Shown piece after piece: positions 1 to 64,000 of a stretch of DNA of 64,000 bases. This stretch comes from Sulfurimonas sp. GTDB taxonomy: Bacteria > Campylobacterota > Campylobacteria > Campylobacterales > Sulfurimonadaceae. Under the pieces are notes generated by a model. That model worked only from the letters and a program-made list of their open reading frames with translations. It was not told the DNA's origin and searched no databases. Where the stretch lies: contig NZ_JAQTLY010000002.1 in NCBI RefSeq assembly GCF_028714655.1, positions 62,001 to 126,000 on the forward strand, read 5' to 3'. How positions within the stretch are numbered: position 1 is the stretch's first letter; each line of letters begins with the position of its first letter. The position numbers and the translations under genes are program-made.

Positions 1-2
1 CT

Positions 3-809
3 GTAGGAATTGCAGCGAAAAATCTCTCAGAATCTTTTTTATTTCAACTTGATAGCTCGGATGTAAGCGATGAAGCGTATCCTCTGGCTATAAAAGTTAT
101 AAAAGATATAGAAAATATTTATGCCTACTCGGATGAGAAAAATTTTGCAGAAGTTATGCGTGTACTTGGTACTTTTAAAAATCCTCCCGCCATCGAATAC
201 TTAGAAGAGTCATCTCAGGTAATCCCTGATTTGATGATTTATTTTAACGATGATGAATCCATAGAAGTAAAACTCAACGATGCTTACTATCCGACGATAA
301 ATATAGACACAAACTACGGCGTCGAGCATGAGTATGTATCTCAAAAAATCAAAGAGGCAAAAGGTTTAGTCGATGCTCTTGATATGAGAAAAGCTACGCT
401 CTATAAAGTAGGGTTGATGATAGTCGAGTATCAGTATGAGTTTTTTACGGGCGGAGCGATTATGCCCCTTACGCTTAAGACTTTAGCCGATGAGTTTGGA
501 CACAACCCATCAACCATATCAAGAGCCATAGCGAACAAATATATAGCCTGCAACAGAGGCATATACGCCATGAAAGACTTTTTTACCACCGCCATAGACG
601 AAGATGTCTCAAACGCCGCCATAAAAGAGTTTGTCGTAAATCTGGTAAAAAATGAAAATAGAAAAAAACCGCTAAGCGATATGAAACTCTTAGAGCTTAT
701 CCAAGATAAATTTAAGGTAGAGATGGTAAGACGCACCATCGCAAAGTATAGAAAACAGCTCAATATAGCAGGATCTAGCGAGAGGAAAAAGCTTTATCAG
801 TTGCATTAA
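3..809 (+). CDS. rpoN: RNA polymerase sigma-54 factor RpoN (5' end outside window)
   Basis: Sigma-54 directs RNA polymerase to -24/-12 promoters and needs an enhancer-binding ATPase; in Campylobacterota it mainly serves flagellar and some metabolic genes. The frame is open from base 3, so about 268 C-terminal residues are visible and the N-terminal activator-interaction region is missing. The visible part covers the end of the core-binding region, the helix-turn-helix region (LADEFGHNPSTISRAIANKY) and the RpoN box, seen here as VRRTIAKYRKQ near the C-terminus. The first internal ATG is at 156 but the reading continues upstream with RpoN-like sequence, so that ATG is not the start. A hairpin element follows directly after the stop. 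Confidence 0.95.
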   Translation, partial: VGIAAKNLSESFLFQLDSSDVSDEAYPLAIKVIKDIENIYAYSDEKNFAEVMRVLGTFKNPPAIEYLEESSQVIPDLMIYFNDDESIEVKLNDAYYPTINIDTNYGVEHEYVSQKIKEAKGLVDALDMRKATLYKVGLMIVEYQYEFFTGGAIMPLTLKTLADEFGHNPSTISRAIANKYIACNRGIYAMKDFFTTAIDEDVSNAAIKEFVVNLVKNENRKKPLSDMKLLELIQDKFKVEMVRRTIAKYRKQLNIAGSSERKKLYQLH

Positions 810-810
810 A

Positions 811-906
811 AACAGACTTCTGCAAAATTAAAAAACATGTTCACTAAGGCTTCGCTTTGCTGCAGAATCGTTCACTTAGTTTTTTAATTTTGCAGAAGTT
901 TAACAG
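811..906. repeat. Intergenic inverted-repeat element after rpoN
   Basis: A perfect 21-bp inverted repeat (816-836 against 879-899, starting ACTTCTGCAAAATT) encloses about 42 bp, with a second inner pair ACTAAG/CTTAGT at 843-848 and 875-880. It could end rpoN transcription, although there is no clean T-run. Its outer ends (AACAGACTTCT ... AGAAGTTTAACAG) match the ends of elements at 28439 and 39909, so it is probably a member of the same dispersed family. It ends just before the ribosome binding site of the next gene. Confidence 0.75.
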
Positions 907-918
907 AGGAGGTATTTT

Positions 919-1449
919 ATGTTGCGTTTTATAAAGATATTTGTTGTTGTGGTTGGCTTTTTATCACCGCTGGTGGCTAAAGATACAAATACAAAGTTGG
1001 GATGCGTAGGAATTGATAAGTTAAACAGTTCCATAACACCTGTTAATTTGGCTGTTGGAGTTATGGAGTGCATAAAAAGTGATAAATATAGAGAAGGCGT
1101 GGAGATGTATATGCTTTTTGGTGCTTACGGGCAGTTTGATACCAAAAGAGTTGTTGACAGATCCGCACATCAAGCCATACCTGCACTAAAAATGTATATT
1201 TCAAATGAAGTAACCGAGGCAAAAAGAGAAAAATGGCTACAAGCAGTAGATACTGTTTTAGATGAGAAAAATATAGGTAAACTATGCACTAAAATCAAAC
1301 AAATCGGTATGCCTTCTTACTATCCGGAGTATATGATAGCACATGGACTTCAAGCCTTTAATGATGGAGGCAAAAGCGGAGTTCATAGTGATTTTTCTGC
1401 AAAAGAGACTTGGGAAGAGGTGCTTAAAGGATATGTGCGTTGCAAATAA
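919..1449 (+). CDS. Small exported protein of unknown function
   Basis: This 176-residue protein starts with a typical signal peptide (MLRFIKIFVVVVGFLSPLVA, then KD), so it is probably periplasmic. A strong AGAGGAGG ribosome binding site lies about 9 bases before the ATG. The mature part has four cysteines, in GCVGI, MECIK, KLCTK and at the last-but-one position (RCK), which could form two disulfides. It is predicted mostly helical and has no motif I recognise. It follows an inverted-repeat element and precedes a decayed restriction/methylase fragment, so the context gives no function. Confidence 0.75.
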   Translation: MLRFIKIFVVVVGFLSPLVAKDTNTKLGCVGIDKLNSSITPVNLAVGVMECIKSDKYREGVEMYMLFGAYGQFDTKRVVDRSAHQAIPALKMYISNEVTEAKREKWLQAVDTVLDEKNIGKLCTKIKQIGMPSYYPEYMIAHGLQAFNDGGKSGVHSDFSAKETWEEVLKGYVRCK

Positions 1450-1477
1450 AAACTAAAACCCAAAGAGGCTATAAAAG

Positions 1478-1847
1478 ATGCAAAAACTTCATAACTACAT
1501 AACAAAGATATCAAATGAGTTTCTTACTGGTTCAGCGACAGAGCATACTTACAAGAGGACATCTTAAAGATTTAGTCGAAGCGATTGACGCAAATGTTAT
1601 CGCTATAAACGAGCCAAAAAGGGTAAAGGCGGGTGCGCCTGATTATCTCATTGCCACAAAGGCGGATAATATTGAGATAGGTCATATAGAAGCAAAAGAC
1701 ATAGGCAAAGACCTAAACCACAAAGATTACAACGAGCAGTTTACACGCTATAAAAACGCTCTTGAAAATCTAATAATTACCGACTATATGGAGTTTCAAT
1801 TTTACAAAAACGCACAGCTCTATACAGCGATAAAAATAGCTAAATAA
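1478..1847 (+). pseudogene. Frameshifted N-terminal fragment of a type IIG-like restriction/methylase protein
   Basis: An ATG at 1478 opens a 29-codon frame (MQKLHNYITKISNEFLTGSA, then TEHTY) that ends at 1565-1567. The matching continuation (RGHLKDLVEAIDANVIAINE) is in the next frame. One extra base within 1551-1555 explains the break: removing it joins TEHTY to RGHLKD. The second piece contains PDYLIA, GHIEAKD and HKDYNEQFTRYKNALENLII, typical of the N-terminal nuclease region of large single-chain N6-adenine methylase/restriction proteins, where IEAKD resembles the E-x-K part of a PD-(D/E)XK site. The sequence stops at IAK, so the methylase part is gone. A remnant; no active product is expected. 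Confidence 0.75.
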
Positions 1848-1854
1848 ATCAGAT

Positions 1855-2403
1855 ATGATTATCTATAACGATGGAGAGTTGGAGTTAAATATTTCAGTAG
1901 AAAATGAAACGATTTGGCTAACTCAAAAGCAGATAGCAGAGCTTTTTGAAGTTACAGTTTTAAAGTCTCAAATGGGGGAGATGAAAGCACTTATTGAAGA
2001 TGATAGTATCAAGCCAAGTAAAGGAATCTTTTTTGATGGGCAGATTTATGATGCGTATGCTTTTGTCAATGACCTGCTTAAAAGTGCCAAAAATGAAGTG
2101 GTGCTGATAGATAACTATATAGATGACACGGTTTTTACACTTTTTAGTAAATATACAAACCTAAAAATAAAGATTTATATACAAATTATTTCAAAACAGG
2201 TAAATTTGGATTATCAAAAATATAGTTCCCAATATAAAAATATAGAACTTAAAGAGTTCAAAAAAGCCCATGATAGATTTTTGATAATCGACAACGCTGA
2301 AATTTATCATATAGGGGCGAGTCTCAAAGACTTGGGCAAAAAGTGGTTTGCTTTTTCAAAGTTTGAGATGGAAGCTTTAGAGATTTTAGGGAGGTTGAAA
2401 TAA
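1855..2403 (+). CDS. RhuM/ORF6N-type protein with internal deletion (ends only)
   Basis: Residues 1-33 (IIYNDGELELNISVENETIW, then LTQKQIAELFEVT) match the start of RhuM/ORF6N DNA-binding proteins common on mobile DNA. From about residue 38 the sequence jumps to what I recall as the C-terminal part of the same family, a phospholipase D-like segment with VLIDNYIDDTVFTLF, KKAHDRFLIID and YHIGASLKDLGKKWFAFSK. Full-length relatives are about 300 residues or more; this one has 182, and the helix-turn-helix and linker are missing. The frame stays open, so a product could be made, but it is probably a deletion remnant. A short vestige (ATG at 2403, 11 codons) follows. Confidence 0.65.
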   Translation: MIIYNDGELELNISVENETIWLTQKQIAELFEVTVLKSQMGEMKALIEDDSIKPSKGIFFDGQIYDAYAFVNDLLKSAKNEVVLIDNYIDDTVFTLFSKYTNLKIKIYIQIISKQVNLDYQKYSSQYKNIELKEFKKAHDRFLIIDNAEIYHIGASLKDLGKKWFAFSKFEMEALEILGRLK

Positions 2404-2441
2404 TGGGTAAAAAGATAGATGAGGTTTTTGAGGTTTAACAG

Positions 2442-3206
2442 ATGGATGATAAAAATATCAAAAAACTACTAGATACAGAAGTTGAAAAACGCAACTGTGA
2501 GGGCGAGGTTTGTGAGGAGCGTTTAGACCCGATAATGGTCGCACACAAGTATAAAGACCCGACTATCTCGCTTATATGCGCGCTTTTTGCATATGGAAAT
2601 GTAAAACAGATAGTGAAATTTTTAAACTCGCTTGATTTTTCGCTTCTTGCTAAAAGTGATGAGGAGATAGCGGAAGGACTTAAAAATCACTATTACAGAT
2701 TTCAAAAAAGCGAGGATGTGGTCGCTCTTTTTATCTCTTTAAAACGCCTAAACGAAAAAACGACGCTTGAAGAGGTTTTTAAAAGAGGCTATCTTAAAAA
2801 CAGAAGTGCCATTGAGGGTATAAACTCTCTTATAAAAACTTTGCAGGAGATTTATCCTTATTCAACCATGGGATACAACTTTTTAATCTCTCAAGTAACC
2901 ACAAAAACAAAGGGAGCAGGGGCGCTTAAGAGGTGGATGATGTACTTGCGCTGGATGGTTAGATGTGACAATATAGATATGGGTTTATGGAGCGGCGTTG
3001 ACAAGAGCGACCTTATAATTCCGCTTGATACTCACACTTTTAATGTCTCTAAAAAATTGGGGCTTTTAAGCAGAAAAAGTTATGACTTGGAAGCGGCGAT
3101 AGAGTTGACGGCTAAGCTTAAAGAGTTTGACGAAAGAGACCCTCTAAAGTATGATTTTGCGCTTTATCGTATCGGGCAAGAGAGGCTGCTTGCTGCCGAG
3201 CCGTAA
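2442..3206 (+). CDS. TIGR02757 (DUF2400) family protein
   Basis: This 254-residue soluble protein fits the TIGR02757 family of unknown function, known mainly from Bacteroidetes and Campylobacterota. Recognisable stretches are LDPIMVAHKYKDPTISLICA, FAYGNVKQIVKFL, KRWMMYLRWMVR and the segment GLWSGVDKSDLIIPLDTHTF. The DTHTF and W-R-D pattern resembles helix-hairpin-helix DNA glycosylases, so a nucleic-acid role is possible but unproven. The gene ends immediately before the 3' end of the convergent dgkA. It marks the return to ordinary chromosomal genes after the decayed accessory pieces. Confidence 0.8.
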   Translation: MDDKNIKKLLDTEVEKRNCEGEVCEERLDPIMVAHKYKDPTISLICALFAYGNVKQIVKFLNSLDFSLLAKSDEEIAEGLKNHYYRFQKSEDVVALFISLKRLNEKTTLEEVFKRGYLKNRSAIEGINSLIKTLQEIYPYSTMGYNFLISQVTTKTKGAGALKRWMMYLRWMVRCDNIDMGLWSGVDKSDLIIPLDTHTFNVSKKLGLLSRKSYDLEAAIELTAKLKEFDERDPLKYDFALYRIGQERLLAAEP

Positions 3207-3575
3207 TTAGTAATTAGTAAAGATATTTAGTAAGATTAAGCCCCAAGTTATCACAAATACAAAAATACTCAAAAAAACTACAGTGCTGCCGACATCTTTG
3301 GCACGACCTGCCATGTGATGATGTTCAAGAGTAACCAAGTCTACTACTCTCTCTATCGCGCTGTTAATAGCCTCTGCTATTAGCATACCCGTAAGTGACA
3401 TAAACATCAAAATTTTATAAACCAAAGTCGTGTCTATAAATATGATCACAGGCAGTAAAATAAGGGTTAAAATAAGTTCAATTTTAAAAGATGTTTCTGT
3501 CTGAATCAAATCTTTTAACCCGTTCAATGCATAACTCGTGTTTTTGAAAAAATTATATTTCGGTTGATTTCTCAA
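3207..3575 (-). CDS. dgkA: Diacylglycerol kinase DgkA
   Basis: This integral membrane enzyme phosphorylates diacylglycerol to phosphatidic acid with ATP, recycling lipid left after head-group transfer reactions. The 122 residues match the usual family length, with three membrane segments and the conserved active-site stretch LIAEAINSAIERVVDLV around residues 65-81. The protein starts MRNQPKYNFFKN on the minus strand. The next gene upstream on the same strand is an LtaS/MdoB-type phosphotransferase, the kind of enzyme that releases diacylglycerol, so the two probably act in one lipid cycle. About 180 bp of hairpin-rich DNA separates them. Confidence 0.93.
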   Translation of the reverse strand: MRNQPKYNFFKNTSYALNGLKDLIQTETSFKIELILTLILLPVIIFIDTTLVYKILMFMSLTGMLIAEAINSAIERVVDLVTLEHHHMAGRAKDVGSTVVFLSIFVFVITWGLILLNIFTNY

Positions 3576-3610
3576 TTGGTTGTTTCCTTTTTTTATTTAC
3601 TTATGTTACG

Positions 3611-3748
3611 CACAAATAGGAGCAATACCCAAAAGTGAGGGCACGCGAGCCCCTATTTGTGACAGGGACACTTCTGTCCCTTGCAACCCCCTAAAGCTAC
3701 CCGCAAATGCGGGAGAGTAAGAGGTTTTTACGCACTTTCAGTGCGTAA
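3611..3748. repeat. Cluster of four intergenic hairpins
   Basis: Between the phosphotransferase gene and dgkA lie four consecutive perfect hairpins: CACAAATAGG/CCTATTTGTG (3611-3620, 3652-3661) with an inner GGGC/GCCC, GGGACA/TGTCCC (3665-3680), CCCGC-AAAT-GCGGG (3700-3713) and TTACGCAC/GTGCGTAA (3728-3748). The third is preceded by CTAAAGCT, as is the hairpin in the 83-bp repeats at 45922-46336 and in the element at 19673-19722, but its stem sequence is different. No terminator-like T-run was seen. Confidence 0.7.
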
Positions 3749-3754
3749 GGTCAA

Positions 3755-5677
3755 TTATTTATACAGTTTTTTTTCATATAAATGGTCTAATGTTATAATA
3801 AAAGCCAGCGCATCTTTTTCTAGTTCCTTATCATCTTCGGCAGGAGTTAAATGGTTGTCTTTATCCAAATATGTAGCCGGATTTTTGTAAATAAATGTAG
3901 CCGGCTTTTTATTTGGGCTGATAACCGTAACTTTGTCATCCACTCTCAGGGCATACGATGTATGAAACTGCATAAGCGAAATGTTCTGTTTTTTATCGCT
4001 AAATATAGAGTGTCCCATGATAGGATATGTCAAATCCAGTCCTACTAAATCAAGAGCCGTAGCAAGCACATCCGGCTGAGTTGCAATTTTATCATAAATC
4101 AGAGGTTTAATATCTGCTCCGAGTATAAGTGCAGGTATATGAAACATATCTACGGGAACTAAATCATTGCCGTAAACTCTTACATTGTGGTCTGCAACTA
4201 TAACAAAAACGGTATCTTTGTAGTAAGGCTCTTTTTTTGCAAGTTCAACAAGTTTGCCGATAGCATGGTCTGCATATTTAACGGCATTTTTAACATTGTT
4301 GGCAGGCACATCTTTTAGTAGTTCAATTTTTTCGTACGGATACTCAAACGGGGAGTGGTTTGACTGCGAAAACATAACCGTGGCAAATTTCTGTCCGTTT
4401 TTATGCATCTTTTTAAACTCTTCGTTTGCCCGCTCAACCAGATCTCCATCGCAAACTCCCCACGGAGCTACAAATGTCGGATTTTCAAAGCAAGGCTGAT
4501 CTATGATTTCATCAAATCCGTTGCCAAGATACCAACTTCGCATATTGTCAAACCTGCTTTCTCCGCCATACATAAAAGTTGTATGATAATTAAATGGCTT
4601 TAGTGCCGATGCAATTGTAAAGAAGTCGCTTTGAGATTTGTTTCTTTTTAATACTCCCTCACCGGGAACTGCATAGTTTCCTGCGGAGACTCCGGCAAGT
4701 CCTCGAATGCTTCTTGTACCGTTTGAGTATAAATCTTTAAATAAAATACCCTCTTGGCTTAATTTATTTAAATTTGGCGTTATTCCTTTTTCTCCGCCGA
4801 CGGACTCAACAAACTGGTAACCTAAACTCTCTTGTACAAAAATAACAAGATTTTTTGGTTTGTCTGTTTTAAAATGACTCTCTTCAACTCTTGTAAGTGG
4901 GAGCGCATCATCTATATTTTGAATATTTAATCTTTTTTTAACTCGTTCAAGCGCTTCTTTGGTATCCATTTTTCCATATTGCGCTATCATCTTTTGGCTG
5001 CCGTTTCTTGTGTTGTCATATACGGCAAAAGCGATATTATAAATAGAGTTTTTTGTTATCTCATTTACCATCCTGTTTGTTGTATACATCGCATCGGATG
5101 TGTTGGCAGGTCTATGTCCGAAAGAGGAACGCACACCGATAAAGAGCAGTAAAAAAAGCGGTATAAACAGCAACAACCGTTTTTTATAACTTGTTTCAAA
5201 TATTTCGATAACACTATCTTTAACATATTTTAAGTAGAGATAGATAAAAGCGCCTATCATAGAAAAAGCAACAAAAAGTTCCAGTTTGTAATCGGCAAAT
5301 ATCATAGAAAAAACTTCTCTCGGGTAGACGAGATACTCTACAAAAAGGTAGTTTGGTCGTACATCATACTGTGCAACAAACGGAAAAGTTGCATTTTCTA
5401 TGTAAATTATTATTGATAAAATTACTAAAAAGTAGTATTTTAGAAATTTATTTATAAAATATTTAAACTTAGACGGACTTAGAGTTAGAAGAATTAGAGG
5501 TATAAGTAAAAGAATAGATGCCGTTATGGTATCCATTCTCAGCCCATAAATAAAAGTGAGCCAATAATCTACGCCGCTGTCTTTGAAGTTATTAAAATAT
5601 AGCGCAAAGAGCAGTAGTCTGCCGATAAAAAATAGAGACACCATAAACAGATAATATTTAAGCAGGTACTTGAGCAT
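3755..5677 (-). CDS. LtaS/MdoB-type membrane phosphotransferase (sulfatase fold)
   Basis: The protein has about five N-terminal membrane helices (roughly residues 1-185) and a periplasmic sulfatase-fold domain. It belongs to the lipoteichoic acid synthase/phosphoglycerol or phosphoethanolamine transferase superfamily, which moves lipid head groups onto glycans or lipid A. Family marks are NLVIFVQESLGYQFVE (metal-binding Glu), YSNGTRSIRG (nucleophile Thr), TTFMYGGESRFDNMRSWYLG and VIVADHNVRVYGN (metal-binding Asp-His). I place the start at the ATG at 5677 (MLKYLLKYYLF, 640 residues), which has GTGAGG upstream; an ATG at 5725 would add 16 residues that look unlike a membrane start. The true substrate cannot be read from sequence. 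dgkA next door fits diacylglycerol recycling. Confidence 0.85.
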   Translation of the reverse strand: MLKYLLKYYLFMVSLFFIGRLLLFALYFNNFKDSGVDYWLTFIYGLRMDTITASILLLIPLILLTLSPSKFKYFINKFLKYYFLVILSIIIYIENATFPFVAQYDVRPNYLFVEYLVYPREVFSMIFADYKLELFVAFSMIGAFIYLYLKYVKDSVIEIFETSYKKRLLLFIPLFLLLFIGVRSSFGHRPANTSDAMYTTNRMVNEITKNSIYNIAFAVYDNTRNGSQKMIAQYGKMDTKEALERVKKRLNIQNIDDALPLTRVEESHFKTDKPKNLVIFVQESLGYQFVESVGGEKGITPNLNKLSQEGILFKDLYSNGTRSIRGLAGVSAGNYAVPGEGVLKRNKSQSDFFTIASALKPFNYHTTFMYGGESRFDNMRSWYLGNGFDEIIDQPCFENPTFVAPWGVCDGDLVERANEEFKKMHKNGQKFATVMFSQSNHSPFEYPYEKIELLKDVPANNVKNAVKYADHAIGKLVELAKKEPYYKDTVFVIVADHNVRVYGNDLVPVDMFHIPALILGADIKPLIYDKIATQPDVLATALDLVGLDLTYPIMGHSIFSDKKQNISLMQFHTSYALRVDDKVTVISPNKKPATFIYKNPATYLDKDNHLTPAEDDKELEKDALAFIITLDHLYEKKLYK

Positions 5678-5808
5678 ATGGATTTTTGCCTCACCGATGT
5701 ATTTTAGATTTGAATTTAATATCAATGAAACTATATAATAAAATTAAAAATCTATAGTAACAACAATATAAGTTGGTTATAATTACTAAAAAAAGCGAGG
5801 AATGTTTA

Positions 5809-6234
5809 ATGGAATGCGAATTTCCGACAATTAATTCTAACAAGCAAGAGATACGAGAAATTTTTAATATTACTAAAACCATAGCTATTTTAGGTCTTTC
5901 ACCCGATGAGAGCAAAGCAAGTCACAGAGTGGCAAAATATCTTCAAGAACAAGGTTTTAAGATAGTTCCGATTTATCCGAAAGAGGAGACGATTCTTGGG
6001 GAAAAGGTATACCGCTCTCTTTTAGAAATCCCTTTTGAAATCGATATGGTAGATATATTTAGAAAGTCTGATGCACTTCATATGGTTGCGGATGCTTGTA
6101 TACAAAGAGGCGATGTAAAAGTTTTTTGGGCGCAAAAAGAGATAGTAAATAATGAAGCAGCGCAAAAAGCAAAAGATGCAGGTATGACGGTAGTTCAAAA
6201 TATGTGTACGATGGTAGAACATCGTGCTTTATAA
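5809..6234 (+). CDS. CoA-binding protein, YccU family
   Basis: This 141-residue protein has a single CoA-binding (Rossmann-like) domain of the YccU type. The segment KTIAILGLSPDESKASHRVA near the N-terminus is the nucleotide-binding loop, followed by GFKIVPIYPKEETILGEKVY and IDMVDIFRKSDALHMVADAC. FWAQKEIVNNEAAQKAKDAG and the final NMCTMVEHR also fit the family. I chose the ATG at 5809 because GAGGA lies 8 bases before it. The gene is just before ilvA on the same strand, with a 12-base gap, so they are probably co-transcribed. The physiological role of the family is unsettled. Confidence 0.88.
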   Translation: MECEFPTINSNKQEIREIFNITKTIAILGLSPDESKASHRVAKYLQEQGFKIVPIYPKEETILGEKVYRSLLEIPFEIDMVDIFRKSDALHMVADACIQRGDVKVFWAQKEIVNNEAAQKAKDAGMTVVQNMCTMVEHRAL

Positions 6235-6246
6235 AAAGGGTTTTTA

Positions 6247-7449
6247 TTGTTAGATATAGATAAAATTTACGAAGCAAGAGAGAGAATAAAAGGCATCGTA
6301 GTAGATACGCCGCTCTCTTATGCGCCGTACTTAAGTCATCTAAGCGGGTGTGAAGCCTACTTAAAAAAAGAGAATCTTCAAGTTACGGGTGCTTTTAAGA
6401 TTAGAGGGGCATATAATAAAATCGCAACTCTAAGCGATGCGCAAAAAGTGTGCGGAGTTATAGCTGCAAGTGCAGGGAATCACGCTCAGGGGGTCGCACT
6501 CTCTGCTTCAAAATTCGGTATAAAAGCCGTGATAGTTATGCCGGAGTCTACACCTCTTACAAAAGTAAACGGGGTAAAGCATTACGGTGCAGAGGTAATC
6601 CTTGCTGGAACAAACTACGATGAAGCATATGCTTATGCTCTGAAATACGGCAAAGAAAACTCTTTGACTTTCGTTCATCCGTTTGAAGACGATGAGGTTA
6701 TGGCGGGTCAGGGAACTTTGGCACTTGATATACTGGATAGCTGTAAAGATTTAGATGCCGTAATAATTCCCGTCGGAGGAGGCGGACTTATCTCCGGTAT
6801 GGCGTGTGCCTTTAAAAGTATAAATCCAAATATAGAAGTAATTGGCGTAAGTGCAAAAGGTGCGCCTGCGCTTAAAAACTCGTTTGATCTAAAAACACCC
6901 GTAGATAGTTTAAGTGTTAGAACTATTGCGGACGGAATTGCAGTTCGCGATACTTCCCCGATAACATTAAACTATATGCTTGGCAGCGTCGACAGATTTA
7001 TAAGCGTGGACGATGAAGAGATTGCAAGTGCGATTTTATTTCTGCTGGAGAAGCAAAAACTTGTCGTAGAGGGTGCCGGAGCTGTTGGAGTTGCCGCACT
7101 TTTACACAATAAACTTGAGCATTTAAAAGGTAAAAAAGCAGCAGTCGTTCTTAGCGGCGGAAATATGGATGTAACGCTTTTATCCGTAATCATAGAGAAG
7201 GGTCTGTTAAAATCCGGCAGAAAGATGAAACTTACGGTAACACTAATCGACAAACCCGGTTCATTGATGCGTTTTACAGAGATACTTCAGCAGCTAAATG
7301 CAAATATAGTTCATATTGCTTATGACAGAACCTCTATTTCGCTTGATTACGGCGATGCAAATGTAACGGTGCATGTAGAGACGAAAGGCGAAGAGCATCA
7401 AAAAGCAATCTATAAAACGCTAAAAGAAGAAAATTATATAAGAGATTAG
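6247..7449 (+). CDS. ilvA: Threonine ammonia-lyase (threonine deaminase)
   Basis: This PLP enzyme converts threonine to 2-oxobutanoate and ammonia, the first step to isoleucine. The 400-residue chain has the Schiff-base lysine in TGAFKIRGAYNKI (about residue 50), the phosphate-binding loop PVGGGGLISGMA (about 180) and one C-terminal ACT domain (KLTVTLIDKPGSLMRFTEIL, from about 325). It is the short type with a single ACT domain, unlike the longer E. coli IlvA. The likely start is TTG at 6247. ilvB and ilvH, which act next on 2-oxobutanoate, lie 2.2 kb downstream on the same strand. Confidence 0.93.
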   Translation: MLDIDKIYEARERIKGIVVDTPLSYAPYLSHLSGCEAYLKKENLQVTGAFKIRGAYNKIATLSDAQKVCGVIAASAGNHAQGVALSASKFGIKAVIVMPESTPLTKVNGVKHYGAEVILAGTNYDEAYAYALKYGKENSLTFVHPFEDDEVMAGQGTLALDILDSCKDLDAVIIPVGGGGLISGMACAFKSINPNIEVIGVSAKGAPALKNSFDLKTPVDSLSVRTIADGIAVRDTSPITLNYMLGSVDRFISVDDEEIASAILFLLEKQKLVVEGAGAVGVAALLHNKLEHLKGKKAAVVLSGGNMDVTLLSVIIEKGLLKSGRKMKLTVTLIDKPGSLMRFTEILQQLNANIVHIAYDRTSISLDYGDANVTVHVETKGEEHQKAIYKTLKEENYIRD

Positions 7450-7456
7450 ATAAATT

Positions 7457-9583
7457 ATGAATCCGACAAAAAAAAGTAATTTTGATAAAGCAGTTATATA
7501 TACCCAAATTTTAAATGACAGATTGCTTTTGGTGGTTGACACTCTTACGACTTTAAGACTTTTAAATATAAATAGTCTTGAAGTAGAAAATGAACTTAAA
7601 TTTGCCAATATTCATACTTCATACTCGACAAAAGTCATCTCCTTTACTTCAAATGCAAGATATTTTGCCCTAATAAGCCAAGATGCCAAAGAATCAAGAC
7701 TTTATGAAACGAAAAGCAAAAATATTATTGCTACTATAAATAGACATCAAGGGGATGTCTCTTGCGTCGCCATAGATCCAAAAGATAGATATATGTTTTC
7801 AGGCGGCGAGGACGGGATAACATTCGGTATGGATATGAAAAGCGGACGATTGGCTTTTACTCTTCCAAGACATATAGACACCGTAACCGATATAGCATTT
7901 AGCAAAAATGCAAATTATGTTGCAACTGCCAGCTATGATAAAAATATAGCTCTTTTTAGTTTGATTACGATGTCACCGATTAAAAGGCTGAAAGCTCATT
8001 CTGCTCCGGTAATAAAGCTGCAATTTCTGAGTGATAACAGACTCTTTAGCATTGATAAAAAAGGCAGTGCGATTATATGGGACTTAAATAATTTCAAAGT
8101 CACTGCCAGACTTAAAAATATACATGACGATGTTACTGCGGTTGTTGTGGCAGATGAAGGCACATTTCTATTTTTGGGAACAAAACTCGGATATATTTTA
8201 GTTTATGACTTAACTACTTATGAACAAATCTCAAGAAATTATATAAAGCTTAGCAGTGCGGTTACCGCTTTAAATTTCAATGAAACAAACAAAGAACTAA
8301 TTGTTGCAACGGATTACGGGGAGCTGTTTTTTTACTATATATTTGACGGCGAAGATAAATTAGGCGAATTAATCAAGCAGAAAAAATATAGTTTGATAAA
8401 GAGCCATGTAGAGAAAAATCCGCTTTTGGAGTATACGAAATACTCTGAAATTTTTGCTGTTTTATGGGCAAAAACGGTACAAAAGGCAAAAGAGTATCTT
8501 GAAAACAGCGAGAAAGACAAAGCTGCAGAACTTTTAAAATATTTTATGGAGATTCCGTCAAAAAAGCAGTTTGTACTAAAACTTTTTCAAGAGTATGCAG
8601 AGTATGATAAATTTTTGCATTTTTTTAAAAGTAAAAAAGTTGCTTTGGCTTATGGTTTGGCAAATGTTCACCCGATATACAAAGAGACAAAAGTTTACAA
8701 ATCTATGGAGTCGGAGTGGGAAAGATTGTTTACGCTTGCAAAAGAGTATCTGCTCGATCCTAAATTAAGCCGCAATGTTCAGGAAATTTTAGCTCCATAC
8801 AGAGGAATAAGCGAAAAAACAAAACTTATTCAAGAGCTTATGTTAAATGTACAGGTTTATAAAAGATTTAGAGATGCGGTAGGACAAAAAGATTTTAAGC
8901 TATCATTTGAACTTGTTAAACAAAATCCGTTTTTAAAAGAGTATTCCGAGTACAAAGCTTTGATGAAATATTCAGATACTCTTTATATGAAAGCTCAAGT
9001 TTTGCTTGGTAACGGCGATACTCACGCAGCAATAAAAATCTTTCGCATTTTACTCGATTTTGAAGATTTTAAAGATGAAGCCATAGAGAGTATAGCCCGT
9101 ATTGAAAATAAGCAAAAATTTTTTAATGCCGTAAAAGAAGATGATATGGTTTTGGCTTACAATCTTTTAGATGAGTATCCGGATTTGGAAGAGAGTCAGG
9201 AGGGCAAGAGGCTTCAAATGCTCTGGGAGAGTGACTTGCTAAAAGCCAATGAGTCCGCTTTATGCGAAGATATCACCGAGATAAAAACCGTTTTAGACAA
9301 GTATATGAAGATAAAATCAAAAAATGCGGCTATTGCTAATGTTTTGTCAAGATATTATATAACACAGTTAGAGAATGCTCTTAAAGAAAATATCGACCAA
9401 AAAATTATAGAAAACGGTATTAAAAACTATGTTTTATATTATGGAGCAACGGAACAAATCGAATTTTTCTTTGATGATTTCAAAGTACGATATCCTGATT
9501 CAAAATTAAATATAAAATCGCAGACAGAGGGTTCTTTAAGCAGTTGGAGACCTTCAATGATAGTTAAATCAATATTAGATTAA
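7457..9583 (+). CDS. WD40-repeat protein with helical C-terminal half, function unknown
   Basis: Residues about 25-300 contain a series of WD40-type blades, for example HQGDVSCVAIDPKDRYMFSG, HIDTVTDIAFSKNANYVATA followed by SYDKNIALF, and HSAPVIKLQFLSDNRLFSID followed by KKGSAIIWDL. They probably form a beta-propeller for protein binding. Residues about 310-690 are almost all helical, with repeated E-Y-x-K-F patterns that look like tandem helical repeats. There is no signal peptide or membrane segment, so it is probably cytoplasmic. It starts 7 bases after ilvA and may share its transcript. No function is inferred. Confidence 0.85.
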   Translation: MNPTKKSNFDKAVIYTQILNDRLLLVVDTLTTLRLLNINSLEVENELKFANIHTSYSTKVISFTSNARYFALISQDAKESRLYETKSKNIIATINRHQGDVSCVAIDPKDRYMFSGGEDGITFGMDMKSGRLAFTLPRHIDTVTDIAFSKNANYVATASYDKNIALFSLITMSPIKRLKAHSAPVIKLQFLSDNRLFSIDKKGSAIIWDLNNFKVTARLKNIHDDVTAVVVADEGTFLFLGTKLGYILVYDLTTYEQISRNYIKLSSAVTALNFNETNKELIVATDYGELFFYYIFDGEDKLGELIKQKKYSLIKSHVEKNPLLEYTKYSEIFAVLWAKTVQKAKEYLENSEKDKAAELLKYFMEIPSKKQFVLKLFQEYAEYDKFLHFFKSKKVALAYGLANVHPIYKETKVYKSMESEWERLFTLAKEYLLDPKLSRNVQEILAPYRGISEKTKLIQELMLNVQVYKRFRDAVGQKDFKLSFELVKQNPFLKEYSEYKALMKYSDTLYMKAQVLLGNGDTHAAIKIFRILLDFEDFKDEAIESIARIENKQKFFNAVKEDDMVLAYNLLDEYPDLEESQEGKRLQMLWESDLLKANESALCEDITEIKTVLDKYMKIKSKNAAIANVLSRYYITQLENALKENIDQKIIENGIKNYVLYYGATEQIEFFFDDFKVRYPDSKLNIKSQTEGSLSSWRPSMIVKSILD

Positions 9584-9615
9584 AATTTTTAACTTGTAAT
9601 ATAGTTCATTTTTTA

Positions 9616-9621
9616 TATAAT
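9616..9621 (+). promoter_or_regulatory. Probable -10 box of the ilvB promoter
   Basis: A TATAAT hexamer stands 31 bases before the ilvB start codon, in the short gap after the WD40 gene. It is preceded by a T-rich stretch, as usual for Campylobacterota sigma-70 promoters, which often lack a clear -35 box. An AGGAG ribosome binding site follows. Confidence 0.5.
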
Positions 9622-9651
9622 TAGCGAATTTTTTACGATAGGAGACTTTTC

Positions 9652-11349
9652 ATGCAGATAAGTGGCGCGCAGATGGTCATTGAAGCTTTAATTGCAGAGG
9701 GTGTAGATACCGTCTTTGGCTACCCCGGCGGAGCAATTATGAATGTCTATGATGAGATTTATAAACAAAATAGTTTTCACCATATTTTAACTAGACATGA
9801 ACAAGCTGCCGTGCATGCTGCCGAAGGCTACTCAAAAGCAAGCGGAAAAGTCGGCGTCGCCATGATTACAAGCGGTCCGGGGTTTACAAATGCGGTTACG
9901 GGACTGGCTGACGCTTATATGGATTCGATACCGTTAGTCGTTATAAGCGGGCAGGTTCCTATGAGCCTTATCGGAACGGATGCATTTCAAGAAATAGATG
10001 CCGTAGGGATTAGCCGTTCATGCACAAAACATAACTATCTTGTAACTGATGCTTCGGATTTGCCGCGCATATTAAAAGAGGCGTTTTATATAGCAGCAAG
10101 CGGCAGACCAGGTCCCGTTCATGTGGATATTCCAAAAGATGTAACTGCTCAAATTGCCGAGTTTGACTACTCCGTAGAGTTAAATCTTGAAACTTATAAA
10201 CCGCATGTAAGAGGCAATCCTCGCCAAATTAAAAAAGCGATGGAAGCAATTGCTAAAGCAAAAAGACCTCTCTTTTATCTTGGCGGCGGTATCATAAACT
10301 CAAATGCGGCTTATGAAGTCAGAGAGTTGGTTCATGCTACGGGGATTCCTGCCGTTGAGACATTTATGGCTAGAGGAACGCTCTCTTATGATGATGAGCT
10401 TTTAATCTCTATGCTTGGTATGCACGGTTCGTATGCCGCAAATATGGCTATGAGCGAGACGGATTTGGTCATAGGCTTGGGTGCCAGATTCGACGACCGT
10501 GTAACGGGAAAACTCTCCGAGTTTGCAAAAAATGCAGGCGTTATCCATGTAGATATTGATCCGGCTAGTATCTCAAAACTCGTAAAAGCCGATTTTCCTA
10601 TAGTCGGTGATGTTAAAAATGTTGTAAAAGAGATGTTGGAATCGGTACCTCTAATCAATCCGGCAAAGTATGAAGCTTGGAGAGAGACTATAAGAAATTT
10701 TGACGAGCTTCATCCCTTGACTTACCATGAAGATGCGCAGAGGCTAAAACCGCAATGGGTAATTCAGCGGGTAGGAGAGCTTTTAGGAGACGGTGCAAAT
10801 ATCTCTACGGATGTCGGGCAACATCAGATGTGGACAGCGCAATTTTATCCGTTTACCCGCCCCCGCCAATTTATAAGTTCCGGCGGTCTTGGAACCATGG
10901 GTTTTGGTTTTCCGGCAGCTATGGGTGTAAAAGTGGCATCACCTGATAAGATAAGTATAAACTTTACGGGTGACGGTTCAATTTTGATGAATTGTCAAGA
11001 GTTGATGACTGCAGTTGAGAAAAAAATACCGGTAATTAACATCATACTAAACAACAACTATCTTGGAATGGTTCGTCAGTGGCAAACACTTTTTTACAAC
11101 AAAAGACATAGTCAAACAGATCTAAGCGTTCAGCCCGATTTCGTAAAACTTGCAGAAGCATTCGGCGGTATCGGATATAGGGTCCATACAAAAGAGGAGT
11201 TTGATGCGGCACTAAGAGATGCTGTAGAGAAAAACATAGTTGCTTTTATAGAGGTTATCGTAGAGAGACTTGAAAATGTTATGCCTATGGTACCTGCGGG
11301 CGGATCACTGTTTAACATGATGCTATTAGAGAAAAAGGAGAAAAAATAA
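9652..11349 (+). CDS. ilvB: Acetolactate synthase, large catalytic subunit
   Basis: This thiamine-diphosphate enzyme joins two pyruvates, or pyruvate and 2-oxobutanoate, in branched-chain amino acid synthesis. The 565 residues show the catalytic Glu region near the N-terminus (VFGYPGGAIMNVYDEI, then HEQAAVHAAEGYSKASGKVG), the FAD-linked middle domain (VIGLGARFDDRVTGKL) and the ThDP motif NFTGDGSILMNCQELMTA ending in ILNNNYLGMV. The ATG is preceded by AGGAG. The stop overlaps the start of the regulatory subunit gene as TAATG, so the two are translationally coupled. Confidence 0.96.
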   Translation: MQISGAQMVIEALIAEGVDTVFGYPGGAIMNVYDEIYKQNSFHHILTRHEQAAVHAAEGYSKASGKVGVAMITSGPGFTNAVTGLADAYMDSIPLVVISGQVPMSLIGTDAFQEIDAVGISRSCTKHNYLVTDASDLPRILKEAFYIAASGRPGPVHVDIPKDVTAQIAEFDYSVELNLETYKPHVRGNPRQIKKAMEAIAKAKRPLFYLGGGIINSNAAYEVRELVHATGIPAVETFMARGTLSYDDELLISMLGMHGSYAANMAMSETDLVIGLGARFDDRVTGKLSEFAKNAGVIHVDIDPASISKLVKADFPIVGDVKNVVKEMLESVPLINPAKYEAWRETIRNFDELHPLTYHEDAQRLKPQWVIQRVGELLGDGANISTDVGQHQMWTAQFYPFTRPRQFISSGGLGTMGFGFPAAMGVKVASPDKISINFTGDGSILMNCQELMTAVEKKIPVINIILNNNYLGMVRQWQTLFYNKRHSQTDLSVQPDFVKLAEAFGGIGYRVHTKEEFDAALRDAVEKNIVAFIEVIVERLENVMPMVPAGGSLFNMMLLEKKEKK

Positions 11350-11825
11350 TGCAAGATGAAAGCGCAAGAAGAGTTATCTCTGTAATCGTCGTAAATGAAG
11401 CGAGCGTGCTTTCTCGTATTACGGATCTTTTTTCGGGTCGCGGTTACAACATCACATCTTTGACGGTTGCTCCGATTCCAGATAGCAAATACTCAAGGCT
11501 TACGATAGTTACTTCAGGTTCTATTAGGGTGATTGAGCAGATAACAAAACAGCTTCATAAACTTATACCTGTTTTAAAAGTTTACGAGCATGCAGATTTG
11601 GTTGAAAAAGAGATGGCTTTGATGAAGTTTCCTATATCTGAAAATATTACGGATATCGCTACTTTATGTGCCGCTTACAACGGTAAAATCGTTAATGTCG
11701 GGGATAATGTATTTATCGCAATGGTTGCAGACGAGCCAAAGAGAGTTGAAAACCTACTCAAAATAATTAGCAAGTACAATCCAAAAGAGATTGTAAGAAG
11801 CGGTGCCGTAGCACTAGAGAGATAA
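11349..11825 (+). CDS. ilvH: Acetolactate synthase, small regulatory subunit
   Basis: This 158-residue subunit activates the IlvB catalytic chain and confers feedback inhibition by valine. An N-terminal ACT domain is clear ([20 protein letters not shown], then [15 protein letters not shown]), followed by the second domain of the family from about residue 80, with ICAAYNGK-like [14 protein letters not shown]. The ATG overlaps the ilvB stop. lpxD follows after 5 bases; ilvB-ilvH-lpxD is an arrangement I recall from Campylobacter. Some annotations would use ilvN for the same subunit. Confidence 0.95.
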
Positions 11826-11830
11826 AGCAA

Positions 11831-12781
11831 GTGCTATTTAGCGATGTTGCTTCGCATCTAAAACTCCAATATTTCGGTGAAGATTTAGAACTGGACTCTA
11901 TGAATGAGCTAGATTTATCTTCACCATCGCAGTTGACTTTTGCAGTTCATAAAAAGTATGCTTCAAAATTATTATCTTCAAGGGCAAAAGCATATCTCAT
12001 AACCGATGCTTTAGTGGAGTTTCTTCCTAAAGACTCTTCATACATTGTTTGCGACGATGTATCAATTTCAATGGCTTATGCAACAAAACTCTTTTACAAA
12101 AGACCTATAGAGCCGCAACTTCCGCAAGCGGTAGTAGGTAAAAACAGTTATATAGACATTATGGCAAAAGTCGAAAACGGTGTTATTATCGGTTCAAATG
12201 TAACCGTTATGGCAGGTGCATATATCGGTACAAATACGGTTATAAATGATAATACGATTATTTATCCGAATGTAACTGTTTACAGAGACTGCGTTATAGG
12301 AAGAGATTGCATTATTCATGCAGGAACTGTTGTCGGAGGCGATGGATTTGGTTTTTCTCATACAAAAGAGGGCGAGCATATCAAAATATACCAAAACGGA
12401 AATGTCATTATAGAAGATAGCGTAGAAATCGGCGCTAACTGTGCGATAGACAGGGCAGTTTTTAACTCCACTATAATCAGAAAAGGGACGAAGATAGACA
12501 ACTTTATTCATATTGCACATAACTGCGATATCGGTGAGCATTGTATCTTTGTAGCGCAAACAGGGGTGGGCGGTTCGACTAAACTTGGTCGCAACTGTGT
12601 CGTAAGCGGACAGAGCGCTTTTAGCGACCATATAGATATAGCGCCGTTTTCTACTTTTACCGCCAGAAGCGGTGTTACAAAAAGCATTATAGAGAGCGGA
12701 GGGGTTTACAGCGGTTATCCGCTTATGAACCATAGAGATTGGAAGAGGCTTCAAGCAAGGATAGGGAAGTTACAGGAGTAA
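11831..12781 (+). CDS. lpxD: UDP-3-O-acylglucosamine N-acyltransferase, copy 1
   Basis: LpxD adds the N-linked acyl chain in the third step of lipid A synthesis. The 316 residues comprise an N-terminal uridine-binding domain ([18 protein letters not shown]), a left-handed beta-helix of hexapeptide repeats from about residue 100 ([18 protein letters not shown]) and a short helical tail. The catalytic histidine is the one in [14 protein letters not shown]. The start is GTG at 11831, 5 bases after ilvH. A second complete lpxD follows at once, and the two proteins are clearly related throughout but far from identical. Confidence 0.92.
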
Positions 12782-12782
12782 A

Positions 12783-13736
12783 ATGATGGATTTAAGAGAG
12801 TGTGCGAAAATAATAAACAGCGATTTTATGGGTGAGAGTTTTAAAATAACAAAGATGAATACTTTAAGAGATGCCTCAAAGAGTGAGATATCTTTTGTTT
12901 CAAACTCAAAATATATAAAAGATATTCAAAATTCAAATGCCGGTGCGATAATAGTCGATAAACAGACAAAAGAGTTTGTTCCTGAGGGTTGTGTTGCTTT
13001 AGTGGTTGAGAGTCCTTACTGGGAGATGGCAACGCTATCAAAATATTTTGCTCCGCCTATTGAAGATGCTGCTCTTGCAGAACCTCAAATAGGCGAGGGT
13101 ACGATTGTATCTCCAAAAGCCGAAATCGCAAAAGGTGCGGTAATCGGTAAAAATTGTACGATTATGGCACATGTATACATCGGTGCAAATGCCCAAATCG
13201 GCGATAATACGATACTGTATCCGAGCGTAACTATCTACAGAGATTGCAAAGTCGGAAGCGATTGCATTATTCATGCAAATACGACAATAGGGAGCGACGG
13301 TTTCGGTTTTGCGACAAACAGACTGGGCGAGCATAGAAAAATTTATCAAAACGGCAATGTTGTAGTAGAAGACAATGTTGAAATCGGCAGTTCAACTACG
13401 ATAGACAGAGCCGTTTTTGGAACTACGCTTATAAAGCACGGCGTTAGAATCGACAATCTTGTTCAAGTCGGGCATAACTGTATTATCGGAGAGCATTCGG
13501 TTCTTGTTGCTCAAGCGGGAATCTCAGGCTCGACTACGATGGGAAGAAATGTAGTAATGGGCGGACAGAGTGCTACGGCAGGTCATTTAAGCATTGCCCC
13601 TTTTACGACTATGGCTGCTAGAAGCGGAGTTACGAAGAGTATCAATCAAAGCGGAATGACATTTGCGGGATTTCCTTTGGTTGAACACAAAATATGGCTT
13701 AAACTTCAGGCAAAAATTGCTAGACTAATCAAATGA
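12783..13736 (+). CDS. lpxD: UDP-3-O-acylglucosamine N-acyltransferase, copy 2
   Basis: This second LpxD (317 residues) starts right after the stop of the first. It has the same plan: the N-terminal domain with SEISFVSNSKYIKDIQNS, a hexapeptide beta-helix (AEIAKGAVIGKNCTIMAHVY) and the catalytic histidine in LVQVGHNCIIGEHS. No key residue is obviously lost, so both copies may be active, perhaps with different acyl-chain choice. A palindromic intergenic repeat pair follows the stop. Which of the two is the main housekeeping enzyme cannot be read from sequence. Confidence 0.92.
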   Translation: MMDLRECAKIINSDFMGESFKITKMNTLRDASKSEISFVSNSKYIKDIQNSNAGAIIVDKQTKEFVPEGCVALVVESPYWEMATLSKYFAPPIEDAALAEPQIGEGTIVSPKAEIAKGAVIGKNCTIMAHVYIGANAQIGDNTILYPSVTIYRDCKVGSDCIIHANTTIGSDGFGFATNRLGEHRKIYQNGNVVVEDNVEIGSSTTIDRAVFGTTLIKHGVRIDNLVQVGHNCIIGEHSVLVAQAGISGSTTMGRNVVMGGQSATAGHLSIAPFTTMAARSGVTKSINQSGMTFAGFPLVEHKIWLKLQAKIARLIK

Positions 13737-13758
13737 ATCTTCTGATTAAATTATAAAC

Positions 13759-13821
13759 TAGATTCCAAGTCAAGCTTGGAATGACGAACTGCCCGTCACC
13801 CTGAACTTGATTCAGGGTCTA
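13759..13821. repeat. Pair of dispersed palindromic repeats (TTCCAAG/CTTGGAA type)
   Basis: Two palindromes lie side by side: TAGATTCCAAGTCAAGCTTG and its completion to 13786, and GTCACCCTGAACTTGATTCA to 13821. The same two palindromes recur at 28464-28533, 39936-40073 and 42809-42929. They are short intergenic repeats of a kind seen in many bacterial genomes and could act as terminators or stability hairpins. Confidence 0.8.
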
Positions 13822-13867
13822 ATTCGATAATTGTTCAGAGACTACAAATAAAAAAAGGTGGTTTTAT

Positions 13868-14071
13868 ATGTCAAAAACAATTTTGCTAAACGGAACTAAA
13901 AAAGGTGTTATATCAATAACTAAAATAGATGAGCCTTATGGGAAAGGGAGTCATAGTGTTGCTAGTATAGGAATATCTTTAGTCGGAAATGAGAATGAGC
14001 CTGAGTGGAAAGTCCATATTCCGTTAGAAAATTTAGATGAAGTTATAGAGGCTCTAAAAGAGTTGGCATAA
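13868..14071 (+). CDS. Small conserved-looking protein of unknown function
   Basis: A 67-residue acidic/basic soluble protein with no cysteine, signal peptide or membrane segment. It has an AAAGGTGG ribosome binding site about 8 bases before the ATG. The sequence alternates short beta-like stretches (KGVISITKI, VASIGISLVG, WKVHIPL) with a C-terminal helix (ENLDEVIEALKELA), suggesting a small alpha/beta domain. It lies between lpxD and tamA on the same strand. I do not recognise the family. Confidence 0.7.
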   Translation: MSKTILLNGTKKGVISITKIDEPYGKGSHSVASIGISLVGNENEPEWKVHIPLENLDEVIEALKELA

Positions 14072-14091
14072 ATAAATTGACGGGAGTGTAG

Positions 14092-15786
14092 TTGAAAAAG
14101 AAGCTATTTCTCTTTTTTTTGTTCTCTACACTTCTTTATGCGCAAAGTTTTTTGCTTTTTTTTGGCGGAAACAAAGCACTGGGAACAAGAGAACTTTATG
14201 ATGCGCTAGAGATTCATAAGCCCCGTTTCTATGAGTTTTATGCCGATAAGCCCTCCATAGAATTAAAAGATATCGAATTAATTAAACAAACTCTCGAAAC
14301 TTACTACAAATCCAGAGGCTTTTATCATGCAGATATACTTCATATCAACGATAAAAACTCTATTACAATCATCATTGAAGAAAACGACCCAATCATCGTA
14401 AAGAGCGTAACCAAAACGGCAAGCTTAGATATCGGTAAAAAAATTCCTTTTAAAGAGGGCGATATATTTGACGCAAATAAATTTACACAGAGTAAAAAGG
14501 ATATAAAACTTCTATATGCAAATCACCATTTCTGCGATATCTCTCTAAATGCAAAAGCATGGGTTGACATAGAACAAAACAGTGCTTATTTGACATACGA
14601 TGTATTGCAAAACGAGAGATGTCATTTTGGAAAAATAGATGTAAAACCGACTGAAAATATTGATGCGGATATATTAAAATCCATACTGTATATAAAAGAG
14701 GGTGAGTTATTTACAACAGATAAAATAACAAAAAGTTATGAAAGTATCTACGGATACGAAGGTGTCTCAAAAGCCATAATAGATACAAGTACCGATAAAA
14801 ACGGAAGTGTCGATGTTACTCTAAGCGTATTTGAAAATGAAAAACCGATTCGCACCCAAGCAGGAGCAGGTATTAGCAGCGATGAAGGAGCCATGCTTTT
14901 ACTCGGGGCTAAACACAGAAATTTTTTAGGCGATCTAAAAACACTTGGAATTGAAACAAGATTGACTCAAATAAAGCAGACAATCAAAACAAACTTTGAT
15001 ATGCCTCTTTTAAATAAAAATTTTACCGGCTTTGAAGTAAGGTACGAAAATGAGAGGTTTACGACTTTTAAAGAAGACAGGATTTCGGCAGATCTATTTT
15101 TAAAGCAAAATTTTTTACCTCATACATTTAAAGAGAGTCTTGTTTTTGATAAATCCAGAACATACGACAGCGACGATGAAACACTGTTTCCTAAGGGTTC
15201 TCTGTTTTTAATCTCTCCAAAACTTGAGTGGGGCTACGACACGAGAGATAAGATACTGGAAGCTACAAGCGGATATTTTGTAAATTCTCAGATTATGGGT
15301 TCGTTAAAAAGTACTCTCTCTGATGCATCTTACTACAAATTTAAAGTAAACGGCGGCTATATTTTCCCCATAGATGATTATATTTTTGGATTAAAGGCAA
15401 CTTTTGGTTCACTCGGCGTAAGTGACGGTTATATTCCCTCATCTTATCGTTTTTTTGCCGGCGGGATGTACAGCAATCGCGCCTACGGTTATAGAAAACT
15501 CGGTCCGACGAATAGCCAAAACGATCCAATCGGTTCAGACTCTATTTTAGAAGCGACTGCCGAGATGAGATTTGATATCTACGGCAGTTTAAGAGGAGTT
15601 ATTTTTAGCGATAACACATATTTGGGAAACGGCAGTGTACCTAGTTATGACAACGGATATTATAGTGCAGGTTTCGGACTTCGCTATAAAACTCCGATTG
15701 GACCGATTGCGATAGACTTTGGCTTTGATATAGCAGACCCGACAAAACAGTACGCTATTCATTTTCATATCGGAGAGCTGTTTTGA
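14092..15786 (+). CDS. tamA: Omp85-family outer membrane assembly protein, TamA-like
   Basis: The protein has a signal peptide (LFLFFLFSTLLYAQS), POTRA-like domains from about residue 40 to 245 (YYKSRGFYHADILHINDKNS and ILYIKEGELFTTDKI) and a C-terminal barrel ending in the Omp85 signature region (AGGMYSNRAYGYRKLGP, then GFGLRYKTPIGPIAIDFGFD and a final aromatic FHIGELF). At 564 residues it is shorter than BamA, and it is directly followed by a TamB-type gene, so I call it TamA. The start is TTG at 14092. The stop overlaps the TTG of tamB. It would act with TamB in moving proteins or lipids to the outer membrane. Confidence 0.85.
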   Translation: MKKKLFLFFLFSTLLYAQSFLLFFGGNKALGTRELYDALEIHKPRFYEFYADKPSIELKDIELIKQTLETYYKSRGFYHADILHINDKNSITIIIEENDPIIVKSVTKTASLDIGKKIPFKEGDIFDANKFTQSKKDIKLLYANHHFCDISLNAKAWVDIEQNSAYLTYDVLQNERCHFGKIDVKPTENIDADILKSILYIKEGELFTTDKITKSYESIYGYEGVSKAIIDTSTDKNGSVDVTLSVFENEKPIRTQAGAGISSDEGAMLLLGAKHRNFLGDLKTLGIETRLTQIKQTIKTNFDMPLLNKNFTGFEVRYENERFTTFKEDRISADLFLKQNFLPHTFKESLVFDKSRTYDSDDETLFPKGSLFLISPKLEWGYDTRDKILEATSGYFVNSQIMGSLKSTLSDASYYKFKVNGGYIFPIDDYIFGLKATFGSLGVSDGYIPSSYRFFAGGMYSNRAYGYRKLGPTNSQNDPIGSDSILEATAEMRFDIYGSLRGVIFSDNTYLGNGSVPSYDNGYYSAGFGLRYKTPIGPIAIDFGFDIADPTKQYAIHFHIGELF

Positions 15787-18464
15787 TAAAAAAAATCTAT
15801 CTTTTTTTTTCAAATGTATTAAAATCTCTGATTTTTTTAGCAGCGGTGAGTTTTTTTGTTCTATTTCAAGAGGATATCGCTGTGTACTTGGCAAAACAAC
15901 AGTTAGAAGAGTACGCTATCGAGTATAAATCTATTGAGGGCAGACTTTTTGACGGAGTTGTAGTAAAAGAGTTGAGATATAAAGATATCGTAAAAATAGA
16001 CGAACTAAAAATCAATTATAATTTTCTTATGCTTCTAAATCCTACTCCAAGGCTAAAATCTCTCAGTGCGGAGGAGGTTTATGTAGATGTTGATAAAGTC
16101 TTAAAGTTATCAGACGCTCAGACTACACCGTTAATCTTTGCTCTAAACATCTCAAATATTGATTTAAAAAATGGGAAAATCCGATATAAAGATGAAGCGT
16201 ACTTTTTTGATTTAAGCGGTTCCGATTTGAGTATCAGAGATAAAATAGATTTTGAAAATATTGTGCTGGATTTAAATACATCCTATGGTAAAGCATTTAT
16301 GGAAGGCAATATTAAAGCAAATCATCTAAGAGGCAAATCTGCTCTTTTGGTAGATAAAAAGATAGAAGAGAAGTATCTTGGTTTTTTAACATACACGCCA
16401 AAAAAATTGAATGTTGATTTGGATGTTTCGACTGCAAAAATGACTCTAAAAACATCGATAGAAAAAATAACGCACAAAGAGATAGAAAATCTTGAGTTAA
16501 ATAGTGCCGATATAAATCTGATTTACAATTTTAAAGATAGTTTTTTAACTATATCTGCAAATTACAAGGCTTTTTATGAAAAATTAGAAGCATATATAAG
16601 GCAAGAGAGTTTGGTTGGATTTGATGCAAAATATGAGTCAAAACTAAAAGTTGATTTGATAAAAGACGGTTTTAATCTGCCTTTTAAAGATTTTGCTATG
16701 AATATAAAAACAGATAAAGGCGGCAGTAAAATTGATTTTGCTGCAAAAGATATCAGTATAAAAGCAGATACGCGAGATTATAGAAAATTTTTATTTTACG
16801 CAGATACAAAGTATGCAAATTTTGACGGCAACTTTGAGATAGATAAAAATCTTTCAAGCTTGCATTCAGAGGTCTATCCAAAAAAAGATATGCCCTATTT
16901 TAAGGAGCTAAAACTTGAAAAAATCCCTAAATTCGGTATCTTTTTATCTAAAAATAGAGAAGGGATTAAAGCAGACTTATATACGGATTTGGTCTCTTTA
17001 ACGCTCCAAAAAGGCGATACGAACGACATAAAAGGCATAGCAAAAATAGGCTCAAGCAGGTTTGACATCGTAGGGAATTTGGATGAGAAATTATTTTATG
17101 CAGATTCAAAGATAGAGTCGTTAAAGAGAGTGCTTCAAGAACTTGATTTAAAACTTTTTGATAAAAATATACTTTTTGATGCAAAAGTCAAAGCAAACAC
17201 GGTCATCTCTTATAAAAATGAGCTTGAAATAACCGCAAAAGTAGATTTGCCTTGGTATACATTAAAAATTGATTCTCAAAATTCATATAAAAACAAGGAC
17301 GCTTTTTTTGAATTTTTTTATAAAAACAGCGAGGTTACTCTTCAAAGATATAAAGTTGAGATACTAAATTATAAGATACATTCAGACAAGCCGTCAAAAG
17401 TAGTTATAGACGAAAACGGCGATATAGCACTTAGAGAATTTTGGATTTATGACAATCTGCTCTTAAGCGGATTGGTAAAACTCTCAGATATGAGCGCAGA
17501 TATTAACATCAAAAGCGATAGTTTTCATTATGAGACAAAAGATGTAAATGTTACTTTTAAAATGGATTTGCAAGCCGCTTTAGACAGCAAGGGCAGAGAG
17601 AAAATCGAGGGCGATATAACTATCTTGGACGGAGCTGTAATGTATCCTTTTTTAAAAGAGTTTGCTATCGGGGATGAGGATATTATAATCATACAGGATA
17701 TAAAAAAAGAGGATAGCAAAGAGAGCAAAAAAGAGAATAGAGAGCTAAATATTCGCATAAATTCATCAAAACCGATGAGTTATAAGGTAAAAGAGGCGGA
17801 TGTTACTTTTACTCCTGATTTAACGCTCTATCAAGAAGCAGGCGCGCAGATGAAGCTGCTGGGAATGATAACCATTCATAAAGGAAAGGTAATCTTGCGC
17901 GATAAAATTTTTGAGTTTGATGAGAGCGAGATCTACTTTTACGATGAAAAATATACAAATCCATACTTAAATTTAAATCTGCACTACCATACACTTGACT
18001 ATATAGATATAGGCATTTTTATAACAAACAGGGTTGATTCGCCGGTAATACTTTTCTCTTCAAACCCGCAAATGAGTCAAGAAGACATAATGTCGTATAT
18101 CCTATTCGGCGGCAGCGCTTCATCCGTTTTTGACTCAAAAAGCAAGGATTCAAAGAGTGCGCTAGGCGGTGCGCTTCTTGGAGCAGGCATAAAAGAGCTG
18201 TTTAACAAATCCACAAGTTTAAAGATAGACACCCTAAATATCTTGACAAATGAGAGCGGCACGCTGGGGTACGAGATAGGAACCAGATTTAATAAAAGAA
18301 TCCGTATAGTTTATAAAAATAATGAAATTTCAACGCTAATACTTCAATACGGCATAAACAAATCAGTACGAATAGATGTCGAAGTAAAAGAGACAGGGCA
18401 GGGAGTTACGGTGTACTATATGAAAGATTTCAAATCTCCCAATTGGGATGATTTGAAAAAATAA
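15783..18464 (+). CDS. tamB: TamB-like translocation and assembly protein
   Basis: An 893-residue protein with one N-terminal membrane anchor (YLFFSNVLKSLIFLAAVSFF) and a long periplasmic part predicted as repeated beta-strands. It ends in the TamB (DUF490) domain, with DLTLYQEAGAQMKLLGMITI, GKVILRDKIFEFDESEIYFY and MSQEDIMSYILFGGSASSVF. TamB proteins form hydrophobic grooves that span the periplasm and work with TamA. The gene overlaps the tamA stop by 4 bases and starts at TTG. Its end is convergent with aspC, only 3 bases apart. Confidence 0.9.
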   Translation: MIKKIYLFFSNVLKSLIFLAAVSFFVLFQEDIAVYLAKQQLEEYAIEYKSIEGRLFDGVVVKELRYKDIVKIDELKINYNFLMLLNPTPRLKSLSAEEVYVDVDKVLKLSDAQTTPLIFALNISNIDLKNGKIRYKDEAYFFDLSGSDLSIRDKIDFENIVLDLNTSYGKAFMEGNIKANHLRGKSALLVDKKIEEKYLGFLTYTPKKLNVDLDVSTAKMTLKTSIEKITHKEIENLELNSADINLIYNFKDSFLTISANYKAFYEKLEAYIRQESLVGFDAKYESKLKVDLIKDGFNLPFKDFAMNIKTDKGGSKIDFAAKDISIKADTRDYRKFLFYADTKYANFDGNFEIDKNLSSLHSEVYPKKDMPYFKELKLEKIPKFGIFLSKNREGIKADLYTDLVSLTLQKGDTNDIKGIAKIGSSRFDIVGNLDEKLFYADSKIESLKRVLQELDLKLFDKNILFDAKVKANTVISYKNELEITAKVDLPWYTLKIDSQNSYKNKDAFFEFFYKNSEVTLQRYKVEILNYKIHSDKPSKVVIDENGDIALREFWIYDNLLLSGLVKLSDMSADINIKSDSFHYETKDVNVTFKMDLQAALDSKGREKIEGDITILDGAVMYPFLKEFAIGDEDIIIIQDIKKEDSKESKKENRELNIRINSSKPMSYKVKEADVTFTPDLTLYQEAGAQMKLLGMITIHKGKVILRDKIFEFDESEIYFYDEKYTNPYLNLNLHYHTLDYIDIGIFITNRVDSPVILFSSNPQMSQEDIMSYILFGGSASSVFDSKSKDSKSALGGALLGAGIKELFNKSTSLKIDTLNILTNESGTLGYEIGTRFNKRIRIVYKNNEISTLILQYGINKSVRIDVEVKETGQGVTVYYMKDFKSPNWDDLKK

Positions 18465-18467
18465 GTT

Positions 18468-19631
18468 TTAAAGTTCTTTTACAAACTCTTCGATTCGTTT
18501 GATACCCGTGCGTATGCTCTCTATGTCGGTAGCAAAGCTGAATCTTGCATAGCCTTCGCTTCCAAAGCCTACACCGGGAACTAAAGCTACGCCTTTTTTC
18601 TCTAAAAGTTCTTTACAAAACTCCATAGAGTCGTTAGATACCTTTTTGATATTAATGAAAAGGTAAAAAGCGCCGTCGGGTTTATAAACGCTAAGTCCGT
18701 CTATAGCATTTATAAGTTTTACAGCTTCATCGCGTCGCTCTTTAAATGCCACTCTCATCTTCTCTATATCCGCATCTGCATCACCGTTTAAACCGACAAT
18801 CGCAGCTTTTTGAGTAATAGAGTTGATATTTGAAGTGCTTTGACTTTGAAGTTTTTTAGTCGCTTGGATAATCTCCGTATTGTGAGCAGCCATATAACCG
18901 AATCTCCAACCCGTCATAGCAACAGATTTGCTAAGACCGTTGATAGTGATGGTTCTTTTATACATATCTTCACTAACAGCCGCAGCAGATGTAAACTCGC
19001 CGTCGTAGATAAGTTTTTCGTACATCTCATCACTTGCAACTAAAACATCAGTTCCCTCTAAAACTTTACCGAGTGCGGTTAGTTCCGCTTTTGAGTAAAC
19101 AGAGCCTGTCGGATTTGACGGGCTTGTAAGAACTATCATCTTTGTTTTTGTAGTAAGAGCATTTTTTAACTGCTCAGGCGTGATTTTAAATGAACTCTCG
19201 TCATTTGTTTCAATCTCTATAACCGTTCCGCCGTAGTATAGAACTAGTTCAGGGTAGGTAACCCAATAAGGAGCAGGTATGATTACTTCGTCGCCTTTTT
19301 GGATTGTTGCCGCAAAAAGGTTAAACAAGGAGTGCTTTGCACCGTTGTTTGTAATAATCTGATTTGGAGCGTAAGTTAAGCCGTTATCTCTTTTAAGTTT
19401 ATTTGCTATGGCAGCTTTGAGCGCAGGAATACCGTCTACGGGTGTGTATTTTGTAAAACCTTCATTTATAGCCGCAATTGCAGCATCTTTGATAACTTGT
19501 GGGGTGTCAAAATCAGGTTCACCCGCAGAAAAGCTTAGTATATCTTTGCCCTGAGCTTTTAGCTCACCCGCGAGTGTTGAGATTGCAATTGTAATTGATT
19601 CAGATAGTGTATTTACGCGATCTGTTAGCAT
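18468..19631 (-). CDS. aspC: Aspartate aminotransferase, class I PLP enzyme
   Basis: The enzyme exchanges amino groups between aspartate and 2-oxoglutarate. The 387 residues match bacterial subgroup Ib aspartate aminotransferases: SFSAGEPDFDTP near residue 35, TNNGAKHSLFNLFAAT, VLTSPSNPTGSVYSKAEL, the PLP lysine in INGLSKSVAMTGWRFGYMAA (about residue 235) and ARFSFATDIESIRTGIKRIE at the end. Campylobacter relatives are named aspB. It heads a minus-strand group with cysE, speA and hisS behind it, separated from cysE by a structured repeat. Confidence 0.92.
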   Translation of the reverse strand: MLTDRVNTLSESITIAISTLAGELKAQGKDILSFSAGEPDFDTPQVIKDAAIAAINEGFTKYTPVDGIPALKAAIANKLKRDNGLTYAPNQIITNNGAKHSLFNLFAATIQKGDEVIIPAPYWVTYPELVLYYGGTVIEIETNDESSFKITPEQLKNALTTKTKMIVLTSPSNPTGSVYSKAELTALGKVLEGTDVLVASDEMYEKLIYDGEFTSAAAVSEDMYKRTITINGLSKSVAMTGWRFGYMAAHNTEIIQATKKLQSQSTSNINSITQKAAIVGLNGDADADIEKMRVAFKERRDEAVKLINAIDGLSVYKPDGAFYLFINIKKVSNDSMEFCKELLEKKGVALVPGVGFGSEGYARFSFATDIESIRTGIKRIEEFVKEL

Positions 19632-19672
19632 TAGTAACCCTTTTTTTCTTTTAAATTTATTACGCTAAACCA

Positions 19673-19752
19673 TTTAGCTACGCTAGCCGCTATGGCGCTA
19701 AAGCTTGCCGCATAAAGCGGCAGAAGAACTTCTTGCAAAACTGCAAGAAGTT
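19673..19752. repeat. Structured intergenic repeat with three hairpins
   Basis: Between cysE and aspC lies a relative of the 83-bp unit found at 45922-46336. It shows TTTAGC/GCTAAA (19673-19678, 19697-19702) enclosing a GCC-GCTAT-GGC stem, then TGCCGC-ATAAA-GCGGCA (19706-19722). A separate 11-bp hairpin AACTTCTTGCA/TGCAAGAAGTT follows (19727-19752). Compared with the 83-bp units the flanks are conserved but the second stem has changed on both sides, keeping pairing. The last hairpin could help end cysE transcription, though no T-run follows. Confidence 0.7.
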
Positions 19753-19779
19753 TATTGGGCGAATTATACTAAAAAAAAT

Positions 19780-20487
19780 TTAATTTTTCATTGCTCTGAT
19801 GAATGATTCGTAAATATTTTCAAGTTCCAAATCTTGTTCAAGAAGCTCTTTGTTATCTTCGACTAAAATATGCTCTAAAACTGCAACGCGTTTTAGCAGA
19901 TATTCAAACATCTCTTTGTTGATGTCGGGAAGAAGATTGTGCATTAGCGGCTCTTTGCATCTCCCTTTTTCTATCACATGAGCAGGGATACCGATCGCCG
20001 TAGCATTGTTTGGAACAGGTTTTACTACAACTGAATTTGCACCGATTTTTGCATATTCGCCTATGACTATATTTCCTAAAACCTTTGCTCCTGCACCGAT
20101 AACGGCACCTTTTTTTATAGTCGGATGTCGTTTTCCCTGTGTGAGAGAAACACCGCCGAGCGTAACGCCTTGGTATATTAAAACATCATCTTCTATAATA
20201 GCCGTTTGTCCGATTACGACACCCGTCCCGTGGTCTATAAAGACTCTTTTGCCGATTACGGCTCCTGGGTGAATATCTATGTTTGTAATAATCTGGTTTA
20301 GTCCCATAATGATTCTAGCTAAACTTTTAAAGTTAGCCATATAGAGTCTGTGCGCCACTCTGTACCAAGCAACCGCCCAGACGCCGGGGTAATTAAATAA
20401 AAAATCAAACTTAGAGTTAAGTGCCGGATCATTGTTGTAAGCATTTAAAAAATCTTCTTTGATTTCAGCAAAAAGTCCCAAGCTCAA
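19780..20487 (-). CDS. cysE: Serine O-acetyltransferase
   Basis: CysE makes O-acetylserine from serine and acetyl-CoA, the first step of cysteine synthesis. The 235-residue protein has an N-terminal helical domain (YPGVWAVAWYRVAHRLYMAN) and a left-handed beta-helix of hexapeptide repeats (GAVIGKRVFIDHGTGVVIGQ, GVTLGG, AVIGAGAKVLGNIVIG). The catalytic His-Asp pair is in FIDHGTG, and PNNATAIGIPAHVI is also typical. It sits 3 bases after speA on the same strand and is probably in one operon with it. Confidence 0.94.
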   Translation of the reverse strand: MSLGLFAEIKEDFLNAYNNDPALNSKFDFLFNYPGVWAVAWYRVAHRLYMANFKSLARIIMGLNQIITNIDIHPGAVIGKRVFIDHGTGVVIGQTAIIEDDVLIYQGVTLGGVSLTQGKRHPTIKKGAVIGAGAKVLGNIVIGEYAKIGANSVVVKPVPNNATAIGIPAHVIEKGRCKEPLMHNLLPDINKEMFEYLLKRVAVLEHILVEDNKELLEQDLELENIYESFIRAMKN

Positions 20488-20490
20488 CTC

Positions 20491-22320
20491 CTAATTTGTA
20501 GTTCTCAAATAACCGTTTTGTTGTAAAAACAGTTCTAATTTTGCAAGTGTATCACTTTTTTCTTTTTCTGAAATAAACTTTGAATTTGACAAATCATTTT
20601 TCAGCTTCGTATGTAAAATTTTTGAATCGTATCCTATGGAGTCTAAAATATCCAAAATGCTCTTTGATTCAACGGCATTTTTTATCTCATAAGAGTGTTC
20701 GTCTATCGTAATCGTGTATTCGCTTGGATGAGTAAATAGGTTATGGTTCATTCCAAGCGTTTCTTGATATGCGCCGACATTGAAAAAACCTAAAAAATAC
20801 TCCTCTTCATCAAGATTTACATCATGCAGGTAGAGAGGTTTGTCGGGATTAAAACCTATCTCTCCGTCGCTGTCGCATGTAATATCCCACAACGATGCAG
20901 CTCTTAGAGGCGTTGAGTTTAGATGATGCAGAGGCATAACCGGAAAATGCTGATTTAAACCCCAGTAATCAGGTAAGCTTTGAAAGATGGATGCGTTTAT
21001 AAGATATCTCTCTTGAAGTTTTACCTGCAGCTGTGCCAGCTCGTCCGTCGGATTTGCCGATTTTAAATAAAGCGCTCTTTTAATAATGTTGTGAACTAAA
21101 ATCTCGGCATTTGAGCGGTCTTGCAGGTCAATATAACCTAAATCAAAGAGAGTAAGAACGGATTCCATATGGTCAAGCGCATCATGAAGATACTCTATAC
21201 AGTTTGTATTGTTCAGTAGTCTGTTTAGCTCAACCAGCTCTTCGATAAGAGGCGGATTGACAGTTTTGAAGTTTAGAAGTTTTTCTTGATAGTCTTGCGT
21301 AAAAAGTTCCAAAACGGGAGTAATCAAAACGGCATGGGAAGCAACTATAAATCTGCCTGATTCCGTAAAAATATTCGGATGAGAAACATTTTTAGCATTC
21401 ATAATTTCGCCGAGGAGGAAAACAACGCTGCTTGAGAATTCGTCAATGGAGTAGTTTCGCGAGTTAAGATGCGCATGTTGATTGTACTCTACTGCCAAAC
21501 CGCCGCCGATATTGATATTGTCCAAGCTTGTTGCACCCATTTTTTTGAGTTCAGCGTAGATATTTCCCGCTTCACGCAGAGCTTTTTTCAGAGGTGCGAT
21601 ATCCGACATTTGAGAACCGATATGAAAGTGAATCATACTCAAATGCTGTAATAAATCCGCCTCTCTAAGAAGTGTAATAGCTTCTATAATTTCCGTAGAT
21701 GTCAGACCGAATTTTGCATCCATTCCGCCGCTTTTTGCCCAGATACCGCTTCCCGTGCTGTGAAGTCTTACCCTGATACCGATATTTGGTACTTTTAAAT
21801 CGCACTCTTTTGCAACTTCTATGATAGTTTCAAGCTCGCCCAAACCCTCAATCGTAATTGTGATATTGTGCCCGCTTTGAGCCGCTATAAAGCCCAAAGT
21901 TATCATCTCTTTATCTTTGAAACCGTTAACGGTGATATTTGCACCGATCGGAGTTTTGCTCATAGCTAAAATCAGCTCCGCCTTAGAGCCGGCTTCCAAG
22001 CCGTAATTGTATTGTGCTCCTTGAGAGGTGACGGCTTCTACGGCGTGCGGAAATTGATTTACTTTGAGCGGGAAGACGGCGTTAAATTTGCCTTTGTAGT
22101 TATTTTGCTGTATTGCTTTGTCAAAATAGGAGTAAAGAGTTCGGATTTGACTCTTTATTAGATGCGGAAATCTAAGTAAAATAGGACCTCTGACATCATC
22201 TGAACGAATGTCTTCGACGATTTGCAGCAAGGATGGCATACATTTATAGTTTAATCTAATCTGTCCGTCTTCAATTATAAAATTGTTATTTGCCCAAACA
22301 TCAATACCGAAATTAGTCAT
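20491..22320 (-). CDS. speA: Biosynthetic arginine decarboxylase
   Basis: SpeA decarboxylates arginine to agmatine, the start of a route to putrescine and spermidine. At 609 residues it fits the biosynthetic fold-III enzymes. The PLP lysine lies in AVFPLKVNQFPHAVEAV, and the barrel motifs HFHIGSQMSDIAPLKKALRE and NIGGGLAVEYNQH are present, as is TESGRFIVASHAVLI. The C-terminal domain contains DSDGEIGF and the segment YLHDVNLDEEEYFLGFFNVG followed by AYQETLG. The gene overlaps hisS by one base and runs into cysE. Confidence 0.94.
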   Translation of the reverse strand: MTNFGIDVWANNNFIIEDGQIRLNYKCMPSLLQIVEDIRSDDVRGPILLRFPHLIKSQIRTLYSYFDKAIQQNNYKGKFNAVFPLKVNQFPHAVEAVTSQGAQYNYGLEAGSKAELILAMSKTPIGANITVNGFKDKEMITLGFIAAQSGHNITITIEGLGELETIIEVAKECDLKVPNIGIRVRLHSTGSGIWAKSGGMDAKFGLTSTEIIEAITLLREADLLQHLSMIHFHIGSQMSDIAPLKKALREAGNIYAELKKMGATSLDNINIGGGLAVEYNQHAHLNSRNYSIDEFSSSVVFLLGEIMNAKNVSHPNIFTESGRFIVASHAVLITPVLELFTQDYQEKLLNFKTVNPPLIEELVELNRLLNNTNCIEYLHDALDHMESVLTLFDLGYIDLQDRSNAEILVHNIIKRALYLKSANPTDELAQLQVKLQERYLINASIFQSLPDYWGLNQHFPVMPLHHLNSTPLRAASLWDITCDSDGEIGFNPDKPLYLHDVNLDEEEYFLGFFNVGAYQETLGMNHNLFTHPSEYTITIDEHSYEIKNAVESKSILDILDSIGYDSKILHTKLKNDLSNSKFISEKEKSDTLAKLELFLQQNGYLRTTN

Positions 22321-23531
22321 TAAAACTCCTCTAAAGTTACTGTTTTTTCTGTTTTGTCATCTAAGTTTTTAACTCTGATTGTACCGTTTGCAATCTCGCT
22401 TGAACCTATAACGGCAAAATATTTTGCGTTTACTTTATCGGCTGTTTTGAGATGGTTCTTAATATTTTTTACTTTGTAATCTATAGTCACAACATCGGTT
22501 TTTCTCTTTTTGTGTGCTATTTTTACTACCAAATCAACAGCTTCATCATCAAGCGCGCCGATATAATATCCAATTTGGGTTTCATTTGGCATCACTATGA
22601 GTTCCATAAGTCTCTCAATCCCCATGGCGAATCCTACGGCAGGGGTTGCTTTGCCGTCTAAAAACTCGACAAGTCTGTCATATCTTCCGCCGCCTGCAAT
22701 CGCGCTTTGGCTCCCTATGTTATCGCTTACGAACTCAAATGCAGTTTTGGAGTAGTAGTCAAGCCCGCGAACAAGGTTTGTATTAACTTCATATTCAATA
22801 CCGTTATCTTCTAAAATCTTTTTTAGAGTGTTAAAATCATTGCCGCAATCAGAACATAGATTGTTTATAAGTTTCGGAGCGCCGATGTAGAGTTCTTGGC
22901 ACGAACCGTTTTTGCAGTCAAGCACTCTAATCGGGTTTGTGTCTACTCTGCGAACGCAATCTTCGCAAATCCCGTCTTTGCACTTTCTTACAAATGCGAC
23001 AAGCTCTTCGCGGTAAGCCGGCATACAGTCGTTGCAGCCGAGCGAATTAAGCTGAAGCCTGTACCCGATGCCAAGCTCCTTTAGTATATCGCTTACCATC
23101 ATAATCATAGAAGCATCTTCATAGACGCTATCAACGCCGAAGCTCTCGACTCCAAACTGATGAAACTGTCTTAAGCGACCTTTTTGCGGTCTTTCATATC
23201 TAAACATAGCCCCGTGGTAAAAAAAGCGGTGTATTCCGCCTGCACGGTCAAGTTTTTTCTGTATAAATGCACGAACCACACCCGCAGTTCCCTCAGGACG
23301 AAGACAGACATCGTTTTGCCCTTTGTCGATAAACTGATACATCTCTTTGCCGACAATATCACTTGATTCACCTACCGAGCGTTTAAAAAGAGCAGTCTCT
23401 TCCAAAAGAGGGGTCTCGATAAAATGAAAACCGTATCTCTCGGCAATCTTCGTAGCAGTGCTTATAAAGTATGTAAATCTTTCATAATCATCGCTTAAAA
23501 TATCATTCATCCCTCTTAACGAATTAATCAT
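22320..23531 (-). CDS. hisS: Histidine-tRNA ligase
   Basis: This class II synthetase charges tRNA-His. Motif 1 is around FHFIETPLLEETALFKRSVG, motif 2 in RFFYHGAMFRYERPQKGRLR, and the histidine-specific segments are LVRGLDYYSKTAFEF and AIAGGGRYDRL. A C-terminal anticodon domain follows. Cysteine pairs CKDGICEDC and LCSDCG form an inserted zinc-like knot. I prefer the second ATG at 23531, because AAAGG lies 6 bases before it; the ATG at 23537 directly abuts that AGG. The expected next gene upstream, tmk, is 6.5 kb away. Confidence 0.94.
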   Translation of the reverse strand: MINSLRGMNDILSDDYERFTYFISTATKIAERYGFHFIETPLLEETALFKRSVGESSDIVGKEMYQFIDKGQNDVCLRPEGTAGVVRAFIQKKLDRAGGIHRFFYHGAMFRYERPQKGRLRQFHQFGVESFGVDSVYEDASMIMMVSDILKELGIGYRLQLNSLGCNDCMPAYREELVAFVRKCKDGICEDCVRRVDTNPIRVLDCKNGSCQELYIGAPKLINNLCSDCGNDFNTLKKILEDNGIEYEVNTNLVRGLDYYSKTAFEFVSDNIGSQSAIAGGGRYDRLVEFLDGKATPAVGFAMGIERLMELIVMPNETQIGYYIGALDDEAVDLVVKIAHKKRKTDVVTIDYKVKNIKNHLKTADKVNAKYFAVIGSSEIANGTIRVKNLDDKTEKTVTLEEF

Positions 23532-23647
23532 TGGCATCCTTTGTATTTGGCATTGTTTTTTAAGTTTGAAAGGATACCATTTTTATCTTTATATTCCATT
23601 TTGGTTTTATTTGTAAAATATGTATTATCTATCTTAGGAGAATAAAA

Positions 23648-23704
23648 ATGAAAGATATAAATTATTATATAGGTTTTGATTATGAGATTATCTTAAAAGA
23701 ATAG
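23648..23704 (+). pseudogene. 18-codon truncated frame, possible HicB antitoxin start
   Basis: A short frame (MKDINYYIGFDYEIILKE) has a very good AGGAG ribosome binding site 8 bases upstream of its ATG. The peptide resembles the first residues of HicB-family antitoxins, which often begin M-K-x-x-x-Y-Y and continue with a -YEI- strand. It stops exactly where an AATAGACTTCT repeat end begins (23700), so it may be a gene cut by that element. The HicB link is a resemblance only; it may also be an unrelated small peptide. Confidence 0.3.
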
Positions 23705-23718
23705 ACTTCTTAGAGTGG

Positions 23719-24321
23719 CTAATAAGTCACTCTATGCATATTGATGAGTTCACTATAATCCCCATTGTCAGCTTTTTTCAAGGCACTGATATACTCACTT
23801 CTTTTAGGATTTTCTTTAGCCAGTAAATCCTCTTGCCAACGAACAGGCATTTTGCCATGCTGTCTTAAATAAATATTTGCCAACATCCTGCTCCATCTGC
23901 CATTACCGTTTTGAAATGGGTGAATTTGGACTGCTCTATGATGCATCCTTGTAGCTATCTCAAACACATCATAAGTCTTGTTTTTACTCCAATACTCCAC
24001 ATCATCACACAGAATTTTAAGTTCCATCGGCACACGATACGCTTGGATACCTATGGATAACTCTATTTTTCTAAACTTTCCAGCCCATTCCCACACATCT
24101 CCAAACATCTCTTCATGTAGTTCCATCATCCAGCCGTAACTAAAGGGTGCTTCTTTTTTTGACGGTGGGGCTGAGAGGTATTTTAGTATTGCTTTTGCAA
24201 TATTCCCAGCTTCTCTTTCATATATCTCTTTGAGTGTATAAACTTTTCCTTTTGGAAGTTTTAAGCCCGATATATCATTAAGAGGTGTTGCATCATCGAT
24301 ACGCTTGGTAGAATCTATCAT
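23719..24321 (-). CDS. Fic-domain protein, mobile mystery protein B type
   Basis: Fic enzymes usually transfer AMP or another nucleotide part to target proteins. This 200-residue protein carries the Fic motif as HPFQNGNGR at about residue 138; the usual acidic residue is Asn, which I recall as normal for the mobile mystery protein B subfamily. Other family marks are MFGDVWEWAGKFRKIELSIG, YRVPMELKILCDDVEYW and NIYLRQHGKMPVRW. The ATG at 24321 overlaps the upstream HTH gene stop as TGATG, so the two are coupled; a TTG at 24333 is a less likely start. No inhibitory (S/T)xxxE(G/N) helix was found in it or its partner. Probably a toxin-antitoxin-like module. Confidence 0.88.
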   Translation of the reverse strand: MIDSTKRIDDATPLNDISGLKLPKGKVYTLKEIYEREAGNIAKAILKYLSAPPSKKEAPFSYGWMMELHEEMFGDVWEWAGKFRKIELSIGIQAYRVPMELKILCDDVEYWSKNKTYDVFEIATRMHHRAVQIHPFQNGNGRWSRMLANIYLRQHGKMPVRWQEDLLAKENPKRSEYISALKKADNGDYSELINMHRVTY

Positions 24322-24701
24322 CACGCTACCCAAAGCCTGTCTTTATACTGACCGCTTAAAAATTCTTGCTCTAATGTATAAATCATTTTATCTATACTGT
24401 TTTTTTCTAATCCTTGCATTTCAAGAGCCGATGTGCTTTGGACGAATGATGTCATCATTATCGCTTTTTCTCTGGCTCTTTTTGCTTTAAGTTTATCAAG
24501 TGAAATGACTTCATTTCCCGCAAAGTCAAGACCAAGTATATTTGTTATCTTCTCAACCGTGCTAAGCCTGACATCATCACATGCAAAAAATCTATTGAGC
24601 GTTCTCATCCCAACATCTGACAATTTAGCTAGATTTTCCATAGTGATGTTAAGCTCTTTTTTTCTATGTTGTATCTTATTTACCAATTCTGCTTTTGTCA
24701 T
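24321..24701 (-). CDS. Helix-turn-helix regulator paired with the Fic gene
   Basis: A 126-residue protein with an N-terminal XRE-like helix-turn-helix (residues about 8-60: RKKELNITMENLAKLSDVGM, RTLNRFFACDDVRLSTVEKI). The C-terminal part is helical, with KRAREKAIMMTSFVQSTSAL. I start it at the ATG at 24701, with AGGA 7 bases before; an ATG at 24749 would read through the operator palindrome at 24714-24747. The stop overlaps the Fic start. It is likely an autoregulator and may act as antitoxin. It differs from the MmpA proteins I remember, so I do not use that name. Confidence 0.82.
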   Translation of the reverse strand: MTKAELVNKIQHRKKELNITMENLAKLSDVGMRTLNRFFACDDVRLSTVEKITNILGLDFAGNEVISLDKLKAKRAREKAIMMTSFVQSTSALEMQGLEKNSIDKMIYTLEQEFLSGQYKDRLWVA

Positions 24702-24713
24702 GACATATCCTTT

Positions 24714-24747
24714 GAAAGTATTATGCCATAAATGGCATAATACTTTC
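24714..24747. promoter_or_regulatory. Perfect 16-bp inverted repeat, likely operator of the HTH-Fic pair
   Basis: GAAAGTATTATGCCAT (24714-24729) and ATGGCATAATACTTTC (24732-24747) are exact reverse complements separated by AA. The centre of the palindrome is about 30 bp upstream of the HTH start codon and it contains -10-like TATTAT sequences. Its position and symmetry suit binding of the HTH dimer and autorepression. Confidence 0.7.
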
Positions 24748-25147
24748 ATTTACCGAGCTTTTTCTAAGTCTCACTCTCCCAAGAGAATATTACTTAAAGC
24801 AAGTTTGTCAATATATCGAAGCGCTTCACATCTCAAGGTCTGCATTTATCCAAAAACTAGCTATAAGAGAGATAAACGGTAATGCTATAAAGCAGTAGCT
24901 AGTCTGCTACATAAAGGGAATATTTTTACTTAGAGACAAAGTAAAATTTCAAAAATAATTTCCTTTACTTTTATTATGACCCATATTTGAATTTAGTTAA
25001 AAGTAAAACTCTGACCCGCTTTACCCATGCCATACAAACGAGGAAAAGAAAAGAAGTATAAGAAAAAAATAAGAAAAGTTTCAAAAGTGTGTGTGACACC
25101 TATTTTCCTTAGCTTTCTGCAAAAACTACTTTCTTATATTTAAAGTA
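24748..25147. other. Gene-free 400-bp stretch with degenerate sequence
   Basis: No convincing gene was found here. On the minus strand a broken frame near 24750-24840 reads pieces such as ALSNILLGRVRLRKSS between stops, which may be decayed coding DNA. A small hairpin (GTAGC/GCTAC) lies near 24893-24908. A lysine-rich 38-codon plus-strand frame begins at 25027 but has no good ribosome binding site. The stretch probably contains gene remains from earlier insertions. Confidence 0.4.
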
Positions 25148-25540
25148 TCAATATAATTTTTTGGAAAATGTCATAATAATGGTAGCCTTTATACCATTCT
25201 CAGATATTTTTTCATTTGTTGATGTGCAAAAAATAATAAATTCAGCATCATTGTAAGTCATATTAAAAGTATCCATTATATTTGTTATTTTGATTATATT
25301 ATAATTGGGATGTATATGAAAACAAATCAAAATAGAACTTTTCATATTTTTAAATTCGAGTTTATGTGTCGATTGCATAACTGACTTGAGTTCATTATCG
25401 TCTTTATACTCACAAACATCAATGAAAAATAAATCTTTGTTTTTTAATATAGTTTTTATATCGTCATCATCAAGATTAATATCATTTGGATTCTTACTAT
25501 TTAACATTTTGTTTAGCTCTTCATAAGATATTTCCTTCAA
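25148..25540 (-). CDS. Small protein with FtsZ-C-terminal-domain-like pattern, unknown
   Basis: A 130-residue cytoplasmic protein. From about residue 65 the order of strands and helices (SSILICFHIHPNYNIIKITN, then IMDTF, DAEFIIFCTSTNEKI and GIKATIIMTF) follows the C-terminal domain of FtsZ, where one expects -ALVNITGG-DLTL-EV-, DANIIFG- and -IRVTVIATGF. There is no GTPase domain. The N-terminal 60 residues contain an acidic run (NDINLDDDDIKTIL). It is the last gene of a four-gene minus-strand group led by a WYL regulator. The similarity is my own reading and needs a profile search. Confidence 0.6.
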   Translation of the reverse strand: MKEISYEELNKMLNSKNPNDINLDDDDIKTILKNKDLFFIDVCEYKDDNELKSVMQSTHKLEFKNMKSSILICFHIHPNYNIIKITNIMDTFNMTYNDAEFIIFCTSTNEKISENGIKATIIMTFSKKLY

Positions 25541-25600
25541 CTAAATCTCCTCTTTTTATTCTATGTTTAAAGGTTTACAAGCAACTTAAGCAAAACTTAT

Positions 25601-26047
25601 TTAATAGTTTTTTTCGTAGTAGCTATCAATAACACTGCCAGCTGCATTCATAGTTTGAACAAAATAATGCGAACCTGTACGAATTTTTACTGTTACTGAA
25701 TGTTCTGTCCAATTAACTAGTTCCGTACATGCTGCACTATAATTTCCGATTCTGTCGCCGTATTTGTAAAAAACAGTAATGTGACCATTGCTAAATCTTA
25801 CATTTGTTATAGTCTTCTCCTTATTTGATGAGCTATTTGAAGAATTCCTATTTTTACTGTTATCAAATGCGGAAATAATTTTAATTGCTAGCATCACTGT
25901 ATATTCAAATGTTAAATTTAAAAAACTGCCCAAAAGAAACTGATTGTGATTTTTTATAGTCTCTTTGTATGCCAAAAAGAGAGCTATAGCCAGCCATATT
26001 GCTAAAACAGCATATAGCCATAGATATTCAGAATTTAATAATTCCAT
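25601..26047 (-). CDS. Membrane-anchored small protein, unknown
   Basis: The first 75 residues hold one clear membrane helix (LWLYAVLAIWLAIALFLAY) and a second hydrophobic stretch (FLNLTFEYTVMLAIKIISAF). A Ser/Asn-rich linker (NRNSSNSSSNK) joins them to a soluble domain of about 65 residues predicted as beta-strands (ITNVRFSNGHITVFYKYGDR, HSVTVKIRTGSHYFVQTMNA). I do not recognise the domain. It lies 45 bases after the nuclease gene and 60 before the FtsZ-C-like gene. A membrane partner beside a nuclease-like protein is a common plan in defence operons, but that is inference. Confidence 0.65.
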   Translation of the reverse strand: MELLNSEYLWLYAVLAIWLAIALFLAYKETIKNHNQFLLGSFLNLTFEYTVMLAIKIISAFDNSKNRNSSNSSSNKEKTITNVRFSNGHITVFYKYGDRIGNYSAACTELVNWTEHSVTVKIRTGSHYFVQTMNAAGSVIDSYYEKNY

Positions 26048-26092
26048 TTTTAACTCCTAATATTATTTGTAATGGACAGCTTTATGTCTGTT

Positions 26093-27376
26093 TTAAGAAT
26101 TTATTGCTTTTGCAATAGCTTTTTCATTTTCCTCAAGCTGATTTATTGTGTTTTCAACTTCTCTGGCTACTTTATCAACATAATTGTTAAATTGCTTATC
26201 ATTAAATAAATCATATGTCGGTTCTGTTTGATAACGACCGTAAAAAATAATTTTTTCATCTATATTTTTATATCTTTTATTTTTATCATATATTCTAGTA
26301 AAACTAATGTTCTCACATATTGCCTTTAATGCAGAATTCATTGATATTATCTCCCCATTTTCTGCATAAAATGACAGATAAATAGATACAGTACTCTCTA
26401 ATTGAACAATCATCAAATATACGGAAGTGTTGTTTTTATACTCTTTTTCTAGAGAAAATCCCATAAAAACATATTTTATATATCGTAAGCGATAAATTCT
26501 TTCGATAACTTCTTCTTTTGGTAATTCATTTCCTTGCTTATCAAGCCAAATATTGTTAATATCACGAAATTCATATTTTTTACCTAAATAAAAATTTTGT
26601 AATCTTTCTTCCAATGCATCCCAAAACTCCATCTCTTTTTTTGCCCAGATTTTAGGATATTCATTCAGTATGATTTGAGCCGCTTCAACTTGTTTTGGTG
26701 TATTTATTACTTCTTCCATTTCTTTCTCCATAGGTATCGATATTTTATTTGTGATTTTCCCGATTAAGTTTTTATAATGCACAAGTCCCTCTCTAAGCAG
26801 AGGAATGGTCGCACTTTTTTCTATACACTCTTCAATCCAATTATAGATATCGTCTCTAAACGATAGTAAAAAATAATCTTTATCAACTTTAAGCCCATTT
26901 GTGCTTTCTTTACTTGCTTCGTAACCTGTTAAAGTGAGATAGTAAAGTTTAGATTCTTTATTACTTTTGTCTAGCTCTTTTTTATAATCAAGCAATTGCT
27001 TATCTTGATCTCCGGCATCTATCTTCATCTCTATCCCGATTTGATAGTTTTGTGTTTCTAAAACAAAATCAATTCTTCTATTATTACTAGCAGGGTACTC
27101 TTGATAAATATTTTTGATGCCGCCATATTCTCCTAAATCAAGAGTATTTTTTAAAAATAACTCCAAAAATAGAGTTCCTTGATTATGGGAACCTTTGGGG
27201 TTAAGCAATTCATAGATAAAATTAGAGTGCATCTGCACTTCATATCTATCAAGTTTTAAGATTGAAAAGATATTGAAGCTTTCACCCTTAATCTTTTTTA
27301 TCTCTTCGTATTTTTCGTTTATCTTAATCACCTGAGCAATTATTGACTTTATAGTTTGTTTTTCTTCTTGTTGCAT
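26093..27376 (-). CDS. PD-(D/E)XK nuclease-superfamily protein
   Basis: This 427-residue protein matches the PDDEXK_4 type. The N-terminal part has FYELLNPKGSHNQGTLFLEL-like sequence (FIYELLNPKGSHNQGTLFLE), followed by the catalytic pattern NNRRIDFVLETQNYQIGIEM, then KIDAGDQDKQLLDYKKEL, giving D ... E-x-K (D at about residue 101, E-M-K near 116-118). The later half is helical with a beta-rich end (KYVFMGFSLEKEYKNNTSVY). Such proteins occur in anti-phage systems and as nucleases of unknown role. It follows the WYL gene by 45 bases in the same direction. Confidence 0.85.
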   Translation of the reverse strand: MQQEEKQTIKSIIAQVIKINEKYEEIKKIKGESFNIFSILKLDRYEVQMHSNFIYELLNPKGSHNQGTLFLELFLKNTLDLGEYGGIKNIYQEYPASNNRRIDFVLETQNYQIGIEMKIDAGDQDKQLLDYKKELDKSNKESKLYYLTLTGYEASKESTNGLKVDKDYFLLSFRDDIYNWIEECIEKSATIPLLREGLVHYKNLIGKITNKISIPMEKEMEEVINTPKQVEAAQIILNEYPKIWAKKEMEFWDALEERLQNFYLGKKYEFRDINNIWLDKQGNELPKEEVIERIYRLRYIKYVFMGFSLEKEYKNNTSVYLMIVQLESTVSIYLSFYAENGEIISMNSALKAICENISFTRIYDKNKRYKNIDEKIIFYGRYQTEPTYDLFNDKQFNNYVDKVAREVENTINQLEENEKAIAKAINS

Positions 27377-27421
27377 TAAATTCCTTTCAAAGTTACAATG
27401 TATCTTACATGTAAGACATCT

Positions 27422-28342
27422 TTATGTCCGTTCATCCAAATAACTTTTTAAATCCTCATCTACCATCTCTTGAATCCACAACGGTTCAATCACTCTTAAA
27501 TGAGGCAGCCAATATTTAATGACAGGGATGATTTCCATTTCATCGGTTATGCGTACGATAAACTCCATCGTACCGTCTTTGCTTAAAGTTTCTATCTTTT
27601 GAGTCGGGAGTTGCCTTCTTAAAAAATATTTTGCAGCTGTTTTATCTGCATATATTTTTACTTCAAACGGTTCTATGTCCGACTTGAACCAGATATTTAT
27701 AGAGTTTTCTAAAAGAGCTTCAATCTTATCGTCGGTTGTAAAAGTTATCGCTGTTTGTTTTATGTTTGAGAGAGTTTTTATGTAGTATTTTTCTATGTAA
27801 CCGTCTCTAGCTGCTACTAAATACCAAAAGCCTTCGTAATTAACTATTTTTAGCGGTTGTATATTTGTTCTGAAAGTTCCTTCTCTCTCGTTTTCATAAC
27901 TGCACTCCAATTCAGTTTTTTCTTTTATGGCTTTTTCTATTAGATGAACATCATCAAATCTATCGCTGATATCTTCTATATTTAATTTTGCATAGATGGG
28001 GTTAAACTCTTCATTTTTAATTTTAGATAGAAGTTTGTGTGATGACATCGCAAATTTACCGCCAATGCCTTCAGCAATTTTTTCCATAATCTCTAAAACT
28101 AACTGCTCTTGAAGAGATTTTGTTTTCTCAACTCTAAAACCCTCTTGCATTTTCCATTTTTTATTATCTTGGTAGATATGAAATGCACTTAGTCTCTCGT
28201 TAAAATCTCGTTGAATTGTTTTGGAACTGACATTAAATTCTTCTGCTAACTCTTTAACAGACAGAGCTTCTCTATCATTAAGTCGTGATAAAATTGTTGT
28301 AAGTCTTGTTAATATTTTGTCATAGTCGTGTTTATATGCCAT
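27422..28342 (-). CDS. WYL-domain transcriptional regulator
   Basis: The 306-residue protein has an N-terminal winged helix (SVKELAEEFNVSSKTIQRDF, about residues 24-43), a central WYL domain (ECSYENEREGTFRTNIQPLK, then EGFWYLVAARDGYIEKYYIK at about 165-195) and a C-terminal WCX-like extension (PFEVKIYADKTAAKYFLRRQ). WYL regulators often sense nucleic acids or nucleotides and control defence operons (BrxR and CapW are examples). It heads a four-gene group on the minus strand and probably represses it. The upstream 290 bp contain a dispersed repeat element. Confidence 0.9.
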   Translation of the reverse strand: MAYKHDYDKILTRLTTILSRLNDREALSVKELAEEFNVSSKTIQRDFNERLSAFHIYQDNKKWKMQEGFRVEKTKSLQEQLVLEIMEKIAEGIGGKFAMSSHKLLSKIKNEEFNPIYAKLNIEDISDRFDDVHLIEKAIKEKTELECSYENEREGTFRTNIQPLKIVNYEGFWYLVAARDGYIEKYYIKTLSNIKQTAITFTTDDKIEALLENSINIWFKSDIEPFEVKIYADKTAAKYFLRRQLPTQKIETLSKDGTMEFIVRITDEMEIIPVIKYWLPHLRVIEPLWIQEMVDEDLKSYLDERT

Positions 28343-28438
28343 ATAATAAAACCTTTAATTAACTCTAATATTATATCTTTATTATTAATTTATATTTAAT
28401 TGGTTTATTTTTTCATCATCAGTAATAAACATTTATTC

Positions 28439-28556
28439 AATAGACTTCTCGTAACCTAAAAATTAGATTCCAAATGAAGTTTGGAATGACGAGATTTTCT
28501 ACTTTTTGTCATCCTGAACTTGATTCAGGATCTTTGGTTTGCAAGAAGTTTAATAG
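28439..28556. repeat. Composite intergenic element with inverted ends
   Basis: A 118-bp element begins AATAGACTTCT and ends AGAAGTTTAATAG. Inside are two palindromes, TAGATTCCAAATGAAGTTTG with its completion to 28491, and GTCATCCTGAACTTGATTCA with its completion to 28533. A close copy with the same order lies at 39909-40026. The layout resembles a small non-autonomous repeat. It sits between the divergent WYL and sodB genes, so it lies in or near their promoters. Confidence 0.75.
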
Positions 28557-28637
28557 TCAACTTTTTTTTAAATTAATTTTAATAATAGAATCTTATACTT
28601 AGTTTGATAGTAAATTTTAATAAGTGAGGATACAAAG

Positions 28638-29315
28638 ATGATAGAGTTACCGAAACTGCCTTTTGCCGAGAATTCACTTGAGCCTTTTCTTTCAGCGGAG
28701 ACGCTGCAGTACCATTATGGCAAACACCACGCTGCTTATGTAAATAAATTAAATGAGCTTATCAAAGGAACAGAGTTTGATAAGATGTCTCTCTCTTCCA
28801 TTATCCGTGATTCTGATGGAGCTGTTTTTAACAATGCGGCACAGGTTTTTAACCATACTTTTTATTGGAATTGTCTGAGTGGTTCCAAGTCTGCTCCTAG
28901 CAGAAAATTTTTACTCAAAATAAATAATGATTTTGGTTCTTTGGAAACCCTAAAAGAGGAGTTTATAAAAGCAGGGACAACACTATTCGGTTCAGGATGG
29001 GTATGGTTGGTTAGAGAGCCTAAAGGAAAATTGGCACTTAAACAAACAAGCAATGCACACACTCCTCTATCTTCAAATCTTATACCTCTGTTTGTATGCG
29101 ATGTATGGGAACATGCATATTATATTGACTATAGAAATCTGCGCTTAAAATATTTAGAAGAGTTTTGGAATCATATTAATTGGGATTTTGCGTCAGAAGC
29201 ATTTGAAAAAACAGATAATGAGATTTTTATCGGAACAGAGCCTTGCAACGATATACACGATCCTTTTTGCCAGATACTGGATGATATTCAAAATCAAGAT
29301 AGAGTTACCAGTTAA
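28638..29315 (+). CDS. sodB: Superoxide dismutase, iron type, with C-terminal tail
   Basis: The enzyme dismutates superoxide to peroxide and oxygen. Metal ligands are visible: His in HYGKHHAAYV (about residue 26), His in AAQVFNHTFYW (about 76), and Asp and His in CDVWEHAYYIDYRN (about 160). The Gln before the second ligand (NAAQVFNHTFYWN) fits Fe-SOD. Typical enzymes end near residue 195-200; here about 28 more residues follow (TDNEIFIGTEPCNDIHDPFC and onward), with two cysteines. A GTGAGG ribosome binding site precedes the ATG. It lies in the accessory block between hisS and tmk. Confidence 0.93.
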   Translation: MIELPKLPFAENSLEPFLSAETLQYHYGKHHAAYVNKLNELIKGTEFDKMSLSSIIRDSDGAVFNNAAQVFNHTFYWNCLSGSKSAPSRKFLLKINNDFGSLETLKEEFIKAGTTLFGSGWVWLVREPKGKLALKQTSNAHTPLSSNLIPLFVCDVWEHAYYIDYRNLRLKYLEEFWNHINWDFASEAFEKTDNEIFIGTEPCNDIHDPFCQILDDIQNQDRVTS

Positions 29316-29326
29316 AAAGTAATGCT

Positions 29327-29878
29327 TTAGTACCAGTAAGTAGGGTAGTGCCTCTTAGTATTGCTTGATATATTATTTACGATAAGTGCTATCAGGAGCA
29401 TCATGACAACTCCGAGAGCTATCGGTGAGAGCGGATAAATCCAACCGAGTGACTGGATTTTCTCGCTTCCTATGACATATATAAGTGCAGTAGCACCTCC
29501 GGGAGGATGCATGGTTATAGTTAGATGCATTACTAAAACAGAGAGCGCAACGCTGAGCGCACATAAAAGTTCTAAACTTAGTAAGTTTCCAAAATTTTTT
29601 ACCAAAAATACTGAGACTATGGCAGATAAAACATGCCCTCCGATTAGGTTTCTGGGTTGAGAAAAAGGTACTTCCGGCGCTCCGTAGATTAAAACGGCAG
29701 AAGCGCCGAAAGAGCCTAGAAGAAAAAAACTGTCTTGCGTTGAAAATGAGTTGCTAAAAATCGACATAACATAGATACCCACAAATGAACCTACTACCGA
29801 CCACAAGATTTTGCTTGCCGATTTTCTGGCAGGTCTGGTGCCTTTTGACATCATTCTTAGAAGATATTTTTTTGCCAA
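29327..29878 (-). CDS. HPP-family integral membrane protein
   Basis: A 183-residue protein with four or five membrane helices and the family signature HPPGGATALIYVIGS (about residues 123-137). HPP proteins are integral membrane proteins; a plant and cyanobacterial member is linked to nitrite transport, but the general role is unsettled. The likely start is TTG at 29878 with GGA upstream; an ATG at 29854 is an alternative. It is convergent with sodB, 11 bases apart. Confidence 0.85.
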   Translation of the reverse strand: MAKKYLLRMMSKGTRPARKSASKILWSVVGSFVGIYVMSIFSNSFSTQDSFFLLGSFGASAVLIYGAPEVPFSQPRNLIGGHVLSAIVSVFLVKNFGNLLSLELLCALSVALSVLVMHLTITMHPPGGATALIYVIGSEKIQSLGWIYPLSPIALGVVMMLLIALIVNNISSNTKRHYPTYWY

Positions 29879-29970
29879 CTTTTTTTCCGTTAAAAATTGC
29901 CGTATAATAAATCTTTTTTTTATAATATTTATTGATATATGTCAACAATGGATTAATTAAAATCTATGAT

Positions 29971-30006
29971 TAGATTGCCACGCCTCGTTAAGAGGCTTGC
30001 AATGAC
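29971..30006. repeat. Dispersed TAGATTGC ... GCAATGAC repeat
   Basis: TAGATTGCCACGCCTCGTTA followed by AGAGGCTTGCAATGAC forms an imperfect hairpin and belongs to the GTCATTGCGAGCGAAGC type of intergenic repeat, also present at 38188-38215 and, as a pair, at 50296-50347. It lies between the HPP gene and the 3' end of tmk. Confidence 0.7.
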
Positions 30007-30031
30007 AATCGCACTATAAAGGAGATGTATA

Positions 30032-30607
30032 TTAAGCGTTGATACTATTTAATATCTCTTCGGTAATGGTATCTATGCTTTTTGTTGCATCAATGATGAT
30101 TAGTTCCAAGTTTAGGAGTTTTGCAGCCTCTATAATGGCATCTTGGATGCCTAAAAGATACTCTACGCCTCTAAGCTCGATTCCGTCTAGCTTTTTTTGG
30201 GAGAGTCTAAACTCAAGTTCCTCTTTTGTCAGATAAAGCAGAAAAACCTTTGACGGATAGATGCCGTCCGTTGCAAACCTGTTGAGATGTACGATAGCCG
30301 TTTCGCTGATTTCACCCTGAATAAGAGCATATGCAACACCGCTTACGGCACTTCTATCGGAGATGATGAGCTTATCTAAATTCGGCTCTATAATCTCCTT
30401 TATATGTTCTGCACGATCTGCTAAAAAGAGTAAAAATTCAGCTTTTTTACTCTTTGTTTTTGCACTTAAGACTATCTCTCTTATCTCTTTGCCTACTTCT
30501 GTGCCGCCCGGCTCTTTTGTGATAACGGCATCTTTAAAATGTTCTGTTAGTTTTGCTATCTGAGTGCTTTTTCCGGCAGTGTCGATTCCCTCTATTGCAA
30601 TGTACAT
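30032..30607 (-). CDS. tmk: Thymidylate kinase
   Basis: Tmk phosphorylates dTMP to dTDP. The 191-residue protein has the P-loop EGIDTAGKSTQIAKL at its start (Gly-x-x-x-x-Gly-Lys-Ser), the dTMP-binding stretch TKEPGGTEVGKEIREIVLS and the DR motif FLLFLADRAEHIKEII, then LIISDRSAVSGVAYALIQGE. It overlaps coaD by 16 bases. It leads into the coaD-ubiX-flgA group on the same strand, which I recall as adjacent to hisS in Campylobacter. Confidence 0.93.
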   Translation of the reverse strand: MYIAIEGIDTAGKSTQIAKLTEHFKDAVITKEPGGTEVGKEIREIVLSAKTKSKKAEFLLFLADRAEHIKEIIEPNLDKLIISDRSAVSGVAYALIQGEISETAIVHLNRFATDGIYPSKVFLLYLTKEELEFRLSQKKLDGIELRGVEYLLGIQDAIIEAAKLLNLELIIIDATKSIDTITEEILNSINA

Positions 30608-31083
30608 GATTTCATACTTCCTATAATTTCTTGAACCTCTTTTGGCAAGAGATGTTCGGTTTTGGCACTGAATTTTAGAAGATTTCTAACGATAGAAGAA
30701 CTGATAAAGGCATTTTGGAGTTTTGGCATAAGATAAACAGTTTCAAGCGTATCGTCCAGCGAATTGTTTAAGTATCCGAGTTGAAGTTCGTACTCAAAGT
30801 CGCTGACTGCCCTTAAACCGCGAATTAAAACTGTAGCATTATTTGCTTTTGCAAGTTCAACCGTAAGATTGTCAAAACCGACAACAGTTACATTATTTAG
30901 ATTTTTTACGGCTTCTCTTACCATTTCTATTCGTTCATCAAGCGTAAACATCGGTTTTTTGTCTGCCGAACCGGCAACTGCGACTATAACTTCGTCAAAA
31001 AGTTTTAATGCTCTCTCTATTATGTCGAAATGACCGTTTGTAATCGGGTCGAAAGTTCCCGGATAAAGTGCTGTTTTTTTCAT
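30592..31083 (-). CDS. coaD: Pantetheine-phosphate adenylyltransferase
   Basis: CoaD makes dephospho-CoA from 4'-phosphopantetheine and ATP. The 163-residue protein begins with the nucleotidyltransferase motif KKTALYPGTFDPITNGHFDI (T/HxGH type) and has VLIRGLRAVSDFEYELQLGY in the middle and the ISSSIVRNL loop near the end. I choose the ATG at 31083, which overlaps the ubiX stop as TAATG; an ATG at 31092 is possible. It overlaps tmk. Confidence 0.94.
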   Translation of the reverse strand: MKKTALYPGTFDPITNGHFDIIERALKLFDEVIVAVAGSADKKPMFTLDERIEMVREAVKNLNNVTVVGFDNLTVELAKANNATVLIRGLRAVSDFEYELQLGYLNNSLDDTLETVYLMPKLQNAFISSSIVRNLLKFSAKTEHLLPKEVQEIIGSMKSCTLQ

Positions 31084-31610
31084 TATTCCCATCTTTTATA
31101 AAGGTCGTTTTCGATTCCAAGCAAGTCAAACCATTTGCCTATGATAAAATTTTCCATCTCATCCAAACTCTGCTGCTCTGAGTAGTAAGCCATAACAGGA
31201 GGGGCGATTATTACCCCTAAAGTTGCTAATTTGTGCATATTTTCTAGGGCAATAGCGGAAAACGGCATCTCTCGCGGAGCAAGTATAAGTTTTTTTTGCT
31301 CTTTTATCATAACGCTTGCACATCTCGTAACCAGATTATCGGCGATACCGCATGCTATTTTTGCAAGAGTATTCATACTGCACGGTGCGATAATCATAGC
31401 ATCGACTCCAAAAGAGCCTGAAGAGATACTTGCGGAGATGTCGTCATTATCATGGAGTATCGCGCCCATCTCTTTGTCTAAAACTATTTGTGAATTTTTT
31501 GTCATGATAAAGTGTTTTTCTATCTCTTTTGGGAGCAGTTTAACTGCTTTTATTCCAAGATTTACACCGCTTGCGCCGCTTGATGCCACTACTATTTTAA
31601 GTTTTTTCAC
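31083..31610 (-). CDS. ubiX: Flavin prenyltransferase UbiX
   Basis: UbiX attaches a dimethylallyl group to FMN to make prenylated FMN, the cofactor of UbiD-type decarboxylases. The 175-residue protein starts KLKIVVASSGASGVNLGIKA and has the conserved IIAPCSMNTLAKIACGIADN, then LVTRCA, and LILAPREMPFSAIALENM. The start is GTG at 31610, overlapping the flgA stop, with GGAG 5 bases before. It overlaps coaD by a base. Confidence 0.93.
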   Translation of the reverse strand: MKKLKIVVASSGASGVNLGIKAVKLLPKEIEKHFIMTKNSQIVLDKEMGAILHDNDDISASISSGSFGVDAMIIAPCSMNTLAKIACGIADNLVTRCASVMIKEQKKLILAPREMPFSAIALENMHKLATLGVIIAPPVMAYYSEQQSLDEMENFIIGKWFDLLGIENDLYKRWE

Positions 31611-32476
31611 TCTAGCTCCGCCTTGTTACTGCCTGTAACTTTTGCTTTTAAAATTTTTCCGTTGCTGTTTTGAACTTTTATTATATCATCTACTTTGGCA
31701 TCTTGAAGTGCTTTTGCGCTAAATATGATATTCATGCCGTCTTTTGACATGGTTACATTAATCATAGAATCTCTCTTGATTACATGAAGCAGTTCAATAT
31801 CATTATGTGTTAAAATCGTATCTTTTGGAATATGTCGTTTTGCCTGAATGGAGCTGTTATCTATATTTTGTATTGGTTTAGCTCTAAATTTATCTAAAAC
31901 TACACTCTTTTTTATGTAATTTTGAGGTGAAATCTGAGCCTCTTTTTTGATAATATCCGAGCTGATGTAAACCATGACGGTTGCTTTTATAAGGTAGTTA
32001 AAAAATATCTTCTTATTTTCTGCCGTTTTTATATTTATAATGCCGTTTTTTGATAAAAAATCGTGACTCTCTATATTCACTATATAATCTTTTGGCAGGG
32101 CAGTTATATGACCTCTCGGTTCTATTGAAATATTTTGAATATCTATGGTTTCATAGTTTTTTTCATAATACTCTTTTAGTTTCAACTTAAGCAGTGATAC
32201 ATCAATAGGACTTTTTAAAATAAAATTTATATAGCTTTTTTTAGAGTGATAGTTTTTGTATCCGTGATCACTCAACAACTTCATTAAATCTTTAGTTTTT
32301 ATCTTCTGCGTATTAGAGTTTTTATCAATAGATAAAATCGTAAAATCGTTTTTTGTATCTTTTGTAATTACTGATGAGTTAATTATCCTGTTATCAACAT
32401 AGTAGGTATCTTCTATTTCTGTATTTGCATGTAGATTTAAGTAGATAAGAACAAAAATAAGAAGTTTAAAAAGCAT
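31607..32476 (-). CDS. flgA: Flagellar P-ring assembly chaperone FlgA
   Basis: FlgA is a periplasmic chaperone for the flagellar P ring. The 289-residue protein has a signal peptide (LFKLLIFVLIYLNLHANTEI) and a C-terminal SAF domain from about residue 200 (SSIQAKRHIPKDTILTHNDI, then SMINVTMSKDGMNIIFSAKA, DAKVDDIIKVQNSNGKILKA). The last motif, V-x-N-x-x-G-K-x-x-x-A-x-V, is typical. It is the first gene of the flgA-ubiX-coaD-tmk operon. Confidence 0.88.
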   Translation of the reverse strand: MLFKLLIFVLIYLNLHANTEIEDTYYVDNRIINSSVITKDTKNDFTILSIDKNSNTQKIKTKDLMKLLSDHGYKNYHSKKSYINFILKSPIDVSLLKLKLKEYYEKNYETIDIQNISIEPRGHITALPKDYIVNIESHDFLSKNGIINIKTAENKKIFFNYLIKATVMVYISSDIIKKEAQISPQNYIKKSVVLDKFRAKPIQNIDNSSIQAKRHIPKDTILTHNDIELLHVIKRDSMINVTMSKDGMNIIFSAKALQDAKVDDIIKVQNSNGKILKAKVTGSNKAELE

Positions 32477-32571
32477 AAAAAAAAGAGTCCAATCTAAAAA
32501 ATTTTCTTATTCTAACATATTATAGAATTTAATGTGTGTTATACTTTCGAATCAAAAAAAAGGATATTACG

Positions 32572-33135
32572 ATGAAACAAATTCTATCTGCTATATTTTT
32601 AGTTCTACTCTTTTCAGGATGTGTAGAGAAAAAGAATGTTCTCTATATTGACAACCAAAGTTTATGTTCAGAGCCGATGGCGACACTTTATTTAAAAGAT
32701 GTTGATATAAAAAACAACGCAAAAACATTCAATATAGCTCCGGATGAGATTAGAAGCGCTCTTATCGGTTCACTAAAAGAGACGAATTGTTTTAAAGTTT
32801 TTTCATATAACAAAAGCAGAACTTTAGAGTCCGATAAAGAGTATATACTCAACGCTAAAGTCACTCTGACTCAAGAAGAGGAAGTAGTTGAGAAAAATAT
32901 CTTTAAAAAAGAGCAAAAAGAGCTTATTACTATGGCTGTAGTGCTTCAAGCATATAACGAGAATAAAAAAGTGAATGCAACTGCAAAAAGCGAACTCTCA
33001 ACGGATAAATCAAAAATTTTAGGTTTTAAAAATGAGAGAGATGTTACCGGAGATAGTCAAACGGTTCTGCAAAATGCAACTAGAAAAGCTTCTCTTGCGC
33101 TTACGGACGGGTTTATAAAACTTCAAGAAAAATAG
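32572..33135 (+). CDS. Lipoprotein of unknown function
   Basis: The ATG at 32572 (AGGA upstream) opens a 187-residue protein with a lipoprotein signal, KQILSAIFLVLLFSGC, where FSGC is the lipobox and Cys the lipidated residue. The mature part has alternating strands and helices (LYLKDVDIKNNAKTFNIAPD, ALIGSLKETNCFKVF). The pattern NCFKVF after a helix is reminiscent of CsgG- or TolB-N-like proteins that assemble in the outer membrane, but this is weak. It lies between flgA (divergent) and a tRNA-Leu gene. Confidence 0.78.
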   Translation: MKQILSAIFLVLLFSGCVEKKNVLYIDNQSLCSEPMATLYLKDVDIKNNAKTFNIAPDEIRSALIGSLKETNCFKVFSYNKSRTLESDKEYILNAKVTLTQEEEVVEKNIFKKEQKELITMAVVLQAYNENKKVNATAKSELSTDKSKILGFKNERDVTGDSQTVLQNATRKASLALTDGFIKLQEK

Positions 33136-33142
33136 TACTTGA

Positions 33143-33226
33143 TGGTACCTGCGGGCGGACTCGAACCGCCACAACTTGCGTTAGCGGATTTTGAATCCGC
33201 CGTGTCTACCATTTCACCACGCAGGC
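33143..33226 (-). tRNA. tRNA-Leu (anticodon CAA)
   Basis: The minus strand folds into a full tRNA: acceptor GCCTGCG paired with CGCAGGT (one G-T pair), D-arm GTGAAATGGTAGACAC, anticodon arm GCGGA-TTCAAAA-TCCGC with CAA, a variable arm, and T-arm GGCGG-TTCGAGT-CCGCC. The 3' CCA is encoded. CAA reads UUG leucine codons, which are common in this AT-rich genome. Confidence 0.95.
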
Positions 33227-33318
33227 TTAAGAGCGAAATAATAGTGACTTCTTGCTTAAATATAAGTTAGAGTACCATTAAAAAAGATAATAATTTTTGC
33301 CGATATAGTTTTCGGTAT

Positions 33319-33324
33319 TATAAT
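33319..33324 (+). promoter_or_regulatory. Probable -10 box upstream of flgL
   Basis: TATAAT stands 59 bases before the flgL ATG in the gap after the tRNA. A CGATAT (33301-33306), like a sigma-28 -10 box, lies just upstream, but the nearest TAAA (33279-33282) is 18 rather than about 15 bases away. A sigma-70 type start is therefore slightly better supported, and no GG-N10-GC sigma-54 site was seen. Confidence 0.4.
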
Positions 33325-33382
33325 TGCTATAGCTTTTTGTAACTGACACTTCTAAAACAGGATTAGCAAAAAAGGAACTGTT

Positions 33383-35461
33383 ATGAGAATTACAAACAAT
33401 ATGTACTATAAAAATCTTTATTCTGCGAGTAACTCTAAATTAAATAATGAGTTGTATGATGTAAATAAACAGATTGCGTCCGGACTTAGTATAGAGTATG
33501 CATACGAAGGTGTAAGGACATTTTCCGAAACTATGAGACTGGATAATGAGGTTGCAGTTCTTGGGCAGATAGAGAAGAGTACTCAGAGCGGGTATAAGGT
33601 TTCCGAACAGACCGATATTATCTTAAACGAGTTTGAAACTTCTATGAACCGTGTAAGAACTCTTTTGGTAACTGCTGCAAACGGCACAAATGATGAAGTT
33701 TCGCTTAATGCCGTTGCAAAAGAACTAAGAGGGGTAGAAACTCATTTGAAAGATTTGGCAAATAGTTCTATAAACGGTCAGTATCTATTTTCCGGAACGG
33801 CTATAGATGTTAAACCTATTGCCGAAGACGGCACATACTTGGGTAATGACGGAGTGTTAGAGTCATTTACGGGCTCAGGAACGAGGTTACAGTACAATAT
33901 AAGCGGAGAAGAACTGTTCTTAGGTGAAGAGTCGAGTGTTAAAAAAGAAGTTACGACAAATGTCGTACAGCAAAACCAGATAACTAAATATGCAGCCCTG
34001 CAGCCTGCAGGATTTAGCGGCGGCACCATAATCGAAGCAAGCAGCACTATCCGTGACTTGATGGGCGATACAGATAATGTCGTAGATGCTATAAACAATA
34101 AACACTTTTTTTATATCAGCGGGACAAAAAATAACGGTGATTCTTTTGAACAAAAAATTAGCTTAAAAGACAGTGACACCGTAAATGACTTAATGACTCA
34201 AATCGGTGATTTATACGGAAATACTACAGATACGAAAGTTGTAAATGTCAGTTTAAATCAATCAGGTCAAATAGTTATCGAAGACAAAATCAAAGGTTCC
34301 AGCAAATTGGATTTTCATATAGTAGGTGCGACTGATTTTAGCGGCGGGGCGGCGGCTAATGTAAACAGCATAGATGCTTTGGGTGTCGGTGAGAGTAGTT
34401 TTGACAAAATTATGTTAGGCACTTCAACGGCTACAAATCCAAATCTGCATGTAAAAGAGTTTATAAAATCATCTTTGATTTCAGCTGACGGCGTAGCTGC
34501 TACAAACATCATCGAGGGGACTATTTATGACAGAGTAGAGTTTAGCAAAGTCGGTTCTAAACTCTCTTCAAATGTTGCTCAAGTCGTAAAAGGCACAAAT
34601 GAATTTGCAACTTCTTCAACTAAGATTTCAGATGTAGCATCGGGCGCCAGCCTAAACGGAAAATCTTTTGTACTTGAAGGTAATGATGTAAACGGAGCCG
34701 CGTATAGCGTACAGATTGATTTGGCGACTGCAGGTTCAACTTTTACCGTCGGTGCCAACACTTATGATATTTTTGATATGCAAACACCAAGAGCGGCAGT
34801 AGATGCCGATGAGATGACATATAAACAACTTATGGATGTCGTAAATATGGTCGTAACCGGAAATCTTCCCGCAGCGGCTCCCGGTACGGCGGCTCAATAT
34901 GACAGTGCGGTTGAAACGGCAAATGCCAGAGGAAATACATTTTTAACTTATGACGGCAAAATCGGGTTTCAAGAAATCGGAGTCGGAAGTACTAGTGCGA
35001 CAATTGCTATGTATGATTCAAACAGCGGCGATTTTTCAAATCCTGCTTCCGTGTTGACTTTTAATACAAATAATGCCGTAACTATTCGTGACCCGAAAAC
35101 AGATTTTTTTAAAACTATAGATGAAATGATAACTGCAGTTGAAAATTACAAACTATATCCAGATAGCAGTTCCGGTAAGGTAAGAAGCGTAGGCATAGAA
35201 AATGCGATTGCCAAGATGGATAATCTGCAAGATCATATTTTTAAAGCGCACTCTAAAGTCGGTTCGCAAACAAACGCATTATCTGCCTCCGTGGAGAGAG
35301 TTCAACTGCTTAAACTAAGTACGGCATCGCTCCGTTCATCAGTTATAGATACGGATGTGGCTGAAGCACAGCTTAGATTGTCTCAGCTAAAGTTGAATTA
35401 TGAAGCTATGCTTACAACGGTAGGAAAAGTATCGAAACTTAGTCTGGTAAACTACCTATAA
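33383..35461 (+). CDS. flgL: Flagellar hook-associated protein FlgL (HAP3)
   Basis: FlgL joins the hook to the flagellin filament. The 692-residue protein has flagellin-like ends: MRITNNMYYKNLYSASNSKL with KQIASGLSI and GTNDEVSLNAVAKELRGVET at the N-terminus, and SSVIDTDVAEAQLRLSQLKL followed by NYEAMLTTVGKVSKLSLVNY at the C-terminus. E. coli FlgL is about 317 residues; the long Ser/Thr/Ala-rich middle (about 170-570) is an extra exposed domain, as in Campylobacter FlgL. Codon use and composition look normal. Confidence 0.9.
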   Translation: MRITNNMYYKNLYSASNSKLNNELYDVNKQIASGLSIEYAYEGVRTFSETMRLDNEVAVLGQIEKSTQSGYKVSEQTDIILNEFETSMNRVRTLLVTAANGTNDEVSLNAVAKELRGVETHLKDLANSSINGQYLFSGTAIDVKPIAEDGTYLGNDGVLESFTGSGTRLQYNISGEELFLGEESSVKKEVTTNVVQQNQITKYAALQPAGFSGGTIIEASSTIRDLMGDTDNVVDAINNKHFFYISGTKNNGDSFEQKISLKDSDTVNDLMTQIGDLYGNTTDTKVVNVSLNQSGQIVIEDKIKGSSKLDFHIVGATDFSGGAAANVNSIDALGVGESSFDKIMLGTSTATNPNLHVKEFIKSSLISADGVAATNIIEGTIYDRVEFSKVGSKLSSNVAQVVKGTNEFATSSTKISDVASGASLNGKSFVLEGNDVNGAAYSVQIDLATAGSTFTVGANTYDIFDMQTPRAAVDADEMTYKQLMDVVNMVVTGNLPAAAPGTAAQYDSAVETANARGNTFLTYDGKIGFQEIGVGSTSATIAMYDSNSGDFSNPASVLTFNTNNAVTIRDPKTDFFKTIDEMITAVENYKLYPDSSSGKVRSVGIENAIAKMDNLQDHIFKAHSKVGSQTNALSASVERVQLLKLSTASLRSSVIDTDVAEAQLRLSQLKLNYEAMLTTVGKVSKLSLVNYL

Positions 35462-35485
35462 AATCCTTTATAAAGCATTTTTTGT

Positions 35486-35572
35486 TATACTTCCCTTTCA
35501 TTACTCCAAATGGTTTTTTCCTTTTGGATACAGATTTAATTTAATTTTTTTAGAGTAAAAAGGGAAGTTATA
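35486..35572 (+). promoter_or_regulatory. Long hairpin that buries the ftsK ribosome binding site
   Basis: A left arm (35486-35506, TATACTTCCCTTTCATTACT and C) pairs with a right arm (35553-35572, GAGTAAAAAGGGAAGTTATA) with only small bulges; the core ACTTCCCTTT/AAAGGGAAGT is exact. The right arm contains AGGGAAG, the ftsK ribosome binding site, 7 bases before the TTG start. An inner CCAAA/TTTGG stem is possible. Read-through RNA from flgL would fold this way and limit ftsK translation. Confidence 0.6.
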
Positions 35573-35574
35573 GT

Positions 35575-37788
35575 TTGAGAGACACTATATTTATAATAAG
35601 TTTTGGTTTATTGGGCTATTTTGGATTTGCTACGGTTTTTGGCGATATGGCTTTGATGGGCAGTTACGGTGCGGTCTTTGCATCATACAACCATAAACTT
35701 TTCGGTTATGTGTCATACATCTATATATTTGCTTTTATGATTCCGTTATATTTTTTGTATAAGAACAACAGACTAAACATAGAAAAAATTGAGTTGGCAA
35801 TAACTTCCTTTTTGCTGTTTTTTTCCTCACTATTGGCTCAAGCTATGATTGTAAAAGATGATTTACGAGGTGAAGTCGGAGCAGGTTTTGCCGACTTTTT
35901 ATCTCCTTATATCGGAACATTCGGGCTTTGGACATTTTGGTTGATTATAACTTCAATCTCTATAGTAATTATTTTTGATAAAAGTGCTCATGAAATAGTG
36001 GATATTTTTTTAAAAAACATTAAAGATATGTTTTCAAATAGTGATTTTTTTGCTCCAAAAGAGATAAAAAAACCTATTAAAAGTAAAAATATTGTAGAAA
36101 AAAATGTCGAGACGGTAAAACCAGTAGAGCAAAATAGCGGTAAAATGGCTAAAGAAGATAAAAAAGCAGAGACTGTTTTTGAAGAGGAAGATAACCAAAT
36201 CGATACACCTGCATATCTTAGAAGAGAAGAGTCTCCTAAATCGGAACTATCATCAAAAAAAGCAGTCAAACACAATATTTTAGAGCTTGTCAACGAGATA
36301 AAAGAGCAAAAAAATGCCATAGTCGTCGATGAACTTGAGGAGAATGCAAAACTGCTTGCTTCCATAGAAAAGGGTGCGGTTGAAAAGCCGAAAAACTTTA
36401 CTCTGCCATCGGTTGATTTTTTACAAAAGCCAAATGCTAAAGCTCACAGCGTCGATGAGAGCGAGCTTGACGGCAAGATAAAATTTCTTATAGAAAAATT
36501 GGCACACTTTAAGATAGACGGGGATGTCGTGCGAACATATGCAGGACCCGTTGTTTCAACTTTTGAGTTTAAACCTGCCGCAAATGTAAAGGTTTCAAGG
36601 ATTTTAAATCTTCAAGACGATTTAGCTATGGCTCTAAGTGCCGAGACTATCCGCATACAGGCGCCGATTCCGGGCAAAGATGTAGTCGGAATCGAGATAC
36701 CAAACGAGAAGATTGATACGATTTACCTAAGAGAGTTGCTTGATAGTATGATTTTTAAGGAGTCTTCTTCTCCCTTGACTATCGTTTTAGGTAAAGATAT
36801 AGTCGGCAAACCCTTTATAACCGACCTTAAAAAGCTTCCGCATCTCCTCATCGCGGGAACGACGGGAAGCGGGAAAAGTGTCGGTATAAATGCTATGATA
36901 CTCTCCCTTTTATATAAAAATTCACCAGATCAGCTTAGACTTCTTATGATTGACCCAAAAATGCTTGAATTTTCTATCTATAACGATATACCGCATCTTC
37001 TGACCCCCGTAATCACAAAAGCAAAACAGGCAATTGTAGCGCTTAACAATATGGTTTACGAGATGGAAAGAAGATACTCTCTTATGAGTGAAAATAGAAC
37101 AAAAAATATAGAAAGTTATAACGAAAAAGTAAAGAAAGAGGGCGGCGAACATCTTCCTTACATTGTTGTTATCATAGATGAGTTGGCGGATTTGATGATG
37201 ACGAGCGGAAAAGATGTAGAGTACTCCATCGCAAGGCTTGCGCAGATGGCAAGAGCATCGGGGATACATCTTGTAGTCGCAACACAGAGACCATCGGTCG
37301 ATGTTGTCACAGGGCTTATCAAAGCAAATCTTCCTTCACGCATCTCATACAGAGTAGGGCAAAAAATAGACTCTAAAATCATACTTGACCAACAAGGCGC
37401 AGAGTCGCTTCTGGGCAAAGGCGATATGCTCTTTACTCCTCCGGGATCAACGGGGCTTGTTCGCCTTCACGCACCTTGGAGCACGGAAGAGGAGATAGAG
37501 AAAATCGTCAACTTCATCAAATCGCAAAGAGCGCCGAATTATGATAAAAGTTTTTTAGTTGAAGAGAATGAAAATAGCTACTCATCTTCAAACGACACTT
37601 ACGAAGAGCTTGACCCTCTTTTTGATGAGGCAAAAAATGTTATCTTAACCGACAGAAAAACATCTATCTCTTATCTTCAAAGAAAACTCCAAATCGGCTA
37701 CAATAAATCTGCAAGACTTATTGAACAGCTGGAAAATGAGGGTATATTATCTGCGCCGAATTCAAAAGGAATTCGCGATATTCTCTGA
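35575..37788 (+). CDS. ftsK: DNA translocase FtsK
   Basis: FtsK pumps DNA at the septum and helps resolve chromosome dimers. The 737-residue protein has four N-terminal membrane helices (to about residue 155), a charged linker, a RecA-like motor with Walker A (LLIAGTTGSGKSVGINAMIL), Walker B (YIVVIIDELADLMM) and VVATQRPSVDVVTGLIKANL, and a C-terminal gamma winged helix (SISYLQRKLQIGYNKSARLI, about 675-725). The start is TTG at 35575. The stop overlaps the next gene as TGATG. An XRS/dif-type site was not found in this window. Confidence 0.94.
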   Translation: MRDTIFIISFGLLGYFGFATVFGDMALMGSYGAVFASYNHKLFGYVSYIYIFAFMIPLYFLYKNNRLNIEKIELAITSFLLFFSSLLAQAMIVKDDLRGEVGAGFADFLSPYIGTFGLWTFWLIITSISIVIIFDKSAHEIVDIFLKNIKDMFSNSDFFAPKEIKKPIKSKNIVEKNVETVKPVEQNSGKMAKEDKKAETVFEEEDNQIDTPAYLRREESPKSELSSKKAVKHNILELVNEIKEQKNAIVVDELEENAKLLASIEKGAVEKPKNFTLPSVDFLQKPNAKAHSVDESELDGKIKFLIEKLAHFKIDGDVVRTYAGPVVSTFEFKPAANVKVSRILNLQDDLAMALSAETIRIQAPIPGKDVVGIEIPNEKIDTIYLRELLDSMIFKESSSPLTIVLGKDIVGKPFITDLKKLPHLLIAGTTGSGKSVGINAMILSLLYKNSPDQLRLLMIDPKMLEFSIYNDIPHLLTPVITKAKQAIVALNNMVYEMERRYSLMSENRTKNIESYNEKVKKEGGEHLPYIVVIIDELADLMMTSGKDVEYSIARLAQMARASGIHLVVATQRPSVDVVTGLIKANLPSRISYRVGQKIDSKIILDQQGAESLLGKGDMLFTPPGSTGLVRLHAPWSTEEEIEKIVNFIKSQRAPNYDKSFLVEENENSYSSSNDTYEELDPLFDEAKNVILTDRKTSISYLQRKLQIGYNKSARLIEQLENEGILSAPNSKGIRDIL

Positions 37789-38180
37789 TGGCGGTACCGT
37801 ACTTTATTTTTACAAAATTTTCTAACTCGTTTAGTGTATTTGTAAAAAATTTAGAAGAGTTGTCGGTAGAGCAGATACAAAACATCGAAGCTTTTGTTAG
37901 AACAAGAAAAGGTGTTTTTGATTTTAGTTCTTATACATTTATTATTCAAAAAAGATTGGAATTTTGCGAGTTTATTTTATTGATGGAAAAAAGCTCCATA
38001 AATGCAATATGCGAAGAGAAGAGTTTGAATGTCCAACAAAGAGAGAGAGTTGAATTTGGAAAATATAAAGGGATGCTATATTGCGACCTTCCTGATTCAT
38101 ATCTTTTGTGGCTAAAAAGTAACTATATGGGTAAAGATAGAGATGTTGTTGAGGCTGAATTGAAATTTAGAGAACTGTAA
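37788..38180 (+). CDS. Protein with DUF3820-like C-terminus, unknown
   Basis: A 130-residue soluble protein whose ATG overlaps the ftsK stop, so it is probably translated with it. The C-terminal 40 residues (FGKYKGMLYCDLPDSYLLWL and K-S-N) match the DUF3820 pattern, a small fold seen in some exonuclease-like and phage proteins. The first 85 residues (FTKFSNSFSVFVKNLEELSV and onward) are unfamiliar. No signal peptide or membrane segment. A dispersed repeat follows the stop. Confidence 0.7.
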   Translation: MAVPYFIFTKFSNSFSVFVKNLEELSVEQIQNIEAFVRTRKGVFDFSSYTFIIQKRLEFCEFILLMEKSSINAICEEKSLNVQQRERVEFGKYKGMLYCDLPDSYLLWLKSNYMGKDRDVVEAELKFREL

Positions 38181-38187
38181 TATGACA

Positions 38188-38215
38188 GTCATTGCGAGCG
38201 AAGCGCGGCAATCTA
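38188..38215. repeat. Dispersed GTCATTGCGAGCGAAGC repeat
   Basis: GTCATTGCGAGCGAAGCGCG followed by GCAATCTA is a 28-bp copy of a repeat found widely in bacterial intergenic DNA; related copies are at 29971-30006 and 50296-50347. It lies just after the DUF3820-like gene. The rest of the gap to 38367 shows no gene. Confidence 0.75.
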
Positions 38216-38367
38216 AAAAAATGCTTATGAAAAAAGTGTAATAATGTTATTATTAAATTAAAGAATGTATAAATTGACAAGTTTTTAGATATGCCGATAC
38301 TTTAAGGTAAAAACTTCTATACTTAATCGAATATAAAAATGTGTACTAAAATGGAGGAATTCATATT

Positions 38368-39858
38368 ATGCCGTATGCAATAAAAGGAATTGAGTGGCGC
38401 AGAATTTTCGATAGCGCCCCTGACCCTATTTTTCTTCATGATGAAGAGTTTCGTCTAATGCTTGCTAACAATGCTTACTTAGAGTGTGCCGGCATAACTG
38501 AAGAAGAGGCAATCGGAAAGCTGTACTGGGAAGTTTTTCCAAAAGGTATAGGTCCTATGGAGTCTTGTCTAAAAGCCGTTGATGGGCACAAAGAGGAGGA
38601 GGAAGAAGAAGAGATTTATTTGCCGGACGGGAGGGTTTTTCTTTCCCGCAGTGTTAGTATTGTCGATAAAGCCGGAAACTACCGTTTTAATCGTCACAAC
38701 CTAACCGATATAACGGCGATAACGCAGGCGCAGGAGCATATAGCGCAGCTTAACCGTCTTTACCGTATGATTTCGCTTGGCAATCAGGCGCTCGTGCGGG
38801 CAAATGACGAAATTTCTCTAGCACAGGTAATGTGCGATGTTCTTGTGGAACACGGCGGTTATACTACGGCATGGGTCGGGCTAAAGGGTGACTGTTCTGA
38901 AAAAACAATTCATCCGATTGCAGCAAAGGGGATCGATATAAGTCGGATTCGTAGTCTTAATCTGACATGGGAGGACAATGAACTTGGGCAAGCGCCTACA
39001 GGAACCTGCATCCGTACCGAAAAGCCTGTTCATCGCCGAAATCTTCCAAGTGAAGTACCGAACTCACTTCTTCCGATTACTTTAGAGCTGAATGTAGTCG
39101 AATCATTCTCTCTCCCGCTATCATATGCAGGAAGAGTTTTAGGAGCGCTGACCGTTAGTTCCCCAGGACATAGCAAGCTTGGTGAAAGAGAGATTGATTT
39201 ATTGACAGAGATGTCAGGCGATCTTGCTTTTGGCATAGGCAAACTGCGCGAAAATGCCGAACGCCTGAGTATTCTTGAGAGACTTGACAAGAGCTTGGAT
39301 CATGCAGTTACTGCTATAGCCGCAACAGTTGAGATGCGGGATCCTTATACAGCGGGGCATCAGCGGCGGGTTTCCGAGTTAGCGGCAGCAATTGCATCGG
39401 AAATGGGGCTATCGGATGAGCAGATCGATGCCGTTCGAGTCTCAGGCGTAGTGCATGACATAGGCAAAATCCATGTTCCTGCGGAGATTTTATCCAGTCC
39501 GGCAAAGTTGAGCGATGCGGAGTTTTCCATTATAAAGACCCACCCTCAAGCAGGTTACGATATTCTTTATACAATCGATTTTCCTTGGCCGGTTGCACAG
39601 ATTGTTTTGCAGCACCATGAAAAAATGGACGGTTCAGGGTATCCTAACGGACTAAAAGAGGAAGATATTTTGATTGAAGCCAGAATCCTTTGTATAGCCG
39701 ATGTTATTGAGGCGATGGCTTCCCATCGTCCGTACAGACCTGGTTTTGGGATTTTTCCGGCTCTGCAGGAGATTTCACGCAATAAAGGTCGGTTATATGA
39801 TCAAAACGCCGTAAAAGCAACATTGTCGCTGTTTTTGGAAAAAGGGTATGAGCTGTAA
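38368..39858 (+). CDS. PAS-GAF-HD-GYP cyclic-di-GMP phosphodiesterase
   Basis: The 496-residue protein has an N-terminal PAS domain (RIFDSAPDPIFLHDEEFRLM, to about residue 120), a GAF domain (about 130-295, MCDVLVEHGGYTTAWVGLKG) and an HD-GYP domain. The latter shows HDIGKIHVP and HHEKMDGSGYPNGL, the intact catalytic and HD-GYP signatures, so it should hydrolyse c-di-GMP. There is no membrane segment, so it senses an internal signal. GC-rich codons such as CGG and GGC look more frequent than in the neighbours, which hints at transfer, although this was not measured. It is flanked by repeats. Confidence 0.9.
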   Translation: MPYAIKGIEWRRIFDSAPDPIFLHDEEFRLMLANNAYLECAGITEEEAIGKLYWEVFPKGIGPMESCLKAVDGHKEEEEEEEIYLPDGRVFLSRSVSIVDKAGNYRFNRHNLTDITAITQAQEHIAQLNRLYRMISLGNQALVRANDEISLAQVMCDVLVEHGGYTTAWVGLKGDCSEKTIHPIAAKGIDISRIRSLNLTWEDNELGQAPTGTCIRTEKPVHRRNLPSEVPNSLLPITLELNVVESFSLPLSYAGRVLGALTVSSPGHSKLGEREIDLLTEMSGDLAFGIGKLRENAERLSILERLDKSLDHAVTAIAATVEMRDPYTAGHQRRVSELAAAIASEMGLSDEQIDAVRVSGVVHDIGKIHVPAEILSSPAKLSDAEFSIIKTHPQAGYDILYTIDFPWPVAQIVLQHHEKMDGSGYPNGLKEEDILIEARILCIADVIEAMASHRPYRPGFGIFPALQEISRNKGRLYDQNAVKATLSLFLEKGYEL

Positions 39859-39908
39859 TATAGCAGAATATGTCTATCTCTTTGTTTTGACTCTCTGCTG
39901 AGCAGTAA

Positions 39909-40073
39909 AATAGACTTTTTGCATAACCTAAAAATTAGATTCCAAATCAAGTTTGGAATGACGAGGTTTATGAGTTTTCGTCATCCTGAACTTGATTCAG
40001 AATCTAGGTTATGAAAGAAGTTTAATGACGGAATGAACGGTTTTCGTCATTCTGAACTTGATTCAGAATCTAG
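39909..40073. repeat. Composite intergenic element plus an extra palindrome
   Basis: Bases 39909-40026 form an element with AATAGACTTTT at one end and AGAAGTTTAATGA at the other, enclosing inverted CATAACCT/AGGTTATG and the palindromes TAGATTCCAAATCAAGTTTG and GTCATCCTGAACTTGATTCA. It closely matches 28439-28556. A further copy of the second palindrome follows at 40046-40073. The whole block fills the gap between the HD-GYP gene and the acnB promoter. Confidence 0.75.
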
Positions 40074-40108
40074 GTTATGTAAATTCCGTAATAAATACCA
40101 TAGGACTA

Positions 40109-40171
40109 TATGTTACCAAAATAAACACTTTTTAAATAAAATAGATAGCTTGTGTTTACTTTCGTAACATA
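40109..40171 (+). promoter_or_regulatory. Inverted repeat and conserved element upstream of acnB
   Basis: TATGTTACCAAAATAAACAC (40109-40128) and GTGTTTACTTTCGTAACATA (40152-40171) are reverse complements at 18 of 20 positions, spaced by 23 bases. The left half and the following bases (40111-40148) match 34 of 38 bases of a sequence at 54402-54440 upstream of idh. A related GTAACATATNTGTT occurs at 40164-40177 and at 61434-61447 before oorD. This looks like a binding site for a shared TCA-cycle regulator. Confidence 0.6.
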
Positions 40172-40197
40172 TGTGTTTTACTGTTTACATATTTAGT

Positions 40198-40203
40198 TAT
40201 AAT
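40198..40203 (+). promoter_or_regulatory. Probable -10 box of the acnB promoter
   Basis: TATAAT preceded by an AT-rich stretch (ACATATTTAGT) lies 30 bases before the acnB ATG and just downstream of the inverted repeat at 40109-40171. A GTTTAC at 40183-40188 could serve as a weak -35 box. Confidence 0.5.
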
Positions 40204-40232
40204 CTTTCTAAATTTAAAAAACAGGAATAACG

Positions 40233-42782
40233 ATGGCATTTATTGAAGAGTATAAAGCGCATATTGCGCAAAGAGAAACACTAGGTGTTCCACCATTACC
40301 GCTCTCTGCTGAGCAGACTGTTGCATTGGTTGAGATGATTAAAGCAGGTGCGGGCGACATGAATGAAAATGTTGCACTTCTTACAAATCGTGTTTCACCG
40401 GGCGTCGATGATGCCGCATATGTAAAAGCTGCATTTTTAAATGATGTTGCGTCAGAGAAAATCAGCGTAGCTGCTATTTCTGCTTCTGCTGCCGTAAAAA
40501 TGATGGGTATGATGCTTGGCGGTTACAATGTTAAGCCGATTATTAACGCATTGACATCTAGCAACTCTGAGGTAGTTGAGGCTGCAAAAGAGGCTTTAAA
40601 ACATACTTTGCTTGTTTATGATGCATTTAACGATGTTGAAGAGTTGTACAAAGCGGGTAATGCTGCTGCCGTTGAAGTAATGAACTCATGGGCAAATGCC
40701 GAGTGGTTTACATCAAAACCGGCACTTCCTGAAGTTATGACTCTAACGGTATTTAAAGTTGCAGGTGAGACAAATACGGATGATTTATCTCCTGCGTCTG
40801 AAGCTTTTACCCGTTCAGATATTCCGCTTCATGCAAACTCGATGTTGGTTGCAAAGATGGATGACCCGATCAGCACTATCAAAAAACTAAAAGAAAAAGG
40901 TCACCCGATTGCTTATGTAGGTGATGTTGTAGGAACGGGAAGCTCAAGAAAATCAGGTGTAAACTCTGTTCAGTGGCATATGGGCGAAGATATAGACGGT
41001 GTTCCGAATAAACGCACTGGCGGTGTAGTTCTTGGCGGAATTATCGCTCCTATTTTCTTTGCTACTTGTGAAGATTCGGGTGCACTGCCGCTAGAACTTG
41101 ATGTTACAAATATGGAGATGGGCGATGTTATCACGGTTTATCCATATAAAGGCGAAGCGCATAAAGACGGTAAATGTATCGCTGCATTTAAACTAAATCC
41201 AAATACGATTGTTGATGAAGTTCGTGCAGGCGGGCGTATACCGCTTATTATCGGACGCGGCTTGACTTCAAAAGCAAGAGGCGTTTTAGGTCTTGGCACA
41301 AGCGATATTTTCTTAACTCCCGAGCAGCCTGCAGATAGCGGAAAAGGTTACACTTTAGCTCAAAAAATGGTTGGTAAGGCTTGCGGTATGACAGGTGTTC
41401 GCCCAAATATGTATGTTGAACCTGTAACTTCAACCGTAGGAAGTCAAGATACTACGGGTCCTATGACAAGAGATGAGATAGTTGAACTTGCTGCACTTGG
41501 CTTTAGTGCAGATATGGTTATGCAGTCATTCTGTCATACTGCGGCATATCCGAAACCTTCAGATGTGAAAATGCACCACACGCTTCCTGACTTTATATCT
41601 AAACGATCAGGCGTTGCTCTTCGTCCGGGTGACGGAGTAATCCACTCATGGTTAAATCGTCTGGTATTGCCGGATACGGTCGGAACGGGGGCAGATAGCC
41701 ATACTCGTTTTCCTATCGGTATATCATTTCCGGGCGGTTCGGGCATCGTTGCGTTTGCGGCAGTTACGGGAAGTATGCCGCTAACTATGCCTGAGTCGGT
41801 TCTTGTAAGATTTAGCGGAGAGCTTCAACCCGGTATCACTCTTCGTGATTTGGTAAATGCTATTCCTCATCAAGCAATCAAAGACGGGCTTTTAACAGTT
41901 CCTAAAAAAGACAAGAAAAATGTTTTCAACGGTCGTATTTTAGAGATTGAGGGTCTTCCGACGCTTAAGTGTGAACAAGCTTTTGAGCTTTCAGACGCAT
42001 CTGCCGAGAGAAGTGCTGCTGCATGTACGGTAAAACTGGATAAAGAACCTGTAATCGAGTATATCAAATCAAATGTTGTTTTATTGGAGCAGATGATTGT
42101 AGCAGGATATGAGGATAAACGAACACTGCAACGCCGCATAGACAAAATGAACGAGTGGTTGGCAAATCCTACTCTTATGGAAGCGGACAAAGATGCAGAG
42201 TACGCAGCGATTATCGAAATTGATTTAAACAAAATCACGGAGCCGATTTTAGCTTGTCCAAATGATCCGGATGATGTTGCAACGCTATCTGAAGTTTTGG
42301 CAAGCGACCGTCCGACAAAAATTGATGAAGTGTTTGTCGGTTCATGTATGACAAATATCGGTCACTACCGTGCGCTTGGAGAAGTTTTAAGAGGCGAGGG
42401 TGCCGTTCCGACAAGACTATGGATTTGTCCGCCGACAAGAATGGATGAAAAACAACTTATAGAAGAGGGTTACTACGCTGTATTTGGATCTTCAGGTGCA
42501 AGAACAGAGATCCCGGGATGTTCACTCTGTATGGGAAATCAAGCGCGCGTTGCTGACGGTGCCGTTGTATTTTCAACTTCAACCCGTAACTTCGATAACC
42601 GCTTAGGTAAAGATACTAAAGTCTATCTAGGTTCTGCAGAACTTGCTGCCGTATGTGCAAAACTAGGTCGCCTGCCGACTGCCGCGGAGTATAACGAGAT
42701 AGTTCCTAAGAAGATAGCGGGTAAAGAGGCTAATATCTATAAATATCTTAACTTCAATCTTATCAAAGATTATAAACTATAA
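40233..42782 (+). CDS. acnB: Aconitate hydratase B
   Basis: AcnB interconverts citrate and isocitrate with a [4Fe-4S] cluster. The 849 residues fit the AcnB type: a N-terminal HEAT-like domain ([20 protein letters not shown]), then the swivel domain ([20 protein letters not shown]), and the catalytic core. Cluster ligands are in [13 protein letters not shown] and [36 protein letters not shown] is also typical. In this genome it would serve either direction of the cycle. Its upstream region carries a long inverted repeat shared with idh. Confidence 0.96.
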
Positions 42783-42808
42783 TAGAACTTTCTAAATAAA
42801 TATGATAC

Positions 42809-42929
42809 TAGATCCTGAATCAAGTTCAGGATGACCGAGACTTTGTCATTCCAAGCTTGACTTGGAATCTAGTTCAGGATGACCGAGACTCTGTCATTCC
42901 AAGCTTGACTTGGAATCTAGTTCAGGATT
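42809..42929. repeat. Array of palindromic repeats with 48-bp period
   Basis: TAGATCCTGAATCAAGTTCA (with completion to 42835) is followed by copies of GTCATTCCAAGCTTGACTTG plus GAATCTA. The string AGTTCAGGAT recurs at 42823, 42871 and 42919, so the unit is 48 bp. The sequences belong to the same palindrome types as at 13759 and 39936, read in the opposite order. It fills the space after acnB. Confidence 0.75.
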
Positions 42930-43023
42930 TTCAATTCCGTTACTCACAACCGCTGTTACATTGTTGATATTTTGTTTTCTTTTGCTAGAATATCTAAAAA
43001 TTAAATTTTTAGGTTAAGCAGAG

Positions 43024-45399
43024 ATGGAAAAGATATATAAATTTGCCGTATTGGTTCTGTTTTTAGTCGGTGGAACTCTCTTTTTATTTAATAACTTTGT
43101 AACTAACTATAATCAAGAGATTGAAAAAACAAAAAACAAACTTGACGGGGTTGAATTTGCACATAAAATCCAAAAATTCATATTAAAACTTCAAAAATTA
43201 AGAGGTTATAGCCAGTTTGACGAGATATCTCTAAACCAATCCGACTGGGATATTATAGTAAATAATATTCAATTGATTAAGTCGGATGTAAAAAAAGATA
43301 TACTGGAAATTAAACAGTTTAACAGACTTTATCCTACGCTTTACGATAACGATTACGGTTATATAATAGATGAGATTGAAAATTTAATGCAGAGTCAGCA
43401 AGAGGACAAAACTGTTTTATATCAAAAATATACATACGAGATAGAGCAGTTAAAAGAGAAGATGTACTATCTCGGATTTAAATCCAAGCTATTATTGGAA
43501 TCTGAGGGTGATAAATATTTTTTAATCGAAATTATGCTTAAACATTTGCCAAATGCCATAGAAGTCGTCGGTAAAATCAGAGCTAAAACCACTAAAGCTA
43601 TCTTAGATAATGTTACTGATGCGGAACTGAAATATTCAATCCAAAGCAACTGTTTGCTTTGCGAGGAGCATACAAAACAGATATATAAAACCATAAATGA
43701 GATAAACGACGATATTGAAAAAACAAGACTTCTTTCTCTGCTTGACAATATTAACAGTGAAACGAAAAAAATGCAGGAGTTTGTTAAAAAAACTATCGTC
43801 TCTGAGCATATGAGTATAGAAGCACTTGAGTTTTTTACGGTGTCGACAAATGTAATCGATAAAATGTTTGCGCTTTACGGCACAAATGCAGAATTTTTAA
43901 ATCAAAAATTAAATAAAAAATTAAATGAGTTAGAACAGACAAAACTATACGGAATAATCATAGGAGCAGCCGTTTTTCTCTTTATCGTCGTAACAATTAT
44001 ATCGATGGTAAGAGGCTATATGCTCTATACCCGCAGTGAAAAAAAGATAAAGAACAATCTAACATCGATTATAGAGCTTAAAAATGATTTGGAGAAGTGC
44101 CAAACAATTGCGGAGTTATCGTCTAGCGCACTCTACTTTTTTGCTAAAAAATTCAATATTGTCCAAGGCGCGATATATCTATTTAATGAAGAGAATAATA
44201 AACTCTATCTTGCATCGTCTTACGCTACAAACGAGATGAAACCGATTGTTGAACTAGGAGAGGGGCTAATCGGAGAAGCTGCCGCACAGATGCGACATCT
44301 TCATACGCATATAAGCGATGAGAAAACAAGAAGTTTCAGTATAGAATCTATCGTTATAGAACCTACAAATATATGTACCGTTCCGTTAATCAGCTATGAA
44401 AAAATATTCGGTGTTTTGCAGCTAGGGCTTATCAAAGAGAATGAGATAGTCCATAATGACGATTTTAACTATTTTATAGATATGATTATCGGTTTTTTAC
44501 GCGACGCAAAATATTTAGAGATAAATAAAAAATATATAGAACTTATAGATAAGTATGTAATCACATCAAAAACAAATACAAAAGGTATTATTACAGATGT
44601 GAGTGACGCATTTACAAGAATTTCAGGATATTCAAAAGATGAAATTATAGGCAAGTCGCACTCAATAGTTTCGCATCCCGATACGCCAAAAGAGCTATAT
44701 AAAAAGTTGTGGGAGACTATTCTTAGCGGAAAAATATATAAGGGAGAGTTTAAAAATCTCAATAAAAACGGTGAAGAGTATTGGATTGAGAGTACAATTA
44801 CGCCGCAAATGGACAAATATAACAATATTTTGGGATACTCGGCAATTATCCATGATATAACGGATAAAAAGAGAATAGAAGAGTACTCTATTACCGATGC
44901 TTTAACCGGACTCTATAATAGACGATTTTATAACTCAAATTTTGACAAAGAGTATAAAATATCTAAACGAGAAAATAAAAATCTGGTTTTGCTTATTATC
45001 GATATAGACTATTTTAAACAATTTAACGATAGGTATGGGCATCAAAGGGGAGATGAAGTGTTAAAAACAGTATCTTTGGCTATGAAATCCCTATTTAAGC
45101 GGGCAAACGACTATGTTTATCGCTTAGGCGGCGAAGAATTTGCCGTATCGTTTTATACAAATAGCCAAAAAGATGCGTTTGAAAGGGCGGAGGCTCTTCG
45201 TAAAAATATACAAGAGCTAAAAATTGAGCATAGTGCAAGCAGTATTTCCCAATATGTTTCTATATCTATTGGACTCACTTATATCACAAAAGAATGTATA
45301 CGGGAAACGGATGAGATATATAAGATTACGGATGAGACGCTATATAGAGCTAAAAACAACGGGCGAAATAGGGTTGAAGTGACTTCCTTCAATCCCTGA
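43024..45399 (+). CDS. Membrane GAF-PAS-GGDEF diguanylate cyclase
   Basis: The 791-residue protein has two membrane helices (VLVLFLVGGTLFLFNNF near residue 15 and GIIIGAAVFLFIVVTIISMV near 318) enclosing a helical periplasmic sensor region. A GAF domain (about 360-490), a PAS domain (about 505-615, ISGYSKDEIIGKSHSIVSHP) and a C-terminal GGDEF domain follow. The active site is intact (YRLGGEEFAVSF), and an RAND sequence five residues before it matches the inhibitory RxxD site, so the enzyme should be product-inhibited. It synthesises c-di-GMP. The HD-GYP enzyme on the other side of acnB would break it down. Confidence 0.92.
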   Translation: MEKIYKFAVLVLFLVGGTLFLFNNFVTNYNQEIEKTKNKLDGVEFAHKIQKFILKLQKLRGYSQFDEISLNQSDWDIIVNNIQLIKSDVKKDILEIKQFNRLYPTLYDNDYGYIIDEIENLMQSQQEDKTVLYQKYTYEIEQLKEKMYYLGFKSKLLLESEGDKYFLIEIMLKHLPNAIEVVGKIRAKTTKAILDNVTDAELKYSIQSNCLLCEEHTKQIYKTINEINDDIEKTRLLSLLDNINSETKKMQEFVKKTIVSEHMSIEALEFFTVSTNVIDKMFALYGTNAEFLNQKLNKKLNELEQTKLYGIIIGAAVFLFIVVTIISMVRGYMLYTRSEKKIKNNLTSIIELKNDLEKCQTIAELSSSALYFFAKKFNIVQGAIYLFNEENNKLYLASSYATNEMKPIVELGEGLIGEAAAQMRHLHTHISDEKTRSFSIESIVIEPTNICTVPLISYEKIFGVLQLGLIKENEIVHNDDFNYFIDMIIGFLRDAKYLEINKKYIELIDKYVITSKTNTKGIITDVSDAFTRISGYSKDEIIGKSHSIVSHPDTPKELYKKLWETILSGKIYKGEFKNLNKNGEEYWIESTITPQMDKYNNILGYSAIIHDITDKKRIEEYSITDALTGLYNRRFYNSNFDKEYKISKRENKNLVLLIIDIDYFKQFNDRYGHQRGDEVLKTVSLAMKSLFKRANDYVYRLGGEEFAVSFYTNSQKDAFERAEALRKNIQELKIEHSASSISQYVSISIGLTYITKECIRETDEIYKITDETLYRAKNNGRNRVEVTSFNP

Positions 45400-45904
45400 T
45401 TATATCAAAATTCAGAGGAAAAACCGGTGTAAAAACGGTTTTATTGACGGTTTGATTTTGCTTTTGATTTTTAAAACTTATTTTAACTCTGTTTTCAAAT
45501 TCGTCTAAATAAGATATTGACTCTATAAAAGAGCCGTTTTTAGTTATCGTAAATTTTGAATTTTTGTAGTTTGCCAAATATTTGTTCTCTTCAATTTTTT
45601 TAGCATTTGATATTATTTTGAAAAAATCAAAATTTGACTCTAATGTTTTAACAATAACCTGTTCTATTTCCGGTTCAACAATCGTTACTTCAAAATCATT
45701 TATAAATACATCTTTTTTTACAGGCTTTATGTAGCTCCATTTTGCGTTTTGCGGTTTTAATGCAACTATATGACCGCTATAAACCAATGTTTTATTTTTA
45801 TCATCCGTAATGCTTTGGGTAAAATCTGCTTCAAACGAAGTAATACCGTCTAGTGATGCAAATAGTTCTAAACTTATTAAAATTGCTAAAAAAAAGTATT
45901 TCAC
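45389..45904 (-). CDS. lolA: Outer-membrane lipoprotein carrier LolA
   Basis: LolA ferries lipoproteins across the periplasm from the LolCDE complex to the outer membrane. The 171-residue protein has a signal peptide (YFFLAILISLELFASLDG) and the family pattern SFEADFTQSITDDKNKTLVY, GHIVALKPQNAKWSYIKPVK and FDFFKIISNAKKI. The start is GTG at 45904 with AAGGA before it. Its end overlaps the end of the cyclase gene by 11 bases (convergent). Its leader runs straight into the 83-bp repeat array, so its promoter must lie inside or beyond that array. Confidence 0.85.
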   Translation of the reverse strand: MKYFFLAILISLELFASLDGITSFEADFTQSITDDKNKTLVYSGHIVALKPQNAKWSYIKPVKKDVFINDFEVTIVEPEIEQVIVKTLESNFDFFKIISNAKKIEENKYLANYKNSKFTITKNGSFIESISYLDEFENRVKISFKNQKQNQTVNKTVFTPVFPLNFDIIRD

Positions 45905-45921
45905 TTTTATCCTTTTTATTT

Positions 45922-46336
45922 GATTTTAAACGCTAATCGGAATAAGTCCCGCTTAGCTACGCTCGCCGCTGTGGCACTAAAGCTTGACACGAAAGTGTCA
46001 GAATGATTTTAAACGCTAATCGGAACAAGTCCCGCTTAGCTACGCTCGCCGCTGTGGCACTAAAGCTTGACACGAAAGTGTCAGAATGATTTTAAACGCC
46101 AATCGGAACAAGTCCCGCTTAGCTACGCTTACCGCTATGGCACTAAAGCTTGACACGAAAGTGTCAGAATGATTTTAAACGCTAATCGGAACAAGTCCCG
46201 ATTAGCTACGCTTACCGCTGTGGTACTAAAGCTTGACACGAAAGTGTCAGAACGATTTTAAACGCTAATCGGAACAAGTCCCGCTTAGCTACGCTCGCAG
46301 CACGGGTACTAAAGCTTGACACTTTCGTGTCAGAGC
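45922..46336. repeat. Five tandem 83-bp structured repeats between lolA and secA
   Basis: Units start at 45922, 46005, 46088, 46171 and 46254, exactly 83 bp apart, and begin GATTTTAAACGCTAATCGGA (unit 3 reads CCAATCGG). Each contains a CTTAG ... CTAAAG region and ends with the hairpin TGACAC-GAAA-GTGTCA. In the last unit the loop reads TTTC, the reverse complement of GAAA, and the middle part differs (CGCAGCACGGGTAC). Units 1-4 differ at only a few positions. A diverged single copy lies at 19673-19722. No CRISPR-like unique spacers are present. Confidence 0.9.
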
Positions 46337-46397
46337 GAAATTGTATCAAAGTGATTGTTTACATATTATTTAGTATTAGGATTTTTTTAAATCATTT

Positions 46398-46436
46398 TAT
46401 AATTTATGCAAAGTATAATTATATGAATGGTATAAT
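46398..46436 (+). promoter_or_regulatory. Candidate secA promoter region with three -10 boxes
   Basis: TATAAT occurs three times, at 46398-46403, 46414-46419 and 46431-46436, in the AT-rich gap between the repeat array and secA. The last lies about 57 bases before the start. The gap of about 156 bp carries no convincing gene; a 62-codon frame starting at 46327 overlaps the repeat array and is discounted. Confidence 0.45.
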
Positions 46437-46492
46437 AAAGAGAAATTCAATGATGGGTATGTTTAATTCACCCGTCTACAATAAGGTTGCGG

Positions 46493-49066
46493 ATGCTAGA
46501 GGCATTAATTGGTAAGATTTTCGGTACTTCAAACGATCGTGAATTAAAAAAATATTATAAAATTGTTAATAAAATAAATGCATTGGAAAGTAAGTACAAA
46601 GCTCTTAACGATGATGAGTTAAAAGCTGCTTTTGGAGAAATTAAAGAGAGCGTTTTATCAGGCGAGAAGAGTTTAGATGATGTTTTAGTAGACTCTTTTG
46701 CAATAACAAGAGAAGCTGGCGCAAGAACTCTAAATATGAGACATTTTGATGTTCAGCTTATCGGTGGAATAGTTTTACATGAGGGCAGAATCGCTGAAAT
46801 GAAAACAGGCGAGGGTAAGACGCTGGTAGCAACTTTGCCGATTGTTCTTAATGCAATAAGCGGCAAAGGAGTACATCTTGTAACGGTCAATGACTATTTG
46901 GCTTCAAGAGACGGAAACGAGATGCGCCCGCTCTATGAATTTTTAGGATTTAGCGTAGGCGTTATCTTGGAAAATATGCACGATCCGGTTTTAAAAAGAG
47001 AAGTTTATGCTGCAGATATAACATACGGAACAAATAATGAATTCGGATTTGATTATCTAAGAGACAATATGAGTTACTCAAGAGAGCAGATGGTTCAAAG
47101 AGGTCATAATTTCGTTATAGTCGATGAAGTAGACAGTATCTTGATAGATGAAGCCAGAACACCGTTAATTATCTCAGGACCGACAAACAGAACGCTTAGA
47201 GATTTTAATGATGCAAACTCAATCGCATTAAAACTGGTAAAAGACGAACATTTCAGTGTTGATGAAAAAGATAGAACCGTTTTGCTTACCGAAGAGGGTA
47301 TCACTAAAGCAGAAGAGCTGTTTAAAGTTGAAAATCTTTACAGTCCCGAAAATGCTTCACTTTCGCATATCCTTGATCAGGCACTAAAAGCAAACTATCT
47401 GTTTGAGAAAGATGTTGATTATGTAGTAAACGACGGTGAAGTAGTAATCGTAGATGAATTCACTGGTCGTTTGAGTGAAGGTCGTCGTTTTTCCGAGGGC
47501 TTACATCAAGCGCTTGAAGCTAAAGAGGGCGTTGATATCAAAGAAGAGACTCAAACTTTGGCAGATATCACATTTCAAAACTATTTTAGAATGTATAACA
47601 AACTGGCAGGTATGACGGGAACCGCTCAAACAGAAGCATCTGAATTTTCTCAGATATATTCTCTTGATGTTATTTCAATACCTACAAATATACCTATTTC
47701 CAGAAAAGATTTAAACGACTTAATCTATAAAACAGAAAAAGAGAAATTTGAAGCCGTTATCAATACTATAAAAAATCTCTCAAAAACAGGTCAGCCGGTT
47801 CTAATCGGTACCGCTTCTATTGAAAAATCAGAGATATTGCATGAAGTGTTAAAAAAAGAAAAAATTGCTCATACGGTTTTAAATGCTAAAAATCATGCGC
47901 AAGAGGGTGAAATTATTAAAAATGCCGGTGCTAAAGGTGCCGTGACAATTGCTACGAATATGGCGGGTCGCGGTGTTGATATTAAAGTCAATGATGAAGT
48001 TAAAGCACTTGGGGGTCTCTACATTGTAGGGACTGAGCGACATGAAAATAGACGAATCGACAATCAGCTTCGCGGACGAAGCGGGCGTCAAGGCGATGCG
48101 GGTACTACACAGTTTTACCTATCGTTAGAAGATAATCTTCTTCGTATTTTCGGAAGCGATAAGATTAAGAGCATTATGGAGAGACTCGGTGTCGAAGACG
48201 GCGAATATATAGAGTCGAAAATGGTTACGCGCGCGGTTGAAAAAGCTCAGAAAAAAGTTGAAAATATGCACTATGAAGGCAGAAAGCAGATTGTTGAGTA
48301 TGATGATGTTGCAAATGAGCAGAGAAAAATAATTTATAAATTCAGAAATCAGCTTCTTGATCCAAAATTTGACATATCATCAAAAATCAATGAGCTAAGA
48401 GCCGAATATATAGAACATATTTTAAACGGCTGCGATATTTTTGACGGCGGAGCAAAAGAGGATTTCAATTTGGAAAAAGTTTTCAAATTGCTTCATGAGG
48501 AGATAGGCATAGAACTGAGTATGGAAGATTTTTCTTCATTTGAGTATAGAGAACTCTTAGACGCAGTTATACAAAGTGTTAAAAAATCTTATGATGATAA
48601 GATGAGCGTGCTTAATGATGATATCTGCAGCGAGATAGAGAGAGAACTTTATCTAAAAGAGCTTGATGGCGCATGGAGAGAGCATCTTTATGCAATGGAT
48701 AATATGAAAACAGGTATCAGACTAAGAGCTTATAACCAAAAAGACCCTCTTGTCGAGTATAAAAAAGAGAGTTTCAATCTTTTTACGGAACTTATCTCCG
48801 ATATTAAATTCAACACTATAAAAACTCTTCAAATCATTAGATTTAGAGTTGAAGATCCGCAGGAAGAAGCAAAAAGAGTTGCAGAACAGTTGGATATACA
48901 GAGAAAAATTAACGAGGCGGCAATTCAGTTTAACCTTTATAACAATGAAGAGAACAGCACAGAAAAGAAAGTTTCCAGAAACGATTTTTGCCCATGCGGA
49001 AGCGGTAAAAAGTATAAGCTCTGTTGTGGCAAAAGCGGTCCGAAAAAAGGTGTATTTGCCTCTTGA
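46493..49066 (+). CDS. secA: Protein translocase ATPase SecA
   Basis: SecA drives Sec-dependent export with ATP. The 857-residue protein shows Walker A ([15 protein letters not shown]), the DEAD-type [20 protein letters not shown], the linker helix region and helicase motif [12 protein letters not shown], followed by [16 protein letters not shown]. The C-terminus carries the zinc motif [18 protein letters not shown], used for SecB or ribosome contact. I start at the ATG at 46493, with AAGG 6 bases before; TTG at 46487 is an alternative. The stop overlaps the next gene start as TTGA. Confidence 0.95.
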
Positions 49067-50265
49067 AAACATCAATAGTTCCATATTTGGTAAAACGATT
49101 TTTACGGTTTGATAATGAGCAGCCGTTTATATTTCTCTCTGCTCTCTTGGCATTTTTGGGTATATCGCTCGGCGTAACCGTACTTTTGATTGCCATGGCA
49201 CTTATGAACGGTTTTGATAATGAGTTCAAAAAGAAATTAACCATTATGAACTATCCGTTGACTGTTATTCCTAAGTTTTATGGTGCTGTTAATGAAGATT
49301 TACTATCAAACCTAAAGTCAAAGTTTCCAAATCTCAGTTTTAGTCCCTATGTTCAATCTGCAATTATGGCTAGAAGCGGTTCAAAACTAGAGGGCGGTTA
49401 TATTTTCGGTGTTGATTTTAAGAGTGAAGCCAAAGTAAACAGCGTTTTAAAAGAGGCTATAAAGGATAATACTTTTGATAAATTTGATGTATTGGTCGGT
49501 AAAGCATTAAAGGATGAATTTAATCTTTATGAGGGCGATAAATTGATGTATATATTTACTCATGTAGAGCCTGGAGGAATGTCTGTTACTCCAAAAATAA
49601 AAAGATTTAATGTTAGTACTTTTTTTGAATCCGGACTTTCTGCTTATGACAAAGCTTATAATTATACGACTCTTTCGTCGCTTCAAGCGATTATGAATTT
49701 GCCGAGTGATCAATATAGCGGAATACATATCCACTCAAACAATCCGCAGGCAGATATACTGAAAATTAAACAAATTCTTCCGCAAAGCGTTACCATAAAA
49801 GGGTGGTGGGAAGAGAATGTAAACTTTTTTGCAGCCTTAGAGTTGGAAAAAGCTTCTCTTTTTATAGTGTTAATGCTTATTATACTCATTGCAGCCATAA
49901 ATATAATATCTTCACTTCTTATGACCGTAATGAACAGAAGAAGCGAAATAGCACTGCTTCTATCTCTTGGCGCAACATCTGCCGAGATTAAAAAAGTATT
50001 TTTATACTTGGGCATAGTTATCGGTGTGAGCGGTATTTTGTGCGGGATAGTTCTTGGTATGAGCGGTTTATGGGTACTGAGTACATTTGATATAGTTCAT
50101 CTGCCAAAAGATGTCTATCCGACATCTACTCTGCCGCTTGATTTGAGTGTTAAAGATTTTCTGCTTATTGTTTTTGGAGCATTTGTAATTGTTGTAGTTT
50201 CTTCATTTTATCCGGCAAAAAAAGCAAGCGAAGTAGATATTTTAACCGTTCTTAGAAATGAGTAG
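49063..50265 (+). CDS. lolC: LolC/LolE-type ABC transporter permease
   Basis: This 400-residue FtsX-like permease belongs to the lipoprotein release system that detaches lipoproteins from the inner membrane. It has one N-terminal membrane helix ([20 protein letters not shown]), a periplasmic MacB-like domain (about 50-260) and three C-terminal helices ([20 protein letters not shown], then [20 protein letters not shown] and [20 protein letters not shown]). The start is TTG at 49063, overlapping the secA stop by 4 bases. lolA is nearby on the other side of secA. The ATPase LolD is not in this window. Whether one or two permeases exist is unknown here. Confidence 0.82.
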
Positions 50266-50271
50266 AAAAAG

Positions 50272-50372
50272 TTTATTAGACCTCTTTCTATAACATAGAT
50301 TGCTTCGTCGCAAATGACTATCATTGCGAACAAAGTGAAGCAATCTAAAAAGAGGGTTATAAAGGTCTATTT
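50272..50372. repeat. Convergent intergenic inverted repeats
   Basis: Outer arms TTATTAGACC and GGTCTATTT with inner TATAAC/GGTTATA enclose an inverted pair of the GTCATTGCG repeat (50296-50318 and 50321-50347). The outer ends resemble the AATAGACTTCT family in reversed form. It lies between the convergent lolC and AsmA-like genes, so it may end transcription from both sides. Confidence 0.65.
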
Positions 50373-53300
50373 CTTTTCTTCTTTTTCTTCTTCGCCGTCA
50401 AATAGTTGAAACGGATACATAAGCGCTCTTTTAATTATGTTAAAAGGCGCTGCTGCAATATCTTTTGTTATTTGGGTATTAACATCAGGATTGTCGAGAG
50501 TGCCGCTTACGGTTAATGTGGTGGATAGATTCTCTTTGCCTAGCAAGATATGACCGATTAGCGGTATTTTCGAGATTGAGCTGCCCAAACCTGTTTTTAA
50601 ATTTAGATCCATATTTATAGCGTTATTCTTTATGCTTGCCTCTCCGACGCCTACGATTTCAATCTCTTTTGATTTAAGGTGAAGATTGATAATCTTATAT
50701 ATATCATCTTTAAATTTAAAATTAAGATATGCATTTTTTGCAGCTATTCCGTTTTGGTTATATCCGGGAAGAGAGAATGTGACAAGTGACGGAACGGTAT
50801 TTACGAATGCCAAAATATTATTTAAAATCTTATAATCAAGAATAGTGGTATCTTTTACATAAAGAACACCATTGTATTCTTTGGTTGAACCGCTAATATA
50901 AAACTCTAAAGAGCCGCCTTTAAACTTAGAGAGAGCAAACAACTCTCCCATAAACTCGTCATCAAAATTCTCTCCGTACAGATGGAGTATATCATCTCTT
51001 AATTTTAAGAAAGCCTTTCCATTTTTATGTGTAAGTTCGGCATGCAAATCTTCATCAACATATTTAAAACTAATTGTATCAGAGACTATATGTCTATTTT
51101 CGCTTAAGCGAATATATGAGTTTTTTGCTTCAAAATAGATGTCGCTGCTGTTTTTTGTCTCATGCGTACTGTTTCTATCTGCTGAAAAGTTTAAGATTTC
51201 ATCTAAATTTATTCCGATGCTATCCGCTTTGATTTTTATATCTTTTTTTATCTCTACGGCTATTAAATCGTTAACTTTAAAACTTGTCTCTTTGGTTTTA
51301 CCGTTAAACTCACCGTTTACGGCATAACTCTCCACAGGCTTATTTTTTGTTGCAAGAATTTTATATTTGTGGTCTGTATTTAGTAGAAATTTTATACTAT
51401 CTTCATCATTCTTTTTGTGTAGTGTCAAATTTCCGTTGGTTATACCGTACTCTTTTAGAATATTTGAGTATTTGGTTATTTTATCGATAGAATTTAGAGT
51501 TACTTTCCACTCGTTATCACTAAATAGATATTTGAAATCAAGCTCTTTTGAACTTATTGAAGTTTTATTGTTTTCATTTTCGACTAAAAACCGTATATTT
51601 TCATCGGTTTTTAAAATTTCGCCGAAGCTATCATTTTTAAACTCTAAATTTTGAAGGTTTATTACTCCCTTGGAATTTGCCAAATTGTACTCAGTACTTA
51701 TTTTTGATTTTAAAATATTTTCAAAATTTAAAGATAGGTTTTTAACTTGAACTGCTTCAGGCATAATATCTGCCGTGAGATTTTCAAGGGTTAATTTTTT
51801 CTCTTCAATCTTTAGTTTAATATCATTTTTTGAAGAGAGTGTCAGCTTATTTGTATCGTAGGCAAGGCTAAAAGAAGGTATTGATTTGTCTAGCGATATA
51901 TCAATATAGTTAAACTTTAGCAAATCAATATCTAAATCTGCTTTTTTAGAATTGAAAAATATATCTCCCGCTACGACTGCCGATAGGAGATTGGGAACTT
52001 CTATTAGAGTTTGCGGGATAGTCGCACTAAGCTCTTTTATGTCAAACGGTATCTTCATGGTATCGACATATAGAGTCTGTTCATAAAATCTCCATATAGA
52101 TTTGTCAATCGTGAGATAATCCTGTTTAGGGGATATACTGTAAGTTGCAACAAACGGCTCTTTATTTTTTAAAAGTGTTAATTTATTCTCTTTTGAGTCA
52201 ATGTTGTCAAATTTAAAAGTCAATTTACCTTCAGACTCTTTAGCATTAAAATCCAAATCTACATGTGAAGCGGCAATATCGCTATATTTTGCAATCATAT
52301 TGTTTACTTTAACATCGTAGTTATTTAAAAATACATGTGCATCAAATATATCGATATCTAAGCCTAAATAATTTATTTGAGCCTCTTTTGCATAAAAATC
52401 TCCTACTGCATTGACGCTTAAAGTAATTAGATTTATATCAAGTGTCAAATTTGTATCTACTTCGCCTCTGTTTTGAACAAACGGCAGTTTTATTTTATAT
52501 CTATCAAGCAGGCTGAGCAGTTCTTTGTTTACTTTGCCTTTAAAAAGAAGGTAGAGCGTTAAGAGTTCCTCTTTTTTTGAGAAATCAATTTTTAGCCAGC
52601 TTTTATCCAAAAAGAAGTTATATGAGTAGGCATTTTGCGGTTTTATATAGAGTACGCCCTCTTTAAACTCCAAATCAGTCTTAGCTGTGCGAACCGAGTC
52701 TACTTTTTTATCGTATGTATATTTTAAATCATTAGCTACTGCTTTTGCGTAGAGATTTAAGTATGCCTTGTCAAGGTTTTCATATTCAAGCCATCCGTAG
52801 AGTTCATTTAACGACAGACTTGACATCTCAATCGCGTCATATATCCAGTATTTAACATCAGGATGAACATCAAAGAGGTCTACTATTTGCCTTGTATCTT
52901 TTATATTTTCATTTGACTCTACTTTGTATGATAGTTTTTTTGCATCGCCGTGAGCGAATAAATTGAGTTTTGTATCATTATGTACGGTTATGTTTAGTGT
53001 CGTTGTAAATTTTAACTTATCTTTTATATCAAATGAAATATTTCCATCAATCTTTAAATCTTTTTTTATGGCTTTTAGTTCATCAATTTTTAGAGTTATC
53101 AGGTTATTATATGAAAAAAGCGAACTGTTTAAAATAAAATCCGGTGAAGATATATGCAAAAGACCTTTCTCGTCGTCCGTATACCGAATTACACAATCTG
53201 TATCGCCAAGTGATATCTTTTCAATAATTATTTCTTTAAACCAAACCGTAAAGGGAAGTGTGTTTTTTACTATTTTAATGATTTTTTCGTACTCTATCTC

Positions 53301-53540
53301 AGAATCACTTCTCTTTTTTTCTTTTGTAAAATTGAGTTCTTTTGCAACTACGCTTATTTTTTCATCCCATTTAATGTATAATTTCTCAACTTTAACGGTT
53401 TGAAATGATATATTGTCTATATATATTCCGTTTTGTAAAAGCATAAATGAGGCAAAGAGTATTAAAAATATGAAAGAAAAAATACTGACGAGTATAAATT
53501 GGATTTTTGATATCGCACTAATAATTATGTTGTCGTTCAT
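50367..53540 (-). CDS. Large AsmA-like periplasmic protein (YhdP/TamB group)
   Basis: The 1057-residue protein has one N-terminal membrane helix (IQFILVSIFSFIFLILFASF) and a very long periplasmic part predicted as repeated beta-strands. The C-terminus contains YKIINLHLKSKEIEIVGVGE, NAINMDLNLKTGLGSSISKI and PLIGHILLGKENLSTTLTVS with GTLDNPDVNTQ, the AsmA-like C-terminal pattern. Such proteins (YhdP, TamB, YdbH) are linked to phospholipid transport to the outer membrane. The ATG at 53540 has AGG 6 bases before. Its first 71 bases overlap the divergent mltG start, so the two promoters lie inside each other's genes. Confidence 0.85.
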   Translation of the reverse strand: MNDNIIISAISKIQFILVSIFSFIFLILFASFMLLQNGIYIDNISFQTVKVEKLYIKWDEKISVVAKELNFTKEKKRSDSEIEYEKIIKIVKNTLPFTVWFKEIIIEKISLGDTDCVIRYTDDEKGLLHISSPDFILNSSLFSYNNLITLKIDELKAIKKDLKIDGNISFDIKDKLKFTTTLNITVHNDTKLNLFAHGDAKKLSYKVESNENIKDTRQIVDLFDVHPDVKYWIYDAIEMSSLSLNELYGWLEYENLDKAYLNLYAKAVANDLKYTYDKKVDSVRTAKTDLEFKEGVLYIKPQNAYSYNFFLDKSWLKIDFSKKEELLTLYLLFKGKVNKELLSLLDRYKIKLPFVQNRGEVDTNLTLDINLITLSVNAVGDFYAKEAQINYLGLDIDIFDAHVFLNNYDVKVNNMIAKYSDIAASHVDLDFNAKESEGKLTFKFDNIDSKENKLTLLKNKEPFVATYSISPKQDYLTIDKSIWRFYEQTLYVDTMKIPFDIKELSATIPQTLIEVPNLLSAVVAGDIFFNSKKADLDIDLLKFNYIDISLDKSIPSFSLAYDTNKLTLSSKNDIKLKIEEKKLTLENLTADIMPEAVQVKNLSLNFENILKSKISTEYNLANSKGVINLQNLEFKNDSFGEILKTDENIRFLVENENNKTSISSKELDFKYLFSDNEWKVTLNSIDKITKYSNILKEYGITNGNLTLHKKNDEDSIKFLLNTDHKYKILATKNKPVESYAVNGEFNGKTKETSFKVNDLIAVEIKKDIKIKADSIGINLDEILNFSADRNSTHETKNSSDIYFEAKNSYIRLSENRHIVSDTISFKYVDEDLHAELTHKNGKAFLKLRDDILHLYGENFDDEFMGELFALSKFKGGSLEFYISGSTKEYNGVLYVKDTTILDYKILNNILAFVNTVPSLVTFSLPGYNQNGIAAKNAYLNFKFKDDIYKIINLHLKSKEIEIVGVGEASIKNNAINMDLNLKTGLGSSISKIPLIGHILLGKENLSTTLTVSGTLDNPDVNTQITKDIAAAPFNIIKRALMYPFQLFDGEEEKEEKK

Positions 53541-54414
53541 CTACTACCTAAATAAGCCTATTGATTCCCCCAAGATTATATATATTTCCAAAGGTTCTAT
53601 TAGTAAGATTATAACACAAATGCAAAATAATAATTATGATGTAAGCAAAATTGATGCGCTATTATTAAGAGTAATCGGCTCTCCTCAAAGCGGATGGATA
53701 AATATTGGGTCTACTTGTAACACAAGAGGAGATTTTTTATATAAGCTTGCAACCGCAAAAGCGGCTTTGCAAAATGTTACATTAATACCTGGTGAAACGA
53801 CTTATATATTTTTAGATCAGTTGGCAGAAGAGCTTAAGTTAGACAGAAATATACTCCAGAGCGAATATGAGCTGCAGTCGCAATACCCTGAAGGCGTGTT
53901 TGTTCCTGATACATACAGTATCCCGATTGGTATAAGTGAGAAGCTGGTAATTAAAATTTTATTAAACGAATCATTATCGAATATGAAAAAATTATCAATG
54001 AAAGCTTTTGGAATATACAATGAGAAGAAATGGTTACAAATCGTAACAATTGCATCTATCATCCAAAAAGAATCTGCAAATATAGAAGAGATGCCGCTTG
54101 TCAGTTCCGTTATTTATAACAGACTTAGACTAGGTATGAAATTACAGATGGACGGAACTCTCAATTATGGTAAATATTCACACATTAAAGTCACTCCGAC
54201 AAGGATAAAAGAAGACACTTCAATCTACAATACATACCTGCACGGCGGCATTCCTGAACTTCCGGTCTGTAATGTAAGCGTTGATGCGATAAAGGCGGCA
54301 ATATTTCCTGCAAACACGGATTATCTCTATTTTGTAAAATCAAAGAACGGAACACATGAATTTACGCGTAACTATTCTACACATTTAACCAATATAATGC
54401 GTGTTACCAAATGA
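53470..54414 (+). CDS. mltG: Endolytic murein transglycosylase MltG
   Basis: MltG cleaves growing peptidoglycan strands in the periplasm. The 314-residue protein begins MKEKILTSINWIFDIALIIM with a membrane helix and has the YceG-like fold: LIPGETTYIFLDQLAEELKL, EGVFVPDTYSIPIG, the catalytic Glu in TIASIIQKESANIEEMPLVS, VIYNRLRLGMKLQMDGTLNY, and the end NVSVDAIKAAIFPANTDYLY. I start at 53470, as 53413 would put 19 residues before the membrane helix. The 3' end carries part of an element shared with the acnB upstream region. Confidence 0.9.
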   Translation: MKEKILTSINWIFDIALIIMLSFIYYLNKPIDSPKIIYISKGSISKIITQMQNNNYDVSKIDALLLRVIGSPQSGWINIGSTCNTRGDFLYKLATAKAALQNVTLIPGETTYIFLDQLAEELKLDRNILQSEYELQSQYPEGVFVPDTYSIPIGISEKLVIKILLNESLSNMKKLSMKAFGIYNEKKWLQIVTIASIIQKESANIEEMPLVSSVIYNRLRLGMKLQMDGTLNYGKYSHIKVTPTRIKEDTSIYNTYLHGGIPELPVCNVSVDAIKAAIFPANTDYLYFVKSKNGTHEFTRNYSTHLTNIMRVTK

Positions 54415-54440
54415 AACACATTTAAAATAAAACTAGATAG
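54402..54440 (+). promoter_or_regulatory. Element shared with acnB, upstream of idh
   Basis: TGTTACCAAATGAAACACAT (54402-54421) and TTAAAATAAAACTAGATAG (to 54440) match the acnB upstream sequence at 40111-40148 in 34 of 38 aligned bases, with one gap. It overlaps the last 13 bases of mltG and ends 110 bases before the idh start. The downstream part to 54550 shows CACATATTGTTTGTCTTAAG but no strong -10 box other than a TAAGAT near 54478. Confidence 0.6.
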
Positions 54441-54550
54441 TTGAGTAATCTAATCACATATTGTTTGTCTTAAGTGGTAAGATACACCTTGTAAGTTTTT
54501 ATCAAAGCATACTCTTTGAGTAAAAACAAAATATTAACCAAGGACGAAAG

Positions 54551-56746
54551 ATGTCAAAAATTATTTGGTCGAAAATAGATGAAGCACCGGCTTTAGCAAC
54601 ATATTCGCTTTTACCGATAGTAAAAGCTTTTACAAAAAACGCAGGCGTAGATGTAGAGTTGAGTGATATTTCACTCTCAGGAAGAGTAATTGCAACATTT
54701 TCTGATATGTTAAAACCGGAGCAAAAACAATCTGATGCTCTTGGCGAACTTGGTGAAATGGTACAAGATCCGGAATGTAATATTATAAAACTACCAAATA
54801 TTTCAGCTTCGATTCCACAGCTTAAAGCTTGTATTGCTGAACTTAAATCTAAAGGTTATGACCTTCCGGAGTATCCTGAAGATGCAAAAACTGATGAAGA
54901 AAAAGCGATTAAAGAGAAGTACTCTACTTGTTTGGGTTCAGCGGTAAATCCGGTTCTTCGCGAAGGAAACTCAGATAGAAGAGCTGCTGTTGCAGTTAAA
55001 AACTTTGCTAAGAAAAATCCACATAAGCTAAGAGCGTTTAGTGAAAATTCAAAAGCATATGTAGCTCATATGTCAGGAAATGATTTTTATGAAAATGAGC
55101 AATCAGTAATAAAAAGCGGTAACTCAAAAGTTTCTATTAACTTAAACGGCAAGCTTTTAAAAGAGATAAATGCAGTAGATAGCGAAATCTTAGATGGCAC
55201 ATTTATGTCGGCAAAAGCTCTTAGAGCGTTTTATCAAGAAACGCTGGATGAAGCGAAAGCTAAAGATGTTCTTTGGTCTCTGCACTTAAAAGCAACTATG
55301 ATGAAAATCTCTGACCCTATTATGTTTGGACATGCGGTATCTGTTTTCTATAAAGATGTATTTGCTAAGTATGCAGACGAGTTTAAAGCTCTTGGCGTAA
55401 ACCCAAATATGGGTCTTGGAGACTTATACAAAAAACTTGAAAAATCGTCTAAAAAGGCTGAAATCGAAGCGGCTATCATGGCTACTTATGACGCTCAGCC
55501 AAATATGGCAATGGTTGATTCAGACAAGGGCATTACAAACTTACACGCTTCAAACGACATTATCATTGATGCTTCTATGCCGGTAGTCGTAAGAGACGGC
55601 GGAAAAATGTGGAATCGCGAAGGTAAAGTTCAGGAATGTGTTTCTGTTATCCCTGATAGAACTTATGCAACTTTTTACGAAGAGATAGTTAATGATTGTG
55701 TTAAAAACGGTCAATTTGATGTAACAACTATGGGTAATGTTGCAAATGTCGGCTTAATGGCGCAAAAAGCTGAAGAGTACGGTTCTCACCCTACAACTTT
55801 TGAAATCGCAGAAGACGGTATTGTTGAAGTTGTTGATGCAGACGGTACGGTTTTAATGAGTCACAATGTAGAAAAAGGCGATATCTGGAGAATGAGCAGA
55901 GCTAAAGACGCTGCTATCAAAGACTGGATAAAACTTTCTCATGAAAGAGGTGTTTTAACAGGAAGTCCGGTTATTTTCTGGTTAGATACATTTAGACCGC
56001 ATGATGCGAATTTAATCAAAAAATTGATGGATTATTTACCGGCTCATTTGGCAAAAACTCCAATCGAGTATGAGATTTTAGCTCCAAAACAAGCTATGAA
56101 ATACTCTTTAAGAAGAGTAAGAGCAGGGCTTGATACTATTAGTGCAACGGGAAATGTTTTAAGAGACTATTTAACAGACCTTTTCCCAATCTTAGAGCTT
56201 GGAACTTCTGCAAAAATGTTATCAATCGTTCCACTTCTTTCAGGCGGCGGTGTATTTGAAACAGGTGCAGGCGGATCGGCTCCTAAGCATGTTGAGCAGT
56301 TTATGAGCGAGGGTCACTTAAGATGGGACTCTTTAGGTGAGTTCTTGGCACTTGCAGAGTCACTAAGATTTATAGCTCAAAAACACAACTCAAAAGAGTT
56401 AGAAGCCGTAACAGAAGCTCTTGATATTGCAAATGCAGGTTATTTAGATAACAACAAAGCACCGGGAAGAAGTGCAGGAGAGCCTGACAATAAAGCTTCT
56501 CACTTCTTTGTAGCACAGTATTGGGCAGAGGCTCTGGCAAACCAAACTAAAGCACCGGCTCTTGCGGCTAAATTTGCTCCTGTGGCAAAAGCGCTTAAAG
56601 AGAATGAAGCTAAGATTATGGAAGAGTTAATGGCTGCTGAGGGCAAAGCTCAAGATATCGGCGGATACTATAGACCGGATGATGTAAAAGCCGACAAAGC
56701 GATGAGACCGTCTGCAACGCTTAATACGATTATTGATAGTATCTAA
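54551..56746 (+). CDS. idh: NADP-dependent isocitrate dehydrogenase, monomeric type
   Basis: The enzyme interconverts isocitrate and 2-oxoglutarate plus CO2 with NADP. At 731 residues it is the single-chain (monomeric) class, distinct from the 400-residue dimeric Icd. Characteristic stretches are [20 protein letters not shown] at the N-terminus, [40 protein letters not shown] and [20 protein letters not shown]. In Campylobacterota with a reductive TCA cycle it can fix CO2. It is preceded by the element also found before acnB. Confidence 0.95.
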
Positions 56747-56759
56747 TTAATGTTATGCA

Positions 56760-56820
56760 CTCTAATGGGCTTAGCTCATTAGAGTTGCACAGAGAGGGAA
56801 TTTTTCTCTGTCTTTCTTTT
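56760..56820 (+). terminator. Probable terminator after idh
   Basis: Two hairpins follow the idh stop: CTCTAATG/CATTAGAG (56760-56767, 56777-56784) and ACAGAGA/TCTCTGT (56789-56811). The second is followed by TCTTTCTTTTTCTTTTTTT, a long T-rich run, and so fits a rho-independent terminator. The remaining gap to mdh holds only a 16-codon frame of no interest and a TACAAT near 56946 that may be the mdh -10 box. Confidence 0.7.
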
Positions 56821-56970
56821 TCTTTTTTTATGAAACTGTTTGGTTTTATAAAAAAGGCAAAAAAATGTCTTTATGCGTAGTGTTTTAGAAATATACTAAA
56901 CTCATTTGTGATAGCATATGTTTTAAGTGTATTTGAGTGATGCATTACAATTTTATCTCAAGGAGTCTAT

Positions 56971-57930
56971 ATGAATCAAGGAAAAAGAGTAGGAATAGTA
57001 GGTGCCGGCAATGTTGGCGCAACGGTAGCATACTCTTTAGCAATGCTTGGTTCTTGTCATGAAATAATTCTTCGTGATAACAAGATTGATGTTGCTAAAG
57101 GTAAAGCGCTTGATATGAGTCAGGCCGCTGCAGCTGTTAGAAGCCATACGGTAGTTAGTGTTGCCGAAGATATGTCGGACTTAACTAACTGTGATGTTGT
57201 AGTCGTAACTGCAGGAAGTCCGAGACTTCCGGGTATGAGTCGTGATGATTTGCTTATGATTAACGCAAAAATCACAAAAGAAGTTATAGCAGGCATTGCA
57301 AAATATTCTCCTGACGCAATAATAATTATGGTTTCAAACCCGTTAGATGCTATGACATATGTAGCACTCAGAGAGAGCGGTTTTGAGAGAAGTCGTGTTA
57401 TTGGAATGGCGGGAGTCTTAGATAGCGCGAGAATGGCTAGTTTTATTCAAGAAAAACTTGGTTACGGCGGCGGACAAATTCGTGCTTCGGTTATGGGCGG
57501 TCACGGTGATGACATGGTTCCGCTTCCGCGCTATTCGACAGTTGCGGGTGTTCCTCTTGCAGATGTTTTAACTGCTAATGAAATTGATGAAATTGTAATG
57601 CGTACTCGAAACGGCGGGGCAGAGATTGTAGGACACCTTAAAACAGGTTCGGCATATTATGCGCCGGCAAGATCTACGACTATAATGGTTGAGGCGATAC
57701 TAAAAGATACTAAACAGATTCATCCATGTGCAGTTTTTTTAGAGGGTGAATACGGTCACTCCGATGTGGTATCAGGCGTGCCGGTTATGCTTGGCGCAAA
57801 CGGAGCAGAAAAGATTATAGAAATGTCTCTTGACGAATCTGAAAAAAAGATGTTTGAAGGCTCTTGCAACTCTGTTAGAACTTTAATTGACACACTAAAT
57901 AAAAATAATTTTTTTAATAAAGGAGAGTGA
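56971..57930 (+). CDS. mdh: Malate dehydrogenase, LDH-like type
   Basis: Mdh interconverts malate and oxaloacetate with NAD. The 319-residue protein has the dinucleotide loop [20 protein letters not shown], substrate arginines in [38 protein letters not shown] and the catalytic His in [20 protein letters not shown]. These point to the LDH-like MDH of many autotrophs rather than the E. coli type. A strong AAGGAG ribosome binding site precedes the ATG. fumC, sucC and sucD follow closely on the same strand. Confidence 0.95.
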
Positions 57931-57931
57931 G

Positions 57932-59323
57932 TTGCGTACGCGTATAGAAAAAGACACAATGGGTGAGATTGCAGTACCGATAGATGCTTATTGGGCTGCC
58001 CAAACTCAAAGATCGATAGAGAATTTTGCAATCGGCGAAGAGAAGATGCCTTATGAGATTACAAGAGCATTTTCATACCTTAAAAAAGCAGTTGCACTTG
58101 TAAATAAGGACTTAGGCAAATTAGATGCTAAAAAAGCGGATGCTATAGCACAGGCTTGTGACGATATGCTGGAGGGAAAACTTGACGGAGAATACCCGCT
58201 TGTTGTCTGGCAAACAGGTTCTGGTACACAATCAAATATGAACAATAATGAAGTTCTGGCAAATCGCGCTACCGAGATTCTTGGCGGTGATTTTAGAGTT
58301 GAGAAGTTGATTCATGCAAATGATGATGTCAACAAGTCTCAAAGCTCAAACGACACATATCCGACGGCTCTTCATGTAGCGGCAGTTATTGCGGTAGAGA
58401 CTCGTGTTTTACCTGCTATTGCCAAATTGAGAGCAACGCTGATTGAGAAATCTGCAAAATTTGATTCTATAGTTAAAATCGGACGAACTCACTTGCAAGA
58501 TGCTACGCCTCTAACTCTCGGTCAAGAGATTAGCGGCTGGGTTGAGATGCTAAACAAATGTGAAAAAATGGCAAAAGATTCTCTTGAAGCCGTTCGTGAA
58601 CTTGCTCTTGGCGGTACTGCAGTCGGAACGGGACTTAATGCCCATCCTGAGCTTGGAGAGAGAGTCGCTAAAAAATTAACGGAGCTTACGGGACATAATT
58701 TCGTAACTGCACCGAATAAATTTCATGCACTAACTTCACATGATGCTCTGGTTTATGCGCACGGTGCGCTTAAAGCACTATCGGCAGATATGATGAAAAT
58801 CGCAAATGATGTTCGCTGGTTGGCATCCGGTCCTAGATGCGGGATAGGGGAGATTACTATTCCTGAAAATGAGCCGGGCTCTTCTATTATGCCTGGCAAA
58901 GTAAACCCTACTCAAAGCGAAGCGGTAACTATGGTTACATGCCAAGTTATGGGAAATGATACGACAATCGGTTTTGCGGCAAGTCAGGGAAATTTTCAGC
59001 TAAATGTGTTTAAGCCTGTTATTGCGTACAACTTTTTACAATCATGCCGTTTGTTGGCAGACTCTATCGTCTCGTTTAACGATAACTGTGCGATAGGAAT
59101 TGAACCGGTTGAAGACAAAATAGATTTTTATCTAAACAATTCGCTTATGCTTGTAACTGCGCTTAATCCTTATATAGGTTATGAAAATGCAGCAAAAATA
59201 GCAAAAACAGCACATAAAAACGGTTCAACTCTAAAGGAAACGGCGATAGAGCTAGGACTTTTGAGTGCTGAAGAGTTTGATAAATATGTAATACCACAAG
59301 ATATGATATCGCCAAAAGCGTAA
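57932..59323 (+). CDS. fumC: Fumarate hydratase class II
   Basis: FumC hydrates fumarate to malate without an iron-sulfur cluster. The 463-residue chain shows [60 protein letters not shown] and the catalytic-loop signature [16 protein letters not shown]. The start is TTG at 57932 with AGGAG 6 bases before it, just after the mdh stop. It would give malate from fumarate, or fumarate when the cycle runs in reverse. Confidence 0.95.
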
Positions 59324-59346
59324 ATTTTACAAAAAGGAATAGTTTA

Positions 59347-60522
59347 ATGAATATACATGAATATCAAGCAAAGCAAATTTTTGCTAAGTACGGTGTACCG
59401 ACACCAAAAGGCTTAATGGCGGAGAGTGTAGAACAAGCAGTTGAAAATGCAAAAATATTAGGCGGTCCTATCTGGGTTGTTAAAGCTCAAATCCATGCAG
59501 GCGGAAGAGGTTTAGGCGGCGGTGTTAAACTTGCTCGTTCAATTGAAGAGGTTGAAAAACTTTCCAATGAAATTCTTGGAATGACTTTGGTTACTCATCA
59601 AACAGGACCGGAGGGTAAACTTGTTCAAAAACTTTACATCGAAGACGGTGCTGACATCAAAGATGAGTTGTACCTTGGCGTTGTTCTTGACCGCGCAAAA
59701 GAGATGCCTGTAATCATGGCTTCAACAGAGGGCGGTATGGCGATAGAAGATGTTGCGCACGATACTCCTGAGAAGATTATCAAAGTAGCGGTTGATCCTG
59801 CTATCGGTTTTCAAGGTTTTCATGGAAGAGAGCTTGTGTTTGGTTTAGGTATAACCGACCCGAATGAGCAGAAAAAACTTATAAGCTTTGCTTCAAAACT
59901 ATATAAACTATATATGGAGAACGATGCGGAGATGATAGAGATTAACCCTCTCGTAAAAACGGGAAGCGGCGATTTCTTAGCGCTTGACGGAAAAATGGGA
60001 TTTGATGATTCTGCACTCGGTCGTCATCCGGATATCGAAGCTATGAGAGATATAAGTGAAGAGGATGCCGACGAGAGAGAAGCAGGTGAGCATGGACTTA
60101 GCTATGTATCGCTTGACGGTGAAATCGGTTGTATGGTTAACGGTGCAGGTCTTGCGATGGGTACTATGGATACTATCAACTATATGGGCGGAACTCCTGC
60201 AAACTTCTTGGATGTCGGCGGAAAAGCAAATGCCGAGACTGTTGCAAAAGGTTTTGAGATAATTCTTAAAAATCCTAAAGTTAAAGCTATATTTGTAAAT
60301 ATATTTGGCGGAATCGTTAGATGTGACCGTATTGCAAACGGTATCTTGGAAGCTACAAAACTTGTAGATGTTCATGTACCTGTAATCGTGCGTCTTGACG
60401 GTACAAATGCGCCTGAAGCGGCAGAGATTTTAAGAAATGCAAATATTGCAAATGTTATAGCAGCTACAGACTTGGCTGACGGTGCCGCAAAAGCGGTAGC
60501 AGCTGCAAAACAAGCTAAGTAA
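59347..60522 (+). CDS. sucC: Succinyl-CoA synthetase, beta subunit
   Basis: With SucD this enzyme interconverts succinyl-CoA and succinate, coupled to ATP. The 391-residue subunit has the ATP-grasp N-terminus (NIHEYQAKQIFAKYGVPTPK, VVKAQIHAGGRGLGGGVKLA) and the C-terminal CoA-ligase domain (GCMVNGAGLAMGTMDTINYM, FVNIFGGIVRCDRIANGILE). It stands 23 bases after fumC and 12 before sucD, all on the plus strand. The TTTACAAAAAGGA stretch supplies the ribosome binding site. Confidence 0.96.
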   Translation: MNIHEYQAKQIFAKYGVPTPKGLMAESVEQAVENAKILGGPIWVVKAQIHAGGRGLGGGVKLARSIEEVEKLSNEILGMTLVTHQTGPEGKLVQKLYIEDGADIKDELYLGVVLDRAKEMPVIMASTEGGMAIEDVAHDTPEKIIKVAVDPAIGFQGFHGRELVFGLGITDPNEQKKLISFASKLYKLYMENDAEMIEINPLVKTGSGDFLALDGKMGFDDSALGRHPDIEAMRDISEEDADEREAGEHGLSYVSLDGEIGCMVNGAGLAMGTMDTINYMGGTPANFLDVGGKANAETVAKGFEIILKNPKVKAIFVNIFGGIVRCDRIANGILEATKLVDVHVPVIVRLDGTNAPEAAEILRNANIANVIAATDLADGAAKAVAAAKQAK

Positions 60523-60534
60523 GAAGGGAGATTT

Positions 60535-61407
60535 ATGAGTATATTAGTAAATAAAGACACAAAAGTAATCGTTCAGGGTTTTACGGGTAAAGAGGGTTCT
60601 TTTCACGCTGAGCAGTGTTTGGCATACGGAACAAAGATAGTCGGCGGTGTTACACCAAACAAAGGCGGAACTGAGCATTTAGGTCAGCCGGTATTTAATA
60701 CCGTAAAAGAGGCTGTACAAACTACAGGTGCAACCGTTTCTATGATATTTGTTCCGCCTGCATTTGTTGCTGATGCCGTTATGGAAGCTGCCGATGCAGG
60801 AATAGAACTTGCCGTTATCATTACAGAGGGTGCGCCGGTAAGAGATATGCAAGCTGCTAAAGCTTATGCAGTTAAACACAATATGAAAACAATCGGACCA
60901 AACTGTCCGGGTGTTATCACTGCAGAGGAGTGTAAAATCGGAATTATGCCGGGTATGATTTTCAAAAAAGGAAATGTAGGACTTATCTCAAAATCTGGTA
61001 CTTTAACTTACGAGGGTGCTAACCAAGTTTGTAGAGAAGGCTTTGGTATTTCAACTGCGGTTGGTATCGGCGGAGACCCGATTATCGGTCTTTCGTATAA
61101 ACAACTTCTTCCTATGTTTGAGGCAGACCCTGAGACTCATGCAATCGTTATGATCGGTGAAATCGGCGGAGATCTTGAGATTCAAGCAGCAGCATACATA
61201 AAAGAACATATTACAAAACCTGTTGTGGCTTTTATTGCTGGGCAAACTGCACCAAAAGGTAAAAGAATGGGTCATGCCGGAGCTATTATAAGCGGTGGAG
61301 CAGGGACTGCGGCTGAGAAAATGGCGGCACTTGAAGCGGCAGGCGTAAAAGTTGTCGTGTCACCGTCTGAAATAGGTAAAGCGATAGCTGAAGTTTTAAA
61401 AAAGTAA
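60535..61407 (+). CDS. sucD: Succinyl-CoA synthetase, alpha subunit
   Basis: The 290-residue alpha subunit binds CoA and carries the phosphohistidine. Its marks are [60 protein letters not shown] and the active His in [20 protein letters not shown]. It is the last gene of mdh-fumC-sucC-sucD. About 190 bp of regulatory DNA separates it from oorD. Confidence 0.96.
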
Positions 61408-61433
61408 ATTTTACTGTGTGTGAGCCTCAATAA

Positions 61434-61553
61434 GTAACATATCTGTTATTTATTAGGCGCCAATAGCACAATTTAGAGTGATATTAATAAAAATTAGTTA
61501 ATCTGTTTATGAAAAAGAGATTTGGCACAGTGGATATTGTTACTTTTTGTAAC
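61434..61553 (+). promoter_or_regulatory. Candidate regulator sites upstream of oorD
   Basis: GTAACATATCTGTT (61434-61447) repeats, with one change, the GTAACATATGTGTT at 40164-40177 before acnB. A second site, GTTAC-TTTTT-GTAAC (61539-61553), is a perfect 5-bp inverted repeat just before the gene. The gap of 188 bp to oorD also contains a TTGGCAC at 61522, but no GC 10 bases on, so a sigma-54 promoter is not supported. Confidence 0.45.
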
Positions 61554-61595
61554 TAGTAATATTTTTTTAACTTAAAATTAAAAACAGGAGAATAA

Positions 61596-61931
61596 ATGAG
61601 TAAGTTTAAAACTCAAAATCCGGGCAATCAGCCTGTATGGGTCAACACAAACAACTGTAAAGCATGTGATATCTGTGTTTCAGTATGTCCGGCTGGCGTG
61701 CTTGGAATGATATATGATAACAGGTCTACGCTTGGTGCAATGATATCTGTACAGCATCCGGAAGCTTGTATCGGTTGTATGGAATGTGAATTGTCATGTC
61801 CTGATTTTGCTATATATGTAGCAGATAAAAAAGATTTTAAATTTGCAAAACTAACTGACGAGTCAAAAGAGAGACAAGTAGCGGTTATTGCAAATAATTA
61901 TATGTCACTTAGTGAAAAAGGAGTTAAATAA
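61596..61931 (+). CDS. oorD: 2-oxoglutarate:ferredoxin oxidoreductase, delta (ferredoxin) subunit
   Basis: This 111-residue subunit carries two [4Fe-4S] clusters bound by CKACDICVSVCPAGVLG and CIGCMECELSCPDFAIYV. It passes electrons between OorABC and ferredoxin or flavodoxin. The ATG has AGGAG before it. It leads oorDABC and overlaps oorA by one base. In autotrophs of this phylum the complex makes 2-oxoglutarate from succinyl-CoA and CO2. Confidence 0.93.
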   Translation: MSKFKTQNPGNQPVWVNTNNCKACDICVSVCPAGVLGMIYDNRSTLGAMISVQHPEACIGCMECELSCPDFAIYVADKKDFKFAKLTDESKERQVAVIANNYMSLSEKGVK

Positions 61932-63085
61932 TGGCAAGAGAAGTAATCGGAAACGGCAATGAACTAGCTGCAGAAGCTGCTATTGATGCCGGTGCTAGAT
62001 TTTTTAGTGGTTATCCAATCACTCCATCATCTGAAGTAATGCATGTTGCATCTGACCTTTTACCTGAGGTTGGCGGAAAATTTATTCAAATGGAAGATGA
62101 AATAGCAGGTATATGTGCTGCACTTGGTGCTTCAATGAGCGGCGTAAAATCTTTTACTGCAACTTCGGGACCGGGAATCTCACTTAAAGCTGAGCAGATT
62201 GGTTTAGGTTTTATTGCAGAGATTCCTTTGGTTATCGTAAATGTTATGCGCGGTGGTCCCTCAACAGGTCTTCCTACGCGCGTATCTCAGGCAGATATCG
62301 GTCAAGCGCAATATCCGACTCATGGGGATTATGCTTCTATTACTTTATGTGCAGGCAGTTTAACCGAGTGTTATACACAGACTGTTCGTGCATTTAACTT
62401 GGCTGAAAAGTATATGACTCCTGTATTTATTCTTCTGGATGAAACAATCGGTCATATGCACGGTAAAGCCGTACTTCCCGATCTTGAAGAAGTTAAAGCC
62501 GGCATAGTTAATCGTGCAACTTTTGACGGCGCACCGGCAGATTATAAGCCATATGATGTCCCTATGAACAAGCCTGCTGTACTAAACCCGATGTTTAAGG
62601 GTTACAAGTATCATATAACCGGACTTCACCATGGACATGAAGGTTTCCCGACAGAAGATGCAGTTCAATGTGAATTTAATATTGAGCGTTTAGTGGGTAA
62701 AATTAATACAGTAGCAGCAGAAAATGATGGTCTCGATGATTTACCTGATTATGAAGAGTATATGTTAGATGATGCAGAAGTTTGTATAATAGCTTACGGT
62801 TCAATCGGACTCGGTGCTTATGAAGCAGTAAATAAACTTCGTGAACAGGGTATTAAAGCGGGTATGTTTAGACCGATTCTTCTTTGGCCGTCACCTGCAA
62901 AAAGAATTGCCGAACTCGGTGCAAAATTTAAAGATAAAATCTTTATTACAGAGTTAAACATGGGTCAATACTCTAAAGAAATTGAAAGAGTTATCAAAAG
63001 AAATGATTTTACCACACTGCTTAAAGCAAACGGTCGCCCTATAGCGCCTGCTGAGATGGTAGCAAAAGTTAAGGAGATGATGTAA
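61931..63085 (+). CDS. oorA: 2-oxoglutarate:ferredoxin oxidoreductase, alpha subunit
   Basis: The alpha subunit (384 residues) forms the catalytic core together with OorB. Visible family marks are AREVIGNGNELAAEAAIDAG, FSGYPITPSSEVMHVASDLL, QMEDEIAGICAALGASMSGV, TATSGPGISLKAEQIGLGFI and VNVMRGGPSTGLPTRVSQAD. The C-terminal domain has CIIAYGSIGLGAYEAVNKLR. It overlaps oorD and oorB at start and stop codons, so translation is coupled. I prefer 2-oxoglutarate to pyruvate as substrate because of the OorDABC order and lengths. Confidence 0.93.
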   Translation: MAREVIGNGNELAAEAAIDAGARFFSGYPITPSSEVMHVASDLLPEVGGKFIQMEDEIAGICAALGASMSGVKSFTATSGPGISLKAEQIGLGFIAEIPLVIVNVMRGGPSTGLPTRVSQADIGQAQYPTHGDYASITLCAGSLTECYTQTVRAFNLAEKYMTPVFILLDETIGHMHGKAVLPDLEEVKAGIVNRATFDGAPADYKPYDVPMNKPAVLNPMFKGYKYHITGLHHGHEGFPTEDAVQCEFNIERLVGKINTVAAENDGLDDLPDYEEYMLDDAEVCIIAYGSIGLGAYEAVNKLREQGIKAGMFRPILLWPSPAKRIAELGAKFKDKIFITELNMGQYSKEIERVIKRNDFTTLLKANGRPIAPAEMVAKVKEMM

Positions 63086-63942
63086 TGGCATTCAATTATG
63101 ATAAATATTTACGCGTAAATAAGATGCCGACACTTTGGTGTTGGGGTTGTGGCGATGGTGTTATCTTAAAATCAACTATCCGCGCTATTGAAAAAATGGG
63201 TTGGGATATGGATACGGAAGTTTGTGTCGTATCGGGTATCGGATGTTCAGGTCGTTTTAGTTCATATGTAAACTGTAATACAGTTCATACTACTCACGGT
63301 CGTACTATGGCTTATGCTACGGGAATTAAACTTGCAAATCCGCATATTAATGTAATCGTTGTAGCAGGTGACGGCGACAGTCTTGCAATCGGTGGAAATC
63401 ACACGATTCATGCATGCCGTAGAAATATAAACTTAAATTTTATTCTTATCAATAACTTTATTTACGGTCTTACAAATTCTCAGATTTCTCCTACTACTCC
63501 TCAGGGTATGTGGTGTGTATCTGCACAAAACGGTAACATTGACCCGACTTTCAATGCGGCAAATTTGGCAATTGGAGCAGGGGCAACATTTGTTGCGCGT
63601 GAAACCGTAAATGATCCTAAAAAACTTGAAAAAATGTTAGTTAAAGGTTTTGAACATAGAGGTTATAGCTTTATGGAAGTGCTTTCTAACTGTCATATCA
63701 ATCTCGGTCGTAAAAACAAGATGGCAAATGCTATGGAAAATCTTAGCTGGATTGATAGTATAACCGTATCAAAGAAAAAATGGGATGAGCTTCCGCCTGA
63801 AGAGCAGATGAATAAATTGGCTACGGGTATTTTAAGAGAAGTAATACAACCTGAATACACTGACATGTACGAAGAGGTAATTAAAGCTGCTCAAGGCAAG
63901 CGCGGTAAAATCACACAAGCTGATTTTGCGAAAAAGATATAG
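63085..63942 (+). CDS. oorB: 2-oxoglutarate:ferredoxin oxidoreductase, beta subunit
   Basis: This 285-residue subunit binds thiamine diphosphate and one [4Fe-4S] cluster. Cluster cysteines are in TLWCWGCGDGVILKS and SGIGCSGRFSSYVNCNTVHT, and the ThDP motif is VVAGDGDSLAIGGNHTIHAC followed by NLNFILINNFIYGLTN. Overlapping codons link it to oorA, and the start of oorC follows 9 bases later. Confidence 0.94.
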   Translation: MAFNYDKYLRVNKMPTLWCWGCGDGVILKSTIRAIEKMGWDMDTEVCVVSGIGCSGRFSSYVNCNTVHTTHGRTMAYATGIKLANPHINVIVVAGDGDSLAIGGNHTIHACRRNINLNFILINNFIYGLTNSQISPTTPQGMWCVSAQNGNIDPTFNAANLAIGAGATFVARETVNDPKKLEKMLVKGFEHRGYSFMEVLSNCHINLGRKNKMANAMENLSWIDSITVSKKKWDELPPEEQMNKLATGILREVIQPEYTDMYEEVIKAAQGKRGKITQADFAKKI

Positions 63943-63951
63943 GAGCCTGAT

Positions 63952-64000
63952 ATGAGAAGTTCTTTAAGATTTACCGGTGTTGGCGGTCAAGGTGTTTTGC
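63952..64000 (+). CDS. oorC: 2-oxoglutarate:ferredoxin oxidoreductase, gamma subunit (3' end outside window)
   Basis: Only 16 codons are visible (MRSSLRFTGVGGQGVL). The GVGGQGV motif is typical for the start of gamma subunits of this enzyme family. An AGGAG ribosome binding site lies before the ATG. It completes oorDABC. Confidence 0.88.
   Translation, partial: MRSSLRFTGVGGQGVL

Follow-up and report, generated by a model that had tools for sequence, protein, structure and literature searches.

A GTAG-tagged three-hairpin repeat family of Campylobacterota with features of a REP-like mobile element

Introduction

REPs often flank RAYT genes, and ERIC/IRU-type repeats are structured intergenic repeats of about 100 bp found in enterobacteria. 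Taken by this general description, the latter resemble the family reported here as structured intergenic insertions of about 100 bp and differ from it in sequence, phylum and fold. REP elements are marked by GTAG together with a palindrome that TnpA-REP/RAYT binds in a strand-specific manner in its folded, single-stranded form (PMC8266576). GTAG-tagged REPs are known in many phyla, including the epsilonproteobacterium Sulfurovum; head-head dimers dominate most known GTAG families, and REPtrons may be lost (PMC3733652).

Here we describe a repeat family recognized in a 64,000-nucleotide stretch of Sulfurimonas sp. DNA (contig NZ_JAQTLY010000002.1, positions 62,001 to 126,000; hereafter the window). 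Like the GTAG REPs described in the texts of PMC8266576 and PMC3733652, the family is short, dispersed, intergenic and palindromic, with GTAG at the foot of a hairpin, G.T pairs, complementary stem changes, and clusters reiterated together with flanking DNA. Those REPs consist of one palindrome of 20-50 nt, whereas the family unit, about 75-80 nt long, has a fixed linker and three hairpins in a set order; its stems vary freely inside one genome, its arrays run in the same direction rather than as inverted pairs (BIME), and its copies lie away from Y1 genes. Because the single palindrome, the repeats at a Y1 gene and the inverted pairs of the described REP families were all lacking among its copies, the family appears to work like a REP but to stand outside those families, set apart by its three-hairpin architecture, its free stem variation within a genome and its same-direction arrays. 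Miniature elements derived from IS200/IS605 likewise carry strand-specific hairpins recognized as single strands (PMC8266576), but for this family no full-length parent with its ends was found.

The searched text of the literature, including PMC3847290, PMC8266576, PMC6006769, PMC2817692 and PMC3733652, does not describe the family, and the main text of PMC3733652, as distinct from its figures and supplements, mentions neither Sulfurimonas nor Sulfurospirillum. In a cmscan search, Rfam 15 matched only a tRNA in the window, and copies from six loci gave nothing at gathering scores or at E up to 5, and a known RNA family was accordingly rejected. An earlier note, made on the window from its letters, had proposed an undescribed structured repeat family. 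This holds for the family, which is absent from Rfam 15 and from the papers searched, but not for its kind, as GTAG-tagged REPs are well described, Sulfurovum included, in the text of PMC3733652.

We believe that the family is probably, at a rough probability of 0.55, a compound GTAG-tagged, REP-like, non-autonomous mobile element. REP-like elements would then be seen to include a larger form, with three hairpins, that occurs across free-living Campylobacterota. Its hundreds of copies, compensatory changes, folding-strand asymmetry and base-resolution presence/absence in close species with finished genomes form an unusually clear natural data set, with which the old question of mobility versus mRNA function in REP-type repeats becomes directly testable. 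The family also supplies a ready Rfam-style model.

Results and Discussion

Architecture of the element

The earlier note had described a single compensated hairpin at 19673-19722, sharing flanks with an 83-bp tandem array elsewhere in the window. The plus strand of this span reads TTTAGCTACGCTAGCCGCTATGGCGCTAAAGCTTGCCGCATAAAGCGGCA and is in the same register as the 83-bp array units; the letters and the register of the shared flanks were confirmed, and the stem arms are altered in pairs as had been noted, with TGCCGC/GCGGCA (19706-19722) against TGACAC/GTGTCA in the array. A 91-bp query around the hairpin returned 42 matches in its own genome at E ≤ 0.001 (best other copy, E 9e-18), ruling out chance similarity, and found matches in 13 of 41 genomes, its own counted. 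The hairpin is thus real and compensated, but it is the opposite strand that folds, and into three hairpins rather than one; likewise the noted span marks one end of an element that in full occupies 19658-19726 of the minus strand. The whole copy scored 62.8 bits (E 1.2e-11) with R1, a covariance model of the minus strand (hereafter the S strand) built from 13 copies at other loci, none of them in the window.

Copies from the same genome, its relatives and at least 120 stretches of named genomes were aligned to derive the architecture. The S strand reads TCT-[P3]-AGCTTYAGT-GCC-nnAGC-GGC-TAGC-GTAG[P1], equivalent to ACG-[P1]-TACGCTA-GCC-gctnn-GGC-ACTRAAGCT-[P3]-AGA on the plus strand, and the unit of about 75-80 nt, with its three hairpins in fixed order, is covered by a model of 78 positions. 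The P1 and P3 stems vary from copy to copy, and the linkers are nearly constant. In the window copy, all on the minus strand, the P3 hairpin (TGCCGC/GCGGCA, 5-nt loop) lies at 19706-19722 and is TGCCAC/GTGGCA in the orthologue L183. The adjoining linker at 19697-19705, AGCTTTAGC in this copy, corresponds to the minus-strand consensus AGCTTYAGT and is nearly invariant in alignment A1. P2 follows as GCC-ATAGC-GGC at 19686-19696, with its GCC/GGC pair types swapped for GGC/GCC in copies from another genus (L082, L084, L085). The GTAG foot (CTAC on the plus strand), seen also in other copies, lies at 19678-19681, its last G being the first base of P1. P1 itself, at 19664-19678, is shortened here to a 6-bp stem and a 3-nt loop; by the model alignment its tip is lost, with 3 bases standing against 13 model positions, and is kept in the orthologues L152 and L183.

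In one subfamily the element is longer. Two extra hairpins, the one AAATGAAGG/CCTTCATTT-like and the next ATTTTAT/ATAAAAT-like, extend it up to TTAAGGA, where the similarity stops. An additional 11-bp hairpin of one subfamily, P4, adjoins P3 at 19727-19752 by sequence and fold. In L053, L059 and L268 additional bases (AAAACT...TTTCTTTAGA) stand between P2 and P3, apparently an inserted extra hairpin.

GTAG was found at the P1 foot in 123 of 157 copies, the others having GAAG (18), GTAA (12) or GAAA (4), and in 61 of 61 copies of a second set, for which the search pattern permitted GTA or GAA plus any first stem base. Covariation was measured on 121 distinct aligned copies (alignment A2), an alignment that leans towards structure because it was fitted to the model with 100 hand-picked sources supplied: 95.9% of 2371 pair cells held standard pairs, 19 of the 20 modelled pairs showed two-sided changes, and the covariation score was 0.647 against 0.192 for shuffled and at most 0.143 for slid controls. 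One P1 position is fixed as G.U in 71 of 118 cells. These counts agree with the earlier proposal of a structure-dependent element; covarying pairs are present, and the flank similarity is not due to chance. The fold is also kept between orthologues. Among 46 pairs of copies in 24 orthologous sets, some of which may be independent insertions, double Watson-Crick changes were counted in 51 P1 and 53 P3 cells and one-sided breaks to a mismatch in 8 P1 and 2 P3 cells, and the whole P3 hairpin sometimes differs between orthologous copies (L045/L068).

The folding strand

To find the P1 stems, G.T and A.C were scored alike, so that the wobble counts do not lean to either strand. From an initial 194 copies, 29 without a strict core, 1 at an edge and 7 identical were dropped to give 157, and another 18 with weak P1 were dropped to give 139. 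On the plus strand, P1 of these 139 copies contained 1023 Watson-Crick cells, 51 A.C and 3 G.T; since A.C on the plus strand is G.T on the minus strand, it is the S strand that folds. A second set started from 91 copies, of which 22 lacked a clear P1 and 8 were identical and were dropped; the 61 further copies that remained, mostly of other genera, gave 41 S-strand G.U against 7. P3 showed no strand bias, with 765 of 780 cells Watson-Crick (98%), 7 A.C and 5 G.T. Where both neighbouring genes lie on the other strand, the S-strand wobble in P1 was kept (distinct arm pairs, 11:2 in one count and 6:1 in the second set), as it was between convergent genes (2:1 and 8:0, respectively). Because the bias persists in antisense and convergent copies, the fold seems independent of the mRNA of its neighbours. 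Single-stranded DNA during transposition fits a fold that is read at a stage independent of neighbouring mRNA.

Distribution and genomic placement

A covariance model built from the copies and a search of this and related genomes, the check that had been proposed with the hairpin, found 53 dispersed copies in the same genome (G000) and matches in 25 of 41 genomes of its neighbourhood. Across the phylum, with up to 15 candidates scored per genome, matches were present in 46 of the 298 genomes, from 10 of the 58 genera. Copy number per genome within one genus ranged from 0 to 53, and G088 and G236, genomes from another family that are complete or almost so, carried 48 and 45 copies. Among the matches listed, the named genomes belong to Sulfurimonas, Sulfuricurvum, Sulfurospirillum, Helicobacteraceae and other Campylobacterota, and nearly all are MAGs. 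As to a possible phage origin, one stretch of the viral collection matches the family; in L207, an IMG/VR contig 36,983 bases long, a copy at 1293-1371 scores 93 bits.

The family is intergenic, apart from 9 of 174 copies that overlap a called ORF of >100 aa by >40 nt. Both neighbours were called for 225 distinct copies: in 116 the two genes lie on the S strand (sense) and in 53 on the other strand (antisense), whereas 31 copies stand between divergent and 25 between convergent genes. The sense bias (116:53, p 1.4e-6) was also seen in the Sulfurimonas sp. genome itself (26:6). The P1 end of sense copies lies just before the Shine-Dalgarno site, with a median distance of 27 nt to the start codon that follows. 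In antisense copies it adjoins the neighbour's stop codon at a median distance of 2, the TGA or TAA often lying within TTTRAACG. In divergent gaps the P1 side is nearer the gene in 22 of 31 cases (p 0.03). Nine of ten tested genes behind copies in G000 match named families with unrelated housekeeping functions; such genes include MoaC, methionine synthase, MetRS, a LolA-like gene, serine hydroxymethyltransferase, a LeuC-like gene and FabI.

Presence, absence and array growth

Copies present in one genome and absent from another were compared between G088 and G236, which share 87 to 97% identity across the long stretches that match at the polymorphic sites. At two operon junctions, rnhA-rnc and a second one, the two genomes differ cleanly by one block, in each case about 90-100 bp long. 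In the allele free of the element the two genes overlap; in the allele with it, the upstream gene ends at a new stop codon, once inside P3, and the downstream AAAGGA and start codon are unchanged. No clean target duplication was seen at these junctions. At rnhA-rnc the element is present in 4 of 24 congeners at three separate positions in the tree, requiring three changes, which losses, gains or recombination could explain equally. Other orthologous comparisons with and without the element numbered 23. Further G088/G236 candidates were less simple: at 549250 G236 retains only P1 and the tail, at 2188854 P2 and the linker are lost in G236, at 1791941 the other genome has unrelated sequence, and 1892492 lies within a multi-copy region.

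The array in the window, an 83-bp tandem repeat at 45921-46322, consists of five elements on the minus strand at 45926-46336, before a LolA-like gene of the minus strand (named from L049). All five units were recognized by R1 (52.9-70.8 bits). P3 is TGACAC-GAAA-GTGTCA in four of them and, with its loop flipped, TGACAC-TTTC-GTGTCA in the fifth. This last unit (46317-46332) combines the TTTC loop with a changed P2, as hairpin template switching would leave. In G088, the unit of a tandem pair (L261, 4842-5050) takes in some 50 bp from the 3' end of the gene upstream, and this array therefore grew by tandem duplication together with its flanks.

A probable mobile element and its possible mobilizer

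We propose that, when single-stranded, for example as lagging-strand template, the S strand would fold as P3, linker, P2, GTAG and P1. An HUH tyrosine transposase of the RAYT type, or a relative since lost, could then recognize the GTAG foot and the P1 hairpin through shape and the conserved loop and linker letters, not through stem sequence, and would move or copy the element. Surviving insertions would be those that leave genes intact, placed either immediately before a Shine-Dalgarno site or right after a stop codon, and arrays would arise later through tandem duplication that includes flanking DNA. The scattering of copies at unrelated places and the covariation in all three helices argue for mobility, as do the range of copy number within one genus, the S-strand wobble of P1, the GTAG foot and the base-level differences in presence and absence. 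More speculatively, the element may be identified by its shape: the stems drift freely, including among the copies of a single genome and among orthologues, the loops, linkers and strand are fixed, and the ends supply a stop codon and an intact or element-borne Shine-Dalgarno site, so that overlapping operon genes could be entered harmlessly. The mobilizer would then be an enzyme reading hairpin geometry, an idea that we hold only tentatively and think rather doubtful.

Y1-domain matches were present in 13 of 19 high-copy genomes, including G088 and G236. Against mobility, and unlike the situation of GTAG REPs in the texts cited above, the other 6 of the 19 (G021, G024, G017, G193, G206 and G040, G193 being a single contig) had no Y1 match. 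No copies were found within about 1.5 kb on each side of 15 Y1 loci, no family member was recognized among the hairpins around six Y1 genes, and Y1 presence did not visibly track copy number when compared by eye across 41 genomes. All 16 listed neighbour pairs within 300 bp in G000, G088 and G236 point in the same direction by eye, with no inverted pairs. RAYT-like Y1 proteins of about 220-266 aa occur in several Campylobacterota genomes (L215, L250-L254) with no element copies nearby. Mobilization by a reverse transcriptase was rejected, RVT_1 matches being found in only 5 of 19 genomes and in none of G000, G088 and G236.

Two observations count against mobility as a sufficient account: the orthologous upkeep of the fold by compensatory changes exceeds what a dead transposon needs, and mobility alone does not predict the sense bias. 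Both speak for the main rival, in which the family is a cis-acting RNA module, a portable S-strand leader or intercistronic structure that stabilizes mRNA, uncouples cistrons or adjusts how the following gene is translated, with spread by duplication, recombination or horizontal transfer being secondary. The position of P1 just before the Shine-Dalgarno site in sense copies and nearer the gene in divergent gaps, the fixed G.U in P1, and the subfamily whose two more hairpins reach TTAAGGA would suit such a module as well. However, 78 of the 225 copies are antisense or convergent and still show the S-strand wobble, and the genes downstream are unrelated housekeeping genes. A translational switch in which the linker pairs with the Shine-Dalgarno site, suggested by a fold, was tried and rejected: the pairing hardly exceeds expectation from composition, with mean z of -0.42 when the sites are shuffled and -1.29 when the linkers are scrambled, and given these weak values and a nearly invariant linker we do not claim it. 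We regard the module as possible but on balance unlikely as the whole explanation; mobility and an RNA role of the S strand may both be true.

The compensated stems could also arise with no selection on the fold, if template switching during replication perfects hairpins by writing both arms together. P3, nearly all Watson-Crick and free of strand bias, would be compatible with this, as would its flipped loop in the last array unit and the replacement of the whole hairpin between L045 and L068. Against it stand the strand bias of P1 wobble, the constancy of the linkers, P2 and the GTAG foot, and preservation across genera, and for the element as a whole we find the explanation improbable. A family of small RNA genes transcribed along the S strand from their own promoters would account for S-strand folding in antisense copies, 23 of 53 of which have minus-10-like hexamers within 80 nt before the element. 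These hexamers take no preferred distance in DNA that is AT-rich, and some 50 such genes packed tightly inside operons would be odd. The lack of a positioned hexamer before the element argues against a promoter of its own, and small RNA genes seem to us very improbable.

Other repeats in the window

Besides the copy at 19658-19726 and the array, the window holds a diverged member on the minus strand at 3606-3718, whose P1 tip is long and whose P2 is of another kind and longer. The earlier note had suggested its hairpin at 3700-3713 as a possible third version. The R1 score is weak (16.4 bits, E 0.079), but blastn matched the region to other loci (best E 2.3e-9), and the surroundings of the hairpin match the P1 tips of ordinary copies in L032 (24/24 nt) and L189 (31/33 nt) as well as L119 (38/40 nt) and L121 (26/26 nt). 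On the basis of these matches we assign it to the family as a diverged subfamily member. A second tandem repeat, with a period of 48, is present at 42817-42928 and contains CAGGATGAC...GTCATTCC; L155 and L202 have a similar sequence between genes, and this may be another dispersed palindromic repeat.

Follow-up and report, generated by a model that had tools for sequence, protein, structure and literature searches.

The window, a 64,000-nucleotide stretch of a Sulfurimonas sp. genome (contig NZ_JAQTLY010000002.1, positions 62,001 to 126,000 of the forward strand), contains four consecutive minus-strand ORFs at 25148-28342. A check of the ORF coordinates confirmed the positions, the strand and the intergenic gaps of 45, 45 and 60 bp given in the first-pass annotation of this DNA, and ribosome-binding-like sequences were seen upstream of the last three ORFs (nuclease, membrane protein and FtsZ-C). 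The features of the locus are as follows:

28343-28460, minus strand: probable promoter region of the WYL gene, with no copy of the operator
27422-28342, minus strand: WYL-family transcription regulator, 306 aa, with HTH_DeoR/HTH_11, WYL and WCX domains
27415-27428, minus strand: candidate WYL operator GACATAAAGATGTC upstream of the nuclease gene (sequence motif)
26093-27376, minus strand: PD-(D/E)XK nuclease (PDDEXK_4 / PDC-S26), 427 aa, with predicted catalytic residues D103, E116 and K118
26075-26088, minus strand: candidate WYL operator GACATAAAGCTGTC upstream of the membrane/FtsZ-C pair (sequence motif)
25601-26047, minus strand: 148-aa protein that fills the variable "X" slot ahead of FtsZ-C; judged by eye, its N-terminus has hydrophobic segments and its C-terminal part is beta-rich
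25148-25540, minus strand: stand-alone FtsZ C-terminal-domain protein, 130 aa, with a TTG start and the motif NDINLDDDDI; the GTPase domain is absent

The insert lies between tmk and hisS and has a GC content of 0.27-0.32, compared with 0.36-0.42 in the adjacent hisS and speA. Among 29 genomes of the genus with upstream sequence, tmk directly abuts hisS in 10, and in the remainder sodB or other genes are found between the two. Because the contents of the tmk-hisS interval differ among relatives, it is a variable insertion site; the low GC and the adjacency of tmk and hisS in the 10 relatives bear out the earlier view that this is accessory DNA inside a compact operon. The proposal that the four genes themselves form one operon was upheld with respect to gene order, but not with respect to a single transcript, since the nuclease gene and the membrane/FtsZ-C pair each have their own operator copy. 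As the operator is common to both units, the presence of separate promoters suggests co-regulation and does not refute a cassette.

The first gene encodes a protein with the HTH, WYL and WCX architecture (Pfam), and it is the sole WYL match in the window genome. A palindrome, GACATAAAG[C/A]TGTC, usually with AAACCA just before it, is common to the upstream regions of many island genes. Island loci (398 kb) contain 56 occurrences of GACA-N6-TGTC and control loci (335 kb) contain 6, and the operator pattern was found in 77 copies in the 151 genomes of the family, compared with 8 for a reversed-pattern control. The sequence GACATAAAGNTGTC is present exactly twice in the 2.19 Mb window genome, at 26075-26088 and 27415-27428, both in the cassette. 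When 27 strict sites were aligned, a -10-like box, TAnAnT, was found to begin 12 nt beyond the palindrome; the last position of the box is T in 25 of them. Across 58 genomes of the genus, the operator co-occurs with close relatives of the WYL gene (Fisher p=1.8e-5) and with accessory FtsZ genes (p=3.2e-7). It is located immediately upstream of FtsZ-like genes in loci L027, L029, L030, L033, L059 and L144, and upstream of WYL genes in L028, L033 and L092, the latter placement being suited to self-regulation. The FtsZ-C gene of the window has no operator copy of its own and is preceded by the membrane gene. Other cassettes with the same operator contain AAA+, Fic and DUF2779-associated genes. 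By sequence, the candidate sites are inverted repeats of the WYL operator type, placed at promoters that would be regulated by them. From the associations above we infer that the WYL protein binds the operator; cassette genes in the family examined often have a DNA switch in common, which a WYL-type regulator probably works.

The regulator had been described as one of the kind that controls BREX and CBASS operons. This was correct for the domain layout, which matches BrxR and CapW, HTH-WYL-WCX proteins that also head defence genes and use inverted-repeat operators (PMC9122601), but not for the operator position. The BrxR repeats lie downstream of the -10 element and repress by blocking polymerase (PMC9122601), whereas the palindrome described here precedes the -10-like box by 12 nt. 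BREX and CBASS genes are also absent from the cassette; no core BREX or CBASS model was matched by the four proteins or by the neighbouring Fic/HTH pair (PADLOC, E<=1). In the site alignment the palindrome has the same activator-type placement as the site of the ssDNA-triggered WYL activator DriD, a GAC-N7-GTC sequence that covers the -35 region with an invariant spacing to the -10 (PMC12340889). DriD controls didA, which encodes a division inhibitor, and bapE, which encodes an endonuclease (PMC12340889; PMC4211646). Division and nuclease are likewise the outputs that we propose for the cassette. The spacing is N7 in the DriD site and N8 in the cassette, and the cassette differs from the DriD regulon in being mobile and self-contained. 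DidA of Caulobacter is not known to be an FtsZ fragment.

The D...ExK nuclease pattern noticed earlier in the second gene was substantiated by a match to the Pfam profile PDDEXK_4 (1.8e-30; 106.7 bits, against a cut-off of 22.3) and by the motif D103...E116-x-K118, which is invariant in 13 relatives. Judged by its sequence, the gene 2 product is a nuclease with an intact catalytic motif and predicted activity. With this motif intact, the protein also matches the PADLOC profile PDC-S26 over 409 residues (9.5e-83). PDC-S26 is a single-gene phage-defence candidate in PADLOC, whereas here the nuclease is linked to a WYL gene, to the operator and often to FtsZ-C. In all comparisons covering both parts of the protein, residues 261-427 diverge faster than residues 1-260; for example, the nuclease of L026 is 75% identical to that of the window in the N-terminal part and 42% in the C-terminal part. 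The faster-changing C-terminal half may thus set specificity. The nuclease family has 11 occurrences in the 151 family genomes and is found on plasmids of many phyla; no relatives were detected in the viral contigs scanned with the nuclease. For the nuclease with one relative, AlphaFold gave a pLDDT of 53, and a Foldseek search of the PDB returned no match at E<=0.001. In the Pfam search of the locus, weak matches to Caspase, FtsH_ext and DUF3120 fell far below the cut-off and were rejected.

The fourth gene product, earlier called FtsZ-C-like, deserves that description: its match to the FtsZ model is confined to the C-terminal part (TIGR00065 positions 208-324, 1.2e-6), it is 32% identical to the C-domain of the host's own FtsZ (E 2.2e-15), and a profile of its relatives matches FtsZ entries exclusively in the PDB. 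The N-terminal GTPase domain needed for a functional FtsZ is missing from this 130-aa protein, of which the C domain alone aligns; the true host ftsZ is at G000:C8. The synergy-loop aspartates are kept in the sequence NLDDDDI; by alignment, D27 and D30 of the window protein are the equivalents of D209 and D212. AlphaFold gave a mean pLDDT of 38 for the FtsZ-C protein alone, too low for the model to be used. When the 151 family genomes were searched with this protein alone, second matches other than ftsZ were found in a minority of them, and a profile search found further accessory FtsZ-C genes in other families of the Campylobacterales. Some of the accessory proteins are bare C-domains of about 110-200 aa, and in the others the GTPase part is degenerate or separate. 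The genes around them are markedly similar from locus to locus. No FtsZ-C was found by tblastn in plasmids and phages, and viral contigs scanned with FtsZ gave no relatives, so that plasmid carriage and phage encoding are not supported.

Accessory proteins retain 37% of FtsZ consensus residues overall. Among the FtsZ-invariant columns, D212 ranks first in retention (27/28) and D209 third (24/29; E. coli numbering), and these residues may be kept for the fold or for binding a partner other than FtsZ. The T7 protein Gp0.4 binds FtsZ via the synergy loop, beta8-alpha12 and beta9-beta10 (PMC13423816). Positions of the Gp0.4 footprint and the synergy loop are retained in the accessory proteins at 0.42, versus 0.32 elsewhere (permutation p=0.008), although FtsZ itself conserves the footprint and the remaining positions equally. 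In a C-domain tree, the accessory proteins require at least six changes forced by well-supported (starred) branches, and several group with their own lineage's FtsZ (L143 with G288, L149 with G185, and L029/L030 with the window's genus). A single accessory clade was rejected when tandem copies and the longest branches were omitted (AU p=0.019), but the alignment is short (114 columns) and the long branches call for caution in reading the tree. On these sequence comparisons, the accessory FtsZ-C genes are derived from host FtsZ several times over.

For neighbourhood counts, 16 accessory loci in the window's family and 11 in other families were collected without using the WYL gene or the nuclease. 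Tandem ftsZ copies in G160, G353 and G429 were excluded, and G069 and G143, which were found via the nuclease, were left out of the unbiased counts. A WYL gene was located within 6 kb of the accessory FtsZ-C gene in 12 of the 16 loci of the window's family and in 7 of the 11 non-tandem loci elsewhere, compared with a uniform-placement expectation of about 0.5% per locus, which is a lower bound on chance as islands cluster. A nuclease of the same family was found within 3 kb of 3 of the 16 accessory FtsZ genes (p=4e-9 under uniform placement, a value overstated because islands cluster). The order WYL-nuclease-X-FtsZ-C was seen in three loci: the window, L053 (G069) and L149 (G185, of another family), whose nucleases are 27-47% identical in their first 260 residues. 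L053 occupies the same chromosomal site, with 47% identity in this part of the nuclease and a different X gene; in L149 the intergenic gaps are 12, 33 and -4 bp. FtsZ-C and the nuclease also adjoin in L027, L035, L059, L144 and L145, and G137 has an FtsZ-C/nuclease pair with no WYL gene of the cassette kind found in the genome. WYL and nuclease genes occur without FtsZ-C in L026, L052 and L054, and the parts are thus separable. Other island neighbours match defence models, namely DUF262 / HEC-06, IetA-like AAA+, SoFic and a type I methylase.

The X slot is the variable component. No credible homologue of the 148-aa membrane protein was detected in the 151 family genomes, and it had no family match in the family libraries. 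The slot holds an SRP54/FlhF-like protein in L053 and L091 and a PcfJ-domain protein in L140 and L149, and small LRR proteins adjoin FtsZ-C in L028, L029, L090, L095 and L145. The recurrence check proposed in the first-pass annotation therefore gave a divided answer: the gene order is found again, in G069 and G185, but a fixed set of four genes is not, the membrane gene being unique to the window. The combination as a whole, which that annotation could not assign to a named system and guessed to be defensive, is real, recurrent and defence-like, and is absent as a named system from the sources searched.

At the level of sequence, the FtsZ-C protein lacks the GTPase domain yet keeps the synergy loop, the nuclease motif is intact, and operators are present at both units. 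The reading that we tentatively prefer, with a probability of about 0.42, is a horizontally acquired, probably anti-phage cassette in which two co-regulated effector units are placed under one WYL switch. The position of the operator over the -35 region, as in DriD and unlike BrxR, favours such an inducible effector cassette. Also in its favour are the two operator copies of the window genome, both within the cassette, the high retention of D212 and D209, and the gene order shared by three diverged loci. In the uninfected cell, the nuclease and the membrane/FtsZ-C units would be silent or expressed at a low level. Upon infection or DNA damage the WYL protein would activate both promoters, perhaps via ssDNA, as with DriD and PafBC. 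The nuclease would then cut phage DNA, host DNA or both, and the FtsZ fragment would dock on the end of the host FtsZ filament via its kept T7/synergy-loop face. A filament capped in this way could not extend, so that division would stop, and the cell would gain a mobile response, part division checkpoint and part nuclease, by which the spread of phage is limited. SulA and MciZ also block FtsZ polymerisation by acting at the C-domain end of FtsZ (PMC4929429), the endpoint proposed here; they are unrelated proteins that bind the C-domain, whereas the inhibitor proposed here is an FtsZ C-domain itself. Points against the effector reading are that the operator is tied to the WYL protein by association, that neither the FtsZ-C gene itself nor the promoter of the WYL gene has an operator copy in the window, that D212 and D209 may be kept for other reasons, and that G137 carries the FtsZ-C/nuclease pair with no such WYL gene found.

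The FtsZ fragment might instead be a bait, a decoy of host FtsZ that is bound by phage proteins targeting the FtsZ C-domain and then switches on a partner protein or the nuclease. The Gp0.4-FtsZ complex is known to activate CapRel-Ebc, with Gp0.4 using the matching FtsZ surfaces (PMC13423816). CapRel-Ebc thus resembles the cassette in employing FtsZ C-domain surfaces in anti-phage sensing (PMC13423816), but it uses the host's full FtsZ and a toxin-antitoxin fusion, with no FtsZ paralogue or WYL protein. The better retention of Gp0.4-matching positions (with both sets equally conserved in FtsZ itself), the repeated origin from host FtsZ with long branches, and the adjoining small LRR proteins are in keeping with a bait, and rapid evolution of the accessory FtsZ-C would be odd if its sole need were to fit the very conserved FtsZ. 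The variability of the X partners, too great to reveal their role, also counts against an effector. However, a bait under an apparently inducible operator would be in short supply ahead of infection, FtsZ-C has no one effector as a constant neighbour, and a phage FtsZ inhibitor is not known for these hosts. A sensor should pre-exist infection, and on this reasoning an inducible fragment would be better suited to an effector. Inducible expression and the missing constant effector fit the effector model better, and a bait would account for the recurrent recruitment and the rapid change; on balance we regard a bait as rather unlikely.

Less probable still is that FtsZ-C and the membrane protein are passengers, that is, independent hot-spot defence genes captured by a common operator with no function joined to that of the nuclease. 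The loci with WYL and nuclease genes alone, the carriage of the nuclease on plasmids of many phyla, the uniqueness of the membrane gene to the window, and the AAA+, Fic and DUF2779-associated genes of other same-operator cassettes could all be accounted for in this way. The preservation of the four-part order in three loci at only 27-47% nuclease identity (first 260 residues) is harder to reconcile with passengers, as is the proximity of the nuclease to 3 of 16 accessory FtsZ genes, even with its p value overstated by island clustering. Finally, FtsZ-C could be an antidote that sequesters a division inhibitor, encoded alongside it or by a phage, and keeps the cell dividing. The same preserved inhibitor-binding face would serve this purpose, but the islands that were read showed no recognisable division inhibitor, and a toxin-antitoxin pair would require a constant partner; we consider an antidote very improbable.

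The nuclease was already known as a defence candidate, and so was the control of defence islands by WYL proteins. In the open-access literature and family libraries searched, we found no stand-alone FtsZ C-domain as a repeated island part and no description of the operator or of the WYL-nuclease-FtsZ-C module as a whole. PDC-S26 / PF14281 is not mentioned in the open-access literature searched. It is conceivable, if doubtful, that Campylobacterales carry mobile immune cassettes in which FtsZ C-domain mimics, recruited repeatedly from host FtsZ, act as decoys for phage FtsZ inhibitors, with interchangeable effectors and a shared WYL operator. If the decoy reading were true, this would be a bacterial form of the "integrated decoy" idea from plants.

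The shared operator offers a simple means of listing the whole regulon in these genomes. LexA scored above the curated cut-off in none of 41 genomes of the genus, and SulA was found in none of the same 41; this suits the effector reading, and the cassette may explain how DNA damage is linked to division arrest in bacteria in which neither is detected. For the question of how phage attack on FtsZ is sensed or exploited by bacteria, the accessory FtsZ-C set provides defined, testable proteins. That pieces of a protein essential for division were copied again and again into islands with defence genes under WYL control suggests that cell division is a regular battleground with phage.

The cassette led by the WYL regulator is adjoined in the window by a further pair of genes:

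23719-24749, Fic-domain protein and, upstream of it, an HTH protein

In a family-model search, the Fic-domain protein matched 'mobile mystery protein B' (5.9e-54). The start region of the HTH gene is overlapped by a perfect inverted repeat of 17 bp with a 2-bp spacer (24713-24748), which is probably the operator of this gene. Close Fic relatives also adjoin the WYL genes at the loci L105 and L106.

The palindrome considered a candidate WYL site was also found as one copy each in many genomes of genus g14 in the survey of 151 family genomes; these single copies perhaps represent one conserved, unrelated site. Elsewhere in the window, an 83-bp unit is repeated in 4.8 copies with 94% matches (45921-46322), and each unit contains the hairpin GACACGAAAGTGTC.

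The gene at 5941-7476 of L142 encodes an FtsZ GTPase domain (Tubulin, 4.7e-25) that carries a hydrophobic segment at its N-terminus; after it comes a gene for a stand-alone FtsZ C-terminal-domain protein (FtsZ-C), here split across two frames. The FtsZ halves are likewise two separate genes in L146. In three genomes of other families (L154, L155 and L156), a second, shortened ftsZ lies immediately 3' to the true ftsZ; these tandem copies were excluded from the neighbourhood counts.

In L151, from another Campylobacterales family, the gene for a histone-deacetylase-domain protein (5278-6726; 1.7e-45) overlaps the FtsZ-C gene. SRP54/FlhF-type GTPase-like proteins are encoded immediately before the FtsZ-C gene in L091 (8518-9174; 7.6e-22) and in L053 (5867-6316; match only 0.041), and possibly constitute a second mimic of a host protein.
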